From Bacteroidales bacterium (GTDB taxonomy: Bacteria > Bacteroidota > Bacteroidia > Bacteroidales > F082), in assembly GCA_024709145.1 (NCBI GenBank), contig JANJXG010000133.1, positions 1 to 64,000 of the forward strand: a stretch of DNA of 64,000 nucleotides, given 5' to 3'. Each line of letters begins with the position of its first letter. The first letter of the stretch is position 1. Position numbers and translations under genes: made by a program. Under the pieces are notes generated by a model. It saw only the letters and a list, made by a program, of their open reading frames with translations. It made no database searches and was not told where the DNA came from. Shown piece by piece: positions 1 through 64,000 of this stretch.

Positions 1-1
1 G

Positions 2-895
2 AATGTTGAAAATCTCAAAGAGGGTGATCCCAACGCACATATTCATATCGCACATCATGGCAAAGAGGCCTATTATGAAAAAGAAATTCAGGAAATCGTT
101 TACACAACCCAGGACGAGAATAGCAGAAACGTGTTAGGATATTATATTATTTTGAAAAACGTGACGCGTTACATGGAGCTCGATATTGCCAAAACAAACT
201 TCATCGCTACCATCTCACATGAATTAAAAACGCCTATTTCGTCCATTAAACTTGGTCTGCAATTGCTGGAGAATGAAAAAACCGGTAAACTGAATGCAGA
301 ACAACTTGATCTGATTAAAAGCTGTGAGGATGATACAAATAAACTATTGAAAATAATTTCCGAGTTACTCAACAGTACACAGGCAGAAACCGGCAAGATT
401 CAACTCAACATATTGGCTGTGGACATCCGTGAAGTGCTTCATTTTTCCATCACGTCCAACAAAGTCATTGCACAGCAGAAAAGAATCCGTTTTGATATTG
501 ATTTGCCCGAACAACTATCAGCTGTTCAGGCGGATAAAGATAAGTCAATTTGGGTGCTCTCAAATTTGATTTCCAACGCCATCCGCTACTCTCCGGAAAA
601 TTCAGATGTAAAAATTAGTGTTACGCAAAACAATAATCAAATGGCAATCTCGGTCACAGATTTTGGCCCCGGAATAGAGCCAGAGTACCAGGAGAAAGTT
701 TTCGACCGCTATTTCAGAATTCCGGGAACCAAGCAAGAAGGCACGGGACTGGGACTGGCCATTTGCAAAGAATTTATGGAAGCACAGGGTGGAGAAATCA
801 CATTAGATAGTCGTTTTGGTAAAGGCAGCACATTTACAATCAAACTCAACATGAAATCTGCCAACCTCTCCTTTTTGGCCGATTCATTCATCTAA
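2..895 (+). CDS. Sensor histidine kinase, C-terminal part (5' end outside window)
   Basis: The reading frame is open from the first bases of the window, so the gene starts upstream; 297 residues are visible. It carries a HisKA dimerisation and phosphoacceptor helix with the H-box SHELKTP (His at about visible residue 73) and a HATPase_c domain with the N-box NLISNAIRYSPE, the G1 box DFGPGIE and the G2 box GTGLGLAI. It would autophosphorylate on the H-box His and pass the phosphate to a response regulator not seen here. The input domain lies outside the window; the residues before the H-box could be the end of a PAS or HAMP-like segment. The layout resembles KinB/WalK-type kinases. No partner is adjacent: the next gene is convergent. 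Confidence 0.9.
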   Translation, partial: NVENLKEGDPNAHIHIAHHGKEAYYEKEIQEIVYTTQDENSRNVLGYYIILKNVTRYMELDIAKTNFIATISHELKTPISSIKLGLQLLENEKTGKLNAEQLDLIKSCEDDTNKLLKIISELLNSTQAETGKIQLNILAVDIREVLHFSITSNKVIAQQKRIRFDIDLPEQLSAVQADKDKSIWVLSNLISNAIRYSPENSDVKISVTQNNNQMAISVTDFGPGIEPEYQEKVFDRYFRIPGTKQEGTGLGLAICKEFMEAQGGEITLDSRFGKGSTFTIKLNMKSANLSFLADSFI

Positions 896-933
896 ACCAC
901 TTACGACTGTTGCGTCAGTTGAATTTCAACTTT

Positions 934-3900
934 CTACAACAGAACAATTTTTTTTGTCTTGAAAGACTTCGCTGTTTTCACTTGAATAATATATTCTCCC
1001 TGAGGTAAATTACTCATTTCGAGTTCAATAGTATGGCTTCCTGCCTCCACATTTGATGAAGTTGTCTCAGCTACTTTGATGCCAAGGATATTACATATCA
1101 AAACTTCGATAGTACTGCGTTGAGGAAGGTCAAATTCGACAAATACTTTTTCTGTAAATGGATTTGGAAATACATTTAAATCAAAATCCTGATTTTTTTC
1201 AGCTTCTTCAACTCCCATCGTCACCGTGCTCACCACGATATCATCAAGACGAAGCATATCGCGTGCGCCCGAATTGGGATCGAGCTGTTGCCCCGTGAAA
1301 TAATATTTCCAGCGAAGCTGCACATAAGCCTGGCCTTCCACCAAATCCGGCAGTTGCACGGGTTCAAAAACCCGTGAATGACCTGCTGTGGCAGCGCGCT
1401 GGTATTCAATCGGAAATCCGTTTTCATCAGTCAGGTCGGTAAAAATGCCATCGAGCCCGATGCGGTATTGCAACCGGATGGCATAAGCCCGCGAGTTGGG
1501 AATAAGCGTTCCGGCAGTCCAGCCAACGGTCACATCTTCCATACCACGGGTATCGATAGCCAGCACGGCAGCACCCAAATCGCGGCCACGTCCGGTGTTA
1601 ATGAAAGATATTCCATCGGCAGCGAGCCCGTTGAGGCGTGTTCGTCGGGTGAGCCGATAGGGAAACCCGATACTTGCCTCATCGTCGCCATGGTATTCAT
1701 TCACCGGTACATGATAAGGACGTATCAACTCATCCGTTAATTCGGGATCATTTTTCTCGCTTTGCTGAAAGACCATATTGTGAGGATAAACCCGCTCCGG
1801 TTGATCCATATCCCAATAATCGAAATGGTAGGTTCCGTTGGCTAAACGCCAGGCTACAGGATTGATCGAATCTCCCTGAAAATCGTTGCTGACTTCAAAG
1901 ACAGCCCTGATCATCATGTCGCCAGCCATTTGGAATGTGATACTTTCGCTGGTTTGGGTGATGCCGCCTTCCCATCGCACAAAACGATAGCCGGGCTTGG
2001 CAACGGCCTTCAAATGCTGCGGAATTTGTTGAAAATAGGTTCCGGTCCAGTACTGTGCCTCCGGGAGGAAGATCGTATTTACCTGAACAGTACCCATCTG
2101 AGGTTGATCGCGGTGAATGGTAAGCCGGGCTGTTGATCCAAGGCCAAACTGTAGTTTCAGATGCTGCCGGATATAATTGGGGCGTAACTGAGCGAACGTT
2201 CTCATCGTTTGCACCCTACCATTCCATTCACCCATCGAAGTTGGTCTTCGCCAGCGGTTAATGTGCTCCTGCATCTCGGGTTCGAGCAAGTTTTGTATGG
2301 AGTCTAACAGATAAACCACTTTTGTTTCATTGAAATCGGTGTTCAGCAGGTCGCAGAACCTGTTGATAAAATAGTGTCTGTATCCAACATTTTTAACCAT
2401 ATTTCTCAGAAAAAACGTTGACCAGTCGGGGTTGGGCCAGCCGGGTCCGTTGGATTGCAATGCCATTGCCAGGGTGTTATGGGCCGGCCCCTGATTGACA
2501 CCGGGCACATAATAAAAGTCGAGCCCAAAACCGAAATCCATGTCGAGCAACATCCACCGCCATCGGCCATCACGTCCGTTAAGTGCTTGTGGATCATAGC
2601 CTGTTCGCATATACCTCCAATAAAGGGTGTTGTTTCCAGGCCAGTCGGTATTCATTACGTAGATATGAGCAATTTGCATATCCGTAAAACTCTCCACATC
2701 CATTTTTTCGGAAAGTTCTGCAAAATAAGTGTCGTTCGTAAGGTTGTGAGTATATACATAATTTCTCATGGAACTGTAATGTGACTGGCCGGCGGAATTT
2801 CCAAATTTGAAGGTACCGTTGTTTTCCATCATGGTCATCTCCATTTCCGGAATGCCATATTTTGCTTCGATATAATGTTCGTCATACCTGTCGCGTATGT
2901 TGTGGATGCCCCAGTATTCACCGTTGATAAAAAGGATGGCCGGTCTGTAATACTGCTGATCCACATCGAGGTTGCGCATCAGTGATTGGAGAAAACCATC
3001 TCTGAAAATTGCCTGATCCCAGTCATTGCCGGAGTTTCGAAGGATAAAGCGCTTAAAAAGCTGGGTGTTCTTGTCGGGAAAAAGCTGATAATTAAGCCAA
3101 CTGTTCCCGTATTCGTTTCGGGTACTCACCCTGAGCGACTTACGCGGCCGGCTTCGTGTGGTATTGCCATGTGTTCTTATTCCAACATCCTCGCTGAATG
3201 CCTGAAAACCGTTTTTCTCAAAAAAACTGAGGTTAACCTCGCGCTCCCACTCCATTCCATCCTGAAAGTAGTTGTCGTGATTGCCATAAACATAGATACC
3301 GATTTCGTTGTCGAACAGGTTTTCGTTGTTTGTTGTGAGCGAGAAAACGGGCAACGAATATCTGTTATTCAGTAAAGGGTCAACAAAATAACTGAGCGAT
3401 TTAACCGGACCGGGAGGTGCATCAGGGTGAAGTGTTCGGGTTCGGATAACATTGATTTTATACACTTCACCCAGAGGAGGCTGCCAACCTTCGTAGCCCG
3501 GAGGTCCCGGATCATAATTGTTGTTGGTACGAATCATCGAGATGGTGTTGGGCTCGCCAATACGGGAGTGAATGGATATAGGCTGGCTATAAACCTGGCT
3601 TCCGGTGTCGGGTATGCTTCCATCGGTGGTAAAATAGATCACGGCATCACCGCTTGTGTTTAATTGCAAAAAGAAGTCAGTTCCATAATACCCTGAAGGA
3701 TGGCTCACTTCCACTTCGGGCGACAGCATGCTGTAACCGTTGTCAGCATTGGACTGTCCGGGAGAGGAAGGAAGAAAAAATCTCCACGCTGCGGGCTCGC
3801 TGCCCAGACGACCATAGGAGATGTCGGTTTGAATGGCAGGGCAGAAAAGGCTGTCAACCATCATTCCATTGGGGTTCACAAGCATCAGGTGCTCGCCTTG

Positions 3901-4245
3901 TGCGCTAAGGCTAAAATCGGTGTGAAGATTACCAGTGACCGGCTTCCGGTTTTTACCAGATGCAAAAACCAACAAGTGTTGGCCGGGATCAATGGAAACA
4001 TCAGGAAAAATCCAGCGAAAGGGCTCTTCGGGGTCGTCGCTCAGCCCGTAATCTTCCAGTATAAGGGATGTTGTACCGGCATTATACAGTTCAATCCAGT
4101 CGGGATAATCGCCGTCTTCATCCATCAACACCGCTGCATTCGACGACATCACTTCGTTGATGCGAACAGTCTGAGCTATTGATTCATAATGACTTAGAAA
4201 CGAACACGACAAAAAAACTGCCACATAAAGAAGATGCCTGCACAT
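934..4245 (-). CDS. Secreted CotH-kinase family protein with lamin-tail domain and T9SS sorting domain
   Basis: About 1103 residues counted from the Met at 4245, which begins a clean signal peptide (MCRHLLYVAVFLSCSF, cleavage near SIAQ); an upstream in-frame ATG at 4275 would put extra residues before it. Order: signal peptide; lamin-tail domain (NEVMSSNA ... DWIELYN) near residues 25-130; a chitobiase C-terminal-like segment (YFTTDGSIPD); a CotH kinase-like domain near 320-650 (NGEYWGIHNIRDRYDEHY, LLDMDFGFG); an InlB-repeat-like stretch (GYRFVRWEGG); and a C-terminal type IX secretion sorting domain (VFPNPFTEKV ... LPQGEYIIQV ... KKIVLL). CotH of Bacillus is an atypical protein kinase of spore coats; in Bacteroidota the secreted versions have no settled role. 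Predicted at the cell surface or released. A single gene, convergent with the kinase before it. Confidence 0.9.
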   Translation of the reverse strand: MCRHLLYVAVFLSCSFLSHYESIAQTVRINEVMSSNAAVLMDEDGDYPDWIELYNAGTTSLILEDYGLSDDPEEPFRWIFPDVSIDPGQHLLVFASGKNRKPVTGNLHTDFSLSAQGEHLMLVNPNGMMVDSLFCPAIQTDISYGRLGSEPAAWRFFLPSSPGQSNADNGYSMLSPEVEVSHPSGYYGTDFFLQLNTSGDAVIYFTTDGSIPDTGSQVYSQPISIHSRIGEPNTISMIRTNNNYDPGPPGYEGWQPPLGEVYKINVIRTRTLHPDAPPGPVKSLSYFVDPLLNNRYSLPVFSLTTNNENLFDNEIGIYVYGNHDNYFQDGMEWEREVNLSFFEKNGFQAFSEDVGIRTHGNTTRSRPRKSLRVSTRNEYGNSWLNYQLFPDKNTQLFKRFILRNSGNDWDQAIFRDGFLQSLMRNLDVDQQYYRPAILFINGEYWGIHNIRDRYDEHYIEAKYGIPEMEMTMMENNGTFKFGNSAGQSHYSSMRNYVYTHNLTNDTYFAELSEKMDVESFTDMQIAHIYVMNTDWPGNNTLYWRYMRTGYDPQALNGRDGRWRWMLLDMDFGFGLDFYYVPGVNQGPAHNTLAMALQSNGPGWPNPDWSTFFLRNMVKNVGYRHYFINRFCDLLNTDFNETKVVYLLDSIQNLLEPEMQEHINRWRRPTSMGEWNGRVQTMRTFAQLRPNYIRQHLKLQFGLGSTARLTIHRDQPQMGTVQVNTIFLPEAQYWTGTYFQQIPQHLKAVAKPGYRFVRWEGGITQTSESITFQMAGDMMIRAVFEVSNDFQGDSINPVAWRLANGTYHFDYWDMDQPERVYPHNMVFQQSEKNDPELTDELIRPYHVPVNEYHGDDEASIGFPYRLTRRTRLNGLAADGISFINTGRGRDLGAAVLAIDTRGMEDVTVGWTAGTLIPNSRAYAIRLQYRIGLDGIFTDLTDENGFPIEYQRAATAGHSRVFEPVQLPDLVEGQAYVQLRWKYYFTGQQLDPNSGARDMLRLDDIVVSTVTMGVEEAEKNQDFDLNVFPNPFTEKVFVEFDLPQRSTIEVLICNILGIKVAETTSSNVEAGSHTIELEMSNLPQGEYIIQVKTAKSFKTKKIVLL

Positions 4246-4307
4246 GAGAATGAGTTTTGAGGGCACAAGGTACAAACTAAACGGGTGCCCGTTTCATGTT
4301 AATCAGA

Positions 4308-4315
4308 CAAAGGTA
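4308..4315 (-). promoter_or_regulatory. Candidate -7 element (TACCTTTG) for the CotH gene
   Basis: On the minus strand this reads TACCTTTG, a perfect TAnnTTTG Bacteroidota -7 box, about 60 bp before the chosen start at 4245. No TTG lies at the usual 19-21 nt upstream, so confidence is moderate. Confidence 0.4.
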
Positions 4316-4340
4316 GGACCATGACAAGGATGGGAAATGT

Positions 4341-5018
4341 TTATTTAGATTCTTCTTTGTCCTCCACTTTGCTCCAGTCGACCTGAAAACTACCTTTGCT
4401 GAGCACAATGCTGTCGGTTTCGTCCAGTTTTTTAGTGTTGTCGTGGTCGTGAGGGCCGCCATTGGCAAGCATTCCGCCACCAGCTTTTGTGAGCAGTTTG
4501 TCTTCAAGGTTGCCCCTGATACCTGAACCACTCACGGTGGCCATCGTCCGTTTTTTATAATAAACTCCGTTGAGTTTGGCTTCAAAGGTTCCTTTAATAA
4601 ATTTTTCGCCCAGCTCTTCGATGGTCAGCGTACCACTCAACGACTCACCGTCGTGAAAAGCATGGCCAAGTCCTTTGGTTTCTTCGGTGTAATCAATCAA
4701 TACCCATACCAGGTTGTCTTCTGATTTCTTCTTTTTTGAGGTCTTTTGCAGTTCTTCTTCCGAAATAACATTGTAGGTTCCGGGTTTCAATTCATCCTTA
4801 AAATAATACATTCTGATCCACACCTGAACATCGGGGCTAACCTGAAAGGCGGCCAGGGCAAGGTATTCAAATCCAAATCCGGGTATTTTCATTTTTTTTG
4901 CCTCCGCTTTCCAGGCCTCTCCATTGACTTCACAGGCGATAAAATTGTCTTTTTCCTGTGCAAAAAGTGTCCCCTGAAGGGTAACGAACAAAAGAATAAG
5001 TGCAGTAAGTTGTTTCAT
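4341..5018 (-). CDS. Exported protein of unknown function (DUF6252-like)
   Basis: 225 residues with a signal peptide (MKQLTALILLFVTLQGTLFA, then QEKD) that lacks a lipobox Cys, so the product is probably periplasmic or surface-exposed. The N-terminal half (CEVNGEAWKA ... WIRMYYFKDELKPGTYNV) resembles the DUF6252 type of Bacteroidota proteins, which are beta-rich and of unknown function. The C-terminal tail is polar, with a His/Asp-rich piece (GGPHDHDN) and a charged end. It has its own consensus promoter (5084-5114) and sits 182 bp beyond the end of the beta-propeller operon, so it is probably a separate transcript. I cannot assign a function. Confidence 0.75.
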   Translation of the reverse strand: MKQLTALILLFVTLQGTLFAQEKDNFIACEVNGEAWKAEAKKMKIPGFGFEYLALAAFQVSPDVQVWIRMYYFKDELKPGTYNVISEEELQKTSKKKKSEDNLVWVLIDYTEETKGLGHAFHDGESLSGTLTIEELGEKFIKGTFEAKLNGVYYKKRTMATVSGSGIRGNLEDKLLTKAGGGMLANGGPHDHDNTKKLDETDSIVLSKGSFQVDWSKVEDKEESK

Positions 5019-5083
5019 ATCAATGATTTGTTAAAGGTTTATTTTTTTCTCAGGCAGATCACTGACCAGATCAGGATGCGTGC

Positions 5084-5114
5084 CAAATTTACTTTATTTA
5101 TACGGGTATGTCAA
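5084..5114 (-). promoter_or_regulatory. Bacteroidota sigma-A promoter (TTG-N20-TAAATTTG)
   Basis: Minus strand: TTG at 5114-5112, a 20-nt spacer, and TAAATTTG at 5091-5084. It matches the TTG/TAnnTTTG consensus with ideal spacing. Predicted transcription start near 5078, giving a ~60-nt leader to the gene starting at 5018. Confidence 0.7.
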
Positions 5115-5143
5115 TAAATAATCCATTAGGCGAAAAGCAAAAT

Positions 5144-5173
5144 CACCCCGACAGAAGCTTTGCTGCCAGGGTG
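5144..5173 (-). terminator. Imperfect hairpin, possible terminator of the beta-propeller operon
   Basis: CACCCCGACAG and CTGCCAGGGTG pair with two mismatches around an 8-nt loop. On the minus strand the hairpin is followed by ATTTTGCTTTT. It lies 27 bp after the stop of the gene ending at 5201. The mismatches lower confidence. Confidence 0.4.
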
Positions 5174-5200
5174 AAATAGGCTCATCAAAAGGTTGTTAAA

Positions 5201-6838
5201 TTATTTTGTACTCAACTTGGTAACCGTTCTTTTTTCATAAACGTAGACAAAGTCACCGGCATTGGAAAGCGTTGTAATGGCTCCGGTTCTGGCTTTAAAA
5301 TCTTTATATTTGCAGGTGTTCAGATCGAAAGTACCAATATCAGCCTTGTCAGTTTTCATCACAAGTATGTCGCCGATATAATCTTCGAGTCTCGATGTGC
5401 GGTATTTTCCCGAATTGAGGAGTTCACCATTGCTAACGTTGAAGGTTGAAACACCCTTCTCGCCCACCACCACGATTACGTCATCTTTGAAAGGAAGGAT
5501 CATCTGGGCATTTCCTACACCCCCTTTACTCACCGGCACCGAAAACTTCTCTGCACCGGTTTCAATATCAAGTGAATAGAGCTCTTTTCCACTCGAAACG
5601 ATGGTATTTCCTGCAAAGGATATAGCATTGGTTATGCCTTTTTTGAATCTTTCCGACTCCCAGGCCAGTGTTCCGTCGCTTGCGTTAAACGCTTGAACGC
5701 CATAAGGTTTTACATTTTCAAAAACGATGGCTGTCTCCGTTACCATTTGGTCGCCGCTGCGATAGGTGCGCTGATATTGTACTTCGACCACACCACCAAT
5801 CTGAAGCAAAACCTTTCCTTTTTCCACCTGCATACCCGGAATGGCGCGTGCATCTTTGATTTCGGATGAAGTCCAAAGCAATTTGCCGGTCTTGAGATCA
5901 TACTTTTTAACATACTGCTTGCTTTTGCTTACCATGTCAAGCACATAGATATCCTGACCATCGATCACAGGGGCGGCAACAGCTCCGTAGACTCCAAAAA
6001 GTTTGGTTCCGACTGGTTTGCCTACGAGCTTTTCAGGCGTAAAATCAAAGGCTGCCGACCAAAGCTGGGCTCCTGTTTTGTAATCATACACCTGCATCCC
6101 GTTGAGACGCAGAAAAACTTTGTTATTGGTCACATCCAGCTCAAAAAGAAATTCCTTGCTGATTACTTTCCTTTCGGCCCTTCCGATGTAGGTGTTTTCC
6201 CAAAGGATTTCACCATTGGCCATGTTCATGCGGACAATCTGGTTTTTAAAGCCGGTGAACAAGGCTTCCAGTGCACCAGGAACAAAATTAACCATTGTCA
6301 TGGTGTGATCGCTGCCGTCATAATAGTATTGTCCAACAACACCTTTAAACTTTTCTGTGCTCCAAAGCTCTTCTCCGGTTCGCGCACGGATATAAACCAG
6401 TGATTTTTTCTGGGTGAGCGCAAAACAGTCCTCTTCTTCGATATAGGTTACCGAACTTTCACCTATGTCCTGATATTTATCCGTTGTCCAAAGGCTTTGG
6501 CCGGTCGCCAGGTCAACACAAACTATCTGATCCTTGCCCAGTTTACGCTCGAAAAGGAAAATGGTTTTTGACTCCCAAAAAGGTATCAACTCATCGATCT
6601 TGCGCAACTTTGGGGCTATATCGCCGAAATCCTTCGTCCAGATTACTTTTCCTGTTGCATTGTCGAACAGGGTCATGTCTTTTTCAGAGGCTGCATAGCT
6701 GGTTTCGCCCTCGACCCCTGTACCCGACCAAAGTATTTGATGAGACAGGCGTGATTCCCACACCACTGACATATCTTCCTGTGCCTGAAGCCATCCGGCC
6801 AGTAGAAGGAGTATTGAAAGTATCCAGGTTTTTTTCAT
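5201..6838 (-). CDS. Exported PQQ-like beta-propeller repeat protein
   Basis: 545 residues with a signal peptide (MKKTWILSILLLLAGWLQA, then QED). The rest is a run of blades with the W-x-x-x-x and D-x-x-T-G-x signatures of PQQ-like/quinoprotein propellers: DNATGKVIW, DLATGQSLW, RARTGEELW, NMANGEILW, DYKTGAQLW, DLKTGKLLW, NASDGTLAW, DIETGAEKF, NVSNGELLN. Such folds (for example BamB) are protein-binding scaffolds or PQQ enzymes; I see no evidence of cofactor use or catalysis. Last gene of a three-gene operon, 12 bp after its upstream neighbour. Location periplasmic or outer-membrane-facing by the signal peptide. Specific role unknown. Confidence 0.85.
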   Translation of the reverse strand: MKKTWILSILLLLAGWLQAQEDMSVVWESRLSHQILWSGTGVEGETSYAASEKDMTLFDNATGKVIWTKDFGDIAPKLRKIDELIPFWESKTIFLFERKLGKDQIVCVDLATGQSLWTTDKYQDIGESSVTYIEEEDCFALTQKKSLVYIRARTGEELWSTEKFKGVVGQYYYDGSDHTMTMVNFVPGALEALFTGFKNQIVRMNMANGEILWENTYIGRAERKVISKEFLFELDVTNNKVFLRLNGMQVYDYKTGAQLWSAAFDFTPEKLVGKPVGTKLFGVYGAVAAPVIDGQDIYVLDMVSKSKQYVKKYDLKTGKLLWTSSEIKDARAIPGMQVEKGKVLLQIGGVVEVQYQRTYRSGDQMVTETAIVFENVKPYGVQAFNASDGTLAWESERFKKGITNAISFAGNTIVSSGKELYSLDIETGAEKFSVPVSKGGVGNAQMILPFKDDVIVVVGEKGVSTFNVSNGELLNSGKYRTSRLEDYIGDILVMKTDKADIGTFDLNTCKYKDFKARTGAITTLSNAGDFVYVYEKRTVTKLSTK

Positions 6839-6850
6839 AGTTGTAAGTGT

Positions 6851-7216
6851 TTAAAATTTAAATACATAAGAGAATTTATAATCTTTGTTTTTTGGCATCT
6901 TGAAACTGAACCTAAACTGAAGAACTCTATCTTTCAGTTTATTCTGCGAGGGGATATCGGCATTCTTTTTGTCGGCAACAAACACCGAAACCACATCTCC
7001 TTTATCGCGAATGGTCAGTTGAAGGGTATATTCACCTTTGATTTTTTCTTTCTGGCCGAAAAGGTACAAAGCACCTTCAGGGGCTTGCATCGCTGAATCG
7101 AGCTCAGCAACTGCCTGACTGATGATCGCTTCCTTTGATTCAATCAATACCCTGTTCTGGGCTGTCAAACCAGTGAAAGCATAGAGAAAAAACAGAAAGA
7201 TGATGAGTTTTTTCAT
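6851..7216 (-). CDS. Small exported protein of unknown function
   Basis: 121 residues with a signal peptide (MKKLIIFLFFLYAFTGLTA, then QNRV). The mature ~100 residues are predicted beta-rich, with alternating hydrophobic strands such as YTLQLTIRDKGDVVSVFVA and an aromatic, basic C-terminus (FSFKMPKNKDYKFSYVFKF). I recognise no family. It sits between two beta-propeller genes, 10 bp after one and 12 bp before the other, so it is very likely co-transcribed with them and could be part of the same exported assembly. That link is inference from context only. Confidence 0.75.
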   Translation of the reverse strand: MKKLIIFLFFLYAFTGLTAQNRVLIESKEAIISQAVAELDSAMQAPEGALYLFGQKEKIKGEYTLQLTIRDKGDVVSVFVADKKNADIPSQNKLKDRVLQFRFSFKMPKNKDYKFSYVFKF

Positions 7217-7226
7217 AATAAAACAT

Positions 7227-8423
7227 TTATTCGTTGTTTATATTCCATAAAATCAACTGGTTACCCATAGCTATCAGTATTTCCTTGTCACCGGGAAGGA
7301 AAAGAAACGATGGTCTGGAATCTTTTATAAGCTTTTCACCTTCAGCGCTTTTCTCAAAAATTCGGCTCCCCATTTCAAAACGTTTTAACAAACTGCCATC
7401 TTCAAAATCATACAGATGAATTTCCTGGTGTCGGTTACCTTTTGAATTGATGGCAAAATATTGCTTGTTGCCGCTAATCCGTATATCCGGCTGACCAACT
7501 GCCTGAGAGGTGAGACCTTCGCGCAAAGGCTCGTGTGTTGTTGCATCTACCCTGCTCACATAGGTTAGCGTCTGTTTGCTTGTTTGAACCTTTATATGGG
7601 GTAATTGGAAAACAAACAACTTGCTGCCATCTTCTGAAAATCTTAAACGGTAAACAATGTCGTAGTACTCACTGACTGTTTGTGCTTTTTTTCCGGTGCT
7701 CACATCATAGAAACTCACCAGCTGCTTGTATTTCAATGCCATCTTCATCACTTTCTTTTTCTTGTGAAAGCGCTTGTCGGCTTTCACCTGAGCAGGTGTA
7801 ACGAGGTGAGATATCGCAATTTGCTGACCATCAGGACTAATGGCCAAAGCATCACAGGCACCTTCAACCTGAAATGTTTTCTTTTTAGAGCCATCTGCCA
7901 GGTTCCAAAAGGTGATTTCATTACCATCCAAACTCAATACATGCTGCTCGTCGGTGGTGATCATCACATCCTGCACATCCTCAAATTTCAACACCAGCCT
8001 ACCATTGGCAACATCAACAACCTCAAAGTTTAGTTTGCGGTTTTTGTTTTCGATCAAATCAGCAAAATTTAATTCCTGCAGCAAGAGGTATTTGCCGGTT
8101 GCCGAAAAATTGATTCTCGAACCGGGATACCATTTCCCGGCATCAATTTCTTTGATAAGCTCTTTGCTTTGCAGGTCGTAAAGACGAATGGGCTCCATCT
8201 TTTTAGCGCTCACAGCCAGTGTTTTACCATCAGGAGAGAGGCTTAAACCAGCATACACCACTTCTTTGTTACCAAGTTTAATTCTTTCAAAGTCGCTGTT
8301 GTCCGACTGAGCGTTCGTCAAGGAAAAGCTTAGCAGCAATGCCGCAGTTATGGCGGTTATTTGTATCCACCCGCACTTTACGCTGCTGATGGATCGATGT
8401 TGGGTAAAGTCATTTTTTTTCAT
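7227..8423 (-). CDS. Exported WD40-like beta-propeller protein
   Basis: 398 residues. An N-terminal stretch (MKKNDFTQHRSISSVKCGW) precedes a hydrophobic helix (ITAITAALLLSFSLTNAQ), read as a long signal peptide or anchor. The mature part has WD40/YVTN-type blades: LSPDGKTLAVSAK, RLYDLQSKEL, FSATGKYLLL, ISPDGQQIAISH, FSEDGSKLFVF, and a final ILIAMGNQLILWNIN. First gene of the operon that continues with the small protein and the PQQ-like propeller. The operon is preceded by the structured leader at 8443-8575 and the promoter at 8581-8611, so expression may be controlled by premature termination. No enzymatic motif seen; function unknown. Confidence 0.85.
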   Translation of the reverse strand: MKKNDFTQHRSISSVKCGWIQITAITAALLLSFSLTNAQSDNSDFERIKLGNKEVVYAGLSLSPDGKTLAVSAKKMEPIRLYDLQSKELIKEIDAGKWYPGSRINFSATGKYLLLQELNFADLIENKNRKLNFEVVDVANGRLVLKFEDVQDVMITTDEQHVLSLDGNEITFWNLADGSKKKTFQVEGACDALAISPDGQQIAISHLVTPAQVKADKRFHKKKKVMKMALKYKQLVSFYDVSTGKKAQTVSEYYDIVYRLRFSEDGSKLFVFQLPHIKVQTSKQTLTYVSRVDATTHEPLREGLTSQAVGQPDIRISGNKQYFAINSKGNRHQEIHLYDFEDGSLLKRFEMGSRIFEKSAEGEKLIKDSRPSFLFLPGDKEILIAMGNQLILWNINNE

Positions 8424-8442
8424 TTGCCTGTCGTGATGCGTT

Positions 8443-8575
8443 AAAAAAAATCACAGAGTTCCTTGCTCGTAATTGCTTTTTTCAACACCCACCGGTGACT
8501 GAAGAGCTGCGTGGAAACTCTGTGAAAAGGTCTTTTGAACTACCATGAAATGTTATCAATGAAAAAAGCAATTAC
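8443..8575 (-). ncRNA. Candidate structured leader (attenuator) or small RNA before the beta-propeller operon
   Basis: From the predicted start the RNA begins with GTAATTGCTTTTTTCA (8575-8560), which is perfectly complementary to 8484-8469. A second pair, TCACAGAGTTTCC (8525-8513) with GGAACTCTGTGA (8462-8451), has a one-base bulge and is followed directly by eight U (8450-8443), as in an intrinsic terminator. Inside it GCTC and GAGC can extend the stem. The two pairings are interleaved, so they compete or form a pseudoknot. The U-tract ends 19 nt before the start codon at 8423. I recognise no known riboswitch family. A terminator/antiterminator leader or a ~130-nt small RNA with read-through are both possible. 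Confidence 0.55.
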
Positions 8576-8580
8576 AAGGC

Positions 8581-8611
8581 CAAAACTAGTTTGCCCGGGA
8601 GCCGTTTTCAA
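8581..8611 (-). promoter_or_regulatory. Bacteroidota sigma-A promoter (TTG-N20-TAGTTTTG)
   Basis: Minus strand: TTG at 8611-8609, a 20-nt spacer, and TAGTTTTG at 8588-8581. Predicted start near 8575, exactly where the first arm of the structured leader begins. Confidence 0.75.
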
Positions 8612-8678
8612 TCCGTCACATCACGTATTTGCTCTACGACTTTTACCGTAGAAGCATAAAAAAATCGGAATAAATGGT

Positions 8679-9098
8679 TCAGGGCTGGTTGCTGTTAAAT
8701 ACCAGTTCAATTTGCGGAGGCAGGAATGGTCTTCCTTTGCTGTTAATGGAAGTGGCTGTCACAAAGGCCTGAATGATTGGTTTTTGATCCGATACACGGA
8801 CGATATTTTGCCTGAATCCAAAGCGAAGGGGAGAAATTCGGACAGGCTCGCAACTCACATCAAATTGATCGCCGCTTTTGAGTGGGCTCAGGTAGTCGAT
8901 TTCGATGCGTTTAACAACCAGAATGATGCCTTCTTTTGTGAGGCCTGCAAAATCAAGGCCAACAAAATGGAGAAATTCGTGCCGGGCATGTTCCATATAG
9001 TGCTGGTAATTGGCATTGTTGACGATGCCTTGCATATCACACTCATAATCTCTTACCTTCAGTCGGATGCTGAAAAGTTGCCTGTTATGTTGTTCCAT
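8679..9098 (-). CDS. Acyl-CoA thioesterase, 4HBT hotdog family
   Basis: 139 residues, the usual size of single-hotdog thioesterases of the YbgC/4-hydroxybenzoyl-CoA type. The N-terminal catalytic segment D-x-x-G-I-V-N-N-A-N-Y (CDMQGIVNNANYQHYMEHAR, near residues 21-40) holds the Asp expected to hydrolyse acyl-CoA thioesters. Later strands (IILVVKRIEIDYLSPLKSGDQFDV) fit the fold. Cytoplasmic, no signal peptide. Substrate cannot be read from sequence. It is monocistronic between the hairpin following mscL and the divergent-looking gap that holds the leader of the next operon. Confidence 0.85.
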   Translation of the reverse strand: MEQHNRQLFSIRLKVRDYECDMQGIVNNANYQHYMEHARHEFLHFVGLDFAGLTKEGIILVVKRIEIDYLSPLKSGDQFDVSCEPVRISPLRFGFRQNIVRVSDQKPIIQAFVTATSINSKGRPFLPPQIELVFNSNQP

Positions 9099-9124
9099 CT
9101 TTTAACTATTGAATAAATGCAGCA

Positions 9125-9159
9125 GCCTGCCGCAATCAAGGTGTTGATCGGCGGCAGGC
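9125..9159 (-). terminator. GC-rich hairpin after mscL
   Basis: GCCTGCCGC (9125-9133) pairs perfectly with GCGGCAGGC (9151-9159), and ATCAA/TTGAT inside extend the stem. It lies 18 bp beyond the mscL stop but has no U-run, so it may be a processing or weak termination structure. Confidence 0.45.
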
Positions 9160-9176
9160 CACAAATAAATCATGCT

Positions 9177-9602
9177 CTATTGCTTCTTGAGCAAATCCCT
9201 GATTTCAGTGAGCAATTTTTCTTCTGCTGTTGGCTCAGGAGCTACTGGTGCCGGAGCGGGTTTTTCTTCTTCCTTTTTCTTGAGGTTATTCATGGCTTTG
9301 ATCATCATAAAAATGGCAAAAGCGATAATCAGGAAGTCGATTACTGTGTTCACAAAAGAACCAAAATTCAATGTCACAGCAGGTTTAACAACCTCTGTAC
9401 CATTCATCACTGCTTCTTTCATCACCAGTTTCAGGTCGCTGAAATCAACACCACCAACCAGCAATCCGATTGGAGGCATGATCACATCGTTAACAAAGGA
9501 GGAGATGATTTTACCAAAAGCTCCCCCGATAATGATACCCACGGCCATGTCCATCACATTGCCGCGCATGGCGAAAGTTTTAAATTCTGATACGAGTCCC
9601 AT
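9177..9602 (-). CDS. mscL: Large-conductance mechanosensitive channel MscL
   Basis: 141 residues from the Met at 9602 ([18 protein letters not shown]), the canonical MscL N-terminus; an in-frame upstream start would add 13 residues foreign to the family. Two membrane helices are visible: TM1 ([27 protein letters not shown]) and TM2 ([24 protein letters not shown]), followed by the charged cytoplasmic bundle ([11 protein letters not shown]) after a Pro/Ala/Glu linker. Homopentameric inner-membrane channel that opens under membrane tension and releases solutes in hypo-osmotic shock. Stands alone between two hairpins. Confidence 0.97.
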
Positions 9603-9669
9603 CTTTTTACTGTGTTGGTGAATAATCAATTTGCGGTGCAATATAGTGAAATTGAATCAGCCTGTCAAA

Positions 9670-9698
9670 AAAAACAGGTTCGCGCGGAACCTGTTTTT
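9670..9698 (-). terminator. Intrinsic terminator after the YceI gene
   Basis: AAAAACAGGTTC (9670-9681) and GAACCTGTTTTT (9687-9698) form a 12-bp stem with a 5-nt loop; A and T runs flank both sides, so it can work in both directions. It lies 54 bp past the stop of the gene ending at 9752. Confidence 0.8.
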
Positions 9699-9751
9699 GA
9701 AATGCGAATTGAAATGTATAACCAAAACCAGAGATTAAACAGCTGCGGTTT

Positions 9752-10312
9752 TTAATTGTTCAACGGTAAGAGTTCTACATCAACATTAATTTCGATGGTT
9801 TCCGCAATGTTTTTCATAACCGTTTTGGGTATCTCCACATTGTAATCAGCAAGTTTGATGTAAAAGGTTGATTTTCCCAACACAGTGCCATTTTTGACCG
9901 TAAAGCTGCCTTTTTCGCTCACATCCTTGCTCACACCTTTGATGGTCAGCTTACCTGAAACAGTTGTTTCATAAACACCGTCTTTTTCCCAATCGATGCC
10001 GGCATCCTGGCTAACTTTTCCGATAAAGGAGGCGTTCGGAAACTTGTGGGATTCTACATAGTTTTCGTTGAAATGCTCCTGCATCAAGGCTTTTTCGAAT
10101 TGAAACCCCTTCATGAGAACTCGAAAAACAAAATCGCCTGTCTGGGTATCTAAAGCGCTGTTAACCTGTTTGTTGACAGCCTCAATGTTTTCGGCTGGGG
10201 CTTCGGAATAGAACCTGATCGTGCCGGTTTTGGTTGCATATTTTTGGGCTTGTGAAGTGGCTGCAGGAGCAATAAGTGCCAGCAGCAGCAGCATGGTGAA
10301 GATTGATTTCAT
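9752..10312 (-). CDS. YceI-family periplasmic lipocalin-like protein
   Basis: 186 residues with a signal peptide (MKSIFTMLLLLALIAPAATS, then QAQK). The mature part has the YceI signatures: KTGTIRFYSEAPAENIEAVN, NASFIGKVS, GKLTIKGVSKDVSEKGSFTV and a final EIPKTVMKNIAETIEINVDVEL. YceI folds as a small beta-barrel that binds isoprenoid-like lipids in characterised members; the ligand here is unknown. It follows the OB-fold membrane protein by 39 bp on the same strand, a pairing I believe is frequent in Bacteroidota, so the two probably act together in the envelope. Confidence 0.9.
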   Translation of the reverse strand: MKSIFTMLLLLALIAPAATSQAQKYATKTGTIRFYSEAPAENIEAVNKQVNSALDTQTGDFVFRVLMKGFQFEKALMQEHFNENYVESHKFPNASFIGKVSQDAGIDWEKDGVYETTVSGKLTIKGVSKDVSEKGSFTVKNGTVLGKSTFYIKLADYNVEIPKTVMKNIAETIEINVDVELLPLNN

Positions 10313-10351
10313 GGGATTGAGTTTGTGATTAAGTGAATTGTAAATGCTTTT

Positions 10352-10801
10352 TTATTCATTTGAATGTTGGGAAGCCAGTGAGCCGTGTTCGAGCAAAACA
10401 TCCGTGTCGTTGTAACCGGTAACGTATCCCTTTACACTGATTTCGTCTCCTTCAATGAGTTTTTGTGCAGCGGCTTTTTGATTCTCGAGCAGTCGTATAC
10501 GCACACCTTCAGCGCCAAACAAGCCTTCAGTGACAATAAAACTCAGATAAACATCCTGGTTTTGTTGTTCAACCTTTGAGAGGCTGCCATTGAGCATCAC
10601 CATTCTTCCGTTGTATTGATTTCCGGCCGTCTCGGCTGAATTGCGGTAAGCCTCAAACAGTTCAACAGCAGCAAGGCTGTAATCAGGTTTCTGGCTGGCA
10701 TAGTCGGGATGCGATTTGTTGATCACAAAAAAGTAAACAAACAAGCCGACAACTAGTCCTGTCAGTGCGAGAACTGTCAAAATTTTCAGGTATTTCTTCA
10801 T
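10352..10801 (-). CDS. Membrane-anchored OB-fold protein (tRNA_anti-like family)
   Basis: 149 residues. One N-terminal membrane helix (ILTVLALTGLVVGLFVYFFVIN, residues 7-28) is followed by a periplasmic domain with a short helix (YSLAAVELFEAYRNSAETAGNQY) and an OB-fold-like region (YNGRMVMLNGSLSKVEQQNQDVYLSFIV ... GDEISVKGYVTGYNDTDVLLEHG), which fits the tRNA_anti-like (PF12869) family. Despite the name this does not imply tRNA binding. First gene of a two-gene unit with the YceI protein. Role unknown. Confidence 0.8.
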   Translation of the reverse strand: MKKYLKILTVLALTGLVVGLFVYFFVINKSHPDYASQKPDYSLAAVELFEAYRNSAETAGNQYNGRMVMLNGSLSKVEQQNQDVYLSFIVTEGLFGAEGVRIRLLENQKAAAQKLIEGDEISVKGYVTGYNDTDVLLEHGSLASQHSNE

Positions 10802-10981
10802 GACTCAAACATTTTTGAATGATGAAGCAAAGAAAAGGCAACAACTGATGCTGCAAAAATTAAACCTGCCGACCGGGAAAAAAAACAGTCTGAATGGAAT
10901 TATTGGCGCTGTGATCGGGATCCATTAAACCAACATGATGCAAGCAAAAAAAGGTGGAAACATCAACAATCAGCTGAGCTG

Positions 10982-12160
10982 TTACATCAGCTTTTGAAAA
11001 AACTGCCACCAGCGGTCGGGCAATTCATCCTGCATTGCCTGATCATAATCGAGTCTGGAACAAGGCACAAAGTGGTGTCTTTCATATTTTTTTCTGTCGG
11101 TACGGCCAAAACTAAGGTCGATCCACCAACGGTCAGTTTTTTTACTCCGAAGAAAAACAACTTCATCATCCTGTCCTTCAATGCGAACATTGTATCTGGC
11201 AAAATCGTTCGAATCACTACCGGGTAGGTCATTGCTGCGGTTGGCAACCCCATCGAGAAAATACCAAATCATTTGGGCAATCAGGCCTGCTGTTACATAA
11301 TTCTGATCCAGGAGCGGATTGTATTCAAAAAAACCAATGCATGTAAGCTTGTCGCTCAATCCGGCATAGCGGACAACACGACATGCTTCTTCGCCGGTGA
11401 AGCCGTTTGGACCTGCATTGGCGTTGCCGGGAGCATCGGCAGCCCGAACGGCTGAAATGTCAAAGCTCAAAATATCGGCATTTCTCACAACTGGCTCAGC
11501 TTCTTCAATATGCGATTTTATCATCCCGATGCGGTAAACATCAAAAAGAAGATTCTTCATTAAATCGACTGCCAGTGCATCCACATAATAAGTTTGGTAG
11601 CCCAGGTTGGTATAGTTGAACAAATAATTCGGCTGATGAAGAATGATCCTGCTTAAATAGGATTGTGCATTGAACTCATCCTCTTCCTGACCCAAATCGA
11701 AAAGCGGGTCAACCGACACAATGTTGACCAGCTGACCTAGGCTTTCATAAGCCTGATACATTGCAAAAGTAAGATCCTGACTGCCACCCAGGACAATAGG
11801 GATGATGCTTCGGCGGATTAATTCTGCAACAACCTGATTCACCGCAAAATAAGTGTCGTCAACACTGTGACCGGCACGAATATTACCCAAATCAGCAATT
11901 TCAAGGCCGGGCCAGTGATGAAACAACTGATAAAAAGCTGATCTGATGTGATTGGGTGCTGTGCTGCAAGCAGTATTGTTGACAGCATAACGCTCTTCCA
12001 GAACACCCAAAAGTGCAATTTTTAAGCCCTCCAACGCTGGAAATTGCCCTTTTTCGCTGTGAATCCTCATTTTCTCACCCATCCGCTGCTGTCCTGGCCT
12101 GACGATTGATACAGGAATGGAAGCCAGATCAATGGGATCAAGAAATAAATTGATTTCCAT
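10982..12160 (-). CDS. Arginase/formimidoylglutamase-family protein with degenerate metal site (probable pseudoenzyme)
   Basis: 392 residues, cytoplasmic. The ureohydrolase fold is recognisable from IVLGGSQDLTFAMYQAYE, NIVSVDPLFDLG, DILSFDISAVRAADAPG and CIGFFEYNPLLD. In active arginases these motifs read GGDH, DAHxD and SxDxD and bind two Mn. Here the His of GGDH is Gln, the His of DAH is Leu and the last Asp of SFDVD is Ser, so three of six usual ligands are gone. Automated tools often label this family formimidoylglutamase. Catalysis looks unlikely; a structural or regulatory role is inferred. It follows topA by 47 bp on the same strand, so co-transcription is likely. Confidence 0.85.
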   Translation of the reverse strand: MEINLFLDPIDLASIPVSIVRPGQQRMGEKMRIHSEKGQFPALEGLKIALLGVLEERYAVNNTACSTAPNHIRSAFYQLFHHWPGLEIADLGNIRAGHSVDDTYFAVNQVVAELIRRSIIPIVLGGSQDLTFAMYQAYESLGQLVNIVSVDPLFDLGQEEDEFNAQSYLSRIILHQPNYLFNYTNLGYQTYYVDALAVDLMKNLLFDVYRIGMIKSHIEEAEPVVRNADILSFDISAVRAADAPGNANAGPNGFTGEEACRVVRYAGLSDKLTCIGFFEYNPLLDQNYVTAGLIAQMIWYFLDGVANRSNDLPGSDSNDFARYNVRIEGQDDEVVFLRSKKTDRWWIDLSFGRTDRKKYERHHFVPCSRLDYDQAMQDELPDRWWQFFQKLM

Positions 12161-12207
12161 GTTTTTATTGCTTTATTCCAAGGTTAATTGCTTAATTTTT
12201 TTTAGAT

Positions 12208-14532
12208 TTATACTTTGCGTTTAACAAACCTCTTTTTTGGAGTATTGTCAGGGTTTTCAATAATTTTCATACAATCTTCCAGACTCAATGAAGAAGCATC
12301 GGTGGTTTTTGGTATTTTGAAATTCTTCTTCTTAAAGGTAATATAAGGACCAAAACGGCCATTCAGCACTTTCAAATCGGGTTCCTGATCAAATTCTTTA
12401 ATCACGCTTTGGCTTGTCTTTTCCCGTTTTGCTTCGATGATTTCGATGGCACGTTCAACGGTGACAGATGCCGGATCATCGGTTTTCGAGAGGCTGTAGA
12501 AGGCATTGTTGTGTTTCACATACGGGCCGAAACGACCAAGCGCGACGGTCAAATCCTTGCTTTCATACTGACCCAACAGTCGGGGAAACTCAAAAAGTTT
12601 CAGTGCTTCTTCCAAGGTGATGGCGTCCATGCTCTGATCTTTGCGCAAACCTGCAAAGCGAGGCTTGTCATCCGATTCGGTATCGCCAATCTGAACCATT
12701 GGTCCAAAACGACCTACTTTTACAAATACATTCTTTCCTGTAGCCGGATCGATTCCAAGTTTCTTTTCTCCTGAAAATTTTCCGGCATTGTCTGTTGTTT
12801 GTGTAATTTGCTCGTGGAAAGTGTGATAGAAGGTCTTGATCATTTGATTCCAGGCTGTACGACCCTCGGCAATTTCGTCAAACTCCTTTTCTACGTTTGC
12901 AGTAAAATTGTAATCGATGATATTTTCGAAATGCTGAACAAGAAATTTATTCACCAGGATACCAATATCTGTTGGGAAAAGTTTAGCCTTCTCCTGTCCG
13001 GTGTTTTCGGTTTCGATCTTTTCTTTGATCTTGTCTGCTGAAAGGCTTATTACCTGAAAAGCCCGCTTCTCTCCTTGCCGGTCCTGCTTTACCACATACT
13101 CTCTCTTTTGAATGGTAGAGATGGTTGGGGCATAAGTAGATGGGCGGCCAATGCCAAGTTCTTCCATCTTTTTTACCAGGCTGGCTTCGGTATATCGGGC
13201 AGGATGCCGTGTAAACCTCTCAGTAGCAAGCATTTCGTTCAGTTTCAACTGTTGCCCTTTCACGAGTGGAGGCAGGATACCCTCTGCGGCTTCCGTGTTG
13301 TCATCGTCAGTGCTTTCAAGGTAAACCTTTAAAAATCCTTCAAAGAGAATTACCTCACCCTGAGCTACAAACTGGTGTTTGTTGGTCGAAATCAGGATAT
13401 CGATCAAGGTGCGTTCCAGCTCGGCATCAGCCATTTGGGAGGCAATGGTGCGTTTCCAGATGAGGTCGTAGAGTTTTTTTTCTTCGGCCGTTCCGCTCAC
13501 CGTGGCTTTGTCCATATAGGTGGGTCGGATGGCTTCATGGGCTTCCTGAGCACCTTTGGTTTTGGTTGTATATTTTCGTGTTTTGACAAAGTCTTTTCCA
13601 TAACGCTCGGTAATTTCTTTTTTGGCCATGTTGAGTGCCAGATCAGAAAGGTTGACCGAGTCGGTACGCATATAGGTTATTTTACCCGACTCGTACAAAT
13701 GCTGGGCAACACGCATGGTATTAGCTACTGAAAAACCGAGCTTTCGACTGGCTTCCTGCTGCAAAGTGGAGGTTGTAAAAGGTGGTGCCGGCGATTTTTT
13801 AGCTGGTTTCTTCTCTGTTTTTTCAACCCTGTAATTGGCACCAACACACGATTTAACAAACTGCATGGCAGCATCATGGGTGTCGAACCGTTCGGGTAGC
13901 TCAGCTGCAATCTGGTGTTCCTGGTTGTTGATGCCGGCAATAAAAACAGCTGTGACCCTGAAGGCTGATGTGGTATTAAACTGCTTGATCTCTTCTTCCC
14001 TTTCAACGATTAACCTCACGGCAACCGACTGAACACGGCCTGCCGACAATGCCGGCTTAACTTTTTTCCACAAAAGAGGTGATAATTCATAGCCAACAAG
14101 CCGGTCGAGTACACGCCGGGCCTGTTGTGCTGCAACAAGGTGGGTATCGATATGTCGGGGCGTTTCGATGGCCTTGCTGATAGCTTGCCTGGTGATTTCA
14201 TGAAAAACAATTCGTTTTGTTTTATCAGCTTTCAATCCCAATGCTTTGAACAGATGCCATGAAATGGCTTCTCCTTCGCGGTCTTCATCAGATGCAAGCC
14301 ATACTGTTTCAGCTTCTTTGGCAGCTTTTTTAAGCTCAGCTACCAGTTTTTTCTTGTCAGGAGATATTTCATACTGCGGTTCAAAACCATTCTCAATATC
14401 CACACCAATCTGGGTTTTACTCAAGTCCATGACATGGCCGTAGCTCGATTTAACCAGATAATCCTTTCCCAGAAAGCCTTCGATGGTTTTGGCTTTTGCA
14501 GGTGACTCAACAAAAACAAGATTTTTCGACAT
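12208..14532 (-). CDS. topA: DNA topoisomerase I (type IA)
   Basis: 774 residues. The N-terminal Toprim domain has VFVESPAKAKTIEGFLG and the acidic motif SDEDREGEAISWHL; the active-site Tyr lies in KITYMRTDSVNLS (near residue 287). The C-terminal part carries repeated GRFGP motifs (KVGRFGPMVQIGD, LGRFGPYVKHN, LNGRFGPYITFKKK) instead of cysteine zinc ribbons, as in other Bacteroidota enzymes. It relaxes negative supercoils by single-strand passage. It leads a likely two-gene transcript with the arginase-like gene, with a -7 box at 14582-14589 and a small palindrome near the predicted start site. Confidence 0.98.
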   Translation of the reverse strand: MSKNLVFVESPAKAKTIEGFLGKDYLVKSSYGHVMDLSKTQIGVDIENGFEPQYEISPDKKKLVAELKKAAKEAETVWLASDEDREGEAISWHLFKALGLKADKTKRIVFHEITRQAISKAIETPRHIDTHLVAAQQARRVLDRLVGYELSPLLWKKVKPALSAGRVQSVAVRLIVEREEEIKQFNTTSAFRVTAVFIAGINNQEHQIAAELPERFDTHDAAMQFVKSCVGANYRVEKTEKKPAKKSPAPPFTTSTLQQEASRKLGFSVANTMRVAQHLYESGKITYMRTDSVNLSDLALNMAKKEITERYGKDFVKTRKYTTKTKGAQEAHEAIRPTYMDKATVSGTAEEKKLYDLIWKRTIASQMADAELERTLIDILISTNKHQFVAQGEVILFEGFLKVYLESTDDDNTEAAEGILPPLVKGQQLKLNEMLATERFTRHPARYTEASLVKKMEELGIGRPSTYAPTISTIQKREYVVKQDRQGEKRAFQVISLSADKIKEKIETENTGQEKAKLFPTDIGILVNKFLVQHFENIIDYNFTANVEKEFDEIAEGRTAWNQMIKTFYHTFHEQITQTTDNAGKFSGEKKLGIDPATGKNVFVKVGRFGPMVQIGDTESDDKPRFAGLRKDQSMDAITLEEALKLFEFPRLLGQYESKDLTVALGRFGPYVKHNNAFYSLSKTDDPASVTVERAIEIIEAKREKTSQSVIKEFDQEPDLKVLNGRFGPYITFKKKNFKIPKTTDASSLSLEDCMKIIENPDNTPKKRFVKRKV

Positions 14533-14565
14533 CAGGGGTTTTTTAGCTAATTGGAATTCAACGAT

Positions 14566-14580
14566 AGCGTTATTAACGCT
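14566..14580 (-). repeat. Palindrome AGCGTTA-T-TAACGCT in the topA leader
   Basis: A perfect 7-bp inverted repeat with a single-base centre placed right at the transcription start predicted from the -7 box. It could be an operator or a short 5' hairpin. Confidence 0.4.
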
Positions 14581-14581
14581 G

Positions 14582-14589
14582 CAAAAGTA
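14582..14589 (-). promoter_or_regulatory. -7 element TACTTTTG for topA
   Basis: Reads TACTTTTG on the minus strand, a perfect TAnnTTTG box about 50 bp before the topA start. No properly spaced TTG is visible. Confidence 0.5.
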
Positions 14590-14731
14590 AGACTTTAAGT
14601 GTATTCACCGAAATTTGTTGACGCTTTGTCGGGCGCCACCTGCTTGAGCGTGTCTCTCCAGCAGCCGAAACTTGCCTGGTATGCATCAGCAACCAAGGCA
14701 TTAAAGGCTCATAAAACCACCCTGTGTTTTT

Positions 14732-16531
14732 TCAATAGCGAACAAAATCCGGCCTTGAAATTTCTATTCCGGTCAACCGGAAATCATCGGTTTCATAAGA
14801 AGAAAAGCGGAACTGATGATCACCAGAGCCCGGCAAAGTGGGAAAATAGGAAAGCGAAAACTGAAAGTTATTAAAAATCAGGTAGTCGTTTTTAACCAGA
14901 GTTCCAATCCCGATCATGGCATGAAGCCTGCTTCTGCGAAAACCGGTATCGTCGTCGCCGAGCATGCCAAAAGAGGTAAAAAAGAAGGGTCCGAATCGGA
15001 AACCCAAGAAATTGTAAGGTGCATAGGTTTGCAGCTGCAGGGTCACCGCCAGGGTGTGTTTTCCCTGATACTGATAGTTTTCAAAGTCTGCCATACTTTG
15101 GGAAAATGAAAGCAGGTCAGTAGGTTTCCTGTTAAATCCAATGATAAATTCGGGTTTTATAAATTGTCTGAAGTGCCATCTTCCATATTCCATCAAGGGT
15201 GTGAAATAAGTAAAAGATCCCCTCAAAACACCTTGCTCAAAATGACCTTTTGCATAAAAAGTTCCAAATTCAACATTGGCACTAACAAAGCCACTCCGGT
15301 TATAATTGCCCCACGTATACCTTGCACCACCATACCAGCGAGCGGTTGTGCGCCGGTCGTAGGCAAAAGTGAGCCCAGCAATTCTGCCGGCCGGAACATA
15401 TTCAATCTTCCCGTAATCAAAAAGATAGCGGTCTTTTACATAGCGCCTGGAAGCAAAACCAAGGCCAATAAACACCGTTTGCTGATCGTTGAAAACATTG
15501 GCCTGCTGCGATCCGGCCGGCTTACCCGGATAGCGCAAACCCAGGTAACGCGCCGAAACAATCAGGTTGCTCGTGCGGGCAGTGACCGAATTGCCGCTAA
15601 GAAGTTTCCATGATTTAATCAGCCAGAAATCATCCCGGTGAGTCTTCGACTCCAGCTCCAGAACTGAATCTTGCAGTATAGCCTTGGTGCTGGTATAATT
15701 TTTCTCGATCAATAAACCACCGCCCCATTTGGCCAGGGGCGAAAACAATTCGCGGGTCACCTGAAGCCGCTGCTCCACATTGGTGCTACCGGAAAAAGCA
15801 TAGTGAAAACCGGCATTGATATATGAGTTTCCTATGTTCGGAACTTGATAATCAAATCGGCTGATGTTGCTGCCATCATTGAAGTTCCAGCGCGATCCCA
15901 CCTTGAAGGCGTGTCCAAGTCCGGCAAAATTATTGTCCTTCAGCCGAAGTTCCAGGTGTGAGGTTGATGCCGTTGCCTGCGGAATAATGGTCCAGTTGTC
16001 CCATACACTGATCATGATGTCAACACTGTCGGCTGCCACAGCCAGTACATCAAACTTCACCTCACGAAGGTACTGCCGGCTCCTGACAAGCCGGGCCGAT
16101 TCTTCATAAAGCAGCAAATCGAAGGGCTCCTGATCAGAGAAAAGAAGTAAATTGCGGATTGTTGATCGCTGCGTTCTGACATGAAGCCTGTTCCCTGCAT
16201 TAAATAAGAGGTTCTCAGGATTGATGTCATGATCACGCAAATGGGTTTCAAAAGGATCATGCACATAAATGTGGATGGCACGAATGATTTTTCCTTCCAA
16301 AACAAGCAATGAATCAGGCTTAAGCGTGTCTTCAGGCGAGCGGCTCGCAGTGGCAGGTTCAGGATCAACAAAAACGAGGTCATACATCCAGCGCGTGATT
16401 TTCCTTTTTTCGGCCAGACGTTCAATCTTATCATAGCTCAGTGAATCAAGCTTTTGCGGATCCTGCTGTCCCCATAAATGGCAAAAAGGAGAAAGCAATA
16501 GAACCCAAAATATTATCGTCAAGCGTGGCAT
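14732..16531 (-). CDS. Outer-membrane beta-barrel protein with POTRA-like N-terminus (Omp85-like)
   Basis: 599 residues with a signal peptide (MPRLTIIFWVLLLSPFCHLWG, then QQDP). Residues ~85-190 look like two POTRA-like units (GKIIRAIHIYVHDPFE ... NRLHVRTQRSTIRNLLLFSDQEPFD, then SRQYLREVKFDVLAVAADSVDIMISVWDNWTI). The remaining ~400 residues are alternating aromatic beta-strands (GLGHAFKVGSRWNFNDG, GLGFASRRYVKDRYLFD, WYGGARYTWGNYNRSGF). This suggests an outer-membrane barrel related to Omp85/BamA/TamA proteins, but similarity by eye is weak and the substrate is unknown. Monocistronic, between topA and the tRNA. Confidence 0.7.
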   Translation of the reverse strand: MPRLTIIFWVLLLSPFCHLWGQQDPQKLDSLSYDKIERLAEKRKITRWMYDLVFVDPEPATASRSPEDTLKPDSLLVLEGKIIRAIHIYVHDPFETHLRDHDINPENLLFNAGNRLHVRTQRSTIRNLLLFSDQEPFDLLLYEESARLVRSRQYLREVKFDVLAVAADSVDIMISVWDNWTIIPQATASTSHLELRLKDNNFAGLGHAFKVGSRWNFNDGSNISRFDYQVPNIGNSYINAGFHYAFSGSTNVEQRLQVTRELFSPLAKWGGGLLIEKNYTSTKAILQDSVLELESKTHRDDFWLIKSWKLLSGNSVTARTSNLIVSARYLGLRYPGKPAGSQQANVFNDQQTVFIGLGFASRRYVKDRYLFDYGKIEYVPAGRIAGLTFAYDRRTTARWYGGARYTWGNYNRSGFVSANVEFGTFYAKGHFEQGVLRGSFTYFTPLMEYGRWHFRQFIKPEFIIGFNRKPTDLLSFSQSMADFENYQYQGKHTLAVTLQLQTYAPYNFLGFRFGPFFFTSFGMLGDDDTGFRRSRLHAMIGIGTLVKNDYLIFNNFQFSLSYFPTLPGSGDHQFRFSSYETDDFRLTGIEISRPDFVRY

Positions 16532-16553
16532 GGTTATTCAGCTGATCAGGCAG

Positions 16554-16561
16554 CAAAAGTA
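16554..16561 (-). promoter_or_regulatory. -7 element TACTTTTG for the Omp85-like gene
   Basis: Minus strand TACTTTTG, 22 bp before the start codon at 16531. The nearest TTG is 17 nt upstream, slightly short of the usual spacing. Confidence 0.5.
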
Positions 16562-16737
16562 GTACTTAAGTTGGAGAACAATGATGCGACTGATGCACAG
16601 GCTTTGGTGCAGGTGTCAGCGCGATTCAACTTCGGAGGTCAGCAATTTTGAAATGATTACTGAAGCTTGAATAAAGTAAGGAAAAGCGATGGCTTCATGA
16701 TTGCGGCATGGCAGGCGTTTGGAAATGCAACAACAAA

Positions 16738-16762
16738 TAAAGCACTCATTTTGAGTGCTTTA
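16738..16762 (-). terminator. Terminator of the tRNA-Arg gene
   Basis: TAAAGCACTCA and TGAGTGCTTTA form a perfect 11-bp stem with a 3-nt loop, 12 bp past the tRNA 3' end. On the minus strand it is followed by TTTGTTGTTG. Confidence 0.75.
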
Positions 16763-16774
16763 AACGATTTTTTG

Positions 16775-16846
16775 TAGCCCCACCAGGACTCGAACCTGGA
16801 TTTAAAGTTTAGGAAACTTCCGTTCTATCCCTTGAACTATGGAGCC
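16775..16846 (-). tRNA. tRNA-Arg (anticodon CCT)
   Basis: 72 nt fold into a full cloverleaf: acceptor GGCTCCA/TGGGGCT (two G-U pairs) with discriminator A, D-stem GTTC/GAAC, anticodon stem GAAGT/ACTTT with loop TTCCTAA, variable loop AAAT, and T-arm CCAGG-TTCGAGT-CCTGG. The anticodon CCT reads the arginine codon AGG. The 3' CCA is not encoded and must be added after transcription. It has its own consensus promoter (16871-16900) and terminator (16738-16762), so it is a single-gene unit. Confidence 0.97.
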
Positions 16847-16870
16847 TCTTTCTGATTATTTCTCAGGCTG

Positions 16871-16900
16871 CAAAAGTAATGCTTTTCCGCAAAAAATCAA
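16871..16900 (-). promoter_or_regulatory. Bacteroidota sigma-A promoter of the tRNA gene (TTG-N19-TACTTTTG)
   Basis: Minus strand TTG at 16900-16898, 19-nt spacer, TACTTTTG at 16878-16871, with a predicted start near 16865, about 19 nt before the mature tRNA 5' end. Confidence 0.75.
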
Positions 16901-16911
16901 AAACTGTTGCC

Positions 16912-17871
16912 TCAGAGTCGTTGTTGAATCATTTGCTCAAGTTTCACAAGGTCGGCTGCAAATTTACGAATGCCTTCAGCCAGTTTTTCTGTTGCCATGG
17001 CATCTTCGTTGAGCAACCACCTGAATTGCTGCTCATCAGGTGAAATTTTGTGTATTTGCATTGATTTTGACGTCATAGGGTCGAGTTTCAGGCTGAGTTT
17101 TTCATTCATCATTTCCAACTCAGCCAACAAGGAAGGTGCAATGGTGAGCAGGTCGCATCCTGCCAATTCGGTGATCTCGCCTGTGTTTCTGAAACTGGCA
17201 CCCATCACCTCGGTTTGATAACCAAAGTGCTTGTAGTAATGAAAAATTTCAGTAACCGACAACACCCCCGGATCTTCGGCGGCAGGGATGTGATCGACTT
17301 TGCGGCTGACTTTGTGCCAATCAAGGATGCGCCCAACAAAAGGTGAAATAAGCCTGACACCGGCTTCGGCACAGGCTATCGCCTGAATTTTACTGAACAA
17401 CAGGGTGAGGTTGGTGCGGATACCTTCGCGTTCGAGCACTGCGGCAGCCTGAATACCTTCCCAGGTAGCTGCAATTTTGATTAAAATTCTTTCACGACTA
17501 ATCCCCCGTCCCTCATACATTTCGATGAGCTGCCGAGCCTTGTTAATGGTTCCAACCATATCAAACGAAAGCCGTGCATCCACTTCGGTGGAGACCCGGC
17601 CTGGCACAATTTGTAGTATTTCCATGCCGAAATTTACGGCCAGACGATCGAGGCAGGTATTTAAACGATGCTTTTGTGTATGCGCTGTCTGCCGGGCATA
17701 AACCACGGCTTCGTCAACAAGGTGAGCATACCTTGGATCCTGAGCTGAAGCATAAATCAATGAAGGATTGGTGGTTGCATCAATGGGTTTGTATTGTCTC
17801 ATCGACTCAAAATCGCCGGTATCTGCTACCACACGGGTAAAGTTTTTTAGTTGGGTAAGGGTGTTTTCCAT
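16912..17871 (-). CDS. tal: Transaldolase
   Basis: 319 residues, the length of the TalA/TalB class. Family motifs: [14 protein letters not shown] near residue 31, [10 protein letters not shown], and the Schiff-base Lys in [12 protein letters not shown] (about residue 131), then [11 protein letters not shown] and [12 protein letters not shown]. It moves a three-carbon dihydroxyacetone unit between sedoheptulose-7-phosphate and glyceraldehyde-3-phosphate in the non-oxidative pentose phosphate pathway. Cytoplasmic. It starts 28 bp after the metG stop on the same strand, so it is probably transcribed with metG, an association without an obvious functional reason. Confidence 0.97.
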
Positions 17872-17898
17872 CCTGTTAAAATGATTAGAAAAAATGTG

Positions 17899-19962
17899 TT
17901 ATTTCACTTCGCTACCGTTGTGAAAGTCCGTTGTCGGACTAACAAAACAGAGTTTTCCTTCGCTGTTTTCAGCCATTAAGATCATTCCTTGCGACACAAC
18001 ACCTCGCAACTCACGTGGTGCCAGATTCACCAGCATGACAACTTTTTGTCCAATAATCGACTCGGGTTGATAATGTTCGGCTATTCCGCTCACGACAGTT
18101 CGTTTGTCAAGACCTGTATCAACTACAAGCTTGAGGAGTTTTTTCGCTTTGGGCATGACTTCTGCAGCAACGATGGTTCCTGTGCGCAGATCCATACCGG
18201 CAAACTGCTCGTAGGTGATGGTTTCTTTTTGTGCCTTAAGTTCGGGGCCTGCCGCTTGCTTGTTGGCTTTTTTGGTGTCGAGTAGTTTCTGAACCTGTGC
18301 CTCAATGGCATCATCATCAATTTTGGTGAAGAGGTAGCCGGCTTCACCCAATTGATGTCCGGCCGGAAGCAACACTGTTGTGTAAGCTTCCTGCCAGTTG
18401 AACCTTTTACTTTTCAACATAGTGGCCAGACGTGCTGCGCTGAAAGGTAAAAATGGCTCGGAAAGTACCATCAGCTTGGCCACAATCTGCAACGAAACAG
18501 CCAAAATGGTTTGTACCCGCTCCGGATCAGTTTTAAAAAGCTTCCAGGGCTCATTTTCAGTAAGGTACTTATTGCCAAGCCTGGCCAGATTCATGAACTC
18601 ATTGAGAGCTTCGCGAAATCTGTAAAGTGAAATACTGGCGCCAATTTTTTCGGGGAAAGCATCCATTTGTTCGAGAACTTCCCGGTCTTTCACCGTGAGC
18701 TCACCCATTGCCGGCACAACACCCCCAAAATATTTTCCTGTAAGCACGAGTGTCCGGTTCACAAAATTGCCATATACAGCCAGTAGTTCGTTGTTATTGC
18801 GTGCCTGAAAATCTTTCCAGGTGAAGTCGTTGTCTTTGGTTTCAGGAGCGTTGGCGGTGAGAACATACCGCAGTTCATCCTGACGGCCCGGAAAATCAAT
18901 CAGGTATTCGTGCAGCCAGACTGCCCAGTTGCGTGAAGTAGAAATTTTATCATTTTCCAGATTTAAAAACTCGTTGGCAGGCACATTGTCCGGTAAAATA
19001 TAGCTGCCTTCACTTTGAAGCATGGCCGGGAAAATGATGCAATGAAATACGATGTTGTCCTTGCCAATGAAATGAACAAGTTTGGAGTCATCACTTTTCC
19101 AGTAAAGTTGCCAGTCTTTGCCTGTTTTTTCAGACCATTCGCGCGTGGCCGAAATATATCCTATTGGTGCATCAAACCACACATACAGCACTTTACCATC
19201 GGCACCTTCCACAGGAACCTTAACACCCCAGTCGAGATCGCGTGTAACAGCCCGAGGCTGCAAACCCTGGTCAATCCACGACTTGCATTGACCATAAACG
19301 TTTGTTTTCCAGTCGTCTTTATGACCTTCTATGATCCATTCGCGAAGCCAGCCCTCAGCCTGATCAAGGGGCAAAAACCAATGCTTGGTTTCTTTGAGCA
19401 CAGGAACATTACCACTCAGCGCCGAGCGTGGATTTTTCAGGTCGAGCGGACTGAGAGAAGTTCCACAGCTTTCACATTGGTCGCCGTAAGCACGTTCAAA
19501 GCTACAATGCGGACAGGTGCCGGTGATGTATCGGTCGGCCAAAAACTGACCGGCTTCTGTATCGTAATACTGCTGAGATGTTTTTTCAATAAAAACACCT
19601 TTATCATAAAGGGTTTTAAAAAAAGCAGCCGCAGTTTGGTGGTGAATGGGAGCCGAAGTGCGTGAATAGACATCAAACGAAATTCCAAAATCAGCAAAAG
19701 ATTCTTTGATAATACGGTGATATTTATCCACAACTTCCTGTGGTTGAATACCTTGCTGTCTTGCCTTGATGGTGATCGGCACGCCGTGTTCATCAGAACC
19801 TCCGATGAATACAACATCTTCGCCTGTCATTCTCAGGTAACGCACATAAATATCGGCAGGTACGTAAACACCGGCCAGATGGCCGATATGAATTGGTCCG
19901 TTGGCGTAAGGCAAAGCCGAGGTAACCGTATAACGTTTGAATTGTTTACTTTTGGATTCCAT
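17899..19962 (-). CDS. metG: Methionyl-tRNA synthetase
   Basis: 687 residues from the Met at 19962 ([31 protein letters not shown]). A longer reading from 20028 is rejected because a -7 box (19998-20005) falls inside it. Class I signatures: HIGH in [10 protein letters not shown] and a KMSKS-type loop reading KISTS. A zinc-binding insertion is present ([17 protein letters not shown]). The C-terminal ~110 residues are an EMAP/Trbp111-type tRNA-binding domain ([29 protein letters not shown]). It charges tRNA-Met with methionine. Divergent from the LD-carboxypeptidase gene. Confidence 0.98.
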
Positions 19963-19997
19963 TTTGTAAAGCTTCGAAAGGGATGAAAAATTCGGGG

Positions 19998-20005
19998 CAA
20001 AGGTA
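19998..20005 (-). promoter_or_regulatory. -7 element TACCTTTG for metG
   Basis: Perfect TAnnTTTG on the minus strand, with a predicted start near 19992 and a ~30-nt leader to the chosen metG start. It lies in the short gap shared with the divergent gene at 20021. Confidence 0.55.
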
Positions 20006-20020
20006 ACCAATAGTTTAAAC

Positions 20021-20932
20021 ATGATCACACCACCACCGCTTCAAAAGGACGATATCATTGCATTGGCTACACCGGCTCGCAGCATCGGTATGGCCTCGAT
20101 TAAGTCCGTCAGGGATTTGTTTGAACAACAAGGTTGGCAACTCCGGCTCGACCCCCGGGTGTTCAGCACCCATCATCAGTTTGGTGGCAACGATCAACAA
20201 AGGAAGGATCACCTCAATGCCTTGATTGCAGATCCCGCCGTAAAGGCCATTCTTTGCGGACGCGGTGGATATGGTAGCTTGCGCATTGTTGATGAGCTTG
20301 ACCTGAAACCATTGGCAAGTTATCCGAAATGGCTGATCGGATTTTCTGATATTACGGTGCTGCATGCCAGTTTCCAAAAACATGCCGGAATAGAATCAAT
20401 CCATGCCACCATGCCATTCAATATGCACGAAAACAGTCACGAATCGCTGGAAAGTCTTCTTTCGGTACTTCAAGGAAATGCCCCTTCCTACACTTTTGAA
20501 TGGGATGTAAACAATCGTGCAGGAAACTGCGAAGGCAAACTGACCGGCGGTAACCTTTCCATACTCTACAGCCTGCAGGCATCAGCATCCATGCCCGATC
20601 CTGAAGGTTGTATTTTGCTCATCGAGGATGTGGACGAGTACCTGTATCATATTGACAGGATGATGCTTAGCTTAAGAAGGTCAGGGTTTCTGAGTCGTTT
20701 GGCCGGTGTTGTGGCAGGAAATTTTACCCAAATTCACGACAACAATGTGCCCTTTGGTTGTTCGGTTCAGGACATCATTCGTGAACACACCGATAACTAC
20801 CGATATCCTGTTGCTTTTGGTCTTCCTGCCGGGCATCTTGCCGACAACAGAGCTCTGATACTTGGCAGACAGACAAGCCTGCATGTCAAAAACAGACAAT
20901 CTTCCAGTCTGATTCAAAACACTAACCAATAA
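20021..20932 (+). CDS. Muramoyltetrapeptide (LD-)carboxypeptidase, S66 family
   Basis: 303 residues, no signal peptide. S66 (LdcA/MccF) motifs: IALATPARS at the N-terminus, nucleophile Ser in [10 protein letters not shown] (about residue 109), [11 protein letters not shown], the catalytic Glu in [16 protein letters not shown] (about 205) and the His in [11 protein letters not shown] (about 274). LdcA releases the terminal D-Ala from muropeptide tetrapeptides during cytoplasmic peptidoglycan recycling; MccF relatives inactivate microcin C, so the substrate is not certain. Followed by yraN 12 bp downstream in the same direction. Confidence 0.93.
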
Positions 20933-20944
20933 AGAAAATCAATC

Positions 20945-21307
20945 ATGGCCGAACACAATGATATCGGGAAAACCGGAGAAGAAATGGCAATCAAGCTCTT
21001 GCGTGAAAAAGGATACAAAATCCTTGAGCAAAACTGGCATTATGGCCGCGAAGAAATTGACCTCATCGCCATGGATGGTGACACCCTGGTGATCGTTGAA
21101 GTTAAGACCCGCACGACGAGTTGGTTTGGCGAACCCGAATTTGCTGTTACCCGCTCCAAGCAAAAAGCCCTCATCAGAGCCGCTGAAGGTTATATCATTC
21201 GAAACAACCTGGACCTTGATACCCGCTTCGACGTCGTCTCCATTGTGATCAGTCCGCAGGAAAAAAAAATCGAACACATCGAAGATGCTTTTTACCCAAC
21301 CCTTTAA
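20945..21307 (+). CDS. YraN/UPF0102 family endonuclease-like protein
   Basis: 120 residues, normal for the family. The restriction-endonuclease-like fold is shown by GKTGEEMAIKLLREKGYKILEQNW, REEIDLIAMDGDTLVIVEVKTRT (the D...E-x-K catalytic pattern) and the C-terminal RFDVVSIVISP. The family is widespread, often near RNase HII or methyltransferase genes; its physiological role remains uncertain. Probably in one transcript with the LD-carboxypeptidase gene. Confidence 0.93.
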   Translation: MAEHNDIGKTGEEMAIKLLREKGYKILEQNWHYGREEIDLIAMDGDTLVIVEVKTRTTSWFGEPEFAVTRSKQKALIRAAEGYIIRNNLDLDTRFDVVSIVISPQEKKIEHIEDAFYPTL

Positions 21308-21367
21308 AAATGATAAAGCAGTGTTTCAAATCATTTTTTCTGCCATGCCCGAAAATCCTGGTTGATA

Positions 21368-21399
21368 TTGACATTCGTGCCAAAGTTTGACTACATTTG
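21368..21399 (+). promoter_or_regulatory. Bacteroidota sigma-A promoter (TTG-N21-TACATTTG)
   Basis: TTG at 21368-21370, 21-nt spacer, TACATTTG at 21392-21399; start expected near 21405. It lies before the ATG at 21427 and rules out the longer reading from 21397. Confidence 0.75.
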
Positions 21400-21426
21400 T
21401 GCAAGGCTTTAGAAATACAGCGTTTA

Positions 21427-23061
21427 ATGGAAGCAAACAAAACAAAAGAAGCTTTAATCCTTGAAATTGAGCAGCAAAAGGAGACCATTCGTCAACTTCA
21501 GGCTCAATTGCATCAAATGAGCCAGTCGTCAGAAAAAGACCTTGAGCACAGGCTGGCACTCACAATTAACAATATTCCACTTGCCATTCTCAATGCCGAC
21601 AGGCATGGATATATCACAGCCGTTAACCCTGCTTTTCTTAAATTATTCGACAAACAGGCCAGTGAGCTGGTTGACAAACAAAATATCAAATTTTTTGATC
21701 CATTCCAACATACTGAACTCCAGTCAAAAATTACACAACTCATCGACAACCTGATCGATTTCGATGTTGAACTTCCATTTCCATCAGCCAAAAAAGACGC
21801 TTTTTTTCGTTGCAGGGGCCTGAGTATTCGTAGCCGTATCAGCGACGGACAGAGTTTTCTGCTCATCATCGGTGATGTGTCGAAACGCAAGTTGACTGAG
21901 CATGAGCTCATCAAGGCGCTTCAGAAAGCCGAAGAATCAGACAAGTTGAAGACAGCTTTCCTGGCAAGTATGTCACACGAAATCAGAACACCAATGAATC
22001 ACATCATTGGTTTTACCGAATTTATGAAAGACCTTAGCCTGCCCGCGTATGAACGCGAAGAATATGCTGAGATTATTTTCGACAGCGGTCAGCTTTTATT
22101 ACGTCTGATTGACGACATCATCGACATCGCAAAGATTGAATCAGGCCAAATGCAGCTACATATAAGTGTTTTTGCCCTTAACGATGTATTGTATGCCGTT
22201 TATAAGGCCTTCAACGAAATGCGCAGCCGAAAAGGTAAACAACACATCAGTTTTCATTTACACATGCCGGAAACCGACAACACCGTTTTCATGAAAACCG
22301 ATGCTGCCAGGTTACAACAACTCTTCTACAATCTCATCGACAATGCCTTTAAATTTACCGAAACAGGCAGTGTGACAATGGGTTATCAGATCGAAAGCAA
22401 CAACATCAGTTTCTTTGTGGAGGATACTGGTCCCGGAATTCCGGTTGATCAACAGGAGCATATCTTTAAGCGTTTCAGGCAGTTGGATTATGGTATGTCG
22501 AAAAAATACGGCGGAACCGGCCTGGGGTTGGCTATCGTCAAAGGCATGATCGATTTGCTCGAGGGGCAAATTCAGATTTATTCTGAACCGGAAAAAGGCA
22601 CTCGTTTCACCTTCACCATACCGGGAATGATTGTTCAGAACAACATTAAACCAGCACTGACGCCAAAAATCAGTCCACAGGCTGACTGGTCTATGTATAA
22701 CATTCTGGTGGTTGAAGACGAACGTACCAATTACAATCTACTGATGATTATGCTGCGACCTTCCAAAGTTAAGCTGCTTTGGGCTACCAATGGTAAAGAG
22801 GCTGTAAAAATGGCTGAAGAAAACCTGCAAACAATCGACCTGGTTTTGATGGACATACGCCTGCCTCTTATGAACGGTTATGAAGCAACAAAAGCCATCA
22901 AAATATTGAAACCTGATCTTCCGGTAATTGCACAAACAGCTTATGCGATGGATGTAGAAATTCAAACCGCCATCGCCGCTGGTTGCGATGGATACATTAC
23001 AAAGCCCATCGAGCGAAATCTGCTGCTGGAAACCATTGCATTACACCTGCCCGCTAAGTAG
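21427..23061 (+). CDS. PAS-domain hybrid histidine kinase with C-terminal receiver
   Basis: 544 residues from the ATG at 21427. Order: short coiled-coil (EIEQQKETIRQLQAQLHQM), PAS domain near 45-160 (NNIPLAILNADRHGYITAVNPAFLKLF), HisKA with H-box MSHEIRTPMN (about residue 184), HATPase_c with NLIDNAFKFTETG, EDTGPGIP and GGTGLGLAIVKG, then a receiver domain near 425-540 (ILVVEDERTNYN, phospho-acceptor Asp in LVLMDIRLPLMNGYEA, Thr in AQTAYA, Lys in ITKPI). No membrane helix, so a soluble cytoplasmic sensor. The output partner is not encoded nearby. It follows yraN but has its own promoter. Confidence 0.94.
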   Translation: MEANKTKEALILEIEQQKETIRQLQAQLHQMSQSSEKDLEHRLALTINNIPLAILNADRHGYITAVNPAFLKLFDKQASELVDKQNIKFFDPFQHTELQSKITQLIDNLIDFDVELPFPSAKKDAFFRCRGLSIRSRISDGQSFLLIIGDVSKRKLTEHELIKALQKAEESDKLKTAFLASMSHEIRTPMNHIIGFTEFMKDLSLPAYEREEYAEIIFDSGQLLLRLIDDIIDIAKIESGQMQLHISVFALNDVLYAVYKAFNEMRSRKGKQHISFHLHMPETDNTVFMKTDAARLQQLFYNLIDNAFKFTETGSVTMGYQIESNNISFFVEDTGPGIPVDQQEHIFKRFRQLDYGMSKKYGGTGLGLAIVKGMIDLLEGQIQIYSEPEKGTRFTFTIPGMIVQNNIKPALTPKISPQADWSMYNILVVEDERTNYNLLMIMLRPSKVKLLWATNGKEAVKMAEENLQTIDLVLMDIRLPLMNGYEATKAIKILKPDLPVIAQTAYAMDVEIQTAIAAGCDGYITKPIERNLLLETIALHLPAK

Positions 23062-23184
23062 TTGCGGTTATTTTACCGGGGCAATCATCAAAAAAAACTC
23101 ACACAAGCCGTTGGTTTTTCTTGTTTCAATAAAAAAATTGGCAAGCTCATGATTATTTTGTTTATTTGTTCACCAAAACAAAAT

Positions 23185-24534
23185 ATGATGATCCTGAAAA
23201 AAAACATTTTACTGATTTTCATGCTGTTGAGCATGTTCAGCATCCTTCAGGCACAAGAAGAAGAAAAAAGTGCGGCAAAACGGATTAAAACCGGCTGGAC
23301 CTTTGGTGCTTTACCTGCCATATCCTACAACACCGACCTCGGTTTCCAGTATGGTGCACTGGTGAACTTTTACTACTATGGCGATGGAAAAACTTATCCA
23401 AAATACCTGCATTCACTCTATGCCGAGGTATCACGTTATACCAAAGGAAGTGGGATTAACAGGTTTTTCTACGATTCCGAACACCTGATTCCAGGCATCC
23501 GAATCACTTCTGACCTGAGTTACCTCACTGAGAAAGCCCTTGACTTTTACGGCTTTAATGGATATGATGCGGTTTTTAACGAAGATTGGTCAAACGACGA
23601 AAGTGATGATTACATCACAAGGATGTTTTACAGGCATGAGCGGAAGATGTTTAGGTTTATGACAGATTTTCAGGGGAAATTTGGTTACAAACCTTTGCGT
23701 TGGGTAGCCGGTTTCGGAATCCTGCACAACAAGGTTGCACCGGTAGATCTGGAACGACTCAACAAGGGAAAAGATGATGAAGATAAGTTACCCGATGTCC
23801 CGGGTTTGTATGATAAATATGTTTCCTGGGGGATCATTAAGGAAGATGAAAAAGAAGGTGGCTGGTCTAATTACCTTAAGCTGGGTCTGGTTTTCGACAC
23901 CCGCGACTTTGAACCCAATCCTATGAAAGGTATCTGGAGTGAAGTGGTTCTGTTCGCTGCACCTGGTTTTCTCGGAAACGGGGATTATGGCTTTGCCAAA
24001 ATTTCGGCCACCCACAGACAATATTTCACCCTTGTTAAAGATAGGCTGTCATTTGTATACCGACTTAATTATCAAGGAACTATTGCGGGTGATGTGCCGT
24101 TCTATATGCAGCCTTATATGATTAATTCGTTCAGCAATTCATCCAATACAGATGGTTTGGGAGGATCGAAAACTTTGCGTGGTGTGATGCGTAACCGCGT
24201 TGTTGGTGATGGTTTCGCCTTTGGAAACGCAGAATTTCGCTGGAAATTTTTCAAAACAGTGCTTTGGAAACAAAACATCTACCTGGGTTTAAATGCCTTT
24301 GCTGATGCCGGAATGGTGCTTCAAAAGGTTGACCTTGATTTAAGCAAGGTACCTGATATTGTCGGATTACAGAATTATTTCCTCACCGATGAAGAAAGCA
24401 TGCATACCACTTATGGAGCCGGTTTGCGCATTGTTATGAACGAAAACTTCATTGTTGCTGTTGATTACGGAAGGCCTTTCGATAAACGTGATGGCGGCGG
24501 CGGAATTTATATCGGGTTGAACTATCTGTTTTAA
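23185..24534 (+). CDS. Outer-membrane surface-antigen (Omp85/BamA-superfamily) barrel protein
   Basis: 449 residues from the ATG at 23185, which gives a good signal peptide (MMILKKNILLIFMLLSMFSILQAQ). There are no POTRA domains: the mature protein starts directly with barrel strands (GWTFGALPAISYNTDLGFQYGALVNFYYYGDG). The C-terminal half matches the Bac_surface_Ag barrel: LKLGLVFDTRDFEPNPMKGIW, SKTLRGVMRNRVVGDGFAFGNAEFRW, and a final beta-signal ending GIYIGLNYLF with terminal Phe. Short Omp85-like proteins lacking POTRA are common in Bacteroidota and of unknown cargo. It starts 123 bp after the hybrid kinase; co-transcription is possible. Confidence 0.85.
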   Translation: MMILKKNILLIFMLLSMFSILQAQEEEKSAAKRIKTGWTFGALPAISYNTDLGFQYGALVNFYYYGDGKTYPKYLHSLYAEVSRYTKGSGINRFFYDSEHLIPGIRITSDLSYLTEKALDFYGFNGYDAVFNEDWSNDESDDYITRMFYRHERKMFRFMTDFQGKFGYKPLRWVAGFGILHNKVAPVDLERLNKGKDDEDKLPDVPGLYDKYVSWGIIKEDEKEGGWSNYLKLGLVFDTRDFEPNPMKGIWSEVVLFAAPGFLGNGDYGFAKISATHRQYFTLVKDRLSFVYRLNYQGTIAGDVPFYMQPYMINSFSNSSNTDGLGGSKTLRGVMRNRVVGDGFAFGNAEFRWKFFKTVLWKQNIYLGLNAFADAGMVLQKVDLDLSKVPDIVGLQNYFLTDEESMHTTYGAGLRIVMNENFIVAVDYGRPFDKRDGGGGIYIGLNYLF

Positions 24535-24587
24535 AAACCAACAGGGCTGATTTGAATAATATTAACCCCAACGATTTTTTATATTCA

Positions 24588-24625
24588 GGCCCAGGTGTTT
24601 AGCTTTCTAAGCTAAATGTAGGGCC
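24588..24625. repeat. Nested inverted repeat between the barrel gene and the cupin gene
   Basis: TTTAGCTT-TCT-AAGCTAAA (24598-24616) is a perfect 8-bp hairpin, enclosed by GGCCC (24588-24592) and GGGCC (24621-24625). No U-run follows on either strand, so it is not a standard terminator. The rest of the 205-bp gap shows nothing else I can name. Confidence 0.45.
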
Positions 24626-24739
24626 AGGGAAGGGATTGATTTCAGATATTGACTTGATCTTTCCCGGTATGAGAGTTGTTCACAAAGGGCAACCTACTGA
24701 AATGACTTGTATTAACTATTAAACTAAAATCACTTTCCT

Positions 24740-25354
24740 ATGGAACGACGAAATTTCATTATGACCTCAAGTCTGTTTGCAGCATTCAGCGCTTTGTCAC
24801 CTTTGGCATTGGGAACAACTCCTGATACCGTAGTTTCTGATCCCTTGAAACCTGTTCTTTTACCTGGTACTACTCCCCTTGAGCACAAAGGAGGTATGGA
24901 TATTCGTGTTTGGATGCGAAGCTCTATGACCAACGGATTGTTTTCGAGTGTCGAATGTGCAGTAGCTCCAAAATTGATGGGTCCTGCTCCGCATCATCAT
25001 CTTGAACTTGATGAAATCATGTATGTGATTGAAGGTACAGCAAGTGTCCTGGTAGGCGATGAAGTAGTGGAAGTAAATGCCGGTGGATGGCACCTGCGTC
25101 CGCGGTTAATAACACATACCTTTTGGAATGCTTCTGAAAAACCCTTGCGATTTGTTGATATGTATTTCAATCAACCCTTTGAAGAATATCTTGAGGCAGT
25201 TTTTTTTAAATTGACTCCCGAAAACGGATATGAAAACGGATCGGAGAAAAAAAACAAAGCGATAGCTGCCCTCACTGAAAAGTTTGGATTGGTTCAATTA
25301 CCCGACGCCTGGGAAAAACGCAAAGAAATTGCATCCAAATACGGCCTGAAGTAG
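24740..25354 (+). CDS. Exported cupin-domain protein
   Basis: 204 residues. The N-terminus (MERRNFIMTSSLFAAFSALSPLALG) has a twin-Arg followed by a hydrophobic stretch, compatible with a Tat signal. A single cupin_2 barrel spans about 75-145, with the metal motif GPAPHHHLELDEIMYVIEG (two or three His and a Glu) and a second motif GGWHLRPRLITHTFWN providing the last His. The C-terminal helix is extra. Tat export would suit a protein that loads its metal before export. Enzymatic role cannot be told from sequence (dioxygenase, isomerase or binding protein). Stands alone, convergent with queD. Confidence 0.8.
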   Translation: MERRNFIMTSSLFAAFSALSPLALGTTPDTVVSDPLKPVLLPGTTPLEHKGGMDIRVWMRSSMTNGLFSSVECAVAPKLMGPAPHHHLELDEIMYVIEGTASVLVGDEVVEVNAGGWHLRPRLITHTFWNASEKPLRFVDMYFNQPFEEYLEAVFFKLTPENGYENGSEKKNKAIAALTEKFGLVQLPDAWEKRKEIASKYGLK

Positions 25355-25537
25355 CTTTTGTGCTAAGCCAATGTCTTTTCGGATGATTTTGTTCCCCGTA
25401 TATGTTGATTTTCCCTGCGGGATTTCCTTGTTTGAGTTCGAATAAAAGCCTGCTCTTTTTCGATTTGCAGCTGCTAACATCCAGAGAATTTTGGTGTTTT
25501 AATTGACTTTTTATTACCCGCCTATCTGATTGATTTG

Positions 25538-25996
25538 TTAACGATCCTGTTCCTGGTCAGAAGCAAGCCATTCGGCATAAGAAGTGGCGGTTTCGCGAAG
25601 TAAGACCCGAATCAAGCTGATTCCGGCAGGTAAGTTTTCTTTAATTTTTTGAGCAAAATCAATGACCATTAATTCGCTGGTTGGCTGGTAATCAAGAAGT
25701 ATCACTTTTTCAAAACTACTATGTAAATGACTGGTAATCTCAGCAGACATGGCAGCATTCAACACGAGCGCATGATCAAACACATCAATAATCTGAGCTT
25801 TTACGATGCGCTTCAAGTCGCCGAAATCCATGACCATCCCCAGTTTAACGTGACCTTGGCTGGCAATGGGTTCCCCGATTACGGTTACTTTAAGCTCATA
25901 GGAATGTCCATGTACATTGCGACAGGGACCGTCGTATCCCAGCAGCGCATGTGCCATTTCAAATTTAAACTCCTTGGTGATGCGTATCTTAGCCAT
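25538..25996 (-). CDS. queD: 6-pyruvoyl-tetrahydropterin synthase / 6-carboxytetrahydropterin synthase (QueD-like)
   Basis: 152 residues. Zinc ligands lie in FEMAHALLG and NVHGHSYEL, the catalytic Cys in GPCRNVHGH, and later FDHALVLN, plus the pterin-anchoring Glu in LLRETATSYAEW. QueD makes 6-carboxytetrahydropterin from dihydroneopterin triphosphate in queuosine synthesis; PTPS relatives lead to biopterin, so the symbol is tentative. No other queuosine gene is in the window. It starts 4 bp after the secreted endonuclease stop on the same strand, so it is the last gene of a three-gene operon. Confidence 0.92.
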   Translation of the reverse strand: MAKIRITKEFKFEMAHALLGYDGPCRNVHGHSYELKVTVIGEPIASQGHVKLGMVMDFGDLKRIVKAQIIDVFDHALVLNAAMSAEITSHLHSSFEKVILLDYQPTSELMVIDFAQKIKENLPAGISLIRVLLRETATSYAEWLASDQEQDR

Positions 25997-26000
25997 GTGT

Positions 26001-27074
26001 TTAGTTTTTAATGAGTTTCAACGTAGTGGACTGGCTGTCGTTTCCTGTTACTTTTAACAGGTAAAAGCCAGGCAGCAAATGATTTACGGGCAGTTTAATC
26101 AATGGGGTTCTACTTTCGGGAACAACCGAAAAAACAATTCTTCCGCTGATGTCAGAAACAGTCACCTCGAAATCCTGGTCCACTTCGGTAAAATGTACAG
26201 ATAGCTTTGCTTCATCTGTTACCGGATTGGGCCAAAGTTGGAGCTGCAGGCTGTTTTCGGCCACAGCAGCTGCCGGATTCCAGATAAAATCAGCAAACTC
26301 CGGATGATCGATAAAAGGGTTTCTGTTTTGCTGAATGAGATAAATCGCGTTGTTTCGGTTGATTTCTTTTTCACTCACAGGATCGAGTAGATGCCACTGA
26401 AGCAAAAGCTGACGGGCCCAGGGTTTAGGTTGCGCACCGGTAACCATCTCACTTCCGGGCCAATTGGTATCTTCGCCCAAATATCGTGTTGACATATACA
26501 TCAATCCCCTGGCGATGTCGCCTTTGTAGGCATCAATGGGCTCAAAAGCCGTACCCGAATAACCAGATGTTGCACTTGTACCCAATCTTGATCCGTTGGT
26601 GGAAGTCCAGCTGGCCTGTCCAACTTCGGCATAAGGATGATTTCCTCGACGGTTGTTTACATAGCCGTCTGTTGGCAGTATGTGAAAAAGATCGGTGTAC
26701 ATAGGTAACTGATCATCGAACCAACTGGCTGGGAAAGAATGTTCTCTGTTGTAGCAGCTTCCCTCGCCACTGTAATTACCACACTGATCGGTAAAAAAAT
26801 CATATGTATAAGCAGCTGTTCCTCCAGGCACGTCAGAATAAACATCCCAAACTTTATCATCCTGGCGTCTGTCGGTAAGATAAAAATCCTGCCACAATTG
26901 AGCATAGGTTCGCACCTGATGATTTTGAATGATTTGATGGAGCGCAATCTGCAATGCTTCGCCGCTAAGTTGGCTTGTGCCGTCATAATATCCCGGCGGG
27001 ATTTGAGCCTTGAGGCTGATAACGAACAACCAAAGCAGGGTTGTTGTAAAAAAACGGCGCAAAAGCATTTTCAT
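26001..27074 (-). CDS. Secreted endonuclease I with T9SS C-terminal sorting domain
   Basis: 357 residues from the ATG at 27074, which overlaps the upstream stop as TAATG (translational coupling). Signal peptide (MKMLLRRFFTTTLLWLFVISLKA, then QIPP). The catalytic domain of the EndA/Bsn family (about 25-265) has YNREHSFPASWF with the active His, then DLFHILPTDGYVNNRRGNHP and the Asn-containing RGLMYMSTRY. The last ~80 residues are a type A sorting domain (LWPNPVTDEAKLSV ... LLPGFYLLKVTG ... TLKLIKN), predicting export through the type IX system. It likely degrades extracellular DNA or RNA for nutrient use. Confidence 0.95.
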   Translation of the reverse strand: MKMLLRRFFTTTLLWLFVISLKAQIPPGYYDGTSQLSGEALQIALHQIIQNHQVRTYAQLWQDFYLTDRRQDDKVWDVYSDVPGGTAAYTYDFFTDQCGNYSGEGSCYNREHSFPASWFDDQLPMYTDLFHILPTDGYVNNRRGNHPYAEVGQASWTSTNGSRLGTSATSGYSGTAFEPIDAYKGDIARGLMYMSTRYLGEDTNWPGSEMVTGAQPKPWARQLLLQWHLLDPVSEKEINRNNAIYLIQQNRNPFIDHPEFADFIWNPAAAVAENSLQLQLWPNPVTDEAKLSVHFTEVDQDFEVTVSDISGRIVFSVVPESRTPLIKLPVNHLLPGFYLLKVTGNDSQSTTLKLIKN

Positions 27075-27634
27075 TAAATCCAATGATTGGTAAGCAAATA
27101 GAGTAATGCCACAATAAAAATCACAGCGGCAGCAATTAATTGAAACAAGCTGGATAGTAGAATGTTAACACGTGAAAGATTCATGCTGATCCCCGCGATT
27201 GACCAGCAAAAACCGGCAACAACCAGTAAGATTGGCATGAGGCCGTTCATAGGTGAAAAATGACCGGCTGTCATGCCTACAATCAATGTATTGATGCCGG
27301 CAGCAATCGCCATGATAAAAAATTTGACATAATTGTCAAACGAAAACAAGCGTTCTCCACGCCTGATCCGCATCGACTCAAGCATCATTCGCACACTCAC
27401 AGCAACCAGAATACCAAAAACAACCCATTTGTAACGAATGACAAACACATGCATAAAAGTGTCGCCTAGTGCCTGGCCCAAATAATACATCACTCCCTGC
27501 AACAATCCAAAAACTGCTGCAAGCAACACATTGGTAAGGTGTGGATTCCGGTGATCACGGTTTAATCCAAGCGCCAGCGGAAAAGTGTTGTAGGCGATTG
27601 AAATAATAAAAATGATGTGTATAAATTCTTTCAA
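27074..27634 (-). CDS. MntP-like inner-membrane protein with altered membrane acidic residues
   Basis: About 186 residues with six predicted membrane helices. It aligns with the manganese exporter MntP: FGLLQGVMYYLGQALGD, KWVVFGILVAVSVRMMLESMR and AAGINTLIVGMTAGH match MntP helices 2, 3 and 4. The conserved DA pairs of MntP (MDAFAASIG in helix 1, LDAMAVG in helix 4) read NT here (YNTFPLALG, INTLIVG), so both key Asp are Asn. There is no ATG; I choose the TTG at 27634 because a -7 box (27654-27661) lies inside the longer reading and the protein then begins at helix 1. Heads an operon with the secreted endonuclease and queD. Confidence 0.7.
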   Translation of the reverse strand: MKEFIHIIFIISIAYNTFPLALGLNRDHRNPHLTNVLLAAVFGLLQGVMYYLGQALGDTFMHVFVIRYKWVVFGILVAVSVRMMLESMRIRRGERLFSFDNYVKFFIMAIAAGINTLIVGMTAGHFSPMNGLMPILLVVAGFCWSIAGISMNLSRVNILLSSLFQLIAAAVIFIVALLYLLTNHWI

Positions 27635-27653
27635 CGGCTGTTCAAATAGGTGA

Positions 27654-27661
27654 CAAAAATA
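27654..27661 (-). promoter_or_regulatory. -7 element TATTTTTG for the MntP-like operon
   Basis: Perfect TAnnTTTG on the minus strand with a predicted start near 27648, 14 nt before the chosen TTG codon. No spaced TTG upstream. Confidence 0.45.
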
Positions 27662-27745
27662 GCACAAAATAAACGATTGACTCCTTTTTGCAGTGATTTT
27701 AAGACTGACACTTTGCTATTAAATAAGATTCGCTGCCGCGATTAT

Positions 27746-28231
27746 CTATGCTCCATTGTCAACAGGAGGAAATTGATAAACCAATTCCACTATTTTCTCA
27801 AGCCAGTAGGCATCGGTTTCATCAAAAGTTGCCAGCGAGTCGCTGTCAACATCGAGGACCCCGGTAATTTCACCCTGAATGTTGTAAAGCGGAACAACAA
27901 TTTCCGACTGACTCCTGCCATCACAGGCAATATGACCCGGAAAAGCGTGCACATCAGGCACTATTATCGTTTCCCTCCGGTTGATTCCGGCCCAGCACAC
28001 CCCCGTATCTTTAGCCAGATTAATGCAGGCAAGTGAGCCCTGATAGGGCCCAACCTGTAGTTTATCATCCTGTAGCAAATAAAAACCTGTCCAGAAAAAA
28101 CCATCCATTTTGTGATGCAAAACAGCCGAAATGGTGGCCATGGCAGAGATTGGGTTGTTGCTCTTAACCAACAAATCTTTGATCTGTTGGTACAATCTTT
28201 CGTAGCGTCCTGATTTCTTTGATTGTTCCAT
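27746..28231 (-). CDS. msrC: Free methionine-(R)-sulfoxide reductase (GAF domain)
   Basis: 161 residues from the ATG at 28231. A single GAF domain has the three Cys of the fRMsr family: LACINLAKDTGVCW and HIACDGRSQSEIVVPL, corresponding to Cys84, Cys94 and Cys118 of the E. coli enzyme, and GVLDVDSDSLATFDETD. It reduces free methionine-R-sulfoxide using thioredoxin-linked disulfide exchange; cytoplasmic. Single gene with its own -7 box (28276-28283) beside an inverted repeat. The conserved Cys pattern argues for an active reductase and not a plain signalling GAF protein. Confidence 0.92.
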   Translation of the reverse strand: MEQSKKSGRYERLYQQIKDLLVKSNNPISAMATISAVLHHKMDGFFWTGFYLLQDDKLQVGPYQGSLACINLAKDTGVCWAGINRRETIIVPDVHAFPGHIACDGRSQSEIVVPLYNIQGEITGVLDVDSDSLATFDETDAYWLEKIVELVYQFPPVDNGA

Positions 28232-28275
28232 CAAAAAAGTATTTTGAATGAGTGATCGTAATTCATTTTCAGAAG

Positions 28276-28305
28276 CAAAATTACCTCATTGCGTTGAAAT
28301 GAGGT
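28276..28305 (-). promoter_or_regulatory. msrC -7 box with overlapping inverted repeat
   Basis: TAATTTTG (minus strand, 28283-28276) is a perfect -7 box. Just upstream, ACCTCATT (28283-28290) and AATGAGGT (28298-28305) form an 8-bp inverted repeat with a 7-nt centre lying in the -7/-33 spacer, where a repressor could bind. Confidence 0.45.
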
Positions 28306-28458
28306 GTTAAAAATGCTCAAAACAGTATGAATCAACTATTTCCGAAACCGTTTGAAGTACTTGACAGAATCAAAGTATTATTAACTCAACAAATTGATAT
28401 GTAAATACTTATGTAAATTCCGGCTAAAAACAGATAAAACTAACTTCTTGAAAATGAC

Positions 28459-28466
28459 TATTTTTG
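28459..28466 (+). promoter_or_regulatory. -7 element TATTTTTG for the glycogen-binding-domain gene
   Basis: Perfect TAnnTTTG, ~62 bp before the ATG at 28528; no well-spaced TTG. The remaining ~150 bp between the two divergent genes (28306-28458) hold nothing I can identify. Confidence 0.45.
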
Positions 28467-28527
28467 CCCTGCAATGCCGGAGAAAGGGTGTTGTTGATTG
28501 GCTTTTTATTCACTAACACGATTAACA

Positions 28528-28833
28528 ATGAGTATCAAAAAACAAGTACTTAAAAGCAAGCCTGTTTGTAAGGTAACCTTTAAAGTATCAAAGGCTGAGG
28601 CCGGATCAGCTGCTGAAGTAGCAGTTTTAGGCGACTTCAACGCCTGGAATCCAGCCGCTGACGTCATGAGCAAACTGAAGGATGGTTCATTCAGCCACAC
28701 CATCGAAATGGAAAGTGGCAAGAGCTATCGTTTTCGCTATTTAGCCGATGGCACCACCTGGTTCGATGAACCGGAAGCCGATGCGCAAGAGTCAAGCGAG
28801 TTTGGTTCATCCAACAACGTAATCAACGCCTGA
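28528..28833 (+). CDS. Small protein with AMPK-type glycogen-binding (CBM48-like) domain
   Basis: 101 residues from the ATG at 28528; the longer reading from 28498 adds residues foreign to the family. Nearly the whole protein is one early-set Ig-like domain: VCKVTFKVSKAEAGSAAEVAVLGDFNAWNP, FSHTIEMESGKSYRFRYLADGTTWFDEPEA. The GDFNAWNP and YRFRYLADG motifs are those of the AMPK-beta glycogen-binding and isoamylase N-terminal domains. Similar stand-alone proteins are common in Bacteroidota; a carbohydrate-binding or scaffold role is inferred. Convergent with tryptophanase, sharing a bidirectional terminator. Confidence 0.85.
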   Translation: MSIKKQVLKSKPVCKVTFKVSKAEAGSAAEVAVLGDFNAWNPAADVMSKLKDGSFSHTIEMESGKSYRFRYLADGTTWFDEPEADAQESSEFGSSNNVINA

Positions 28834-28854
28834 TTTTTCAGTCAGGTTGTTGAA

Positions 28855-28891
28855 AAAACGCCTCCGGGAACTGGTTTTCTGGAGGCGTTTT
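28855..28891. terminator. Bidirectional terminator between the glycogen-binding gene and tnaA
   Basis: AAAACGCCTCC (28855-28865) and GGAGGCGTTTT (28881-28891) form a perfect 11-bp stem with T-rich flanks on both strands. It begins right after the tnaA stop codon. Confidence 0.8.
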
Positions 28892-30271
28892 CTATTTTGC
28901 TTTTTCGAGACTCACCGTGAAATGCCTGAGTATGGGTGCCTCACTGGTGATGACATACCCTTTGGTGATGTTGTGACGGCGGTTCCAAACATTGATCAGG
29001 CAAGCTGCCACATACTTCATGTGGTTGTCGGTATAGGTCCGGCGGGGAATTGCCAACCTCACCATTTCAAGCTCAGGATATCGGTTTTCGCGTGTTATCG
29101 GATCACGGTCGGCCATGATTGTTCCAATTTCAACCCCACGTACGCCACCTTCAAGATATAACTCAACAGCAAGGGTTTGTGCAACATATTGTTCCCTTGG
29201 TAGTTGGGGCAAGAAACGTTTGGCATCAACAAAAATGGCGTGACCTCCAAAAGGATACTGAACCGGAATACCGGCATCGCGCAACAAACTCCCAAGGTAA
29301 GCTACCTGCTTTATCCTTGTTTCTAGGTAGTCAAAACAGGTTCCTTCATACAAACCTTGGGCAAGGGCATTCATATCGCGGCCCGACATCCCGCCGTATG
29401 TAATGAAACCTTCAAACATAATGTTGAAAACGCTGGCTTTGCGAAAGAGTTCCTCTTCCCTGAATCCAATAAATCCACCCATGTTGACAATAGCATCTTT
29501 CTTACTGCTCATGGTCATGGCATCGCCATAGGAAAACATCTCCTTTACAATGTCGAGAATGCTTGTGGATTCAAAGCCTGCTTCACGTGTTTTGATAAAG
29601 TAAGCATTCTCGGCAAAGCGCGCAGCGTCGAAAACCACTTTCACACCATAGCGTTTTGAAAGTGCCGAAACGTCCCGGATGTTTTGCATCGAAACAGGCT
29701 GACCACCGGAGGTGTTACAAGTTACCGTGATGATCACCATTGGTATCCGGTTCAAAGGATAGCGCTGGTAAACAGCTTCAAGTTTAGCCAGATCGAGGTT
29801 GCCTTTAAAGGGATGATCGAGGCTCGTGTCAAACGCTTCATCAATGGTGCAGTCAATGGCTGTTGCTTTTCTGAATTCGATGTGCCCCTTGGTAGTGTCG
29901 AAATGTGCATTACCCGGAATCACATCAGATTCACTGATCATGGCCGAAAAAAGTACATTTTCGGCTGCCCTTCCCTGATGGGTGGGTAGAAAATAACCAA
30001 AACCCGTGATTTCGGCAATGGCGTTTTTCAGTTTATAATAGGACGAAGCTCCTGCATAGGATTCATCGCCGAGCATCATTTCCGACCATTGTCTGTCGCT
30101 CATGGCTCCAGTTCCCGAATCGGTGAGTAAGTCAACAAAAACCTGATCGCTTTTGAGATTAAAAAGATTGTATCCTGCTTCTTTTATCCAATGCTCACGC
30201 TCGCTTTGGCTACTGCGACGCAAGGATTCAACCATTTTTATTTTGTAAGATTCTGCAAATGGCAATTCCAT
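28892..30271 (-). CDS. tnaA: Tryptophanase (tryptophan indole-lyase)
   Basis: 459 residues, beta-eliminating PLP lyase. Family motifs: IDLLTDSGTG-like VDLLTDSGTGAMSD, PTHQGRAAEN, SGGQPVSM, DAARFAENAYFI and the PLP Lys in MTMSSKKDAIVNMGG. The sister enzyme tyrosine phenol-lyase differs at known sites: it has TTTRYH and MERG (with the phenol-binding Arg), while this protein has DTTKGH and VEIG as in tryptophanase. So the call is tryptophanase, producing indole, pyruvate and ammonia. Preceded by a ~160-nt leader with a short ORF (30349-30414). No Trp permease lies adjacent. Confidence 0.93.
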   Translation of the reverse strand: MELPFAESYKIKMVESLRRSSQSEREHWIKEAGYNLFNLKSDQVFVDLLTDSGTGAMSDRQWSEMMLGDESYAGASSYYKLKNAIAEITGFGYFLPTHQGRAAENVLFSAMISESDVIPGNAHFDTTKGHIEFRKATAIDCTIDEAFDTSLDHPFKGNLDLAKLEAVYQRYPLNRIPMVIITVTCNTSGGQPVSMQNIRDVSALSKRYGVKVVFDAARFAENAYFIKTREAGFESTSILDIVKEMFSYGDAMTMSSKKDAIVNMGGFIGFREEELFRKASVFNIMFEGFITYGGMSGRDMNALAQGLYEGTCFDYLETRIKQVAYLGSLLRDAGIPVQYPFGGHAIFVDAKRFLPQLPREQYVAQTLAVELYLEGGVRGVEIGTIMADRDPITRENRYPELEMVRLAIPRRTYTDNHMKYVAACLINVWNRRHNITKGYVITSEAPILRHFTVSLEKAK

Positions 30272-30348
30272 TGTATTCCTGATTTTAAGGTGAAAAATAA
30301 AATGAAGGTAATAAACCGCTTAGGATGCGGCATTCAAACGAACAGGAA

Positions 30349-30414
30349 TCAGGCAAATCTGTCGCGCTCCTTGATGTTGAGGAAGTTTAATTGCGTAAGC
30401 TGGTGATGCTTCAT
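30349..30414 (-). CDS. Putative 21-residue leader peptide upstream of tnaA
   Basis: ATG at 30414, 19 nt after the predicted start site, and TGA at 30349, 77 nt before tnaA. The peptide begins MKHHQLTQLNF and ends IKERDRFA. Position and size recall the TnaC leader peptide that controls tnaA in E. coli by Trp-dependent ribosome stalling, but this one has no Trp and does not end in Pro. Translation is unproven. A longer overlapping ORF (30320-30457) spans the promoter and is less likely. Confidence 0.4.
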   Translation of the reverse strand: MKHHQLTQLNFLNIKERDRFA

Positions 30415-30438
30415 GGCTTTCGGCTTCTTTTTCGGCAA

Positions 30439-30469
30439 CAAAACTAATGCAAACCATTGAAAAATGCAA
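30439..30469 (-). promoter_or_regulatory. Bacteroidota sigma-A promoter of tnaA (TTG-N20-TAGTTTTG)
   Basis: Minus strand TTG at 30469-30467, 20-nt spacer, TAGTTTTG at 30446-30439. Start near 30433 gives a ~160-nt leader. The 350-bp gap between tnaA and the next gene holds this promoter, the leader ORF and the promoter of the gene at 30623. Confidence 0.7.
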
Positions 30470-30585
30470 GTTTAGCACTCCGTTTATCCGGGTATGCTCT
30501 TTTGTTGCGATTATCTAACTGCTGCTCCGGCAAAAATGCTCGTGGTATGTTGATTGTCTGATAATCCAGCGATGGTTTTTCGGCT

Positions 30586-30593
30586 TACCTTTG
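30586..30593 (+). promoter_or_regulatory. -7 element TACCTTTG for the IPExxxVDY gene
   Basis: Perfect TAnnTTTG 30 bp before the GTG at 30623. No TTG at ideal spacing. Its position excludes start codons at 30554 or 30572. Confidence 0.5.
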
Positions 30594-30622
30594 CAGATAC
30601 AAATCAAACACATTTCCCGGCT

Positions 30623-31090
30623 GTGGCAGCAAAAAAGAAAACTCTGGTTGTAACCCCTTTTGATGATATTTGTGTTTTGGCTCTTTCAACCCCGCTCAAG
30701 GACTACAAACTGGCCTGGCACCTGAATGAGGTTTTGCGCCTCGACCTAAAAAAAATGACAGGATTACAAACAGCTGAAAATCCCGGTGTAACCTACTCAT
30801 TCTATTATTATGATGCGGGAGAAAACCTTAACATCTTCAATCTGCTTCAGTTACAAAACGAAGGTCTGAAACTGCTAAAGCTACCGGTACCAGTTGATTT
30901 CCTGCTTATCATCCGCAACACCATACCTGAAGGACGGATGGATGACTGGCTGTCAGCAATCAGGCGCATTCCCGGATTGACTGTGGCTTTCAGCCTGGAA
31001 GTGGAAAAATACAAGCAAATTGATCCCGTACTCGAAATGATTGAGATTCACGAGTTTAATTTGCTAAGGGAGCAAGTCAGCCGCCGTTAG
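30623..31090 (+). CDS. IPExxxVDY family protein
   Basis: 155 residues from the GTG at 30623 (VAAKKKTLVVTPFDDICVLALSTPLKDYKLAWHLN). I choose this start because the -7 box at 30586-30593 lies inside any longer reading and because family members begin with a Lys-rich start followed by this kind of strand-helix pattern. The name-giving motif appears as IPEGRMDDW (about residue 115). The family is restricted to Bacteroidota, usually sits beside rnc, and has no known function. Here rnc is ~25 kb away (56067), so the neighbourhood is altered. No signal peptide or membrane helix. Confidence 0.75.
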   Translation: MAAKKKTLVVTPFDDICVLALSTPLKDYKLAWHLNEVLRLDLKKMTGLQTAENPGVTYSFYYYDAGENLNIFNLLQLQNEGLKLLKLPVPVDFLLIIRNTIPEGRMDDWLSAIRRIPGLTVAFSLEVEKYKQIDPVLEMIEIHEFNLLREQVSRR

Positions 31091-31106
31091 CACCACGAAA
31101 TCTTCC

Positions 31107-31862
31107 TCAGAAATTGAGTTCTCGTTTTAAATCTTTGATACGGCTTTTGCTCACGCTTACGGAATTGCCATTTTTTAAAATCAGGAGGTAGCTCTCCTTG
31201 CCGTACTGTTCGATGCGTTGAATTTGGTTAATGTTGACGATGTGCGAACGGTGAATGCGCAAAAACTGGTCTTCGGGTAAGCTTTGTTCAAGCGAGCTCA
31301 TGGTTTCTTTTTTCATGAACCGGCCTTCAGGAGCATGAATCATCACATAATCATCCTGTGCTTCAATCTGTTCGATCTGTTCAATGGGAATGACATGAAT
31401 CTTTGAGCCGGATTTCACTACAACGCGTTCGAGCTGCTTACTGCGTTCGTGCATGTGCTCAACAAGTTTTTGAACCTGATCCGAACCAGATGACTTAATC
31501 CTGAAGCGTTCAACAACTTTATCAACTGCCTGTCGCAGTCTTTGCTTTGAAAAGGGTTTCATGAGATAATCAACAGCGTTGAGATCAAAAGCTTTGAGAG
31601 CAAACTCATCATAAGCCGTAGTGAAAACAATTTCGGGCAATTCATCCAGTAACTCAAGCAGTTCAAAGCCTGTTAGCCGGGGCATTTGAATATCAAGAAA
31701 AACAAGGTCGGGCTGCATCTCATTGATGGCTTTGAGTCCGCTGAAACCATCGCTGCACTCGCCAATTACATTGATTTCATCAAAAGAGGAAAGAAATGTT
31801 TTCAGTAAGTTACGCGCCGGTTCCTCGTCTTCGATTATCAGGGTTCGTATTTTTTGAATCAT
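31107..31862 (-). CDS. LytTR-type response regulator
   Basis: 251 residues. N-terminal receiver (1-120): acidic pair in LIIEDEEPARNLL, phospho-acceptor Asp in LVFLDIQMPRLTGFE (about residue 56), Thr/Lys in VFTTAYDEFALKA and YLMKPFSKQ. C-terminal LytTR DNA-binding domain (about 145-250): IHVIPIEQIEQIEAQDDYVMIH, FLRIHRSHIVNINQI, LLILKNGNSVSVSKSRIKDLK. Its start overlaps the stop of the histidine kinase gene by 4 nt (ATGA), making it the cognate regulator. Last gene of the liaF-like/lytS-like/lytR-like operon, likely controlling envelope genes. Confidence 0.96.
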   Translation of the reverse strand: MIQKIRTLIIEDEEPARNLLKTFLSSFDEINVIGECSDGFSGLKAINEMQPDLVFLDIQMPRLTGFELLELLDELPEIVFTTAYDEFALKAFDLNAVDYLMKPFSKQRLRQAVDKVVERFRIKSSGSDQVQKLVEHMHERSKQLERVVVKSGSKIHVIPIEQIEQIEAQDDYVMIHAPEGRFMKKETMSSLEQSLPEDQFLRIHRSHIVNINQIQRIEQYGKESYLLILKNGNSVSVSKSRIKDLKRELNF

Positions 31863-32917
31863 GATTCCTTGCGTTTAGGGATGCGTAAAATTACTTCAAA
31901 TTCAATCTTTCCCATCCTCACCTCAAACAAATCGGTTCGGTGATAGAGTAGTTGAAGCCTGTTGCGGATGTTTTTAAGTCCGATGCCTTCCCCTTTTGGC
32001 CGGTTGGCTTCAGGATCAAAATCATTGAGAATATGCAACTCTGCAAATTCTTCATTCATCTGACAGCTCAGATCAATCAACACCTCCTCGGTGCTGTTGT
32101 GCACACCATGCTTGATTGCGTTTTCAAGCAGTGGCTGCAGGATCATATTGGGGATTTGCTGCTCCAGGCAGGCTTCAGGAATGTTTGAAACATATTTCAG
32201 CCTTCTGCCAAACCGTATCTTTTCAATGTCGAGATAACGTTCGGCATTTTCCAGTTCACGACGTAGCGTGGTTGTTTCCCGCCTGTCGTGACTTAGCGAG
32301 TAACGCATAAAATCAGAGAGCTTGATCACCATTTCCTGGGCTTTGTCAGGATCGGTCATCGTGAGCGAGCTGATTGAATTGAGGCTGTTAAATAAAAAAT
32401 GTGGATTGATTTGCGATTTCAAAGCGTTGAGCTCGGCCTCCCTGACCAAGTTGCTTAGTTCTGATTCAATTTTGAGCTTTTGTTGCAAATCTTCATAATA
32501 CATCATCACATAGTAGATGAGGATGAAAATGAGATAGAAAAAAGTGCCGATAATGGCCCTCCATGGCAATGAAAGTTTTAAAAAGTCAAGGTATTCTGTG
32601 TTTTCGCTTTCCAGAAAAACCATCAGATAATAACCACCTCCGAGCCAGATGGCAATGGTTACGATGCCGGTTATGAGGTGGTTGATGACAAGATCAAACG
32701 AACTGTGCTGCTCTTTGATACTGAAACGAAGAATGTACCAAAGACTGAAACCTATGATAGCCAGAAACAGATTGAAAACAAGCGAATCTATAAGGCTAAT
32801 AATCAGGTCGAGGTCTTGATAATAATTCAAAATGGCTGTCTGGATGATTGCAACAACCAACCAGACAGTCAGATAAGTAATTAAATAGTGCCGGTTTTTA
32901 ATAAACGGATTCAGCAT
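31859..32917 (-). CDS. LytS/YehU-type membrane sensor histidine kinase
   Basis: 352 residues. Four predicted membrane helices fill residues ~10-145 (YLITYLTVWLVVAIIQTAIL, LVFNLFLAIIGFSLWYIL, LITGIVTIAIWLGGGYYLMVFL, AIIGTFFYLIFILIYYVMMYY). A coiled-coil linker leads to the His_kinase domain with the phospho-acceptor His in SQINPHFLFNSLNSI (about residue 178), and an ATPase domain with LQPLLENAIKHGV and GEGIGLKNIRNRL. There is no extracellular sensor domain, so the signal probably comes through the membrane or through the LiaF-like neighbour. Pairs with the response regulator it overlaps. Confidence 0.95.
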   Translation of the reverse strand: MLNPFIKNRHYLITYLTVWLVVAIIQTAILNYYQDLDLIISLIDSLVFNLFLAIIGFSLWYILRFSIKEQHSSFDLVINHLITGIVTIAIWLGGGYYLMVFLESENTEYLDFLKLSLPWRAIIGTFFYLIFILIYYVMMYYEDLQQKLKIESELSNLVREAELNALKSQINPHFLFNSLNSISSLTMTDPDKAQEMVIKLSDFMRYSLSHDRRETTTLRRELENAERYLDIEKIRFGRRLKYVSNIPEACLEQQIPNMILQPLLENAIKHGVHNSTEEVLIDLSCQMNEEFAELHILNDFDPEANRPKGEGIGLKNIRNRLQLLYHRTDLFEVRMGKIEFEVILRIPKRKES

Positions 32918-32997
32918 GTGATTGTTTTTTGTGTGTTGGAGATGAATCGGTTTTTGAATTTAGCTCAATCAAATGAAGCTAAAGAGTTGTGAATTGA

Positions 32998-33732
32998 TTA
33001 GTAACTCTTTAATTCAACACCCCCAAACAAGACCAGTCCTTTTAAAACAACAAGCTTCTCAGGGTTTGGATTCGCAGGTAACATTCTTTTGTCCGAAAAA
33101 CCTCCGAAAATGGAAACTATTTCCGATTTTACCTGCCAATCATCCGGTACGATCATGTTGTTTCCGCCAAATATTACCAGTACATCTATCACACAACCAT
33201 CTTTCGAAGGTACGGCACTCATCATATTGAGATCTGATCCGCCAAAAATGGCAGTTAGTTTTCCACCTCTGAAGTTGGGTGAGATAAATTTGGTGTTTCC
33301 ACCACCGAAAATAGCCGTGTCTTCAACATAATCCTGTGAACTTTCGTTGATGGTTTCTCCACCGGAGAATGCTTTAAAGGTTTTCTCCGTTCTATCAGGT
33401 GATTTTTGACCCCGACGGGTGATGATAACCAATCCAATACCAATGAGGATCGCCGGCCACAAAATGGTGCTTAACCTGATTCTGTAATCAAAAAGTTCGG
33501 GTATCCAGAAGATAACACCCAGTCCAATCAAAATGTAACCTGTTGTCCGGCTTTCGTGGCTCGAAAGGGTAATAAGCCCAATAAAGATAAGCAGGGTTTT
33601 CCAGGAAATGAGGTAATGGCGCAAATCAAAACTGATAAAGCCAAGGGTGTCGAGCAAAAGCAAACCGCCTGCAAGGATAAGCAACAAGCCAGTCACCAGG
33701 CGCCGGTCGAGAGAAGTGTTCTTTGTTTCCAT
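32998..33732 (-). CDS. LiaF-like membrane protein (LiaI/LiaF TM region plus LiaF C-terminal domain)
   Basis: 244 residues. Four short N-terminal membrane helices (LVTGLLLILAGGLLLLDTLGFI, LISWKTLLIFIGLITLSS, GYILIGLGVIFWIPELF, TILWPAILIGIGLVIITRR) fit the LiaI-LiaF region. The cytoplasmic C-terminal part has repeated I-F-G-G turns (DTAIFGGGNTKF, TAIFGGSDLNMM, LVIFGGNNMIV, VSIFGGFSDKR, LVLFGGVELKS), typical of the beta-helical LiaF/cell-wall-active antibiotics response domain. In Firmicutes LiaF restrains the LiaS kinase. Here it leads an operon with a LytS-type kinase and LytTR regulator, so a similar gatekeeping role is inferred. Confidence 0.88.
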   Translation of the reverse strand: METKNTSLDRRLVTGLLLILAGGLLLLDTLGFISFDLRHYLISWKTLLIFIGLITLSSHESRTTGYILIGLGVIFWIPELFDYRIRLSTILWPAILIGIGLVIITRRGQKSPDRTEKTFKAFSGGETINESSQDYVEDTAIFGGGNTKFISPNFRGGKLTAIFGGSDLNMMSAVPSKDGCVIDVLVIFGGNNMIVPDDWQVKSEIVSIFGGFSDKRMLPANPNPEKLVVLKGLVLFGGVELKSY

Positions 33733-33773
33733 GTTTATAAGATTTTAAATGATTTACAATCGAAAAACTGAAG

Positions 33774-33805
33774 CAAATATAAGGTGGGTAATATTATGAC
33801 ATCAA
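33774..33805 (-). promoter_or_regulatory. Bacteroidota sigma-A promoter (TTG-N21-TATATTTG)
   Basis: Minus strand TTG at 33805-33803, 21-nt spacer, TATATTTG at 33781-33774. Predicted start near 33768 with a 36-nt leader to the LiaF-like gene. The rest of the gap to 33989 shows nothing else clear. Confidence 0.75.
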
Positions 33806-33988
33806 ACACTTTTCGGCAAAACGGCGAAACAAATCGGTGAATGGAGGAAAGCCATCGGGAAAATCAAAAAACTTTCAAACAATTTGACTGATACGCTGTT
33901 ATCATACCGGGCCAAAAACCGGCAATGCTGCCGGCGTCACCTTTGAAAAGCCCGATCTCATTCAATGCGAAAGATGGAGCGTTAGCAG

Positions 33989-34327
33989 ATGCCTGTAGTA
34001 AAGTTTCTTGGAAAAGAATTGTCGTGCAAAAAAGGCAGTTTATTGCGTGATGTGTTGATTGATCATGGTATGTCGCCACACAATGGGGCAGCCAAAGCAC
34101 TCAATTGCTTTGGTTTGGGAACCTGCGGTACCTGCACGGTAAAAATTACCGGAATTACCCACCCCCTCACGGCAGTAGAGCGATTCAGGCTTAACTTACC
34201 GCCTCATCGTCTTGAAGATGGCCTTCGCTTGTCGTGCCAGGTTCGGGTTAACCACTCCATATTCGTGGAAAAAGGCCAGGGTTTCTGGGGTCAGGATATC
34301 TCAGGTCTTGGAACTAATCAGGATTGA
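33989..34327 (+). CDS. 2Fe-2S ferredoxin-type protein
   Basis: 112 residues. A beta-grasp ferredoxin fold with cluster ligands spaced C-x5-C-x2-C-x33-C: NCFGLGTCGTCTVKI, then RLSCQV. The N-terminus (MPVVKFLGKELSCKKGSLLRDVLIDHG) matches the first strands and helix of the fold. It would carry single electrons between cytoplasmic redox partners. The stop lies inside the 3' end of the convergent flavin oxidoreductase gene (10-nt overlap), so their mRNAs are complementary at the ends; a functional pairing of the two redox proteins is possible but unproven. Confidence 0.85.
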   Translation: MPVVKFLGKELSCKKGSLLRDVLIDHGMSPHNGAAKALNCFGLGTCGTCTVKITGITHPLTAVERFRLNLPPHRLEDGLRLSCQVRVNHSIFVEKGQGFWGQDISGLGTNQD

Positions 34328-35277
34328 AAATCAGAAACAAGTTCATGCATGATTTCCCTCAGTGGCCTCACAGATTGCACATAGTCGATGGATGGTCCTG
34401 CAACCCATACGGTTTGATAGGTGGCCGAAAAGGCCGAACGGGTAATTTTTTTCATTCCCCGGGCAAAAATGATCATCTTCAGGTATTTCTTTAACCATTT
34501 GTTTCGTTTCATCAGCTTCTCCAGCAAGCTGGCTTTCGTTCCGATTTTTTGAACATATTCAGTATTGATAACCGTGAGTGGACTTCCCGACAGTTTACTG
34601 CTCAACACAATATCTTTGGCAGAAAAATCGATCAGTGCTGTTTTATAGGCCATCGAAACGGGTGCCTCCTCCGATGCAATAAAAACTGTGCCCACTGAAA
34701 CTCCTGCTGCTCCCATTTCCATCCATTTGGCGATTTGGGCACTACTGCCTATCCCTCCGGCAGCTATCACCGGGATATGGCAATGGTTCACAAGCTGAGG
34801 CAGTAGTATATTGTTCGAAACAGGGCCGCAATGTCCGCCTGCTTCACTGCCCACTGCAATGAGTGCATCGGCTCCGAGGGCTTCCACTTTTTGGGCATAA
34901 GTGAGATTTACAACATCACAAAAAACCTTGATGCCAAGTGGTTTACATCGTTTGATAACCTCAGCCGGGCTGCCAAGCGAAGTGATGATGTAATCAACGC
35001 GAAGATCGCACAATGTTTCGAGCTGTCGTTTCAATGCCGGGTTCGATTTGTTGACGATAAGATTGAAACCAAAAGGTCCCTGACTCTTTTGCCTGATTTC
35101 ATTCACTGCTTCCCGGAGTGCCGCATCAGTTCGGAAGTTCAATGCCGGGATTGCAGCTGTTGCGCCTGCATTTAGTGCCTCGATAACCATGGAAGCGTTA
35201 GAAATTAAAAACATTGGCGCTACCAGCACCGGAAACCTGATACCCAGTATCTGCTGAAGTGTTTTTCGCTGACTCAT
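34318..35277 (-). CDS. Nitronate monooxygenase-family flavin oxidoreductase
   Basis: 319 residues, FMN-dependent TIM-barrel of the NMO/2-nitropropane dioxygenase family. Signatures: LGIRFPVLVAPMFLISNASMVIEALNAG, FGFNLIVNKSN, DALIAVGSEAGGHCGP with the conserved His, PVIAAGGIGSSAQIAKWMEMGAAGVSVGTVFI. The family oxidises alkyl nitronates, and some members act as enoyl reductases or quinone reductases; the exact reaction cannot be read here. A basic patch near residues 260-275 (KLMKRNKWLKKYLKMIIFARGMKK) is notable. Paralogous to the gene at 44135 but clearly divergent from it. Confidence 0.88.
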   Translation of the reverse strand: MSQRKTLQQILGIRFPVLVAPMFLISNASMVIEALNAGATAAIPALNFRTDAALREAVNEIRQKSQGPFGFNLIVNKSNPALKRQLETLCDLRVDYIITSLGSPAEVIKRCKPLGIKVFCDVVNLTYAQKVEALGADALIAVGSEAGGHCGPVSNNILLPQLVNHCHIPVIAAGGIGSSAQIAKWMEMGAAGVSVGTVFIASEEAPVSMAYKTALIDFSAKDIVLSSKLSGSPLTVINTEYVQKIGTKASLLEKLMKRNKWLKKYLKMIIFARGMKKITRSAFSATYQTVWVAGPSIDYVQSVRPLREIMHELVSDFQS

Positions 35278-35445
35278 CGCTTTTACCTTTTACTTTTGAT
35301 TTTTACTGTTATACCGCAACTTCTGCTGTGGCTGCCAAATGATAATCTTTTGGACTTTTTTACTCAAACCCGCTGGTAGCAAAGCTTTGAGCCGGAATTG
35401 CTTGTTTGTGAAATATAAACAATGTTAATTTTTCACAACAAACGA

Positions 35446-35477
35446 TTGCGTAAAAGTATAAAATGCTTTTATATTTG
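35446..35477 (+). promoter_or_regulatory. Bacteroidota sigma-A promoter of the marR-fad operon (TTG-N21-TATATTTG)
   Basis: TTG at 35446-35448, 21-nt spacer, TATATTTG at 35470-35477. Start near 35483, inside the palindrome at 35480-35489. The 225-bp gap from 35278 holds only this control region. Confidence 0.78.
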
Positions 35478-35479
35478 CA

Positions 35480-35489
35480 ATGCATGCAT
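35480..35489 (+). promoter_or_regulatory. Palindrome ATGCATGCAT, candidate MarR operator
   Basis: A perfect 10-bp palindrome centred at the predicted start site of the marR transcript, where binding by the MarR product would block initiation. Autoregulation is inferred from position only. Confidence 0.45.
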
Positions 35490-35502
35490 AACATAATTCT
35501 TG

Positions 35503-35964
35503 ATGAAAATAGAAGAAAGTGTTGACTATCAAATTAGAAGTACCCTATTCGCCATGCGAAGGATGTACAATCTACTCGCTGCAGTTCATGGTACCACACA
35601 AGGTGTGGCTTATGTGCTGATCAATGTGCCTAAGCAGGGCGTGGAAGCTACCCGCATAGCGCCGATGATGGGCATGGGTGCCACGAGTCTCTCGCGGTTA
35701 CTCAGGACGATGGAGGAAGATGAACTGATTTACCGTAAAAAAGATGCACAAGACAAAAGAGTTGTACACATTCACCTCACTGAAAAGGGTGCTGCAATGC
35801 GTAAAAAAGTTCGTCAGGTTGTAATCGATTTCAACAAAAAGGTTCAACCAGCCATCAGCGAAACAGAAATGCAAGCGTTTGTCAAAGTTTGTCAGGTAAT
35901 AAAAAAAGAAGTTTGTCAGGAAATCAGCAGGCTCACCAACAACGACTGTAACGAAGCCGGATAA
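35503..35964 (+). CDS. MarR-family transcriptional regulator
   Basis: 153 residues from the ATG at 35503 (a TTG one codon earlier is ignored). Winged-helix core: helix-turn-helix EATRIAPMMGMGATSLSRLLRTMEEDELIYRKKDAQDKRVVHIHLTEKG, with the DxR wing as DKRVV. Helices at both ends (YQIRSTLFAMRRMYNLLA and the C-terminal VKVCQVIKKEVCQEISRL) form the dimer interface. MarR proteins usually repress and are released by a small ligand; next to fadN, acyl-CoA or fatty acid ligands are the obvious guess. It is the first gene of the fatty-acid oxidation operon, 71 bp before fadN. Confidence 0.92.
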   Translation: MKIEESVDYQIRSTLFAMRRMYNLLAAVHGTTQGVAYVLINVPKQGVEATRIAPMMGMGATSLSRLLRTMEEDELIYRKKDAQDKRVVHIHLTEKGAAMRKKVRQVVIDFNKKVQPAISETEMQAFVKVCQVIKKEVCQEISRLTNNDCNEAG

Positions 35965-36035
35965 AACGGGCGGCAGACAGTTGATGAATTAAAGGAATAA
36001 ATTCACCGATACAGGTACTTAAAACACAAAATTGT

Positions 36036-38438
36036 ATGATTAGAAGGATTAGGAAAGTTGCGGTGCTGGGCTCAGGTGTCATGGGTTCGGGCATCGCCTG
36101 TCATTTTGCCAATATTGGTTTGCAAGTCTTGCTGATCGATATTGTGCCTACCTCATTAACGGCTGAAGAAACAGCGGCAGGGCTGAGTCTTCAAGATAAG
36201 CCGGTGCGCAACCGCATTGTCAACAACGCCCTGGCTGCCGCTTTGAAATCCAGGCCATCACCTGTTTACAAACAGACGTTTGCCAGCCGGATAAGCACCG
36301 GTAATTTTGACGATGACCTGCCAAAAATCAAAGACTGCGACTGGGTAATCGAAGTGGTTGTTGAACGACTCGACATCAAGCAACAGGTATTTGCCCGCGT
36401 TGATGCCTTGCGTAAGCCGGGAACACTTGTCACCTCGAATACTTCGGGTATTTCAGTCGAAAAAATGGCCGAAGGACGAAGCGCTGACTTTAAACAACAT
36501 TTTTGCGGCACACACTTTTTCAATCCGCCCCGCTATCTCCAGCTCTTTGAAATCATTCCAACAGCTTATACCTCAGCCGAGGTTGTGGGTTTTCTATCGG
36601 ACTATGCAGTCAAATTCCTTGGAAAAACAGCTGTTATAGCCAAAGACACACCTGCGTTTATCGCCAACCGGGTTGGGACATTCTCCATTATGGAACTGTT
36701 TAATAAGGTTGAAAATCTTGGTTTAACGATTCCGGAAATTGACAAACTTACAGGGCCTGTGATTGGAAGAGCCAAATCGGCTACATTTCGCACCGCCGAC
36801 ATTGTAGGCCTCGACACGCTGGTTCATGTTGCCAACAACATCAGGGAGCTCACCCGTGACGAAGCTGGTGCTGCTTTTGAAATTCCAGCCTTTCTAAGCA
36901 AAATGCTGGAAAACAAATGGCTGGGCGACAAAACAAAACAAGGTTTTTTCAAAAAGGTAACAGAAAACGGTGAAAAGAAATTTCTCTCGCTTAATTTCAA
37001 CACCATGACCTATGAAGAAGCGCCCAAACCAAAATTCCCGGTATTCGAAAAAACAAAAACAATCGACAAGCTCACTGACCGCATGCCGGTGTTAATGGCC
37101 GATAAAGGTAAAGCGGGTGATTTTTACCGAAGCACTTTCTATAGTCTTTTTCGGTTTGTTTCCAACAGGATTCCCGAAATCACGGATGCCATCTACAAAG
37201 TTGATGATGCCATGAATGCCGGTTTTGGATGGAAACTGGGACCTTTTCAAACCTGGGATGCCGTTGGTGTGGCTGCAACTGTCAGGGCTATGGATGATGC
37301 TGGTATAGAAGTCGCAGCTTGGGTAAAAGAAATGCTGGCCTGTGGCATCGGATCGTTTTACAAATTTGAAGGAGGAAGAAAATATTACTATGATATTCAA
37401 ATTCAGGGCTATGCGCTGGTTCCAGGACAAGAAACCACCCTTTCGCTCGAAGCCCTGCGCGAAAGTCGGGTAGTGTGGCAAAACAACGATACGACCCTGT
37501 TTGATTTGAGTGACGGGGTATTGAACATCGAATTTCATACCAAAATGAATACCATCGGAGCAGGCGTACTCGAAGGGCTGAACAAAGCACTCGACCTGGC
37601 CGAAGCCGGTTACAAAGCTCTGGTAATTTCAAATGAAGGTGAACATTTTTCTGCCGGAGCCAATGTCGGTATGATTTATATGTTTGCCATCGAGCAGGAA
37701 TTTGAAGACCTTGACATGGCAGTTCAATGGTTTCAGAAAACGACCATGCGTCTTCGCTACTCTTCCATTCCGGTGGTGGCTGCCCCGCATGGGATGACAT
37801 TGGGCGGTGGCTGCGAGGTGTGTATGCATGCCGATAAGGTGATCGCTCATGCCGAAACCTATATGGGCCTGGTTGAATTTGGTGTTGGATTGATCCCCGG
37901 TGGAGGTGGTGTGAAGGAATTTGCACTTCGCCTCTCCGACGAACTGAAAGATGGCGACGTGCGTACCAATGCTTTTCAGCAGCGGTATCTGACAATCGGG
38001 CAGGCCAAAGTTTCAACTTCAGCATATGAAGCCTTCGACTTAGGGTATCTGCGTGCCGGTATTGATGAGGTCATTGTCAGCCGCAGCCAACAACTGGCCT
38101 ATGCAAAAAAAACAGCCCTCCAGATGGCCGACAAAGGTTATACACCTCCTGTTGAAAGAAACGACATCAAGGTGTTGGGCAAAGAGGCGTTGGGTATGGT
38201 TTACGTTGGTGCCGACAGTTTTACAGTGGCAGGATATATGAGTGAGCATGATAAACTGATTGCTGAAAAACTTGGTTACGTGCTTGCAGGCGGCGAACTC
38301 TCACAAGCCATGACAGAAGTATCAGAACAATACCTCCTCGACCTTGAACGCAAGGCTTTTCTGGAGTTATGCACACAACGCAAAACACTCGAACGCATGC
38401 AAAGTCTCATCGTGAGCGGGAAAATTTTACGCAATTAA
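36036..38438 (+). CDS. fadN: 3-hydroxyacyl-CoA dehydrogenase / enoyl-CoA hydratase fusion (FadN type)
   Basis: 800 residues in the order dehydrogenase then hydratase, as in B. subtilis FadN and opposite to E. coli FadB. NAD-binding Rossmann motif GSGVMGSGIACHFANIG at residues ~10-26, catalytic dehydrogenase segment GTHFFNPPRYLQLFEIIP with the His, and the 3HCDH C-terminal domain to ~430. The hydratase part (about 490-720) has SNEGEHFSAGANVG and PHGMTLGGGCEVCMHADKVIAHAETYMGL, plus GVGLIPGGGG. It carries out the middle two steps of beta-oxidation. Followed 27 bp later by the thiolase and then the acyl-CoA dehydrogenase, reproducing the fadN-fadA-fadE order. Confidence 0.96.
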   Translation: MIRRIRKVAVLGSGVMGSGIACHFANIGLQVLLIDIVPTSLTAEETAAGLSLQDKPVRNRIVNNALAAALKSRPSPVYKQTFASRISTGNFDDDLPKIKDCDWVIEVVVERLDIKQQVFARVDALRKPGTLVTSNTSGISVEKMAEGRSADFKQHFCGTHFFNPPRYLQLFEIIPTAYTSAEVVGFLSDYAVKFLGKTAVIAKDTPAFIANRVGTFSIMELFNKVENLGLTIPEIDKLTGPVIGRAKSATFRTADIVGLDTLVHVANNIRELTRDEAGAAFEIPAFLSKMLENKWLGDKTKQGFFKKVTENGEKKFLSLNFNTMTYEEAPKPKFPVFEKTKTIDKLTDRMPVLMADKGKAGDFYRSTFYSLFRFVSNRIPEITDAIYKVDDAMNAGFGWKLGPFQTWDAVGVAATVRAMDDAGIEVAAWVKEMLACGIGSFYKFEGGRKYYYDIQIQGYALVPGQETTLSLEALRESRVVWQNNDTTLFDLSDGVLNIEFHTKMNTIGAGVLEGLNKALDLAEAGYKALVISNEGEHFSAGANVGMIYMFAIEQEFEDLDMAVQWFQKTTMRLRYSSIPVVAAPHGMTLGGGCEVCMHADKVIAHAETYMGLVEFGVGLIPGGGGVKEFALRLSDELKDGDVRTNAFQQRYLTIGQAKVSTSAYEAFDLGYLRAGIDEVIVSRSQQLAYAKKTALQMADKGYTPPVERNDIKVLGKEALGMVYVGADSFTVAGYMSEHDKLIAEKLGYVLAGGELSQAMTEVSEQYLLDLERKAFLELCTQRKTLERMQSLIVSGKILRN

Positions 38439-38465
38439 CAATCTCAACATAAGCAATAAAAAAAT

Positions 38466-39638
38466 ATGAATGCATATATATTAGGTGGATATCGTTCAGC
38501 CATTGGCAAAGCACCACGGGGAAGTTTGCGTTTCGTGCGTCCGGATGACATCGCTGTGACTGTCGTAAGACGGTTGATGTCGGATTTTCCGATGCTCGAA
38601 AACAATATGATCGACGATTTGATTGTTGGAAACGCATTTCCGGAAGCCGAAACCGGCTTTAATATGGGCAGACTTCTTTCCCTTATGGCTCTTGATTCGG
38701 TTGAGGTACCCGGTTCGACCATCAACCGCTACTGTGCCTCAGGGCTTGAATCTATTGCTATTGCTTCGGCTAAAATTACTGCCGGACTGGCTGATGTAAT
38801 CATAGCCGGTGGTGCCGAAACCATGTCGATGATTAATATGGGAGGATGGCGTCAGGTGCCCAACCCTGATGCTGCTTTCCACCATCCTAAGTGGTTTATG
38901 GGCATGGGATTGACCTCTGAAATGGTTGCCAGAGAATACAATATCAGCCGCGAAAGCCAGGATTTGTTTGCTGTCGAATCTCACGAAAAAGCCCTTAAGG
39001 CCATTGCCGGGGGTAAATTCAAGGAAGAGATCGCATCCATTGAGGTAAAAGAAAACTATTATGAATCCGGTAAGATGAAACAGCGCAGCCTCGTTTTTGA
39101 TACCGATGAAGGACCTCGAAAAGGAACCAATCTTGAAGGGCTGAGTAAACTCAAACCGGCATTTGCTGCCAATGGCACTTCCACAGCCGGAAATTCATCG
39201 CAAATGTCGGATGGTGCTGCTTTTGTTCTTATCGTTTCAGAAAAGGTGCTAAAGCAGTACAATCTTCAACCTGTGGCCCGGTTGGTTGATTATCAGGTAG
39301 CTGGTGTTGAACCCTATAAAATGGGAATTGGTCCCATAGCTGCTATTCCTAAAGTATTAAAGCATAGCGGATTAACCCTAAATGATATCAATTTGATCGA
39401 ACTCAACGAAGCTTTTGCGACCCAAAGTATTGCCGTGATCAGAGAGCTTGACATCAATCCTGAAAAAGTGAACGTGAACGGAGGCGCTATTGCCTTGGGA
39501 CATCCGCTTGGTGCAACAGGTGCCAAACTCACTGTTCAGATTCTGCAGGAACTCAAACGCAGAAATGCCAGATATGGTATGGTTACCATGTGTATCGGTA
39601 CCGGACAAGGTGCAGCAGGTATTTTCGAAAGATTTTAA
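38466..39638 (+). CDS. fadA: 3-ketoacyl-CoA thiolase (acetyl-CoA acyltransferase)
   Basis: 390 residues. Thiolase catalytic residues: nucleophile Cys in [14 protein letters not shown] (about residue 90), His in [17 protein letters not shown] (about 346) and Cys in [12 protein letters not shown] (about 376). It cleaves 3-ketoacyl-CoA with CoA to give acetyl-CoA and a shortened acyl-CoA. Its place directly after fadN supports a degradative role rather than acetoacetyl-CoA synthesis. Probably forms a trifunctional assembly with FadN. Confidence 0.96.
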
Positions 39639-39665
39639 CATCATAAATATTTAAAACAGAACATC

Positions 39666-41450
39666 ATGTCAGTCAATAACATGTTAAAAGGAGGAGAATT
39701 TCTCATTAAAGAAACTCCGGCAGCGGATATTTTTATCCCCGAAGAATTCAATGAAGAGCAAAGGATGATGGCTCAAAGTTGTCGGGAATTTACCGAGACT
39801 CAGGTCATTCCGAAGATCGATCAGCTTGAAAAACACGACCGCAAACTACTCACCACCTTGCTCAAGGAAGCCGGACAGCTTGGTTTGCTCGGTATATCGA
39901 TTCCTGAAGAGTACGATGGTTTTGGTCAAAATTTTGTGACTTCGATGCTCACCACCGAAGAGATGGGAAAAGGATTCAGTTTTGCCGTTGCATTTGCAGC
40001 CCATACAGGCATCGGAACCCTTCCTATTTTGTATTACGGCACCGAAGCTCAAAAACAGAAATATATCCCTAAGCTTGCCTCCGGCGAGTTTATCGGTGCT
40101 TACTGCCTAACCGAAGCTGAGGCCGGAAGCGATGCCAACTCAGGCAAGGCAAAGGCAATTTTGAGTGATGACGGGACTTTTTACACTTTAAACGGGGTAA
40201 AAATCTGGATCACCAACGGCGGTGTGGCCGATTTGTTGATTGTCTTTGCCAAGATTGGTGACGACAAAAACCTGAGTGCTTTCATTGTGGAGGCCGCCAG
40301 CAAAGGTGTTACCCTGGGGCCTGATGAAGAAAAGATGGGAATCAAAGGTTCTTCCACCGTTCAGATCTATTTTGAAGATGTAAAAGTGCCGGTAGAAAAC
40401 CTGTTGGGCGAACGCAACGGGGGCTTCAAAATCGCCCTCAACATCCTCAACCTTGGGCGAATTAAGTTGTCGGGAGCTACTGTCGGAGCCGGCAAAGGCG
40501 TGATTGCACATGCCACAGTATATGCCAACGAACGCAAACAGTTTGCTTCATCCTTATCAGCTTTTGGAGCCATAAAACACAAACTGGCCGAAATGACCAT
40601 CCGAAATTTCGCTTCCGAATCGCTCACTTATCGGGCAAGTCAAAACATCGATGATGCAACGGCTGCGCTTGCTCAGGGAGGTATGGATAAAGGCCTTGCT
40701 TCGGTTGAAGCCATGCGCCAATATGCCATCGAAGCTTCCATTGCCAAGGTTTACGGCAGTGAGGTGCTCGATTTTATCGTAGACGAAGGGGTTCAGATTT
40801 ATGGAGGCATGGGTTATTCGGCTGAAACACCTGTTGAAAGAGCTTATCGCGATTCAAGAATTAACCGCATTTTTGAAGGCACAAACGAGATTAACCGCAT
40901 GGTAATCGTGGGTGAATTACTCAAACGGGCCATGAAAGGCGAGCTCGATTTGCTTGGCCCTGCCATGGCTGTTGGAAAAGAACTCATGGGAATTCCCGAT
41001 TTTGGATCTACCACCACCGATTATTTTGAAACCAAAAAAAAGAACATTGTTCAGTTTAAAAAAGCCATCCTGATGGTGGCTGGTGCTGCAGCACAGACAT
41101 TTATGGATCAATTTGCCGAAGAACAGGAAATCATGCTCCATTTAGCCGACATGATTATTTACACTTACGCTGCTGAATCTGTTCTGCTAAGGATCGAAAA
41201 ACAACAACATACTGCAGATGCCGCGAAGATGAACCTGCTTAAAGATGTTGCTGATGTTTATTTCTATGATGTTGCTTCACTGATTAACAAACATGGGGTG
41301 GATGCGGTCAATGCCTTTGCACAGGCGGATGAACGCCAGGCCATGCTCATGGGAATGAAACGGTTCACCAAAGCTGCTTCGGTTAACACCATTGCTGCAC
41401 GCAGGCGAATTGCTGCCAAAGTAATCGAAGAAGGAAAATACATCTTTTAA
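39666..41450 (+). CDS. fadE: Acyl-CoA dehydrogenase, long form (FadE/YusJ type)
   Basis: 594 residues, the same length class as B. subtilis FadE (YusJ). The dehydrogenase core (about 20-420) has YCLTEAEAGSDANSGKA, the FAD-binding WITNGG, and the catalytic Glu in NRIFEGTNEINRM (about residue 410). A further ~170-residue helical C-terminal domain (from about 425) distinguishes this class from the short enzymes. It introduces the trans-2 double bond and passes electrons to ETF, encoded at 46397-48147. Last gene of the tight marR-fadNAE unit, with a terminator 12 bp past the stop. Confidence 0.95.
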   Translation: MSVNNMLKGGEFLIKETPAADIFIPEEFNEEQRMMAQSCREFTETQVIPKIDQLEKHDRKLLTTLLKEAGQLGLLGISIPEEYDGFGQNFVTSMLTTEEMGKGFSFAVAFAAHTGIGTLPILYYGTEAQKQKYIPKLASGEFIGAYCLTEAEAGSDANSGKAKAILSDDGTFYTLNGVKIWITNGGVADLLIVFAKIGDDKNLSAFIVEAASKGVTLGPDEEKMGIKGSSTVQIYFEDVKVPVENLLGERNGGFKIALNILNLGRIKLSGATVGAGKGVIAHATVYANERKQFASSLSAFGAIKHKLAEMTIRNFASESLTYRASQNIDDATAALAQGGMDKGLASVEAMRQYAIEASIAKVYGSEVLDFIVDEGVQIYGGMGYSAETPVERAYRDSRINRIFEGTNEINRMVIVGELLKRAMKGELDLLGPAMAVGKELMGIPDFGSTTTDYFETKKKNIVQFKKAILMVAGAAAQTFMDQFAEEQEIMLHLADMIIYTYAAESVLLRIEKQQHTADAAKMNLLKDVADVYFYDVASLINKHGVDAVNAFAQADERQAMLMGMKRFTKAASVNTIAARRRIAAKVIEEGKYIF

Positions 41451-41461
41451 ATCTTTGTACT

Positions 41462-41492
41462 CCCGGTAGTTACCCCAAGAGTAACTGCCGGG
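41462..41492 (+). terminator. Terminator of the marR-fadNAE operon
   Basis: CCCGGTAGTTAC and GTAACTGCCGGG form a 12-bp stem (one G-U pair) with a 7-nt loop, followed by TTGTCATTTG. The rest of the gap to 41689 shows no clear promoter. Confidence 0.75.
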
Positions 41493-41688
41493 TTGTCATT
41501 TGTCATAACGAGCAAGCCTGTTGTTTCAAATCCGAAAAAAGGCTCATCAATGTTTTGACATATGAAGATTTTGTTATATTTTTACGCTGGTTCAGGGAAG
41601 TAAGCGGCAAATCAGCTCACGGAAAATTCTTAATTTATTTATAATCAGTTTATTACAAAATTCTCTTTTGTTTAATGGCCATCATAAT

Positions 41689-42192
41689 ATGTCAGAAATA
41701 AGGATGCAAAGAGATCTATCGTTTGCGGCATTGGTTACAAGTCGCTGGAAGATGGCGTTTTACATGCTTTCAAAATTACCATTGGCATTGATTGCACGTT
41801 TGCGCGTTGAGCATTTCGATGATGAAAGGGCTTCCGTATCTGTCCCTTTCAACTACATCAATAAAAATCCTTTTGGATCAGTTTATTTTGCGCCTTTGAG
41901 CATGGCTGCCGAGCTGTCATCAGGATTGCTGGCACTGGAGGCGGTGAAAAATGCAGCAAAACCCGTTTCGATGCTTGTTTTGGAAATGCAGGCCGAATAC
42001 CTGAAAAAAGCACGTAGCCGGATCGTATTCACTTGCCACGATCGATCAGCCATAAGCGAGGTTGTGCAGCAGGCAATTCTTACCAACGAAGCCACAACCT
42101 TTCTTTCAAGGGTTGAAGGTCGTGATCGGCAAGGTGAGCTGGTAGCCCGATTTTTCATCAACTGGACTTTTAAAACGAAATCAGTCATTTAA
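41689..42192 (+). CDS. DUF4442-type hotdog-fold protein (thioesterase-like)
   Basis: 167 residues from the ATG at 41689. Single hotdog domain resembling DUF4442: WKMAFYMLSKLPLALIARLRVEHFDDERASVSVPFNYINKNPFGSVYFAPLSMAAELSSGLLAL, then VSMLVLEMQAEYLKKARSRIVFTC and ATTFLSRVEGRDRQGELVARFFINWTFK. The N-P-F-G-S-V-Y-F stretch takes the place of the catalytic loop in thioesterases. It lies 20 bp before the acyl-CoA ligase gene on the same strand, so a role in acyl-CoA hydrolysis or binding that balances ligase activity is inferred. Confidence 0.8.
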   Translation: MSEIRMQRDLSFAALVTSRWKMAFYMLSKLPLALIARLRVEHFDDERASVSVPFNYINKNPFGSVYFAPLSMAAELSSGLLALEAVKNAAKPVSMLVLEMQAEYLKKARSRIVFTCHDRSAISEVVQQAILTNEATTFLSRVEGRDRQGELVARFFINWTFKTKSVI

Positions 42193-42212
42193 TAACCTTT
42201 AAACACACCCCC

Positions 42213-44036
42213 ATGGAAATTAACAGAACCTTCGACATTGTTGAAAAATTGATTGCCGAATATCCCAAAGAGGATGCCCTGGCAGTGAAAAGAAACGGCA
42301 GCTGGGAAAAGTTTTCCACTGTTGAATACCGCAGCATGACCGATCAATTTAGTTATGGTCTCATGGCAATGGGTGTGAAAAAAGGAGACAAGATTTTCAC
42401 CATTTCCAACAACCGGCCCGAATGGAATATGATTGACATGGGAATGAGTCAGGTTGGTGCCGTTCATGTACCTGTTTATCCCAACAACAGCGATGAAGAA
42501 TACCTGCACATTTTATCCCATTCCGATGCCAGATATGTAATTGTTTCGTCAGCTGTGTTTTTTGAAAAAATCAAACCCCTTGCCAGTCAGATTCCCACTG
42601 TTGAAAAGGTTTTCACGATCGATCAGGTGAGTGGAGCTCCCAACTGGAAAGAAATCCTTGAACTGGGCGCAGCCAACCTTCAGCCTGAGAAACTCAAAGA
42701 AATCAAAGACAGCATCAGTGCCGGCGACCTTGTTTCGATCATTTATACTTCGGGCACCACCGGTCGGTCCAAAGGCGTGATGTTGAGTCACAACAACTTC
42801 ATGGCCAATGTGAAAGCCAGTATTCATCTGCTGCCTGTTGACCATACCGGTCGTTTCTTAAGCTTTTTGCCCTTATGCCATGTATTTGAACGGATGGTTA
42901 ACTACCTGCTTCAGCTCCAGGGCGTTTCGGTTTATTATGCCGAAAGCACCGAAACAATTGGCGACAACCTCCGTGAAGTTAATCCCGATGGATTTGCGGC
43001 TGTTCCAAGGGTGATTGAGAAACTCTATGACAAATTAATTCTGAAAGGAAAAGAACTTACGGGGATTAAAAAAGGACTGTTTTTCTGGGCTGTTGGCCTG
43101 GCACTGAAGTATGAATTGAACGGTGAAAACGGCGCTATTTATGAAATGAAACGGAAAATTGCCGATAAACTTATCTTTAGCAAATGGCGGATAGCACTGG
43201 GGGGCAACGTAAAGGTTGTTATATCAGGTGGTGCTGCTTTACAGCCGAGACTTGCCCGGGTGTTCTGCTGCGCCGGCCTTCCGATTCAGGAAGGGTATGG
43301 CCTCACCGAAACCTCTCCTGTGATTGCTGTTAACCATGCTAACTGGCCAAATATGAGATTTGGTACTGTCGGTCCTGTGCTTGATAATGTGGAAGTTAAA
43401 ATTGCCGATGATGGCGAAATCCTCATGAAAGGTCCCAGCCTGATGATGGGTTATTACAAAGATCCCGAAAAAACTGCTGAAGTAATCGACAGCGATGGTT
43501 GGTTCCATACCGGTGATATTGGTGAACTGCAGGACCGAAACATCCTGAAAATCACCGACAGAAAGAAAGAAATTTTTAAACTTTCAACCGGAAAATATGT
43601 AGCCCCTCAGGTGATCGAAAATATTTTTAAGGAGTCTCCGTTTATCGAACAAATCATGGTTGTCGGTGCCGATGAAAAATTCACGGCGGCCATCATCTGT
43701 CCTTCTTTTCACTTCCTCAACGGCTGGGCATTTCTTCATCAGGTAAAATACCGCGACACCAAAGAATTGATTAAACACCCCAAAGTGATCGAACGATTCA
43801 GGCATGAGGTCGAAAACATCAATGCCCGCCTCAACCCACACGAACAAATTAAACAGTTTGAGCTCACATGTACCGAATGGACACCCGAAACCGGAGAGCT
43901 TTCCCCCACACTAAAGCTTCGGCGTAATGTGGTTAAAAACAAATACCGTGTCTTATTCGACCGGATTTACGGGTACACAGATGCTGACGGACATTTACAG
44001 GCTCCAAAAACAAATCCGGACTTTAAGGAGGATTAG
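42213..44036 (+). CDS. fadD: Long-chain acyl-CoA synthetase (AMP-forming)
   Basis: 607 residues, ANL superfamily. The P-loop-like motif IIYTSGTTGRSKGVMLSH lies near residue 180, then LPLCHVFERM, the acyl-binding GGAALQPRLARVF and the adenylate motif EGYGLTETSPVI (about 365), DGWFHTGDIGELQ and the hinge LKITDRKKEIFKLSTGKYVAPQVIEN. It activates fatty acids to acyl-CoA through an acyl-adenylate, feeding beta-oxidation or lipid synthesis. The length and ligase motifs match the FAA1/long-chain class common in Bacteroidota. Follows the hotdog protein gene. Confidence 0.95.
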   Translation: MEINRTFDIVEKLIAEYPKEDALAVKRNGSWEKFSTVEYRSMTDQFSYGLMAMGVKKGDKIFTISNNRPEWNMIDMGMSQVGAVHVPVYPNNSDEEYLHILSHSDARYVIVSSAVFFEKIKPLASQIPTVEKVFTIDQVSGAPNWKEILELGAANLQPEKLKEIKDSISAGDLVSIIYTSGTTGRSKGVMLSHNNFMANVKASIHLLPVDHTGRFLSFLPLCHVFERMVNYLLQLQGVSVYYAESTETIGDNLREVNPDGFAAVPRVIEKLYDKLILKGKELTGIKKGLFFWAVGLALKYELNGENGAIYEMKRKIADKLIFSKWRIALGGNVKVVISGGAALQPRLARVFCCAGLPIQEGYGLTETSPVIAVNHANWPNMRFGTVGPVLDNVEVKIADDGEILMKGPSLMMGYYKDPEKTAEVIDSDGWFHTGDIGELQDRNILKITDRKKEIFKLSTGKYVAPQVIENIFKESPFIEQIMVVGADEKFTAAIICPSFHFLNGWAFLHQVKYRDTKELIKHPKVIERFRHEVENINARLNPHEQIKQFELTCTEWTPETGELSPTLKLRRNVVKNKYRVLFDRIYGYTDADGHLQAPKTNPDFKED

Positions 44037-44134
44037 TTGTTGTCGAAAAAAGTGTTGATTTTGAATGGGTTATTGAACGAGCGATTTGTTTTTTGGCAAA
44101 AAGTTACGTTTACTGATACGCAAAACGATTGAAT

Positions 44135-45097
44135 ATGACATTATCAAACCGGATCACCAGACTTTTTGGTATCCGATATCCTGTGATTCAGGGAGGAATG
44201 GTATGGTGCAGTGGTTGGAAGCTGGCATCGGCAGTAAGCAATGCCGGCGGACTTGGACTTATTGGGGCAGGTTCGATGCGTCCGCAGGTGTTGCGTGAAC
44301 ACATCCAACAATGTAAATCTGCCACATCCAATCCTTTTGGCGTGAATATCCCCTTGCTGTATCCGGAGGTAGAAGAAATTGTGCAGATTTGCATACTGGA
44401 AAAAGTACCGGTAGTATTCACTTCAGCAGGTAGTCCGGCCAGGTTTACTACGCTGTTAAAATCAGCCGGAATTACAGTTGTTCATGTCGTAGCCAACATC
44501 AAATTTGCCCTCAAGGCAGAAGCTTCGGGCGTTGATGCCCTTGTGGCAGAAGGCTTTGAAGCAGGCGGTCACAATGGCTTCGAGGAAACCACCACCATGA
44601 CCCTCATTCCCTTGATCAGGCAGGCAAGTAAGTTGCCACTGATCGCTGCCGGTGGTATAGCAACCGGTAGCCAGCTGTTGGCTGCCCTGGCGCTTGGAGC
44701 CGAAGGTGTGCAAATTGGCTCACGTTTTGCCGTGAGTAATGAGTCTTCTGCCCACCCTTATTTCAAAGCCCGGGTGATAGCCGCCAGCGAAGGAGACACC
44801 TCCCTCAGCATGAAAAAACTTGTCCCCGTCAGGCTGCTGAAAAATGCTTTCGCTGAAAAAGTTAAAGAAGCTGAAGCCCGGGGAGCTGATGCTGAAGAGC
44901 TGAAAGATCTACTGGGAAAAGGCCGGGCAAAAAAAGGAATGTTTGAGGGGGATCTCGTTGAAGGTGAATTGGAAATCGGACAGGCAGCTGCCTTGATCCA
45001 ACGAATTGAAAGCGTGGAGGAAATATTTCACGACCTTTTGTCCGGTTTTGAGATGGCAAAAAAAAGCCTGGACAGCAACATTTCGTCTGATTATTAA
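44135..45097 (+). CDS. FabK/nitronate monooxygenase-family FMN oxidoreductase
   Basis: 320 residues from the ATG at 44135, the exact size of FabK-type enoyl-ACP reductases. It resembles FabK closely by eye: GIRYPVIQGGMVWCSGWKLASAVSNAGGLGLIGAG, FGVNIPLLYPEVEEIV, VAEGFEAGGHNGFEETTTMTLIPLI with the active His, LIAAGGIATGSQLLAALALGAEGVQIGSRFAVSNESSAHPYFK. FabK reduces trans-2-enoyl-ACP with NAD(P)H; nitronate monooxygenases share the fold. The setting among acyl-CoA genes makes an enoyl-thioester substrate plausible, but the catalytic role is not proven from sequence. Confidence 0.88.
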   Translation: MTLSNRITRLFGIRYPVIQGGMVWCSGWKLASAVSNAGGLGLIGAGSMRPQVLREHIQQCKSATSNPFGVNIPLLYPEVEEIVQICILEKVPVVFTSAGSPARFTTLLKSAGITVVHVVANIKFALKAEASGVDALVAEGFEAGGHNGFEETTTMTLIPLIRQASKLPLIAAGGIATGSQLLAALALGAEGVQIGSRFAVSNESSAHPYFKARVIAASEGDTSLSMKKLVPVRLLKNAFAEKVKEAEARGADAEELKDLLGKGRAKKGMFEGDLVEGELEIGQAAALIQRIESVEEIFHDLLSGFEMAKKSLDSNISSDY

Positions 45098-45109
45098 AAT
45101 TTAAAAATT

Positions 45110-45117
45110 TATTTTTG
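45110..45117 (+). promoter_or_regulatory. -7 element TATTTTTG for the acyl-CoA dehydrogenase gene
   Basis: Perfect TAnnTTTG in an AT-rich stretch 43 bp before the ATG at 45161; no spaced TTG seen. Confidence 0.45.
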
Positions 45118-45160
45118 TTCCTGTAAAAGATACAAGCCAAAATAGTTAATTCGATAAAGC

Positions 45161-46300
45161 ATGAATTTTGAATTCTCCGAAGAGCAACTGATGATTCAGC
45201 AGGCCGCCAGAGACTATGCCCAGCGTGAGCTCATAAAAGATGTTATCCAGCGTGACACAACTGCCACATTCCCCACCCATCACATCAAGGCATTGGCTGA
45301 GCTGGGTTTTATGGGTATGATGGTTAACCCCGCATGGGATGGTGGTGGCCTTGACACCGTGTCGTATGTACTGGCAATGGAAGAACTCAGCAAAGTGGAT
45401 GCCTCAGTGAGTGTGGTTGTTTCGGTGAACAATTCTCTCGTCTGCTACGGGCTTGATAAATATGCATCAGCTTCCCAAAAAGAAAAATACCTCAAACCGT
45501 TGGCAAGCGGTAAGAAAATTGGCGCTTTTCTGTTATCCGAACCCGAAGCAGGTTCTGATGCCACCAGTCAGCGAACGACCGCCGAAGACAAAGGAGATTA
45601 TTACCTGGTGAACGGGACCAAAAACTGGATTACCAATGCCAGCAGTGCCTCAACCTATATTCTAATCGCCCAGACCGATCCGTCGAAAAAACACAAAGGA
45701 ATCACAGCCTTTATTGTGGATAAAGACAGTCCCGGTATCAGCCTCGGGCCACATGAAGACAAGATGGGCATGCGCAGCAGTGATACCCATTCGGTGATGT
45801 TTAACGATGTGAAAGTACCCAAAGAAAACCGCATCGGCGAAGAGGGTTTTGGCTTTACTTTTGCCATGAAAGTGCTCGAAGGAGGCCGTATCGGCATCGC
45901 CTCCCAGGCGCTTGGGCTGGCAAGTGGTGCCCTTGAACGCGCTACTGCCTATGCCAAAGAGCGCAAAGCTTTTGGAACTGTCATTGCCAACCATCAGGCT
46001 ATCGCCTTCAAGCTGGCAGATATGGCAGTAAAAGTTGAAAATGCACGCAACCTCTGTCTCAAGGCAGCCTGGCTCAAAGATCAAGGGAAACCTTATGGCA
46101 TTGCCAGCGCCATGGCCAAGCAATATGCTGCCGACATCGCCATGGAAGTAACAACTGAAGCTGTTCAAATCCATGGTGGCTATGGTTATGTAAGAGAGTA
46201 CCATGTGGAGCGCATGATGCGTGAGGCCAAGCTCACCCAAATTTACGAAGGTACCAGCGAAGTGCAAAAAATCATCATTTCACGCGATCTGGTTAAATAA
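45161..46300 (+). CDS. Acyl-CoA dehydrogenase, short form (butyryl-CoA dehydrogenase-like)
   Basis: 379 residues, the normal size of short/branched-chain enzymes. N-terminal helical domain (EEQLMIQQAARDYAQREL), middle beta domain with LLSEPEAGSDATSQRT and NWITNASSA, C-terminal helical domain with GYGYVREYHVERMMREAKLTQIYEGTSEVQ, where the Glu of YEGTSE (about residue 367) is the catalytic base. It oxidises short acyl-CoA with FAD and donates electrons to the ETF encoded just downstream, a pairing common in butyrate and branched-chain pathways. No 3-hydroxybutyryl-CoA genes are beside it, so direction is undecided. Confidence 0.94.
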   Translation: MNFEFSEEQLMIQQAARDYAQRELIKDVIQRDTTATFPTHHIKALAELGFMGMMVNPAWDGGGLDTVSYVLAMEELSKVDASVSVVVSVNNSLVCYGLDKYASASQKEKYLKPLASGKKIGAFLLSEPEAGSDATSQRTTAEDKGDYYLVNGTKNWITNASSASTYILIAQTDPSKKHKGITAFIVDKDSPGISLGPHEDKMGMRSSDTHSVMFNDVKVPKENRIGEEGFGFTFAMKVLEGGRIGIASQALGLASGALERATAYAKERKAFGTVIANHQAIAFKLADMAVKVENARNLCLKAAWLKDQGKPYGIASAMAKQYAADIAMEVTTEAVQIHGGYGYVREYHVERMMREAKLTQIYEGTSEVQKIIISRDLVK

Positions 46301-46357
46301 TCTAACAATGACAGCTTTTCGCTGAAGAAAATGAAAACGCCTGCCTGAAAAGAATAT

Positions 46358-46365
46358 TAATTTTG
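46358..46365 (+). promoter_or_regulatory. -7 element TAATTTTG for etfB
   Basis: Perfect TAnnTTTG 31 bp before the ATG at 46397. It suggests etfBA can be transcribed apart from the dehydrogenase gene. Confidence 0.45.
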
Positions 46366-46396
46366 CAAGCTTTCAAGCGACTCAATTCTAACATCT

Positions 46397-47140
46397 ATGA
46401 AAATACTTGTATTGATCGGGAATGTTCCTGATACAACAACCAAAATCAAATTCAATGCCGATAAAACGGCCTTCGATGCTGCCGGTGTGCAGTGGATTAT
46501 CAATCCCTGGGATGAACTTGCCCTCACACGGGCAATGGAGCTGAAGGAGGCACCTGGCAGTAGCATCGAATCAATAACTGTTGCCAACGTTGGCCGTCAG
46601 GAAACAGAAGCCACCCTGCGCAAAGCCTTGGCAATTGGTGCCGACAAAGCCATTCGTGTTGATGCAGATGCTCAGGATGCATTTTATGTAGCCAATCAGC
46701 TGGCACAAATTGCCGGAGGTTTCGACCTGATTTTTGCAGGTGTAGAAGCTTCCGACTACAACGGTGCTGCGGTGGGAGGTATGCTGGCCGAATTGCTTGG
46801 TATTCAATCCGTTTCAGCTGTAAGCGGCTTGCTGGTGGAAGGAAATTCCATTAAAATAACCCGCGAAATCGAAGGTGGCAGTCAAACGGTTGGTGTTGTC
46901 ACTCCGGTAGTGGCCATCGTTCAGAAAGGAATTGCCAAAGAACCCCGTATTCCTGCAATGAGAGGTATCATGATGGCACGTTCAAAACCACTTGAGGTAG
47001 TGAACCCTGTAGCAACTGAAACCAGGGTCAGTTTCGTTTCATTTGATTTACCACCGGCAAAAGCAAACTGTAAAAAATTTACCGAAGAACAGGGTAAAGA
47101 GCTTATCAACGCATTACGCGAAGAAGCTAAAGTGTTGTAA
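46397..47140 (+). CDS. etfB: Electron transfer flavoprotein beta subunit
   Basis: 247 residues. ETF-beta signatures: LIGNVPDTTTKIKFNADKTAFD at the N-terminus, INPWDELALTRAMELKE, GADKAIRVDAD and GVEASDYNGAAVGGMLAELL. It binds AMP (or FAD in bifurcating types) and, with EtfA, accepts electrons from acyl-CoA dehydrogenases and passes them towards the quinone pool. Followed by etfA 38 bp later. Placement after the short acyl-CoA dehydrogenase links them functionally. Confidence 0.96.
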   Translation: MKILVLIGNVPDTTTKIKFNADKTAFDAAGVQWIINPWDELALTRAMELKEAPGSSIESITVANVGRQETEATLRKALAIGADKAIRVDADAQDAFYVANQLAQIAGGFDLIFAGVEASDYNGAAVGGMLAELLGIQSVSAVSGLLVEGNSIKITREIEGGSQTVGVVTPVVAIVQKGIAKEPRIPAMRGIMMARSKPLEVVNPVATETRVSFVSFDLPPAKANCKKFTEEQGKELINALREEAKVL

Positions 47141-47178
47141 TATAACAAAATAATACATAAAATTTAACATTGTACACT

Positions 47179-48147
47179 ATGTCAGTACTCATATATGTCG
47201 ATAATACCGATGGAAAATTCAAGAAGGCCGGCTTCGAGGCTGCTTCTTACGGAGCTGCGATTGCCCAACAGGCCGGAATGAAAGCTGTGGCAGTTTCGTT
47301 GGGTAAAGTGGATGCAGCCGAACTTCAAAAATTAGCAAATTACGGGATCAACAACGTGATGTCCTCCGCTGATGAGCGTTTTGCCAGTATGGACAATCAG
47401 GCAGCCGCCAAAGCCCTTGCGGTTGCAGCAATCCAATGTAATGCCGAAATTATTGTGCTGGCACACAATAACCTTGGTAAAGCCATCGCCCCGCGTCTTT
47501 CAGTTAAACTTCAGGCAGGTCTTGTTACAAATGTCACGGGATTGCCAACGAGCCTGAGCCCTTTTACTGTAAATAAAAATGTTTTCACAGGCAAAGCAGT
47601 TGGACATACAACCATTCACACACCGGTGAAAGTGCTCACTCTCTCCTACAACTCTTTTGGTTTGGTTGAAAAAACAACTGATTTGGTTGTTGAAAGTTTT
47701 GACACTGGTTTGGGACAAGCTGATTTTGGTCTCAACGTTGAGCAAACACAACAGGTTACGGGGAAAATTTTACTCAGTGAAGCTGAAATTGTGGTGGCTG
47801 GTGGCCGGGGGATGAAAGGCCCGGAAAACTGGAGCGGCATCGAAGAACTGGCTTCAGTGTTGGGTGCTGGTACTGCTTGCTCGCGGCCCGTCTCGGATGA
47901 AGGCTGGAGACCTCATGGTGAGCATGTTGGACAAACAGGCAAAATTATTGCGCCCAATCTTTACTTTGCCCTTGGTATTTCGGGTGCCATTCAGCATCTG
48001 GGTGGCGTGAGTGGATCAAAAGTGATCGTTGCTGTGAATAAAGATCCTGATGCACCTATTTTCGAAGCTGCTGACTATGGCATTGTAGGTGATGTAATGA
48101 AAGTGTTGCCACAATTTATCGAGGCAGCTAAAGAGCTGAAGGGCTGA
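47179..48147 (+). CDS. etfA: Electron transfer flavoprotein alpha subunit
   Basis: 322 residues from the ATG at 47179. N-terminal domain (VLIYVDNTDGKFKKAGFEAASYGA ... LVTNVTGLP) and the C-terminal FAD-binding domain with VAGGRGMKGPENW, GTACSRPVSDEGWRPHGEHVGQTGKIIAPNLYFALGISGAIQHLGG and the closing VAVNKDPDAPIFEAADYGIVGD. It holds the FAD that shuttles electrons from the acyl-CoA dehydrogenases of this region. A strong terminator follows 22 bp after the stop. Confidence 0.97.
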   Translation: MSVLIYVDNTDGKFKKAGFEAASYGAAIAQQAGMKAVAVSLGKVDAAELQKLANYGINNVMSSADERFASMDNQAAAKALAVAAIQCNAEIIVLAHNNLGKAIAPRLSVKLQAGLVTNVTGLPTSLSPFTVNKNVFTGKAVGHTTIHTPVKVLTLSYNSFGLVEKTTDLVVESFDTGLGQADFGLNVEQTQQVTGKILLSEAEIVVAGGRGMKGPENWSGIEELASVLGAGTACSRPVSDEGWRPHGEHVGQTGKIIAPNLYFALGISGAIQHLGGVSGSKVIVAVNKDPDAPIFEAADYGIVGDVMKVLPQFIEAAKELKG

Positions 48148-48168
48148 TCGTTTCAAAAAACTCAAATG

Positions 48169-48197
48169 ACAGGCCGGAAAAAACTTTTCCGGCCTGT
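48169..48197 (+). terminator. Terminator of etfBA
   Basis: ACAGGCCGGAAAA and TTTTCCGGCCTGT form a perfect 13-bp stem with a 3-nt loop, followed by GTGTTTATATTTA. Confidence 0.85.
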
Positions 48198-48264
48198 GTG
48201 TTTATATTTATCTGATAAGGTTTTCAATGAATAATCAATTTAATAAAAAGAATAAAAAATATTT

Positions 48265-48293
48265 TTGAATTCTGCGGAAAGCCAATATTTTTG
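48265..48293 (+). promoter_or_regulatory. Promoter of the small secreted protein gene (TTG-N18-TATTTTTG)
   Basis: TTG at 48265-48267, 18-nt spacer, TATTTTTG at 48286-48293; start expected near 48299, giving a short leader to the ATG at 48316. A second TATTTTTG at 48260-48267 overlaps the TTG. Confidence 0.6.
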
Positions 48294-48315
48294 CAAAACA
48301 TTTAAAATAATCAAT

Positions 48316-48783
48316 ATGAAAAAACTCGGTTTACTCACAATTCTTTTAATTGGATTCATGGCGGTTCAGGCTCAAAGTCCGATTGGTAAAGGTGGAAAAA
48401 ACATCAACCTTGGTACAGGATTTTCGTCCAATGGCCTTCCTGTTTACTTTGGGATGGATTTTGGAGTACATTCTGATATTACTGTTGGATTCAATGCCTC
48501 TTATCGTTTTAATAACAATGGCAAAGATCCGCTTGGGCTCTCAGCCAATGGGAATTATCACTTCAACACCATCCTTGATATTCCCCGGCAATGGGATTTG
48601 TATGCCGGTTTAAACCTTGGTTTTGTGACCTGGCTTGGCGATGGTGATGGTGATTATAGTCCGCTTGGCCTCGACCTGCAGATAGGTGGCCGCTATTACT
48701 GGAGCGATTGGGGTATCAATCTGGAGTTTGGTGGTGGAACAGGCTTTTCAGGCGGAAGAATCGGTCTTTCCAAAAAGCTTTAA
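48316..48783 (+). CDS. Small secreted protein, probably an eight-strand outer-membrane barrel
   Basis: 155 residues from the ATG at 48316, giving a clear signal peptide (MKKLGLLTILLIGFMAVQAQ). The mature ~135 residues are Gly- and aromatic-rich alternating strands (INLGTGFSSNGLPVYFGMDFGV, ITVGFNASYRFNNNGKD, WDLYAGLNLGFVTWLGDGDGDYSPLGLDLQIGGRYYWSDWGINLEFGGG), as in small OmpA/OmpW-like outer-membrane barrels. The end (GLSKKL) is unusual for a barrel, which normally ends in an aromatic residue. Unit with its own promoter and a bidirectional terminator. Function unknown. Confidence 0.8.
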   Translation: MKKLGLLTILLIGFMAVQAQSPIGKGGKNINLGTGFSSNGLPVYFGMDFGVHSDITVGFNASYRFNNNGKDPLGLSANGNYHFNTILDIPRQWDLYAGLNLGFVTWLGDGDGDYSPLGLDLQIGGRYYWSDWGINLEFGGGTGFSGGRIGLSKKL

Positions 48784-48833
48784 CAATTGCTAATTTGACC
48801 GGATTCAAATCCGGGTTTGTATCCTGTTAATCC

Positions 48834-48873
48834 AAACGAAAAAAGTCAGCATTTCAGCTGACTTTTTTCGTTT
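48834..48873. terminator. Strong bidirectional terminator
   Basis: AAACGAAAAAAGTCAGC (48834-48850) pairs perfectly with GCTGACTTTTTTCGTTT (48857-48873), a 17-bp stem with a 6-nt loop. It serves the plus-strand barrel gene and the minus-strand pheS. Confidence 0.9.
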
Positions 48874-48936
48874 AAACCATTATTTGATTTTTCAGTAATC
48901 CCCGACTGTAAAGGGCTGAATCAAACTTTTTGAGGG

Positions 48937-49953
48937 CTAGACAAGGCTTTCAAACTGTTTCAAAAAACGCAGGTCATTTTCAAAAAACAACCGAAGGTCG
49001 TTGATTTGGTATTTCATCATCGTGATGCGTTCAATTCCCATTCCAAAAGCATAGCCGCTGTAAACAGTACTATCGATTCCGCAGGCTTCCAGCACATTGG
49101 GATCAACCATTCCGCAACCCAAAATCTCAACCCATCCGCTGTATTTGCAGATGTTGCATCCTTTCCCGCCACAGATATTGCAGGAAACATCCATTTCGGC
49201 CGATGTTTCAGTAAAAGGAAAATAGGAAGGCCTGAACCGTATTTTTGTTTCCGGACCAAAGAACTCCCGGGCAAAAAAGTATAGAGTTTGTTTCAGATCG
49301 GCAAAAGAAACATCTTTATCGATGTATAGACCCTCAATCTGATGAAAGATGCAGTGAGCGCGGGCCGAGATGGCTTCGTTGCGGAATACCCTGCCGGGTG
49401 CGATAATACGAACCGGAAGTTTGCCCTGCTCCATCACCCGAACCTGAACACTGCTTGTGTGTGTGCGTAAGGCAATATCGGGGGATTTGCTGATAAAAAA
49501 AGTGTCCTGCATATCGCGTGCCGGATGCTCCTCGGGAAAATTCAGGGCTGTGAAATTGTGAAAATCATCTTCAATTTCCGGGCCTTCGGCAATTTTGAAT
49601 CCAAGCCGTTCAAAGATACTGTTAATATCTCTGCGAACCAATGAGATAGGATGCCTTCCTCCACTCGATTTTCCGGCGGGCAAACTGCTATCAATTTGAT
49701 CTTTGCTCTCTGTTTCATTGGAGAAACGGCTCAATTGTTCATCAAGCAGCTCCTGTGCCTTGTTCTTTAGCTCGTTGAGAAGCATTCCCATTTCTTTGCG
49801 ATCTTCGGGCAACACCTGTTTAAAGTCGTTAAACAAGCCTGGAATTACACCTTTTTTGCTCAGGTATTTCAATCGAAATGCTTCAATCTGATCTTTGCTT
49901 TCGGCCTGAAAAGATTGTACTTCGTTCAACAGCTCTGATATCTTGCTTTTCAT
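48937..49953 (-). CDS. pheS: Phenylalanyl-tRNA synthetase alpha subunit
   Basis: 338 residues, class II synthetase. N-terminal coiled-coil (about 1-90), then motif 2 region VFRNEAISARAHCIFHQIEG, FRPSYFPFTETSAEMDV and motif 3 as GYAFGMGIERITMMKY. A Cys-rich insert (CNICGGKGCNICKYSGW) is normal for many bacterial PheS. It charges tRNA-Phe together with PheT, which is not encoded in the window, so the subunit genes are split here. It starts 27 bp after the secreted cyclophilin stop on the same strand. Confidence 0.97.
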   Translation of the reverse strand: MKSKISELLNEVQSFQAESKDQIEAFRLKYLSKKGVIPGLFNDFKQVLPEDRKEMGMLLNELKNKAQELLDEQLSRFSNETESKDQIDSSLPAGKSSGGRHPISLVRRDINSIFERLGFKIAEGPEIEDDFHNFTALNFPEEHPARDMQDTFFISKSPDIALRTHTSSVQVRVMEQGKLPVRIIAPGRVFRNEAISARAHCIFHQIEGLYIDKDVSFADLKQTLYFFAREFFGPETKIRFRPSYFPFTETSAEMDVSCNICGGKGCNICKYSGWVEILGCGMVDPNVLEACGIDSTVYSGYAFGMGIERITMMKYQINDLRLFFENDLRFLKQFESLV

Positions 49954-49980
49954 GCAGTTAATTATTGAGTAATATCTGTT

Positions 49981-50607
49981 TTATTCCAGAATTTCAATTT
50001 TCATCGTCACTGCATTCACCGGTTTATCACCTTTGGCAGTTTGAACGGCAGCAATTTTGTCAATCACATCAAAGCCGTCGATAACTTCACCAAACACGGT
50101 GTAGGCACCATCGAGATGAGGCGTGCCACCCAGCGTTGCGTAGACTTTCTTTTGTTCGTCGGTATAATTCACACCTGAACGCTGAGCGGCAGCTCCAAAG
50201 GTTTGTTCGTTGAATTTCTGACCATGAACGATGTAAAACTGCGAACCTGAAGAACGACGTTCGGGATTAACCTGATCACCCATTCTGGCTGCTGCAAGTG
50301 CCCCTTTTTTATGATAATGCTGCGGACGAAACTCAGCCTCAACCGTATAACCCGGATCAGTGCGTCCATCTTTATTGCCTCCTCCCTGAATCATAAAATT
50401 GTTGATCACCCTGTGAAATGGTGAATCGTTGTACCAGCCTTGCTTCACCAATTTAATGAAATTGTCGCGATGTTTTGGTGTATCGTTGTAAAGTTTGGCC
50501 GTAATATTACCATAGCTGGTTTTTATCAGTACCAGTGTTTCTGCTTTGTTTTGAGCTGTTGCACTTAGCCCGATGCCAAGAATTAAGGCAAAAAGGATGG
50601 TTCTCAT
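49981..50607 (-). CDS. Secreted cyclophilin-type peptidyl-prolyl isomerase
   Basis: 208 residues from the ATG at 50607, which begins a signal peptide (MRTILFALILGIGLSATA, then QNKA); the open frame runs back to 50856, but that part overlaps tdk and is not coding. Cyclophilin motifs: GNITAKLYNDTPKHRDNFIKLVKQGWYNDSPFHRVINNFMIQGG (catalytic Arg in FHRV), GSQFYIVHGQ, and FGEVIDGFDVIDKI. It speeds cis-trans prolyl isomerisation of exported proteins in the periplasm. It lies between tdk and pheS on the same strand. Confidence 0.93.
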   Translation of the reverse strand: MRTILFALILGIGLSATAQNKAETLVLIKTSYGNITAKLYNDTPKHRDNFIKLVKQGWYNDSPFHRVINNFMIQGGGNKDGRTDPGYTVEAEFRPQHYHKKGALAAARMGDQVNPERRSSGSQFYIVHGQKFNEQTFGAAAQRSGVNYTDEQKKVYATLGGTPHLDGAYTVFGEVIDGFDVIDKIAAVQTAKGDKPVNAVTMKIEILE

Positions 50608-50698
50608 GATGTTAAATTTTAAATCAGGTGACAAAAGTAATAAAAAGCACCGTATTTGACGATCTTCCCACAACTGGAGGTAGTTCTGATCTGAGGTC

Positions 50699-51295
50699 TT
50701 ACCTTTTATTCGCTGCCATTGAGGCTCTTGCTGCGTTAAAACACACACGGCATAATGGTTCGTAACTTTCGGTTTCGCCGAGTAATACAAGTTTTTCGCC
50801 ATCAACAATGCGGTGTGACACGTGAGCAAGGTTACCGCATCGCATACAGATGGCATGCACTTTAGTTACATACTCGGCTATTGAAAGCAATTGTGGCATC
50901 GGGCCGAAAGGGTTGCCCAGAAAATCCATGTCGAGACCGGCAACAATCACGCGAACACCCTGATTGGCCAGTTGGGTGCAAACGGATGTGAGTTCGCTGT
51001 CGAAAAACTGGGCTTCGTCAATACCAATCACATCAAATTCGTTGGCATAAAAAAGAATCTGCGATGCACTTTCTACAGGAATAGACCGAATGGTGTTGGC
51101 ATTGTGCGACACAACATCTTCGTCACTGTAACGTTTGTCGATGTGTGGCTTGAAAATTTCGACCTTTTGCCGGGCAATGCGGGCGCGGTTCAGCCTGCGG
51201 ATCAGTTCTTCTGTCTTGCCTGAAAACATCGATCCGCAGATGACTTCAATCCAGCCTCCCCGGTTCTTGGTGTTGGTATCTTTTTCGAGAAACAT
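50699..51295 (-). CDS. tdk: Thymidine kinase
   Basis: 198 residues from the ATG at 51295 ([34 protein letters not shown]). The longer reading from 51352 is rejected because the -7 box at 51335-51342 lies inside it. P-loop [11 protein letters not shown], the DEAQFF motif that holds the catalytic Glu, [15 protein letters not shown] (lasso region precursor), and zinc Cys in CMRCGN and CRVCF. Phosphorylates thymidine for salvage. Divergent from the gene at 51369; likely promoter region shared. Confidence 0.97.
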
Positions 51296-51334
51296 GCGCG
51301 CAGGTGTTGATGTTCTTGCTACTTTTACATGCGA

Positions 51335-51342
51335 CAAAAATA
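51335..51342 (-). promoter_or_regulatory. -7 element TATTTTTG for tdk
   Basis: Perfect TAnnTTTG on the minus strand 40 bp before the chosen tdk start, overlapping the upstream alternative start. No ideal TTG spacing. Confidence 0.5.
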
Positions 51343-51368
51343 AATATTCCATTCATTCAAATCATAAA

Positions 51369-52193
51369 ATGGACACGATAAGAAATATCAGTCTGTTAAG
51401 CAAGCTGCAGTCGGCAGCCACCCTCTTGTTGCAGCAGATTGAAAGGCTCGAAAACGAAGGTGGTGTTGTTCATCCGGTCGATGCCGGCTTAATGCGCGAT
51501 AAAACCCACCTTCTTTATGAATTGTTGCTTCAACTGGATCTCACCTTAAAAACCCAGGCACCTGCAAAGCAAGTTTATGCAGGTCCTCCGCTCGAAATTG
51601 CCCAAAAGCAGGAAACAATGGCCGGAAATCTGGCTGAAACCACCGTGGGTTCAGAAACTCCCGATGCATTGCACGACGATCACGCTGACGATTATGTGTT
51701 TCAGGGAGAAGAGACACCCTTTGATTTTGTTGTGGAAACGAGTGATCATCCCCGGCAGAAGGATTCTTCACAAGAGATTGCAATGGAAGAAAACGAAACA
51801 TCAGCCGACTCTCTCTGGAACGAACGCTTTCAGCAACCCGTAAATCCTTTCAAAGAAAAAACCAAAACCACCCTGGATCTTTTTGACGAAAGTCCCAGTC
51901 TGGCCGATAAACTTGTCACACCCGACCACAGTGTGGCCTCAAAAATCGGCAACTCCAAAGTAAATGACCTCAGACAAGCCATTGGTATAAATGATAAATT
52001 TATACTAATCAATGAGTTATTCGAAGGTAACATTAGTTATTACAACAAAGCCATTGATGAGCTCAACAGCTTTCAAAGTCTTAACGGAGCCAAAACCTAT
52101 CTCATTGAATTGAGTGTAATTCACCGTTGGACGCCCGATCTTCCCGCAGTGGCTAAAATCAATCAGATTGTTGAAAGAAAATTCATCGGATAA
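51369..52193 (+). CDS. Conserved Bacteroidota hypothetical protein
   Basis: 274 residues from the ATG at 51369; the frame is open further upstream but that portion is antisense to tdk. N-terminal helical part (NISLLSKLQSAATLLLQQIERLE ... LLYELLLQLDLTLKTQ), a low-complexity acidic middle (residues ~75-185), and a compact C-terminal helical domain (VNDLRQAIGINDKFILINELFEGNISYYNKAIDELNSF ... YLIELSVIHRW). I have seen the C-terminal pattern as a recurring Bacteroidota domain without assigned function. Its stop overlaps the start of the M28 peptidase gene (TAATG), so translation is coupled. Confidence 0.8.
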   Translation: MDTIRNISLLSKLQSAATLLLQQIERLENEGGVVHPVDAGLMRDKTHLLYELLLQLDLTLKTQAPAKQVYAGPPLEIAQKQETMAGNLAETTVGSETPDALHDDHADDYVFQGEETPFDFVVETSDHPRQKDSSQEIAMEENETSADSLWNERFQQPVNPFKEKTKTTLDLFDESPSLADKLVTPDHSVASKIGNSKVNDLRQAIGINDKFILINELFEGNISYYNKAIDELNSFQSLNGAKTYLIELSVIHRWTPDLPAVAKINQIVERKFIG

Positions 52194-53473
52194 TGACCGG
52201 GGCTAAAAATATTCAGACCCTTTTGTTGTCTCTTCTGATTTCGGGCGTCCTCAGCGGACAGAATCTACAGGCAACAAAAAGGCTGGTTGACAAACTGGCC
52301 TCACATCGTTTCGAAGGACGGGGCTATGTAAAAAACGGTGATGTCAGAGCGGCCAATTACCTGAGCAAGGAAATGAAAAAGGCCGGTTTAATACCCTATT
52401 TCGATTCGTATAAACAACCTTATCATTTTAATATCAACACTTTTCCTGGGAATTGTAAACTCTTTGCTGGTGAAAATGAATTAGTTCCGGGTCGCGATTT
52501 TGTGATTCACCCGGGCATGCGCGCAGTGGAAATGAGTTTTAACCTTCGCTGGCTTCCCGATACACTCACAAGTGCATCACAGGTCTATCAACTGATTGAT
52601 ACAACAACACTCCATGAAGGCAATCAAATCGTTGTGCTTCCGGCAGGAATAAAAAATGCCTGGCGACATGGGATTGCCGGTGTTCCTGCCCTGTTGCAAA
52701 CCGAAAAAGGACGTATCTGGTGGCACACCAGCACAACTCAGCTCGCGGATGGAGCCGTGAGAATCAAAGTGAAAGAAGATAAACTAAGTGCTGCAACCAA
52801 AACTATCCGTCTTGAGCTTGATGCAGAATTCAAGCAAGATCATCAATCGTATAATCTGGCAGGTTTTGTCAGGGGAAGCCGCCAACCTGATAGTTTAATC
52901 GTTTTTGTTGCCCATTACGATCATTTGGGCATGATGGGCAAAAAGACCATGTTTCCCGGAGCAAGCGACAATGCAAGCGGTACCGCCCTGGTATTGGACC
53001 TGGCTCACTATTATGCAATCAACCCATCTAAAGCTGAATATACGATGGCCTTCGTGCTGGTTTCGGGCGAAGAGGCCGGTTTGCTGGGTTCAAAATATTT
53101 TGCCTCGAACCCACCCTTTGACCTGAGTAAGACAGCATTTGTTGTCAATTTTGACATGGTCGGATCTGGAAGTGAAGGCATCACGGTGGTAAATGCACTT
53201 CAGTTTCCCGAAGCATTTGCCAGCATCCGTTCATTGAATGAGGCTGGCAAGTTTGTAAGCAAAGTGGTTGAAAGGGGTGAATCGTGCAACAGCGACCATT
53301 GTCCGTTTTATGAAAAAGGGGTGCCCGCGTTCTTCATCCATACGCAGGGTCCCGAAAACCAACACTATCACGACACGGAAGATAAAGCAGCGAATCTGCC
53401 TTTAACAAAATATGAAGCGCTGTTTGAATTGATGACACTTTTTGTTGAAAAAATCCCCGGTTTACCGAAATAA
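52193..53473 (+). CDS. Exported M28-family zinc metallopeptidase
   Basis: 426 residues with an N-terminal signal (MTGAKNIQTLLLSLLISGVLSG, then QNLQ). Peptidase core in the C-terminal half with the five zinc ligands visible: VAHYDHLG, SDNASGTA, catalytic Glu-Glu in SGEEAGLLGSKYF, VNFDMVGSG and NQHYHDTEDKA. Between signal and core lies a PA-like insertion region (about 95-235). The family contains aminopeptidases and glutaminyl cyclases; SDNASG with HYDH favours an aminopeptidase. Periplasmic or surface location. Coupled to the hypothetical gene before it. Confidence 0.93.
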   Translation: MTGAKNIQTLLLSLLISGVLSGQNLQATKRLVDKLASHRFEGRGYVKNGDVRAANYLSKEMKKAGLIPYFDSYKQPYHFNINTFPGNCKLFAGENELVPGRDFVIHPGMRAVEMSFNLRWLPDTLTSASQVYQLIDTTTLHEGNQIVVLPAGIKNAWRHGIAGVPALLQTEKGRIWWHTSTTQLADGAVRIKVKEDKLSAATKTIRLELDAEFKQDHQSYNLAGFVRGSRQPDSLIVFVAHYDHLGMMGKKTMFPGASDNASGTALVLDLAHYYAINPSKAEYTMAFVLVSGEEAGLLGSKYFASNPPFDLSKTAFVVNFDMVGSGSEGITVVNALQFPEAFASIRSLNEAGKFVSKVVERGESCNSDHCPFYEKGVPAFFIHTQGPENQHYHDTEDKAANLPLTKYEALFELMTLFVEKIPGLPK

Positions 53474-53481
53474 TTCTACCC

Positions 53482-53622
53482 ATGGAAATCCTGTTAATTA
53501 TTTTTACGGCATTGGTAGTCATCGTTTTCACCATCCTGTCATTTTACACCTCGGTGAATAAATGGGCAGACGATTTTGAGCAGAAACTTAAAAAATGGCT
53601 AACCCCACCACCAAAAAACTGA
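53482..53622 (+). CDS. 46-residue single-pass membrane protein
   Basis: ATG at 53482, TGA at 53620. One hydrophobic helix (ILLIIFTALVVIVFTILSFY, residues 3-22) precedes a short charged tail (NKWADDFEQKLKKWL) and a Pro-rich end (TPPPKN). It begins 8 bp after the peptidase stop and ends 3 bp before rsmI, so it is tightly packed in the same transcript. The helix-then-amphipathic-tail arrangement and packing favour a real gene, but it is too short for firm proof and I know no family for it. Confidence 0.65.
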   Translation: MEILLIIFTALVVIVFTILSFYTSVNKWADDFEQKLKKWLTPPPKN

Positions 53623-53625
53623 CAA

Positions 53626-54348
53626 ATGGCAACATTGTATCTTGTGCCTACACCGATTGGCAACATGGAAGACATCACCCTTCGCGCCATTCGGATCCTG
53701 CGCGATGAAGCTGATCTGATTGTAGCTGAAGATACCCGAAAAACGGGGCAACTACTCAAACATCATGGCATCAGCAAGCCGATGGCTGCTTTTCACCAGC
53801 ACAACGAGCACAAAATGGTTGAACAGTTTACAGCGCGACTCCTTGCCGGTGAGTGTATGGCGCTTGTAACCGATGCCGGCACACCGGCCATTTCCGATCC
53901 GGGCTTTCTTTTGGTTCGCTCGGCCATTGAGTCAGGTATTCCTGTCAACTGTTTGCCGGGTGCCACTGCATTTGTTCCGGCACTCGTCAACTCCGGACTT
54001 CCAGCCGACCGGTTTGTCTTTGAGGGCTTCCTTCCTCATAAAAAAGGACGTCAAAAACGCATTCAGCGTATTGCTGATCAATTTTATACAACAATTCTGT
54101 ATGAGTCACCCCATCGTTTGGTTAAAACACTTGGTCAGCTTGCCGAAATTTTGGGGGGAGAAAGAAAAGCCAGTGTTTCGCGTGAACTCACCAAGCTGTT
54201 TGAAGAAACCCGCCGCGGAAGTCTGGCTGAGCTTACAGAATCATTCTCGCGGCAGGAAGTGAAAGGAGAAATCGTCATCATCATCGAAGGCAAAGCCGCA
54301 AAAGCAGTGGAAAACTCACGAGATGAAACGGAAGAAGATCAAGGATGA
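53626..54348 (+). CDS. rsmI: 16S rRNA (cytidine-2'-O)-methyltransferase RsmI
   Basis: 240 residues, tetrapyrrole-methylase-like fold. Motifs: LYLVPTPIGNMEDITLRAIRIL, VAEDTRKTGQLLKHHGI, LVTDAGTPAISDPGFLLVR, CLPGATAFVPALVNSGLP, EGFLPHKKGRQKRIQ, YESPHRLVKTL and VSRELTKLFEETRRG. It methylates the 2'-O of C1402 in 16S rRNA using SAM. Cytoplasmic. Follows the small membrane ORF by 3 bp. Confidence 0.97.
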   Translation: MATLYLVPTPIGNMEDITLRAIRILRDEADLIVAEDTRKTGQLLKHHGISKPMAAFHQHNEHKMVEQFTARLLAGECMALVTDAGTPAISDPGFLLVRSAIESGIPVNCLPGATAFVPALVNSGLPADRFVFEGFLPHKKGRQKRIQRIADQFYTTILYESPHRLVKTLGQLAEILGGERKASVSRELTKLFEETRRGSLAELTESFSRQEVKGEIVIIIEGKAAKAVENSRDETEEDQG

Positions 54349-54413
54349 AATGGGAAAAGAACCCAAATAAGCCATCCCATAAGTGTTGATAATCAATTTT
54401 TTATTAAATAAAG

Positions 54414-54444
54414 TTGTTTATTTTGAAGCAAATGGTTTACTTTG
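54414..54444 (+). promoter_or_regulatory. Near-consensus promoter of acpP-fabF-rnc
   Basis: TTG at 54414-54416, 21-nt spacer, TACTTTG at 54438-54444 (one base shorter than TAnnTTTG), 32 bp before the acpP ATG. Confidence 0.55.
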
Positions 54445-54475
54445 CACCCCTGTTTAACTAAAAACATTTAAAGTT

Positions 54476-54712
54476 ATGTCAGAAATCAGAGAAAAAATCG
54501 TATCTATTATTGTAGACAAGCTAGGTGTAGAGCCAGCAGAAGTTACCAACGAAGCCAGCTTCACCAACGATCTGGGTGCCGACTCACTCGACACTGTTGA
54601 GCTGATCATGGAGTTTGAAAAGGAATTCAACATTGCAATTCCGGACGATCAGGCAGAAAAAATTGCCACAGTAGGTGACGCCATCAGGTACATTGAAGAG
54701 AAAAAAGGTTAA
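54476..54712 (+). CDS. acpP: Acyl carrier protein
   Basis: 78 residues, strongly acidic. The phosphopantetheine-bearing Ser is in [16 protein letters not shown] (Ser37 type DSL motif). It carries growing acyl chains in type II fatty-acid synthesis. Followed 12 bp later by fabF, the usual bacterial pairing; rnc comes next, so the three likely form one operon. Confidence 0.99.
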
Positions 54713-54724
54713 AAAAAGATTTTT

Positions 54725-55978
54725 ATGGAGCTAAAACGAGTAGTAGTAACAGGTTTAGGAGCCATCACACCGATTGGTAACAATGTCGCTTCCTATTGGG
54801 AAGGACTCGTCAATGGCGTGAACGGCGCTGCTGATATTACACGCTTTGATGCCTCCAAGTTTAAGACCCGCTTTGCCTGTGAAGTCAAGAACTACGACTA
54901 CAAAGATTATTTTGACCGCAAAGACGTACGCAAATACGATCTTTATGCCCAGTTTGGTTTGATTGCTTCTGATGAAGCTATTGCTGATTCGGGTTTAATC
55001 AACGGGCAAACCGATCTTGATGAAGTAGGCGTCATCTGGTCATCAGGCATAGGCGGGCTTATCACCTTTTCAGAGGAGGTAAGTGCTTTTGCCACCGGCG
55101 ACGGTACACCACGCTTTAATCCTTTCTTCATTCCGAAAATGATTGCCGACATCACGGCAGGTCATATTTCGATCAAACACGGCTTCAGAGGTCCAAACTT
55201 TGCTACCGTGTCAGCCTGTGCTTCCTCAGCCAACAGCATCGTTGACGCTTTTAACTATATCCGGCTGGGCAAAGCAGTTGCTTTTGTAGCCGGTGGTTCT
55301 GAAGCATCCATCAGCCAGGCTGGGGTTGGCGGATTCAATGCCATGCACGCCATCTCAACAAGAAATGATGATCCCAAAACCGGATCACGTCCGTTTGACA
55401 AAGATCGTGATGGTTTTGTCATGGGTGAAGGTGGTGGTGGTATCATTCTCGAGGAGCTTGAACATGCTTTGGCCAGAGGCGCAACTATTTATGCCGAATT
55501 GGTTGGTTGCGGCCTTTCTGCAGATGCCAATCACATGACATCACCCCATCCTGAAGGTCTGGGTGCTAAGCTCAGCATGCAGCGTGCACTTTCCGATGCA
55601 GGTATCCAAAGTGAAATGATCGACCACATCAACACACACGGCACCTCAACCCCACAGGGTGATATTGCCGAGCCAAAATCTATCGTCAGCTTATTTGGTG
55701 ACCATGCCTACAAAATCAGCATTAACTCCACCAAATCAATGACAGGTCATTTACTTGGCGGTGCGGGCGTTATCGAAGCCGTGGCAACTGTACTTGCCGT
55801 GAAAAATGATATCATCCCTCCTACCATCAACCATTTCACCGACGATCCTGAAATCGACAATGCACTCGACTTTACCTACTGGAACGCCCGTCAGCGTGTT
55901 GTCAACTACGCCCTTACCAACACCTTTGGTTTTGGAGGCCATAACGCTTCTTTAATTTTTAAGAAATTTACCCCCTGA
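54725..55978 (+). CDS. fabF: 3-oxoacyl-ACP synthase II (KAS II)
   Basis: 417 residues. Condensing-enzyme residues: nucleophile Cys in VSACASSANSIVDAF (about residue 164), His in INTHGTSTPQGD (about 304) and His in KSMTGHLLGGAGVIEA (about 341), plus the active Lys nearby. VVTGLGAITPIGNN marks the N-terminus. It elongates acyl-ACP with malonyl-ACP, especially C16 to C18. In the acpP-fabF-rnc cluster. Confidence 0.98.
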   Translation: MELKRVVVTGLGAITPIGNNVASYWEGLVNGVNGAADITRFDASKFKTRFACEVKNYDYKDYFDRKDVRKYDLYAQFGLIASDEAIADSGLINGQTDLDEVGVIWSSGIGGLITFSEEVSAFATGDGTPRFNPFFIPKMIADITAGHISIKHGFRGPNFATVSACASSANSIVDAFNYIRLGKAVAFVAGGSEASISQAGVGGFNAMHAISTRNDDPKTGSRPFDKDRDGFVMGEGGGGIILEELEHALARGATIYAELVGCGLSADANHMTSPHPEGLGAKLSMQRALSDAGIQSEMIDHINTHGTSTPQGDIAEPKSIVSLFGDHAYKISINSTKSMTGHLLGGAGVIEAVATVLAVKNDIIPPTINHFTDDPEIDNALDFTYWNARQRVVNYALTNTFGFGGHNASLIFKKFTP

Positions 55979-56066
55979 AAAATCATCAGCTTGCTTCAAC
56001 ATGATGATGATTGACTGATAATGCAGTGTTAATTAACTGAAGATCAATCATTTAAACCGAAGTAAT

Positions 56067-56801
56067 TTGTTTTTTACAGATTCTTTAAGAGCGTTTTTCT
56101 CCGTTGACAAAGAACTTAGTTACGCGATAAAAAATATTTTCGGGTTCGTTCCCGGAAATATTTTTTTATATCAGCTGGCCTTCAGGCACAAGTCGGTTGC
56201 CAGTGAAAGTGTTAACGGTCACAAGCTCAGCAACGAAAGACTCGAATATCTGGGTGATGCCATCCTGAGCGCGGTGGTAGCCGACTACCTTTTCAAAAAA
56301 TTTCCATATAAAAATGAAGGTTTTCTCACCGAGATGCGTTCAAAAATTGTAAGCAGGGCCTCGCTCAACAAGCTTTCGCAAAAAATGGGCGTCGATAAGC
56401 TGGTTAACCTTAACGGAGATGGCAAATCGGTGTTCAAATCTGCCAACGGAGATGCCTTCGAGGCACTTATTGGAGCGATTTACCTTGACAAAGGTTTTAC
56501 TTTTACCCGGGCAATTGTAATTAACCGGATCATCGAAATGCATCTTGACATCGATACACTTCAAAACAGCGATTTCAATTTTAAGAGCAAATTGCTTGAA
56601 TGGGGTCAGAAAGAAAAGCAAACTGTTGAATTTGCCGTTGCTGCCGAATTGGGAGAAGGTTTCAAAAAACAATACCTCATTCACATCCGTGTTAACGGTG
56701 CCGTGGTTGCCGAAGCCAAAGACTACTCTATCAAAGGTGCTGAACAATTGGCAGCCGAAAAAACCTGGCTTTCGCTGAGCGAAATCAAACAGGAAGCATA
56801 G
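56067..56801 (+). CDS. rnc: Ribonuclease III
   Basis: 244 residues. RNase III signature ERLEYLGDAILSAVVADYLF (about 60-80) with catalytic Glu/Asp, and GDAFEALIGAIYLDKGF with the second Glu; a double-stranded RNA-binding domain follows (about 165-240: DFNFKSKLLEWGQKEKQTVEFAV ... GAEQLAAEKTWLSL). It cuts double-stranded RNA, including rRNA precursors. No ATG or GTG exists between the upstream in-frame stop at 56034 and the conserved region; TTG at 56067 is the most likely start. The usual Bacteroidota neighbour, an IPExxxVDY gene, is not next to it here. Confidence 0.95.
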   Translation: MFFTDSLRAFFSVDKELSYAIKNIFGFVPGNIFLYQLAFRHKSVASESVNGHKLSNERLEYLGDAILSAVVADYLFKKFPYKNEGFLTEMRSKIVSRASLNKLSQKMGVDKLVNLNGDGKSVFKSANGDAFEALIGAIYLDKGFTFTRAIVINRIIEMHLDIDTLQNSDFNFKSKLLEWGQKEKQTVEFAVAAELGEGFKKQYLIHIRVNGAVVAEAKDYSIKGAEQLAAEKTWLSLSEIKQEA

Positions 56802-56861
56802 GTTCATTTCAACTGCTGGGAATTCAACGGAAACCTAAACGGTAACAAGTCAGACTAAAAT

Positions 56862-57482
56862 ATGGATATAAGTCTTTTACAATGGGTTGGGTACCTGGCA
56901 TCTGGTATTATCGCGCTGTCGATGACTATGAATTCCATTCTGCGTTTCAGGTGGATTAATCTGGCCGGAGCCACAACTTTTGCTACCTATGGTTTTTTAA
57001 TCGGTGCTCTGCCTGTGGGATTTCTTAATAGTTTCATTGCCGGCGTTGATATCTATTACCTCATCAGGATTTATTCGAAAAAAGAAGTTTTTGAGATCCT
57101 GGAACTTCGCGCCGATAACAGGTATATGATTCGTTTTCTGGAGTTTCATGAAAACGAAATACAAAAGTTCTTTCCGGGCTTCAGTTTCAAACCGCAAACC
57201 AACAGCCTTCATTTCTTCATCTTGCGGAATATGACTGTTGCAGGTATCTTTTTGGCACACCGCAGCGATAATGATACCTTGTTTGTTGAACTTGACTTTG
57301 TGTTGCCGGCTTACCGTGACTTTAAAAACGGGAAATTTATCTACCTGAGCCTCAGGGAAAGGTTTCTGAACGAAGGTTTTAAAATCATATTGGCTGAACA
57401 GCGCAGCAGTAAACATGGCCAATACCTTAAAAAACTGGGGTTCGTCCAAAACGACAATGGCCTTTTCCAAAAAGACGTCTGA
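56862..57482 (+). CDS. YgjV-like membrane protein fused to a GNAT-like domain
   Basis: 206 residues. Residues 1-75 hold three membrane helices (LLQWVGYLASGIIALSMTMNSIL, LAGATTFATYGFLIGALPVGF, SFIAGVDIYYLIRIYSKK) resembling the YgjV family. Residues ~90-206 form a soluble alpha/beta domain (MTVAGIFLAHRSDNDTLFVELDFVLPAYRDFKNGKFIYLSLRERFLNEGFKIILAEQRSSKHGQYLKKLGFV) with the strand-helix order of a GNAT acetyltransferase, though no clear acetyl-CoA loop is seen. The combination suggests a membrane-tethered acetyltransferase-like protein. Function unknown. Separate from rnc by 60 bp. Confidence 0.75.
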   Translation: MDISLLQWVGYLASGIIALSMTMNSILRFRWINLAGATTFATYGFLIGALPVGFLNSFIAGVDIYYLIRIYSKKEVFEILELRADNRYMIRFLEFHENEIQKFFPGFSFKPQTNSLHFFILRNMTVAGIFLAHRSDNDTLFVELDFVLPAYRDFKNGKFIYLSLRERFLNEGFKIILAEQRSSKHGQYLKKLGFVQNDNGLFQKDV

Positions 57483-57526
57483 CCGGATGCTTAAGAAGCG
57501 GACGGTTCATGAACCTGATATCAGTC

Positions 57527-59833
57527 TCATTCGTTTTTAAGTGCTTCCATGCTCAGCAATACAAATTCAGGCGTTGCCGGTAAAGTAAATGCCGGTTCGA
57601 CGCGGTGTTGCCTTACAGCTGAAATGGCATCCTTGATAGCAAGCCACACTGAGAATGCCAGCATAAAGGGAGGCTCACCCACGGCCTTGCTCTTGCGTAT
57701 TGTGCCCTCGTTTGGAAAATCACGCAATAAACTAACCCTGAAATCAACTGGTATGTCGTTGATTGTCGGTATTTTATACGTGTCTGGCGAATGTGTTAAT
57801 AAAAAACCCTTTTCGTTCCATTTTATTTCCTCACGCGTACACCAACCAACTCCCTGAATAAATGCTCCCTCAATCTGGCCAATATCAATGTCTTCGTTCA
57901 GCGAGTCGCCAACATCATGTAAAATATCTGTTCTTAAAAGCGTATAAGCTCCGGTAAGTACATCAAGTTCCACTTCTGAAACAGCCATTCCATAGGCATA
58001 ATAGTAAAATGGGTTTCCTTTGCCCGTTTTCCGGTCGAACAAAAGGTTGGGCGTTTTATAAAATCCTGTACTACTGAGACTTATTTGATTTTTCCAGGCA
58101 GTTTCTGCCATTTGCTCAAAACGGATACTGAAGTCAGGGAAATTTTTGTCAAAAATGAGGTTGCGTTCAAAAATCAGGTTTTCGGCCTTTGCTTCCTTAC
58201 ATCCCATTGAAACAAGGAGCTGAACGGCTATTGGTATGAGACGGTGCTTCAATGTTTCGGCAGCATGCTTGATCGCCATTCCGTTGAGGTCGCTGCCTGA
58301 TGAAGCTGCAGTGGCCGAGGTGTTTGGTACCTTGGAAGTGCTGGTTGGAGTCACACGTACGCGATCGGGTGAAATGCCCAATGCATCAGCTGTAACTCCG
58401 ATCATTTTGGAATGAAGTCCCTGACCCATTTCAGTCCCCCCATGGTTCACCTGAACCGATCCGTCGTTGAAAATGTGAACCAAAGCACCTGCCTGATTGA
58501 GGAATGCGGTAGTAAAAGAAATACCAAACTTAACCGGTGTTAAAGCAATTCCCCGTTTTTGGTATTTGTGTTTGTTGTTAAATCCCTGTATTTCAACCCT
58601 GCGCTGAAAATACTCGGAAGATTCGGTCAGGCGCTCAAAAATGACATGAAGACGGTTGTTGGTTATTTCTTTTCCATAGGGTGTTACCCGGTTTCTTTCG
58701 AAACCATAAAAGTTTCTTTTTCTCACCATAGCCGGATCCATTTCCAAAAAGCGGGCAATACGGTCGATGGCATTTTCGATCACAGCCATTCCTTGTGGGC
58801 CACCAAAGCCCCTGAAAGCCGTATTTGGAGGAAGATTGGTTCGGTAAGCTTTGCCGGTTATGCTGATATTCGGGATAAAATATGCATTTTCAGCGTGTAG
58901 CATGGCCCTTTCCAAAATGGCAAGGCTAAGATCAGTCGTCGCGCCGGCATCACTGTTCAGCTCAACAATGTAGGCCAGAATCAGTCCTGTCTTGTCGAAA
59001 CCGATTCGGTATTTTGATAAAAAACGATGCCTTTTACCTGTCATCAGCTGATCATCGTCTCTGAATAAATGCATTTTTACCGGTTTGCCTGTGGCCTGTG
59101 CCAGTAATGAAGCCCAGGCTGCCACGTGATTTGCCTGTGTTTCTTTGCCACCAAAAGCTCCGCCCAACCGTTTTACTTCCACATCAACCAGGTGTTTTGG
59201 AATGCCAAGAACCTCGGCTACAATTGTTTGTGTTTCTGATGGGTTCTGGCTGGAAGCAAAAACCATCATTTCTTTGCCTTCGCCAGGCACAGCCAAAGCG
59301 GATTGTGTTTCAAGATACCAATGTTCTTGAGAACCTGTTTCGAGTATCCCATCAAAGGTATATGGTGCTAAATTGATTGCGCTTTCAGCATCACCTGAAC
59401 GGATAAATGCCGGTGGAGCTATCAGCAACTCTTTCTCGATGGCTGAATGCAGCGACAATGTTGCTTCCAGTGGTTCAATTTGAATGCGGATCATTTTCTC
59501 TGCTCTGATGGCAGCATCCATTGTTTCGGCAGCAATGAGCAGGATGGCCTGTCCGATAAACATCGTTTCGGGCCAGGCCAGGCATGGTTCGTCTTTAACG
59601 ACAGGACCCATCTGATTGTGTCCGGGAATATCTTTTGCCGATAATATCGCTGCAACATCCGGCATGTTAAGCGCCTCTGAATAATCAAGTTGAGTGATTA
59701 TTCCATGTGCCAAAGGGCTGTAAACTACCCTGCCAACAAGTTGTGATGAACTGATTTCCATGTCGTTCACAAAAACCGATTGTCCGGTTACATGACTTTC
59801 GGCACTGTTGTGTCTGATTGTAACTGTTTTCAT
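57527..59833 (-). CDS. xdhB: Xanthine dehydrogenase molybdenum-binding subunit
   Basis: 768 residues, the large subunit of the bacterial XdhAB type. Molybdopterin/active-site motifs: GGAFGGKETQ with the purine-binding Glu, TAFRGFGGPQGM with the substrate-orienting Arg, MGQGLHSKM, and the catalytic Glu in AVGEPPFMLAF near the C-terminus. Glu and Arg at these places favour xanthine/hypoxanthine over aldehyde. It hydroxylates purines at C8/C2 to urate. Its start overlaps the xdhA stop by 4 nt. Last of an xdhC-xdhA-xdhB operon. Confidence 0.96.
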   Translation of the reverse strand: MKTVTIRHNSAESHVTGQSVFVNDMEISSSQLVGRVVYSPLAHGIITQLDYSEALNMPDVAAILSAKDIPGHNQMGPVVKDEPCLAWPETMFIGQAILLIAAETMDAAIRAEKMIRIQIEPLEATLSLHSAIEKELLIAPPAFIRSGDAESAINLAPYTFDGILETGSQEHWYLETQSALAVPGEGKEMMVFASSQNPSETQTIVAEVLGIPKHLVDVEVKRLGGAFGGKETQANHVAAWASLLAQATGKPVKMHLFRDDDQLMTGKRHRFLSKYRIGFDKTGLILAYIVELNSDAGATTDLSLAILERAMLHAENAYFIPNISITGKAYRTNLPPNTAFRGFGGPQGMAVIENAIDRIARFLEMDPAMVRKRNFYGFERNRVTPYGKEITNNRLHVIFERLTESSEYFQRRVEIQGFNNKHKYQKRGIALTPVKFGISFTTAFLNQAGALVHIFNDGSVQVNHGGTEMGQGLHSKMIGVTADALGISPDRVRVTPTSTSKVPNTSATAASSGSDLNGMAIKHAAETLKHRLIPIAVQLLVSMGCKEAKAENLIFERNLIFDKNFPDFSIRFEQMAETAWKNQISLSSTGFYKTPNLLFDRKTGKGNPFYYYAYGMAVSEVELDVLTGAYTLLRTDILHDVGDSLNEDIDIGQIEGAFIQGVGWCTREEIKWNEKGFLLTHSPDTYKIPTINDIPVDFRVSLLRDFPNEGTIRKSKAVGEPPFMLAFSVWLAIKDAISAVRQHRVEPAFTLPATPEFVLLSMEALKNE

Positions 59834-61284
59834 TGGCCTTCGTTTTGGGTATCGTAAAAAAACCTCAGGAGAAGATTTTTTGCTGCCTGAATTCGAAATT
59901 CAGCAGATGCCCTGACATCGCTCAAGGGGCTGAAAGCATCATTAATGCCGGCTGTTGCTTGCTTGACGTGTTCTTCATTCCAGGGCTTACCAATCAGGGC
60001 TGATTCAAGACTGGTAGCTTTTTGGGCTGTGGCAGCCATTCCTCCGTAAACAATGTTTAGTTTATCAACCAGACCATCAACCAACCTCAGTGAAAAAGCA
60101 ACACTGAGGGTTGAGATGTCCATTTGGTCGCGCTTCGATATTTTATAGGCACGGATCAGCTGTTGGGCTAATGGCTTGGGGAAAATAACCGCGGTAATGA
60201 TTTCATCTGCTTTTAAATCCGTTTTACGGTAACCTTTAAAAAGTTCGTTGATTGGGATCACACGTTCTGCATCAGCCGATTGAACCTTTACGCCTGCTTC
60301 ACAGGCCATCAACAGGGGAAGTGTATCACCGATGGGAGAAGCAGAAGCAATATTTCCGCCCAGGGTCGCCTTGTTTCGGATTTGTTTAGATCCAAAAACA
60401 TCGAGCATGCGACTCAAAGCAGGCAAGTGCGGCCGGCTTCGTTTACGCAGTGTTTCAAGATCGATTCCAGCACCGATAGTGATCGTATTCTCCTCTTCAA
60501 GCCAATAGTTAAGGGAGGAAACAGCACTCAGATCCAATATTTTTGTCAACTTCTCGTGTTTTTTCGTTTGCCGGAGTGCTAAATCTGTCGCACCCGAAGT
60601 AATCAAAGCATCGGGATGAAGATTTCGAAGCTTCAATGCATCTTGAAGCAAAAAGGGTTTCAGGTAAACTTGGTCTGCTGTTTCAATCAGAATGGGTTGG
60701 CTGTCGGCCATGATCTTGTTGAGCTGACTGATTGTATTTGTCTCTGAAACCGAAAACTGATCAGGTTTTCCATTGAAGTCTGCTATCGTCTTTGCGGCAT
60801 CGAGTATTGATCTGTAGCCCGTGCACCTGCATAAATTGCCGGTTAGCGATTGTTTAATTTCCTCAATCGGAAGCGCAGAAGGTTCTTTGTAAATGCCAAA
60901 AAGTGACATAACAAACCCTGGAGTACAGTAACCGCATTGACTTCCATGATGATCGATCAGTGTCTGTTGAACCGGATGCAACCGGCCATCATGGGCAAGA
61001 TGCTCCACAGTTAGCAATTGTTTGCCGTGAATCATCGGCAGGAAAAGCAAACAGCTGTCAACAGTCTGATAAACCAATTTGTTTTCTGAAGCTGTTGCTG
61101 TTACTACTGTGCAGGCACCGCAATCACCCTCTGCACATCCTTCTTTCACCCCTTTTAAGCGGGCATGAGTCCGCAGATAGTTCAGCACGGTGGTGGTAGG
61201 CCCCGGGCTTTCAGGTTTGCTGAAATCAATCTCGGTGAGCCGGTTGTTCAACAAGAAAAGGATGTTTTGCCTTGTTTTACTCAT
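59830..61284 (-). CDS. xdhA: Xanthine dehydrogenase small subunit (2Fe-2S and FAD)
   Basis: 484 residues. N-terminal ferredoxin domain with first 2Fe-2S ligands KEGCAEGDCGACTVV; a second 2Fe-2S helical domain with GSQCGYCTPGFVMSL and NLCRCTGYRSILDA; a FAD-binding domain (about 195-370: LRNLHPDALITSGATDLALRQTKKH, NKATLGGNIASASPIGDTLPLL) and the CO dehydrogenase flavoprotein C-terminal domain. It passes electrons from the molybdenum centre to NAD+. Overlaps xdhC and xdhB by 4 nt each, showing tight coupling. Confidence 0.96.
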   Translation of the reverse strand: MSKTRQNILFLLNNRLTEIDFSKPESPGPTTTVLNYLRTHARLKGVKEGCAEGDCGACTVVTATASENKLVYQTVDSCLLFLPMIHGKQLLTVEHLAHDGRLHPVQQTLIDHHGSQCGYCTPGFVMSLFGIYKEPSALPIEEIKQSLTGNLCRCTGYRSILDAAKTIADFNGKPDQFSVSETNTISQLNKIMADSQPILIETADQVYLKPFLLQDALKLRNLHPDALITSGATDLALRQTKKHEKLTKILDLSAVSSLNYWLEEENTITIGAGIDLETLRKRSRPHLPALSRMLDVFGSKQIRNKATLGGNIASASPIGDTLPLLMACEAGVKVQSADAERVIPINELFKGYRKTDLKADEIITAVIFPKPLAQQLIRAYKISKRDQMDISTLSVAFSLRLVDGLVDKLNIVYGGMAATAQKATSLESALIGKPWNEEHVKQATAGINDAFSPLSDVRASAEFRIQAAKNLLLRFFYDTQNEGQ

Positions 61285-62051
61285 GTGCTGAGTTTTTTGT
61301 TTTTAACATCGATCAGCTTAGCCAGTATGCTGATGGCAATTTCTGCCGGTGTTTCGGTCGCAATCGGAATGCCAATGGGCATGTCGATCAAAGGGAGGAT
61401 GTGTGCGGGGATCGTAGCTGTTTCGATGGCACGCCTTTTTATTTCTTCCACCTTTCGCCTGCTACCGATCATTCCAAGATAGGCATACTGTTGTGTTGCA
61501 CATTGAATAAGCAGGGTCTCGTCTGTGGCGTGATTGGGAGTTGTTATCACGATATAAATATTTTCATCAAAGATAAGGTCATGTAATGCTGTAAGATAAG
61601 GTGAAACAATCCCTTTGGAACCGGGGCCGTTTATCGTGGCAATTAAGTCTTCCCGGGGGTCAATCACAAGGGTCGAGAAACCCAAACCAGGGGCAAGTTT
61701 GGCCACGGCTTGCCCGACATGACCGGCTCCGAAGACAATAAGCCTTGGAATAATGCCCAAAGGTTCGATGTAAACCTGCATCTTGCCTCCGCACGACATT
61801 TTCAAATCTTCACTTAAATTAAACGAAACCATAATTGGTTTACCAAGGCTGAGTTGTTTTTGAGCCAGACCAATCACTTCAAGTTCAACAGCGCCACCAC
61901 CAATGGTTCCTTTGCTGCTGCCATCACTATATACCAACATTTTGGATCCTGCCTTGCCAGGCCCAGAGCCTATGGTCTCTGTAACAATACACAAGGCGGC
62001 CTTATTGTGTTGCTTAATGGATGTAAGTGCTTCTTCCAGAATATCTTGCAT
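61281..62051 (-). CDS. xdhC: XdhC, molybdenum cofactor insertion/maturation protein
   Basis: 256 residues. The N-terminal XdhC_CoxI region has TETIGSGPGKAGSKMLVYSDGSSKGTIGGGAVE and a conserved Cys in MSCGGKMQVYIEP; a C-terminal Rossmann domain has LIVFGAGHVGQAVAKLAPGLGF. XdhC binds the cofactor, promotes its sulfuration and inserts it into XdhB. It is the first gene of the operon, unlike the more common xdhABC order. The 283-bp gap to the divergent RNase H gene holds no promoter I can support for xdhC. Confidence 0.93.
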   Translation of the reverse strand: MQDILEEALTSIKQHNKAALCIVTETIGSGPGKAGSKMLVYSDGSSKGTIGGGAVELEVIGLAQKQLSLGKPIMVSFNLSEDLKMSCGGKMQVYIEPLGIIPRLIVFGAGHVGQAVAKLAPGLGFSTLVIDPREDLIATINGPGSKGIVSPYLTALHDLIFDENIYIVITTPNHATDETLLIQCATQQYAYLGMIGSRRKVEEIKRRAIETATIPAHILPLIDMPIGIPIATETPAEIAISILAKLIDVKNKKLST

Positions 62052-62322
62052 AATTTATCTGTTTATTTTACTCCCACATTTGCCAGATCTTTCGAGCCAG
62101 GTTCAATGAAATAATACTATTAATCTGTTTTGTGTTTGTCATCTAAAGTTGTTTTACGAATGAAACAGCCGTATGTTTCAATGACTGGGCGGTTCTTTTC
62201 GGTAAATACACCTTTGATTTATACCTGTTTCACGCTGGATTAATTACATTTTGAACAATCTCTGGCAAATTTTTGAAAAGCACCAGATTTGTCGCAATGG
62301 TAAGCCAAACAACTATTTGCTT

Positions 62323-62330
62323 TAATTTTG
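62323..62330 (+). promoter_or_regulatory. -7 element TAATTTTG immediately before the RNase H start
   Basis: Perfect TAnnTTTG ending 4 bp before the ATG at 62335. If used, the transcript would start on or next to the start codon and be leaderless. It may instead be a chance AT-rich match. Confidence 0.35.
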
Positions 62331-62334
62331 TCAG

Positions 62335-62955
62335 ATGGCAAAGAAGAAATTTTATGTAGTATGGTCGGGCAGAAAAACAGGTGTTTTCACAAGTTGGGAT
62401 GCCTGTCAGGAGCAGGTTGAATCGTTTGGAGGAGCCCGGTATAAGTCATATCCCGACAGGGAAACAGCTGAAGAAGCCTTTCGGTCAGGTCCGCCGGCGA
62501 AAGAACTGGCTTCGGAACCAAAAAAGGCATTACGGATCTATTCCACGCAACCATTGCCCGATTCTATAACCGTTGATGCTGCTTGCTCGGGCAATCCGGG
62601 GGATATGGAATATCGGGGCGTTTACACAGCAACCGGTACCGAGATCTTTCGAAGTAAAGTTTATCCCTTGGGAACCAATAATATAGGTGAATTTCTAGCG
62701 CTTGTTCATGCACTCGCCTGGATGCAACAAAAACAACTTTCATTGCCTGTTTACAGCGATTCTAAAATTGCGATCAGCTGGGTGAAAGCAGGGAAAGCAC
62801 GCAGCAAACTTGAACCTCAGAAAAAAAACGAAGCTATTTTTGATCTGATCATGCGGGCCGAAAAATGGCTCGCTTCCAATACAATCAAGGTCCCCATTCA
62901 CAAATGGGATACCGCTGCCTGGGGAGAAAACCCAGCAGATTTTGGAAGAAAATAA
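62335..62955 (+). CDS. rnhA: Ribonuclease HI with N-terminal viroplasmin-type domain
   Basis: 206 residues. N-terminal caulimovirus viroplasmin-like RNA/DNA-hybrid-binding domain (KKKFYVVWSGRKTGVFTSWDACQEQVESFGGARYKSY, residues 3-45), then a short RNase H fold from about 75: catalytic acids in VDAACSGNPG, NIGEFLALVHAL, YSDSKIAISWV and the last Asp in NPADFGRK. It degrades RNA in RNA/DNA hybrids. This domain order is frequent in Bacteroidota. Convergent with rlmH, 11 bp apart. Confidence 0.95.
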   Translation: MAKKKFYVVWSGRKTGVFTSWDACQEQVESFGGARYKSYPDRETAEEAFRSGPPAKELASEPKKALRIYSTQPLPDSITVDAACSGNPGDMEYRGVYTATGTEIFRSKVYPLGTNNIGEFLALVHALAWMQQKQLSLPVYSDSKIAISWVKAGKARSKLEPQKKNEAIFDLIMRAEKWLASNTIKVPIHKWDTAAWGENPADFGRK

Positions 62956-62966
62956 AGGTAAAAAAA

Positions 62967-63440
62967 TCAATCGTGGTGGTAGGGCTCACCTTTAATGATG
63001 GTCAGCGCCCTGTAAAGCTGTTCCAGAAAGACTAGCCGAACCATCTGATGTGAAAATGTCATGGGTGAAAGCGATAGTTTTCGATGTGCGGCAGCATATA
63101 CGGATGCAGAAAAACCATAAGGTCCTCCAATAACAAAGACAACCCTCTTTGTCATCGTAAGTTTTTTCTTTTCAATATATTGAGAAAATTCTCTGGAAGA
63201 AAATCCCTGACCAGTTTCATCCAACAAAACCAATTCGTCGCCTGGTTGAAGCTGGCTAAGAATCAGGTTGCCTTCCATCGTTTTCTGTTGTTCAAAACTC
63301 AGATTTTTACGGTTTTTCAGATCTGGGATTACCCGCCACTCAAAGGGTATATAAAAACTTATCCTGCTCAAATATTTTTGAATGCCCGTTTCAAGGTAGT
63401 TTTCGTCAGTTTTCCCGATAGCCAGCAGCATCACTTTCAT
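62967..63440 (-). CDS. rlmH: 23S rRNA (pseudouridine-1915-N3)-methyltransferase RlmH
   Basis: 157 residues, the exact size of the SPOUT enzyme. Motifs: MLLAIGKTDENYLETGIQKYLSRI, VFVIGGPYGFSASVY, LSLSPMTFSHQMVRLVFLEQLYRALTIIKGEPYHHD, including the trefoil-knot SAM site. It methylates m3-pseudouridine 1915 in 23S rRNA on assembled ribosomes. Follows the HEAT-like gene by 13 bp on the same strand. Confidence 0.98.
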   Translation of the reverse strand: MKVMLLAIGKTDENYLETGIQKYLSRISFYIPFEWRVIPDLKNRKNLSFEQQKTMEGNLILSQLQPGDELVLLDETGQGFSSREFSQYIEKKKLTMTKRVVFVIGGPYGFSASVYAAAHRKLSLSPMTFSHQMVRLVFLEQLYRALTIIKGEPYHHD

Positions 63441-63453
63441 TCTTAGAAACTTG

Positions 63454-63960
63454 TTAGGTTGTCTGAAGTCTTTTTCTGAACGAAGATAAAATCTTTTTGC
63501 CTCTTGAGCGAATGCCGGCTGAGCTGTAGTCCATTAGAGAACTGATTTGTTGTTCTAATTCAGGGATAAGATCAGGTTCGCGGAGTGCGATCCGGTATAA
63601 AATCTGCATGGCATTAGCTCTGACAGCAACAGCATATTTTTCGGAAACCATCCATTCAAGACAGGGTTCAAACAACATTCCCTGCTGATCTTCGCTGAAG
63701 CTGAAGCCATCAATCATGCGGAGCAGATTCCGTCTGACGCTGTCGTCGGATGTGCTTAAGACAGCCTCAATAATTTGATTTTGAATCTCAATAAAAAAGG
63801 ATTGATCGGCATCCCACAAATGGGTTAAAAGCCATGAAGCTTTCATGGCTTCAGCCTTTTGGCCGTTTTTAAGCAGGTCGATCACCCATTCGATCAACTC
63901 AGGCCGTTGTTTGACAAGACTAACGAGCGACAAGATGTGATTCCGCGAAAGCGGCATCAT
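63454..63960 (-). CDS. HEAT-like helical repeat protein, start near window edge
   Basis: About 168 residues from the ATG at 63960; the reading frame stays open to the window end, so the true start may lie further upstream. The sequence is a series of helix pairs (ILSLVSLVKQRPELIEWVIDLLKNG, EAMKASWLLTHLWDADQ, QIIEAVLSTSDDSVRRNLLRMIDGF, VRANAMQILYRIALREP, LMDYSSAGIRSRGKKILSSFRKRL) typical of HEAT-like repeats, which bind proteins or nucleic acids. No signal peptide. I do not recognise a family; co-transcription with rlmH is likely. Confidence 0.7.
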   Translation of the reverse strand: MMPLSRNHILSLVSLVKQRPELIEWVIDLLKNGQKAEAMKASWLLTHLWDADQSFFIEIQNQIIEAVLSTSDDSVRRNLLRMIDGFSFSEDQQGMLFEPCLEWMVSEKYAVAVRANAMQILYRIALREPDLIPELEQQISSLMDYSSAGIRSRGKKILSSFRKRLQTT

Positions 63961-64000
63961 CAACAAATTGTGAAATTCAGTTTTTTCTGTTTGATGAATC

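Follow-up and report, generated by a model that had tools for sequence, protein, structure and literature searches.

A probable cis-acting leader RNA with two interleaved helices upstream of WD40-type propeller and DUF6252-type lipoprotein genes in Bacteroidales

The window, by which we mean the whole 64,000-nucleotide stretch of Bacteroidales DNA analyzed here, carries on its minus strand four genes, two of which encode beta-propeller proteins, preceded by a promoter and an RNA leader. The features of this locus are:

8634..8651, minus strand: putative DNA operator CTACGGTAAAAGTCGTAG, an imperfect palindrome upstream of the promoter, acting at the DNA level and lying outside the RNA
8611-8609, minus strand: TTG part of the promoter, followed by 20 nt, as read from the sequence
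8588-8581, minus strand: promoter box TAGTTTTG, which together with the TTG makes a Bacteroidota-type promoter (8581..8611)
8443..8575, minus strand: leader RNA element, with homologues found by DNA search, covariance models and a pattern for the core of helix A
8575-8560, minus strand: A1, outer part of the 5' arm of helix A (GTAATTGCTTTTTTCA), at or near the first transcribed nucleotides
8525-8513, minus strand: B1, 5' arm of helix B (TCACAGAGTTTCC), reaching 8507 in the model
8484-8469, minus strand: A2, 3' arm of helix A (TGAAAAAAGCAATTAC), a perfect 16-bp complement of A1
8462-8451, minus strand: B2, 3' arm of helix B (GGAACTCTGTGA), with 12 pairs to B1 and one bulged U
8450-8443, minus strand: tract of eight U, immediately 3' of B2
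7227..8423, minus strand: gene 1, an open reading frame for a secreted WD40-like beta-propeller protein of 398 aa with WD40-type Pfam matches, all except one under the curated cut-off
6851..7216, minus strand: gene 2, a secreted protein of 121 aa with a weak AgmX/PglI C-terminal match, under cut-off
5201..6838, minus strand: gene 3, a BamB/PQQ-type beta-propeller protein of 545 aa (PF13360, E 1.6e-31)
4341..5018, minus strand: gene 4, a secreted protein of 225 aa (NCBIfam NF052634, E 8.9e-4, under cut-off)

Direct reading of the sequence bore out what a preliminary description of this DNA had reported: the promoter, both pairs of arms, the run of eight U, the 19 nt between this run and the ATG at 8423, and the alternation of the arms. 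Along the leader the parts follow each other as A1, B1, A2, B2, U tract and start codon, so that the two helices are interleaved. Its length is about 133 nt, assuming that it ends at the U tract and with a 5' end placed from the promoter. The consensus promoter is given as TAnnTTTG / TTTG in PMC7366714, and most members of the family described below retain the TAnnTTTG box, L067 and L077 deviating from it. A perfect inverted repeat of 16 nt, the longest present in the 188-nt region, is not due to chance, since 400 dinucleotide shuffles never exceeded 11, a length reached twice.

The preliminary description had recognized no Rfam-type family, in agreement with our covariance searches of Rfam 15, where the element reaches the gathering score of no family, either in the window or at ten loci with relatives. 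At gathering scores the whole window gives only one tRNA match, elsewhere; to E 10 it gives two snoRNA matches, both far under their gathering scores. The ten loci give one tmRNA match, also far under the gathering score and mostly outside the element. We recognized no published description of the element among the titles and abstract starts searched, in a literature set without subscription papers, preprints or supplements.

Other copies of the leader precede a gene for a lipoprotein of the DUF6252 type (E 3.4e-13 for the one lipoprotein tested), a domain that we did not find in the literature searched, subscription papers and preprints lying outside it. Gene 4 is perhaps a distant relative of this lipoprotein: direct BLASTP between the two gives E 2e-4, and NF052634, which matches gene 4, also matches the L094 lipoprotein (E 2.9e-12, again under cut-off), the similarity being weak for the window protein.

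Judging from sequence comparison, the leader is a member of a structured RNA family in Bacteroidales and not a local curiosity. The usable members number 40, all from Bacteroidales genomes and including the window's own; several were delimited by eye. A DNA search of 41 genomes detected the leader in three other genomes of the same genus as the window (G004, G007, G008), and a fifth genus copy, recognized by eye, lies in front of the WD40 homologue in G001. All five lie between thioesterase and WD40 genes. Six of the nine genomes of this genus have a WD40 match, and the three without the gene are also without the leader by model; in G002 the leader cannot be seen because the WD40 gene reaches the contig edge. 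Two other DNA matches, L005 (E 0.0018) and L006 (E 0.0059), were rejected, being by eye without the other arms and the layout.

Covariance model R1 was built from the five genus leaders and R2 from eleven sequences, both fitted with helix B. Among the 173 genomes of the family, R1 matched 10 and R2 matched 20. In the order, R2 matched 6 of 393 genomes, counting the window's own and L080 (E 0.0154); the latter is probably false, as it overlaps a reading frame of 312-317 aa on either strand and has no WD40 or lipoprotein gene. R2 also matched 5 of 17 genomes in family f68, two of them already seen. The family of G380 gave one of two genomes, already seen. Nineteen contigs were found via the WD40 protein, and 14 of them have an R2 match at E < 0.001: seven already seen (G004, G007, G008, G001, G017, G058, G009) and seven new, two of which are cut at the leader by contig ends. 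The contigs obtained in this way are labelled uncultured Bacteroidetes, Bacteroidales and Prolixibacteraceae, and one MAG is labelled Chitinophaga pinensis. R3 matched no leader but the window's own among 345 genomes of the class; class-wide occurrence is judged here with B-fitted models and may be underestimated for variants such as L122. Opposite-strand matches at true members were discarded as an artefact, because B is symmetric.

A pattern for the A core matched 55 of the 173 genomes, and a reversed control pattern far fewer. These matches fall on leaders in nine genomes (G046, G013, G043, G065, G055, G070, G049, G020, G023), and many of the others resemble coding sequence. Three members that came from this pattern (L124, L161, L144) nevertheless have the B helix and a U-rich tract, and L124 and L144 also precede the expected gene. 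The leaders of genus g6 (L122, L126, L124, L161) follow the same layout and have the core CTCAAAGCCAT/ATGGCTTTGAG, but their B arms are unrelated in sequence; L144 likewise retains the layout with quite different B arms.

One weak R2 match (L096 1608-1737, E 0.043) lies before the gene of a 340-aa secreted protein that belongs to no Pfam or NCBIfam family. A good A core helix (TACCTTAAAGC/GCTTTAAGGTA) is visible by eye in this match, and the gene may be a third kind of target.

The gene context of the leader was established by tblastn for each member. The first gene downstream is a WD40 homologue in 24 of the 40 members and a DUF6252-type lipoprotein in 14, and the remaining two (L130, L161) run off the contig, with only 64 and 46 bases after B2. 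In six of the 14 lipoprotein cases (L051, L059, L076, L094, L095, L128), the WD40 gene follows at most 1400 nt further on. The start codon lies 15-33 nt after B2 in 33 of the 34 members where it was located, the exception being L077 with 104 nt. The WD40 homologue occurs in 28 of the 173 family genomes; by list comparison, R2 leaders are present in 16 of these 28 vs 4 of the 145 without the gene, and in those four the copy lies before the lipoprotein gene. Among the 12 WD40 genomes that lack an R2 match at the threshold used, a diverged variant is present in G013, G043 and G065, and G020 and G070 carry the leader in front of the lipoprotein gene. In G002 the contig edge hides the position, and no leader is seen in G064, G011 or four genomes of genus g15. 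Seven of the 28 family WD40 genes (L108, L109, L113-L116, L123) have no leader by model or by eye. In G018, the leader is found before the lipoprotein gene only, with none before the WD40 gene.

This distribution bears on whether the element could be a small RNA acting in trans, some 130 nt long and equipped with a promoter and terminator of its own, for which the position before these genes would be secondary. Its promoter, compact fold and U tract resemble those of an intergenic small RNA, and two copies each are present in G017 (one per gene kind) and G046 (one before the lipoprotein gene, one at a contig end). Such a role is nonetheless improbable, as 38 of the 40 members precede one of the two gene kinds and the other two are at a contig edge, a count that leaves out the probably false L080 and the L096 match with its third gene kind. 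The close spacing to the start codon and the association with genomes carrying the WD40 or lipoprotein gene argue in the same direction. Of the two architectures named in the preliminary description, attenuator or stable small RNA, comparison thus favors the first, whose order of parts recurs in other genera near the start codon, and speaks against a free-standing small RNA, of which no convincing copy was seen among the matches. A stable small RNA as a by-product of termination is possible.

Two cases depart from this organization. At L054 (1505-1576, minus strand), the operator, the promoter and the first leader nucleotides are retained before a DUF6252-type lipoprotein gene, and B1, A2 and B2 have been lost in a natural deletion; this gene would escape leader control if the attenuator model is true. 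Upstream of the WD40 gene of L113-L116 (genus g15), we noted by eye a different conserved-looking stretch, with a CAGGTA..TACCTG hairpin and GGCTTTTGA, which has another layout and is possibly a replacement for the leader.

Comparison across the family indicates that selection maintains A and B as RNA helices. In an alignment of eleven sequences, 94.6% of cells are paired, vs 32-49% in slid controls. Nine pairs are changed on both sides, one in A and eight in B (8 of its 17 pairs), although these counts lean towards B since R2 was fitted to it. The covariation score is 0.300 vs 0.181 in shuffles, with none of 500 shuffles as high. In A, the GTAATTG of A1 and its partner CAATT are invariant in the eleven aligned sequences, and both sides are changed in L077, L067 and L094. 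A column-pair scan without a given structure places segments of A and B among the best helices, and ranks other, weaker or A/U-rich runs similarly. Two further hairpins were dropped: C (CAC..GTG before A2) is present only in the window's genus, and D (TATTGGT/ACCAATA) resembles the inner end of A in this genus and is weak in the window itself.

Because A is long, irregular and badly aligned inside, we compared duplex energies between cognate and non-cognate arms in 17 clusters of the 40 members. Three loci cut by contig ends (L075, L087, L099), L054 with its deleted leader and L096:1608-1737 (E 0.043) were kept out of these energy tests. Cognate arms pair at a mean of -24.0 kcal/mol in A, vs -15.0 for non-cognate arms, and at -24.7 vs -12.4 kcal/mol in B. 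The cognate value is better than the non-cognate mean in all 17 clusters for both helices, and none of 20000 permutations is as low in either. The cognate partner outranks every other arm in 8 of 17 clusters for A and in 12 of 17 for B; the conserved A core lets non-cognate A arms pair as well. By eye, this core, UCAAAGC/GCUUUGA, often keeps its sequence amid variation in outer A and B, and it is altered in the window's genus, in Prolixibacteraceae and in genus g9. A is absent from the structure of R1 and R2, although the sequence of outer A is part of their consensus; the concern of circularity is eased by its absence from both structures, and by L124, L161 and L144, which were found by the A core and yet have B. 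The homologous leaders proposed as a check in the preliminary description therefore speak for the pairings, both of which are retained in other genera with arms that have changed and are still complementary.

The same comparisons weigh on an explanation at the level of DNA, in which A1 and A2 would be the repeats of a phase switch by site-specific inversion, or else operator sites. Promoter inversions are a known feature of Bacteroidota, and the inverted repeat of the window is perfect over 16 bp. Inversion sites would be expected to be identical; here, G-U pairs, bulges and mismatches occur in the arms across members, and the two arms change in concert as those of an RNA do. Every member also has the same orientation, a weaker argument since the search models favor that orientation. 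We regard this explanation as very improbable.

Helix B would form a stable hairpin (duplex energies of -16.5 to -29.6 kcal/mol in 17 cluster representatives) with a U-rich tract directly behind it, ahead of the coding region, as in an intrinsic terminator. Within the 8 nt that follow B2, 34 of the 40 members have at least five U and 38 at least four; the weak tracts have four U in four members and three in L078 and L079. A simple terminator scan, which permits loops of 3-8 nt only, did not list B.

In folding calculations, A forms in all 37 folded members when the RNA stops after A2 (at least 8 A pairs above a probability of 0.5). After the addition of B2, the computed equilibrium is dominated by B in 24 of the 37 and by A in 12, with the window's own leader undecided. 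Computation thus suggests that A forms first and that B, once complete, takes over in about two thirds of the members. For the window, the computed balance depends on the exact 5' end, since the full RNA started at 8576 has B as its best fold (-31.4) and the RNA started at 8579 favors A (mean pair probability of about 0.45, vs 0.06 for B). Folded in full from 8576, the RNA beats its shuffles by a small margin only (z -1.49, with 18 of 200 shuffles as good); without B2 the best fold is A, at -29.9 (z -3.05, 2 of 200 as good). When all A or all B pairs are enforced, the two states lie within 15.4 kcal/mol of each other and A is lower in 6 of 34, a comparison that understates A because its weak inner pairs are forced too.

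The two helices share almost no bases, so their relation depends on the linkers. Over the 40 members, the linker between B1 and A2 has a median of 2 nt (0-13) and that between A2 and B2 a median of 0 nt (0-11). Even fully extended, the B1-A2 linker would not span the A stem in 36 of the 40, an estimate that uses the duplex optimum for A, some inner pairs of which may be spurious. With linkers this short, full A and full B can hardly coexist in these 36 members.

The main rival reading is a functional pseudoknot, with outer A and the whole of B formed together and bound by a ligand or a protein (a riboswitch or an autoregulatory element) and acting on termination or translation. The interleaving of the helices in all 40 members and the abutting of A2 and B2, which would allow stacking, are both consistent with it, as is the conserved A core between variable outer A and B. 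The short B1-A2 linker counts against it, as inner A would have to open in the 36 members above. We judge such a fold unlikely, albeit with a probability that should be kept in mind. The preliminary description had offered mutual exclusion or a pseudoknot; the linkers favor exclusion of the full helices, and a partial pseudoknot of outer A with B is possible.

Termination could also be set by a ribosome translating a leader peptide. The window has a 31-codon ATG frame, from 8546 to a UGA inside B2. However, an ATG frame of at least six codons opens before B1 in only 11 of 37 members, and no common peptide was seen. Allowing GTG and TTG raises this to 35 of 37, as expected of U-rich sequence, again with no common peptide. 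No conserved short reading frame was found in the leaders of these 37 members, and we give a ribosome-mediated attenuator hardly any chance.

Upstream of the promoter, most members have a palindrome of the CTACGGTA..TACCGTAG type in the same place, about 45-62 nt upstream of the TAnnTTTG box (by eye). The site differs in L061 and is retained only in part in L122 and L126; L063 and L077 have full palindromes. A response regulator gene like that of L050 lies at most 1000 nt upstream in 16 of the 40 members, some loci being too short upstream to tell. The L050 regulator has a receiver and a GerE domain, and the L086 kinase has TPR, HisKA_3 and HATPase domains. The palindrome is probably the operator of the adjacent NarL-type response regulator, to which we infer that it binds.

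Taken as a whole, the element is probably a cis-acting bistable leader RNA, and a transcription attenuator would be its most likely mode of action; termination, the direction of control and the signal are proposed here from the layout. Transcription would begin at A1 from the TAnnTTTG promoter, probably activated by the NarL-type regulator. As A2 emerges, A1 and A2 would zip into a long hairpin (14-39 pairs at the computed optimum) with B1 in its loop. B2 would emerge next, with almost no spacer, and after it the U-rich tract, some 20 nt short of the start codon. As long as hairpin A persists, B1 would be held at its far end, out of reach of B2, and the polymerase would read into the genes. 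If A is prevented or opened, the B1-B2 hairpin (11-19 pairs) and the U tract would end transcription. Antiterminator and terminator would thus compete by geometry, with almost no bases in common. The signal could be a metabolite, a protein or a small RNA meeting the 5' end or the A core. Given that A is the first to form, read-through may be the default unless A1 or this core is contacted by something.

Riboswitches that alternate between competing folds, for instance the HMP-PP riboswitch (thiS motif, a terminator-embedded aptamer), would come nearest to this logic among the described systems that we found. The HMP-PP riboswitch (PMC6478431) has two competing folds supported by conservation in the leader of a small gene set, one with a strong stem and U run and the other with a possible pseudoknot, as is proposed here. 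The HMP-PP folds share bases of one terminator stem, whereas A and B share almost none; sequence, size and genes are also different, and the element is without an Rfam match. For a riboswitch, the conserved core found by eye in many members would be a putative aptamer core only. The fluoride (crcB) and other pseudoknotted transcriptional riboswitches also couple a pseudoknot-capable RNA to an intrinsic terminator (PMC11077080). In these, the pseudoknotted aptamer lies upstream of a separate terminator, whereas here the putative terminator arms interleave with the other helix. Antitermination of the ANTAR/EutV and TRAP types resembles the element, as modelled here, in having mutually exclusive antiterminator and terminator structures in a leader (PMC3369936, PMC3369931, PMC3913778). 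Unlike in ANTAR systems, the neighboring regulator carries a GerE DNA-binding domain and no ANTAR domain, in the one example analyzed. HDV-like ribozymes have the arm order P1-P2-P1'-P2'. The element has this same interleaved order; it differs from them in its longer helices, its U tract and the lack of an Rfam ribozyme match.

Few RNA switches are, to our knowledge, known in non-model Bacteroidota. We tentatively suggest that the leader may represent an undescribed attenuator class of Bacteroidales, in which antiterminator and terminator have no pairing bases in common and a hairpin at the 5' end traps the 5' arm of the terminator in its loop. It might then add a second, RNA-level decision to a two-component-controlled envelope regulon of WD40/BamB propellers and DUF6252 lipoproteins. 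What sets the element apart is an unusual layout of interleaved, non-overlapping helices, together with good covariation, a small and consistent set of targets and a conserved promoter region. Through the leader, two groups of proteins of unknown function (those of the WD40 propeller operon, and the DUF6252 lipoproteins) are linked under one control, and one may ask which signal such a regulon would sense twice, at the promoter and in the RNA.
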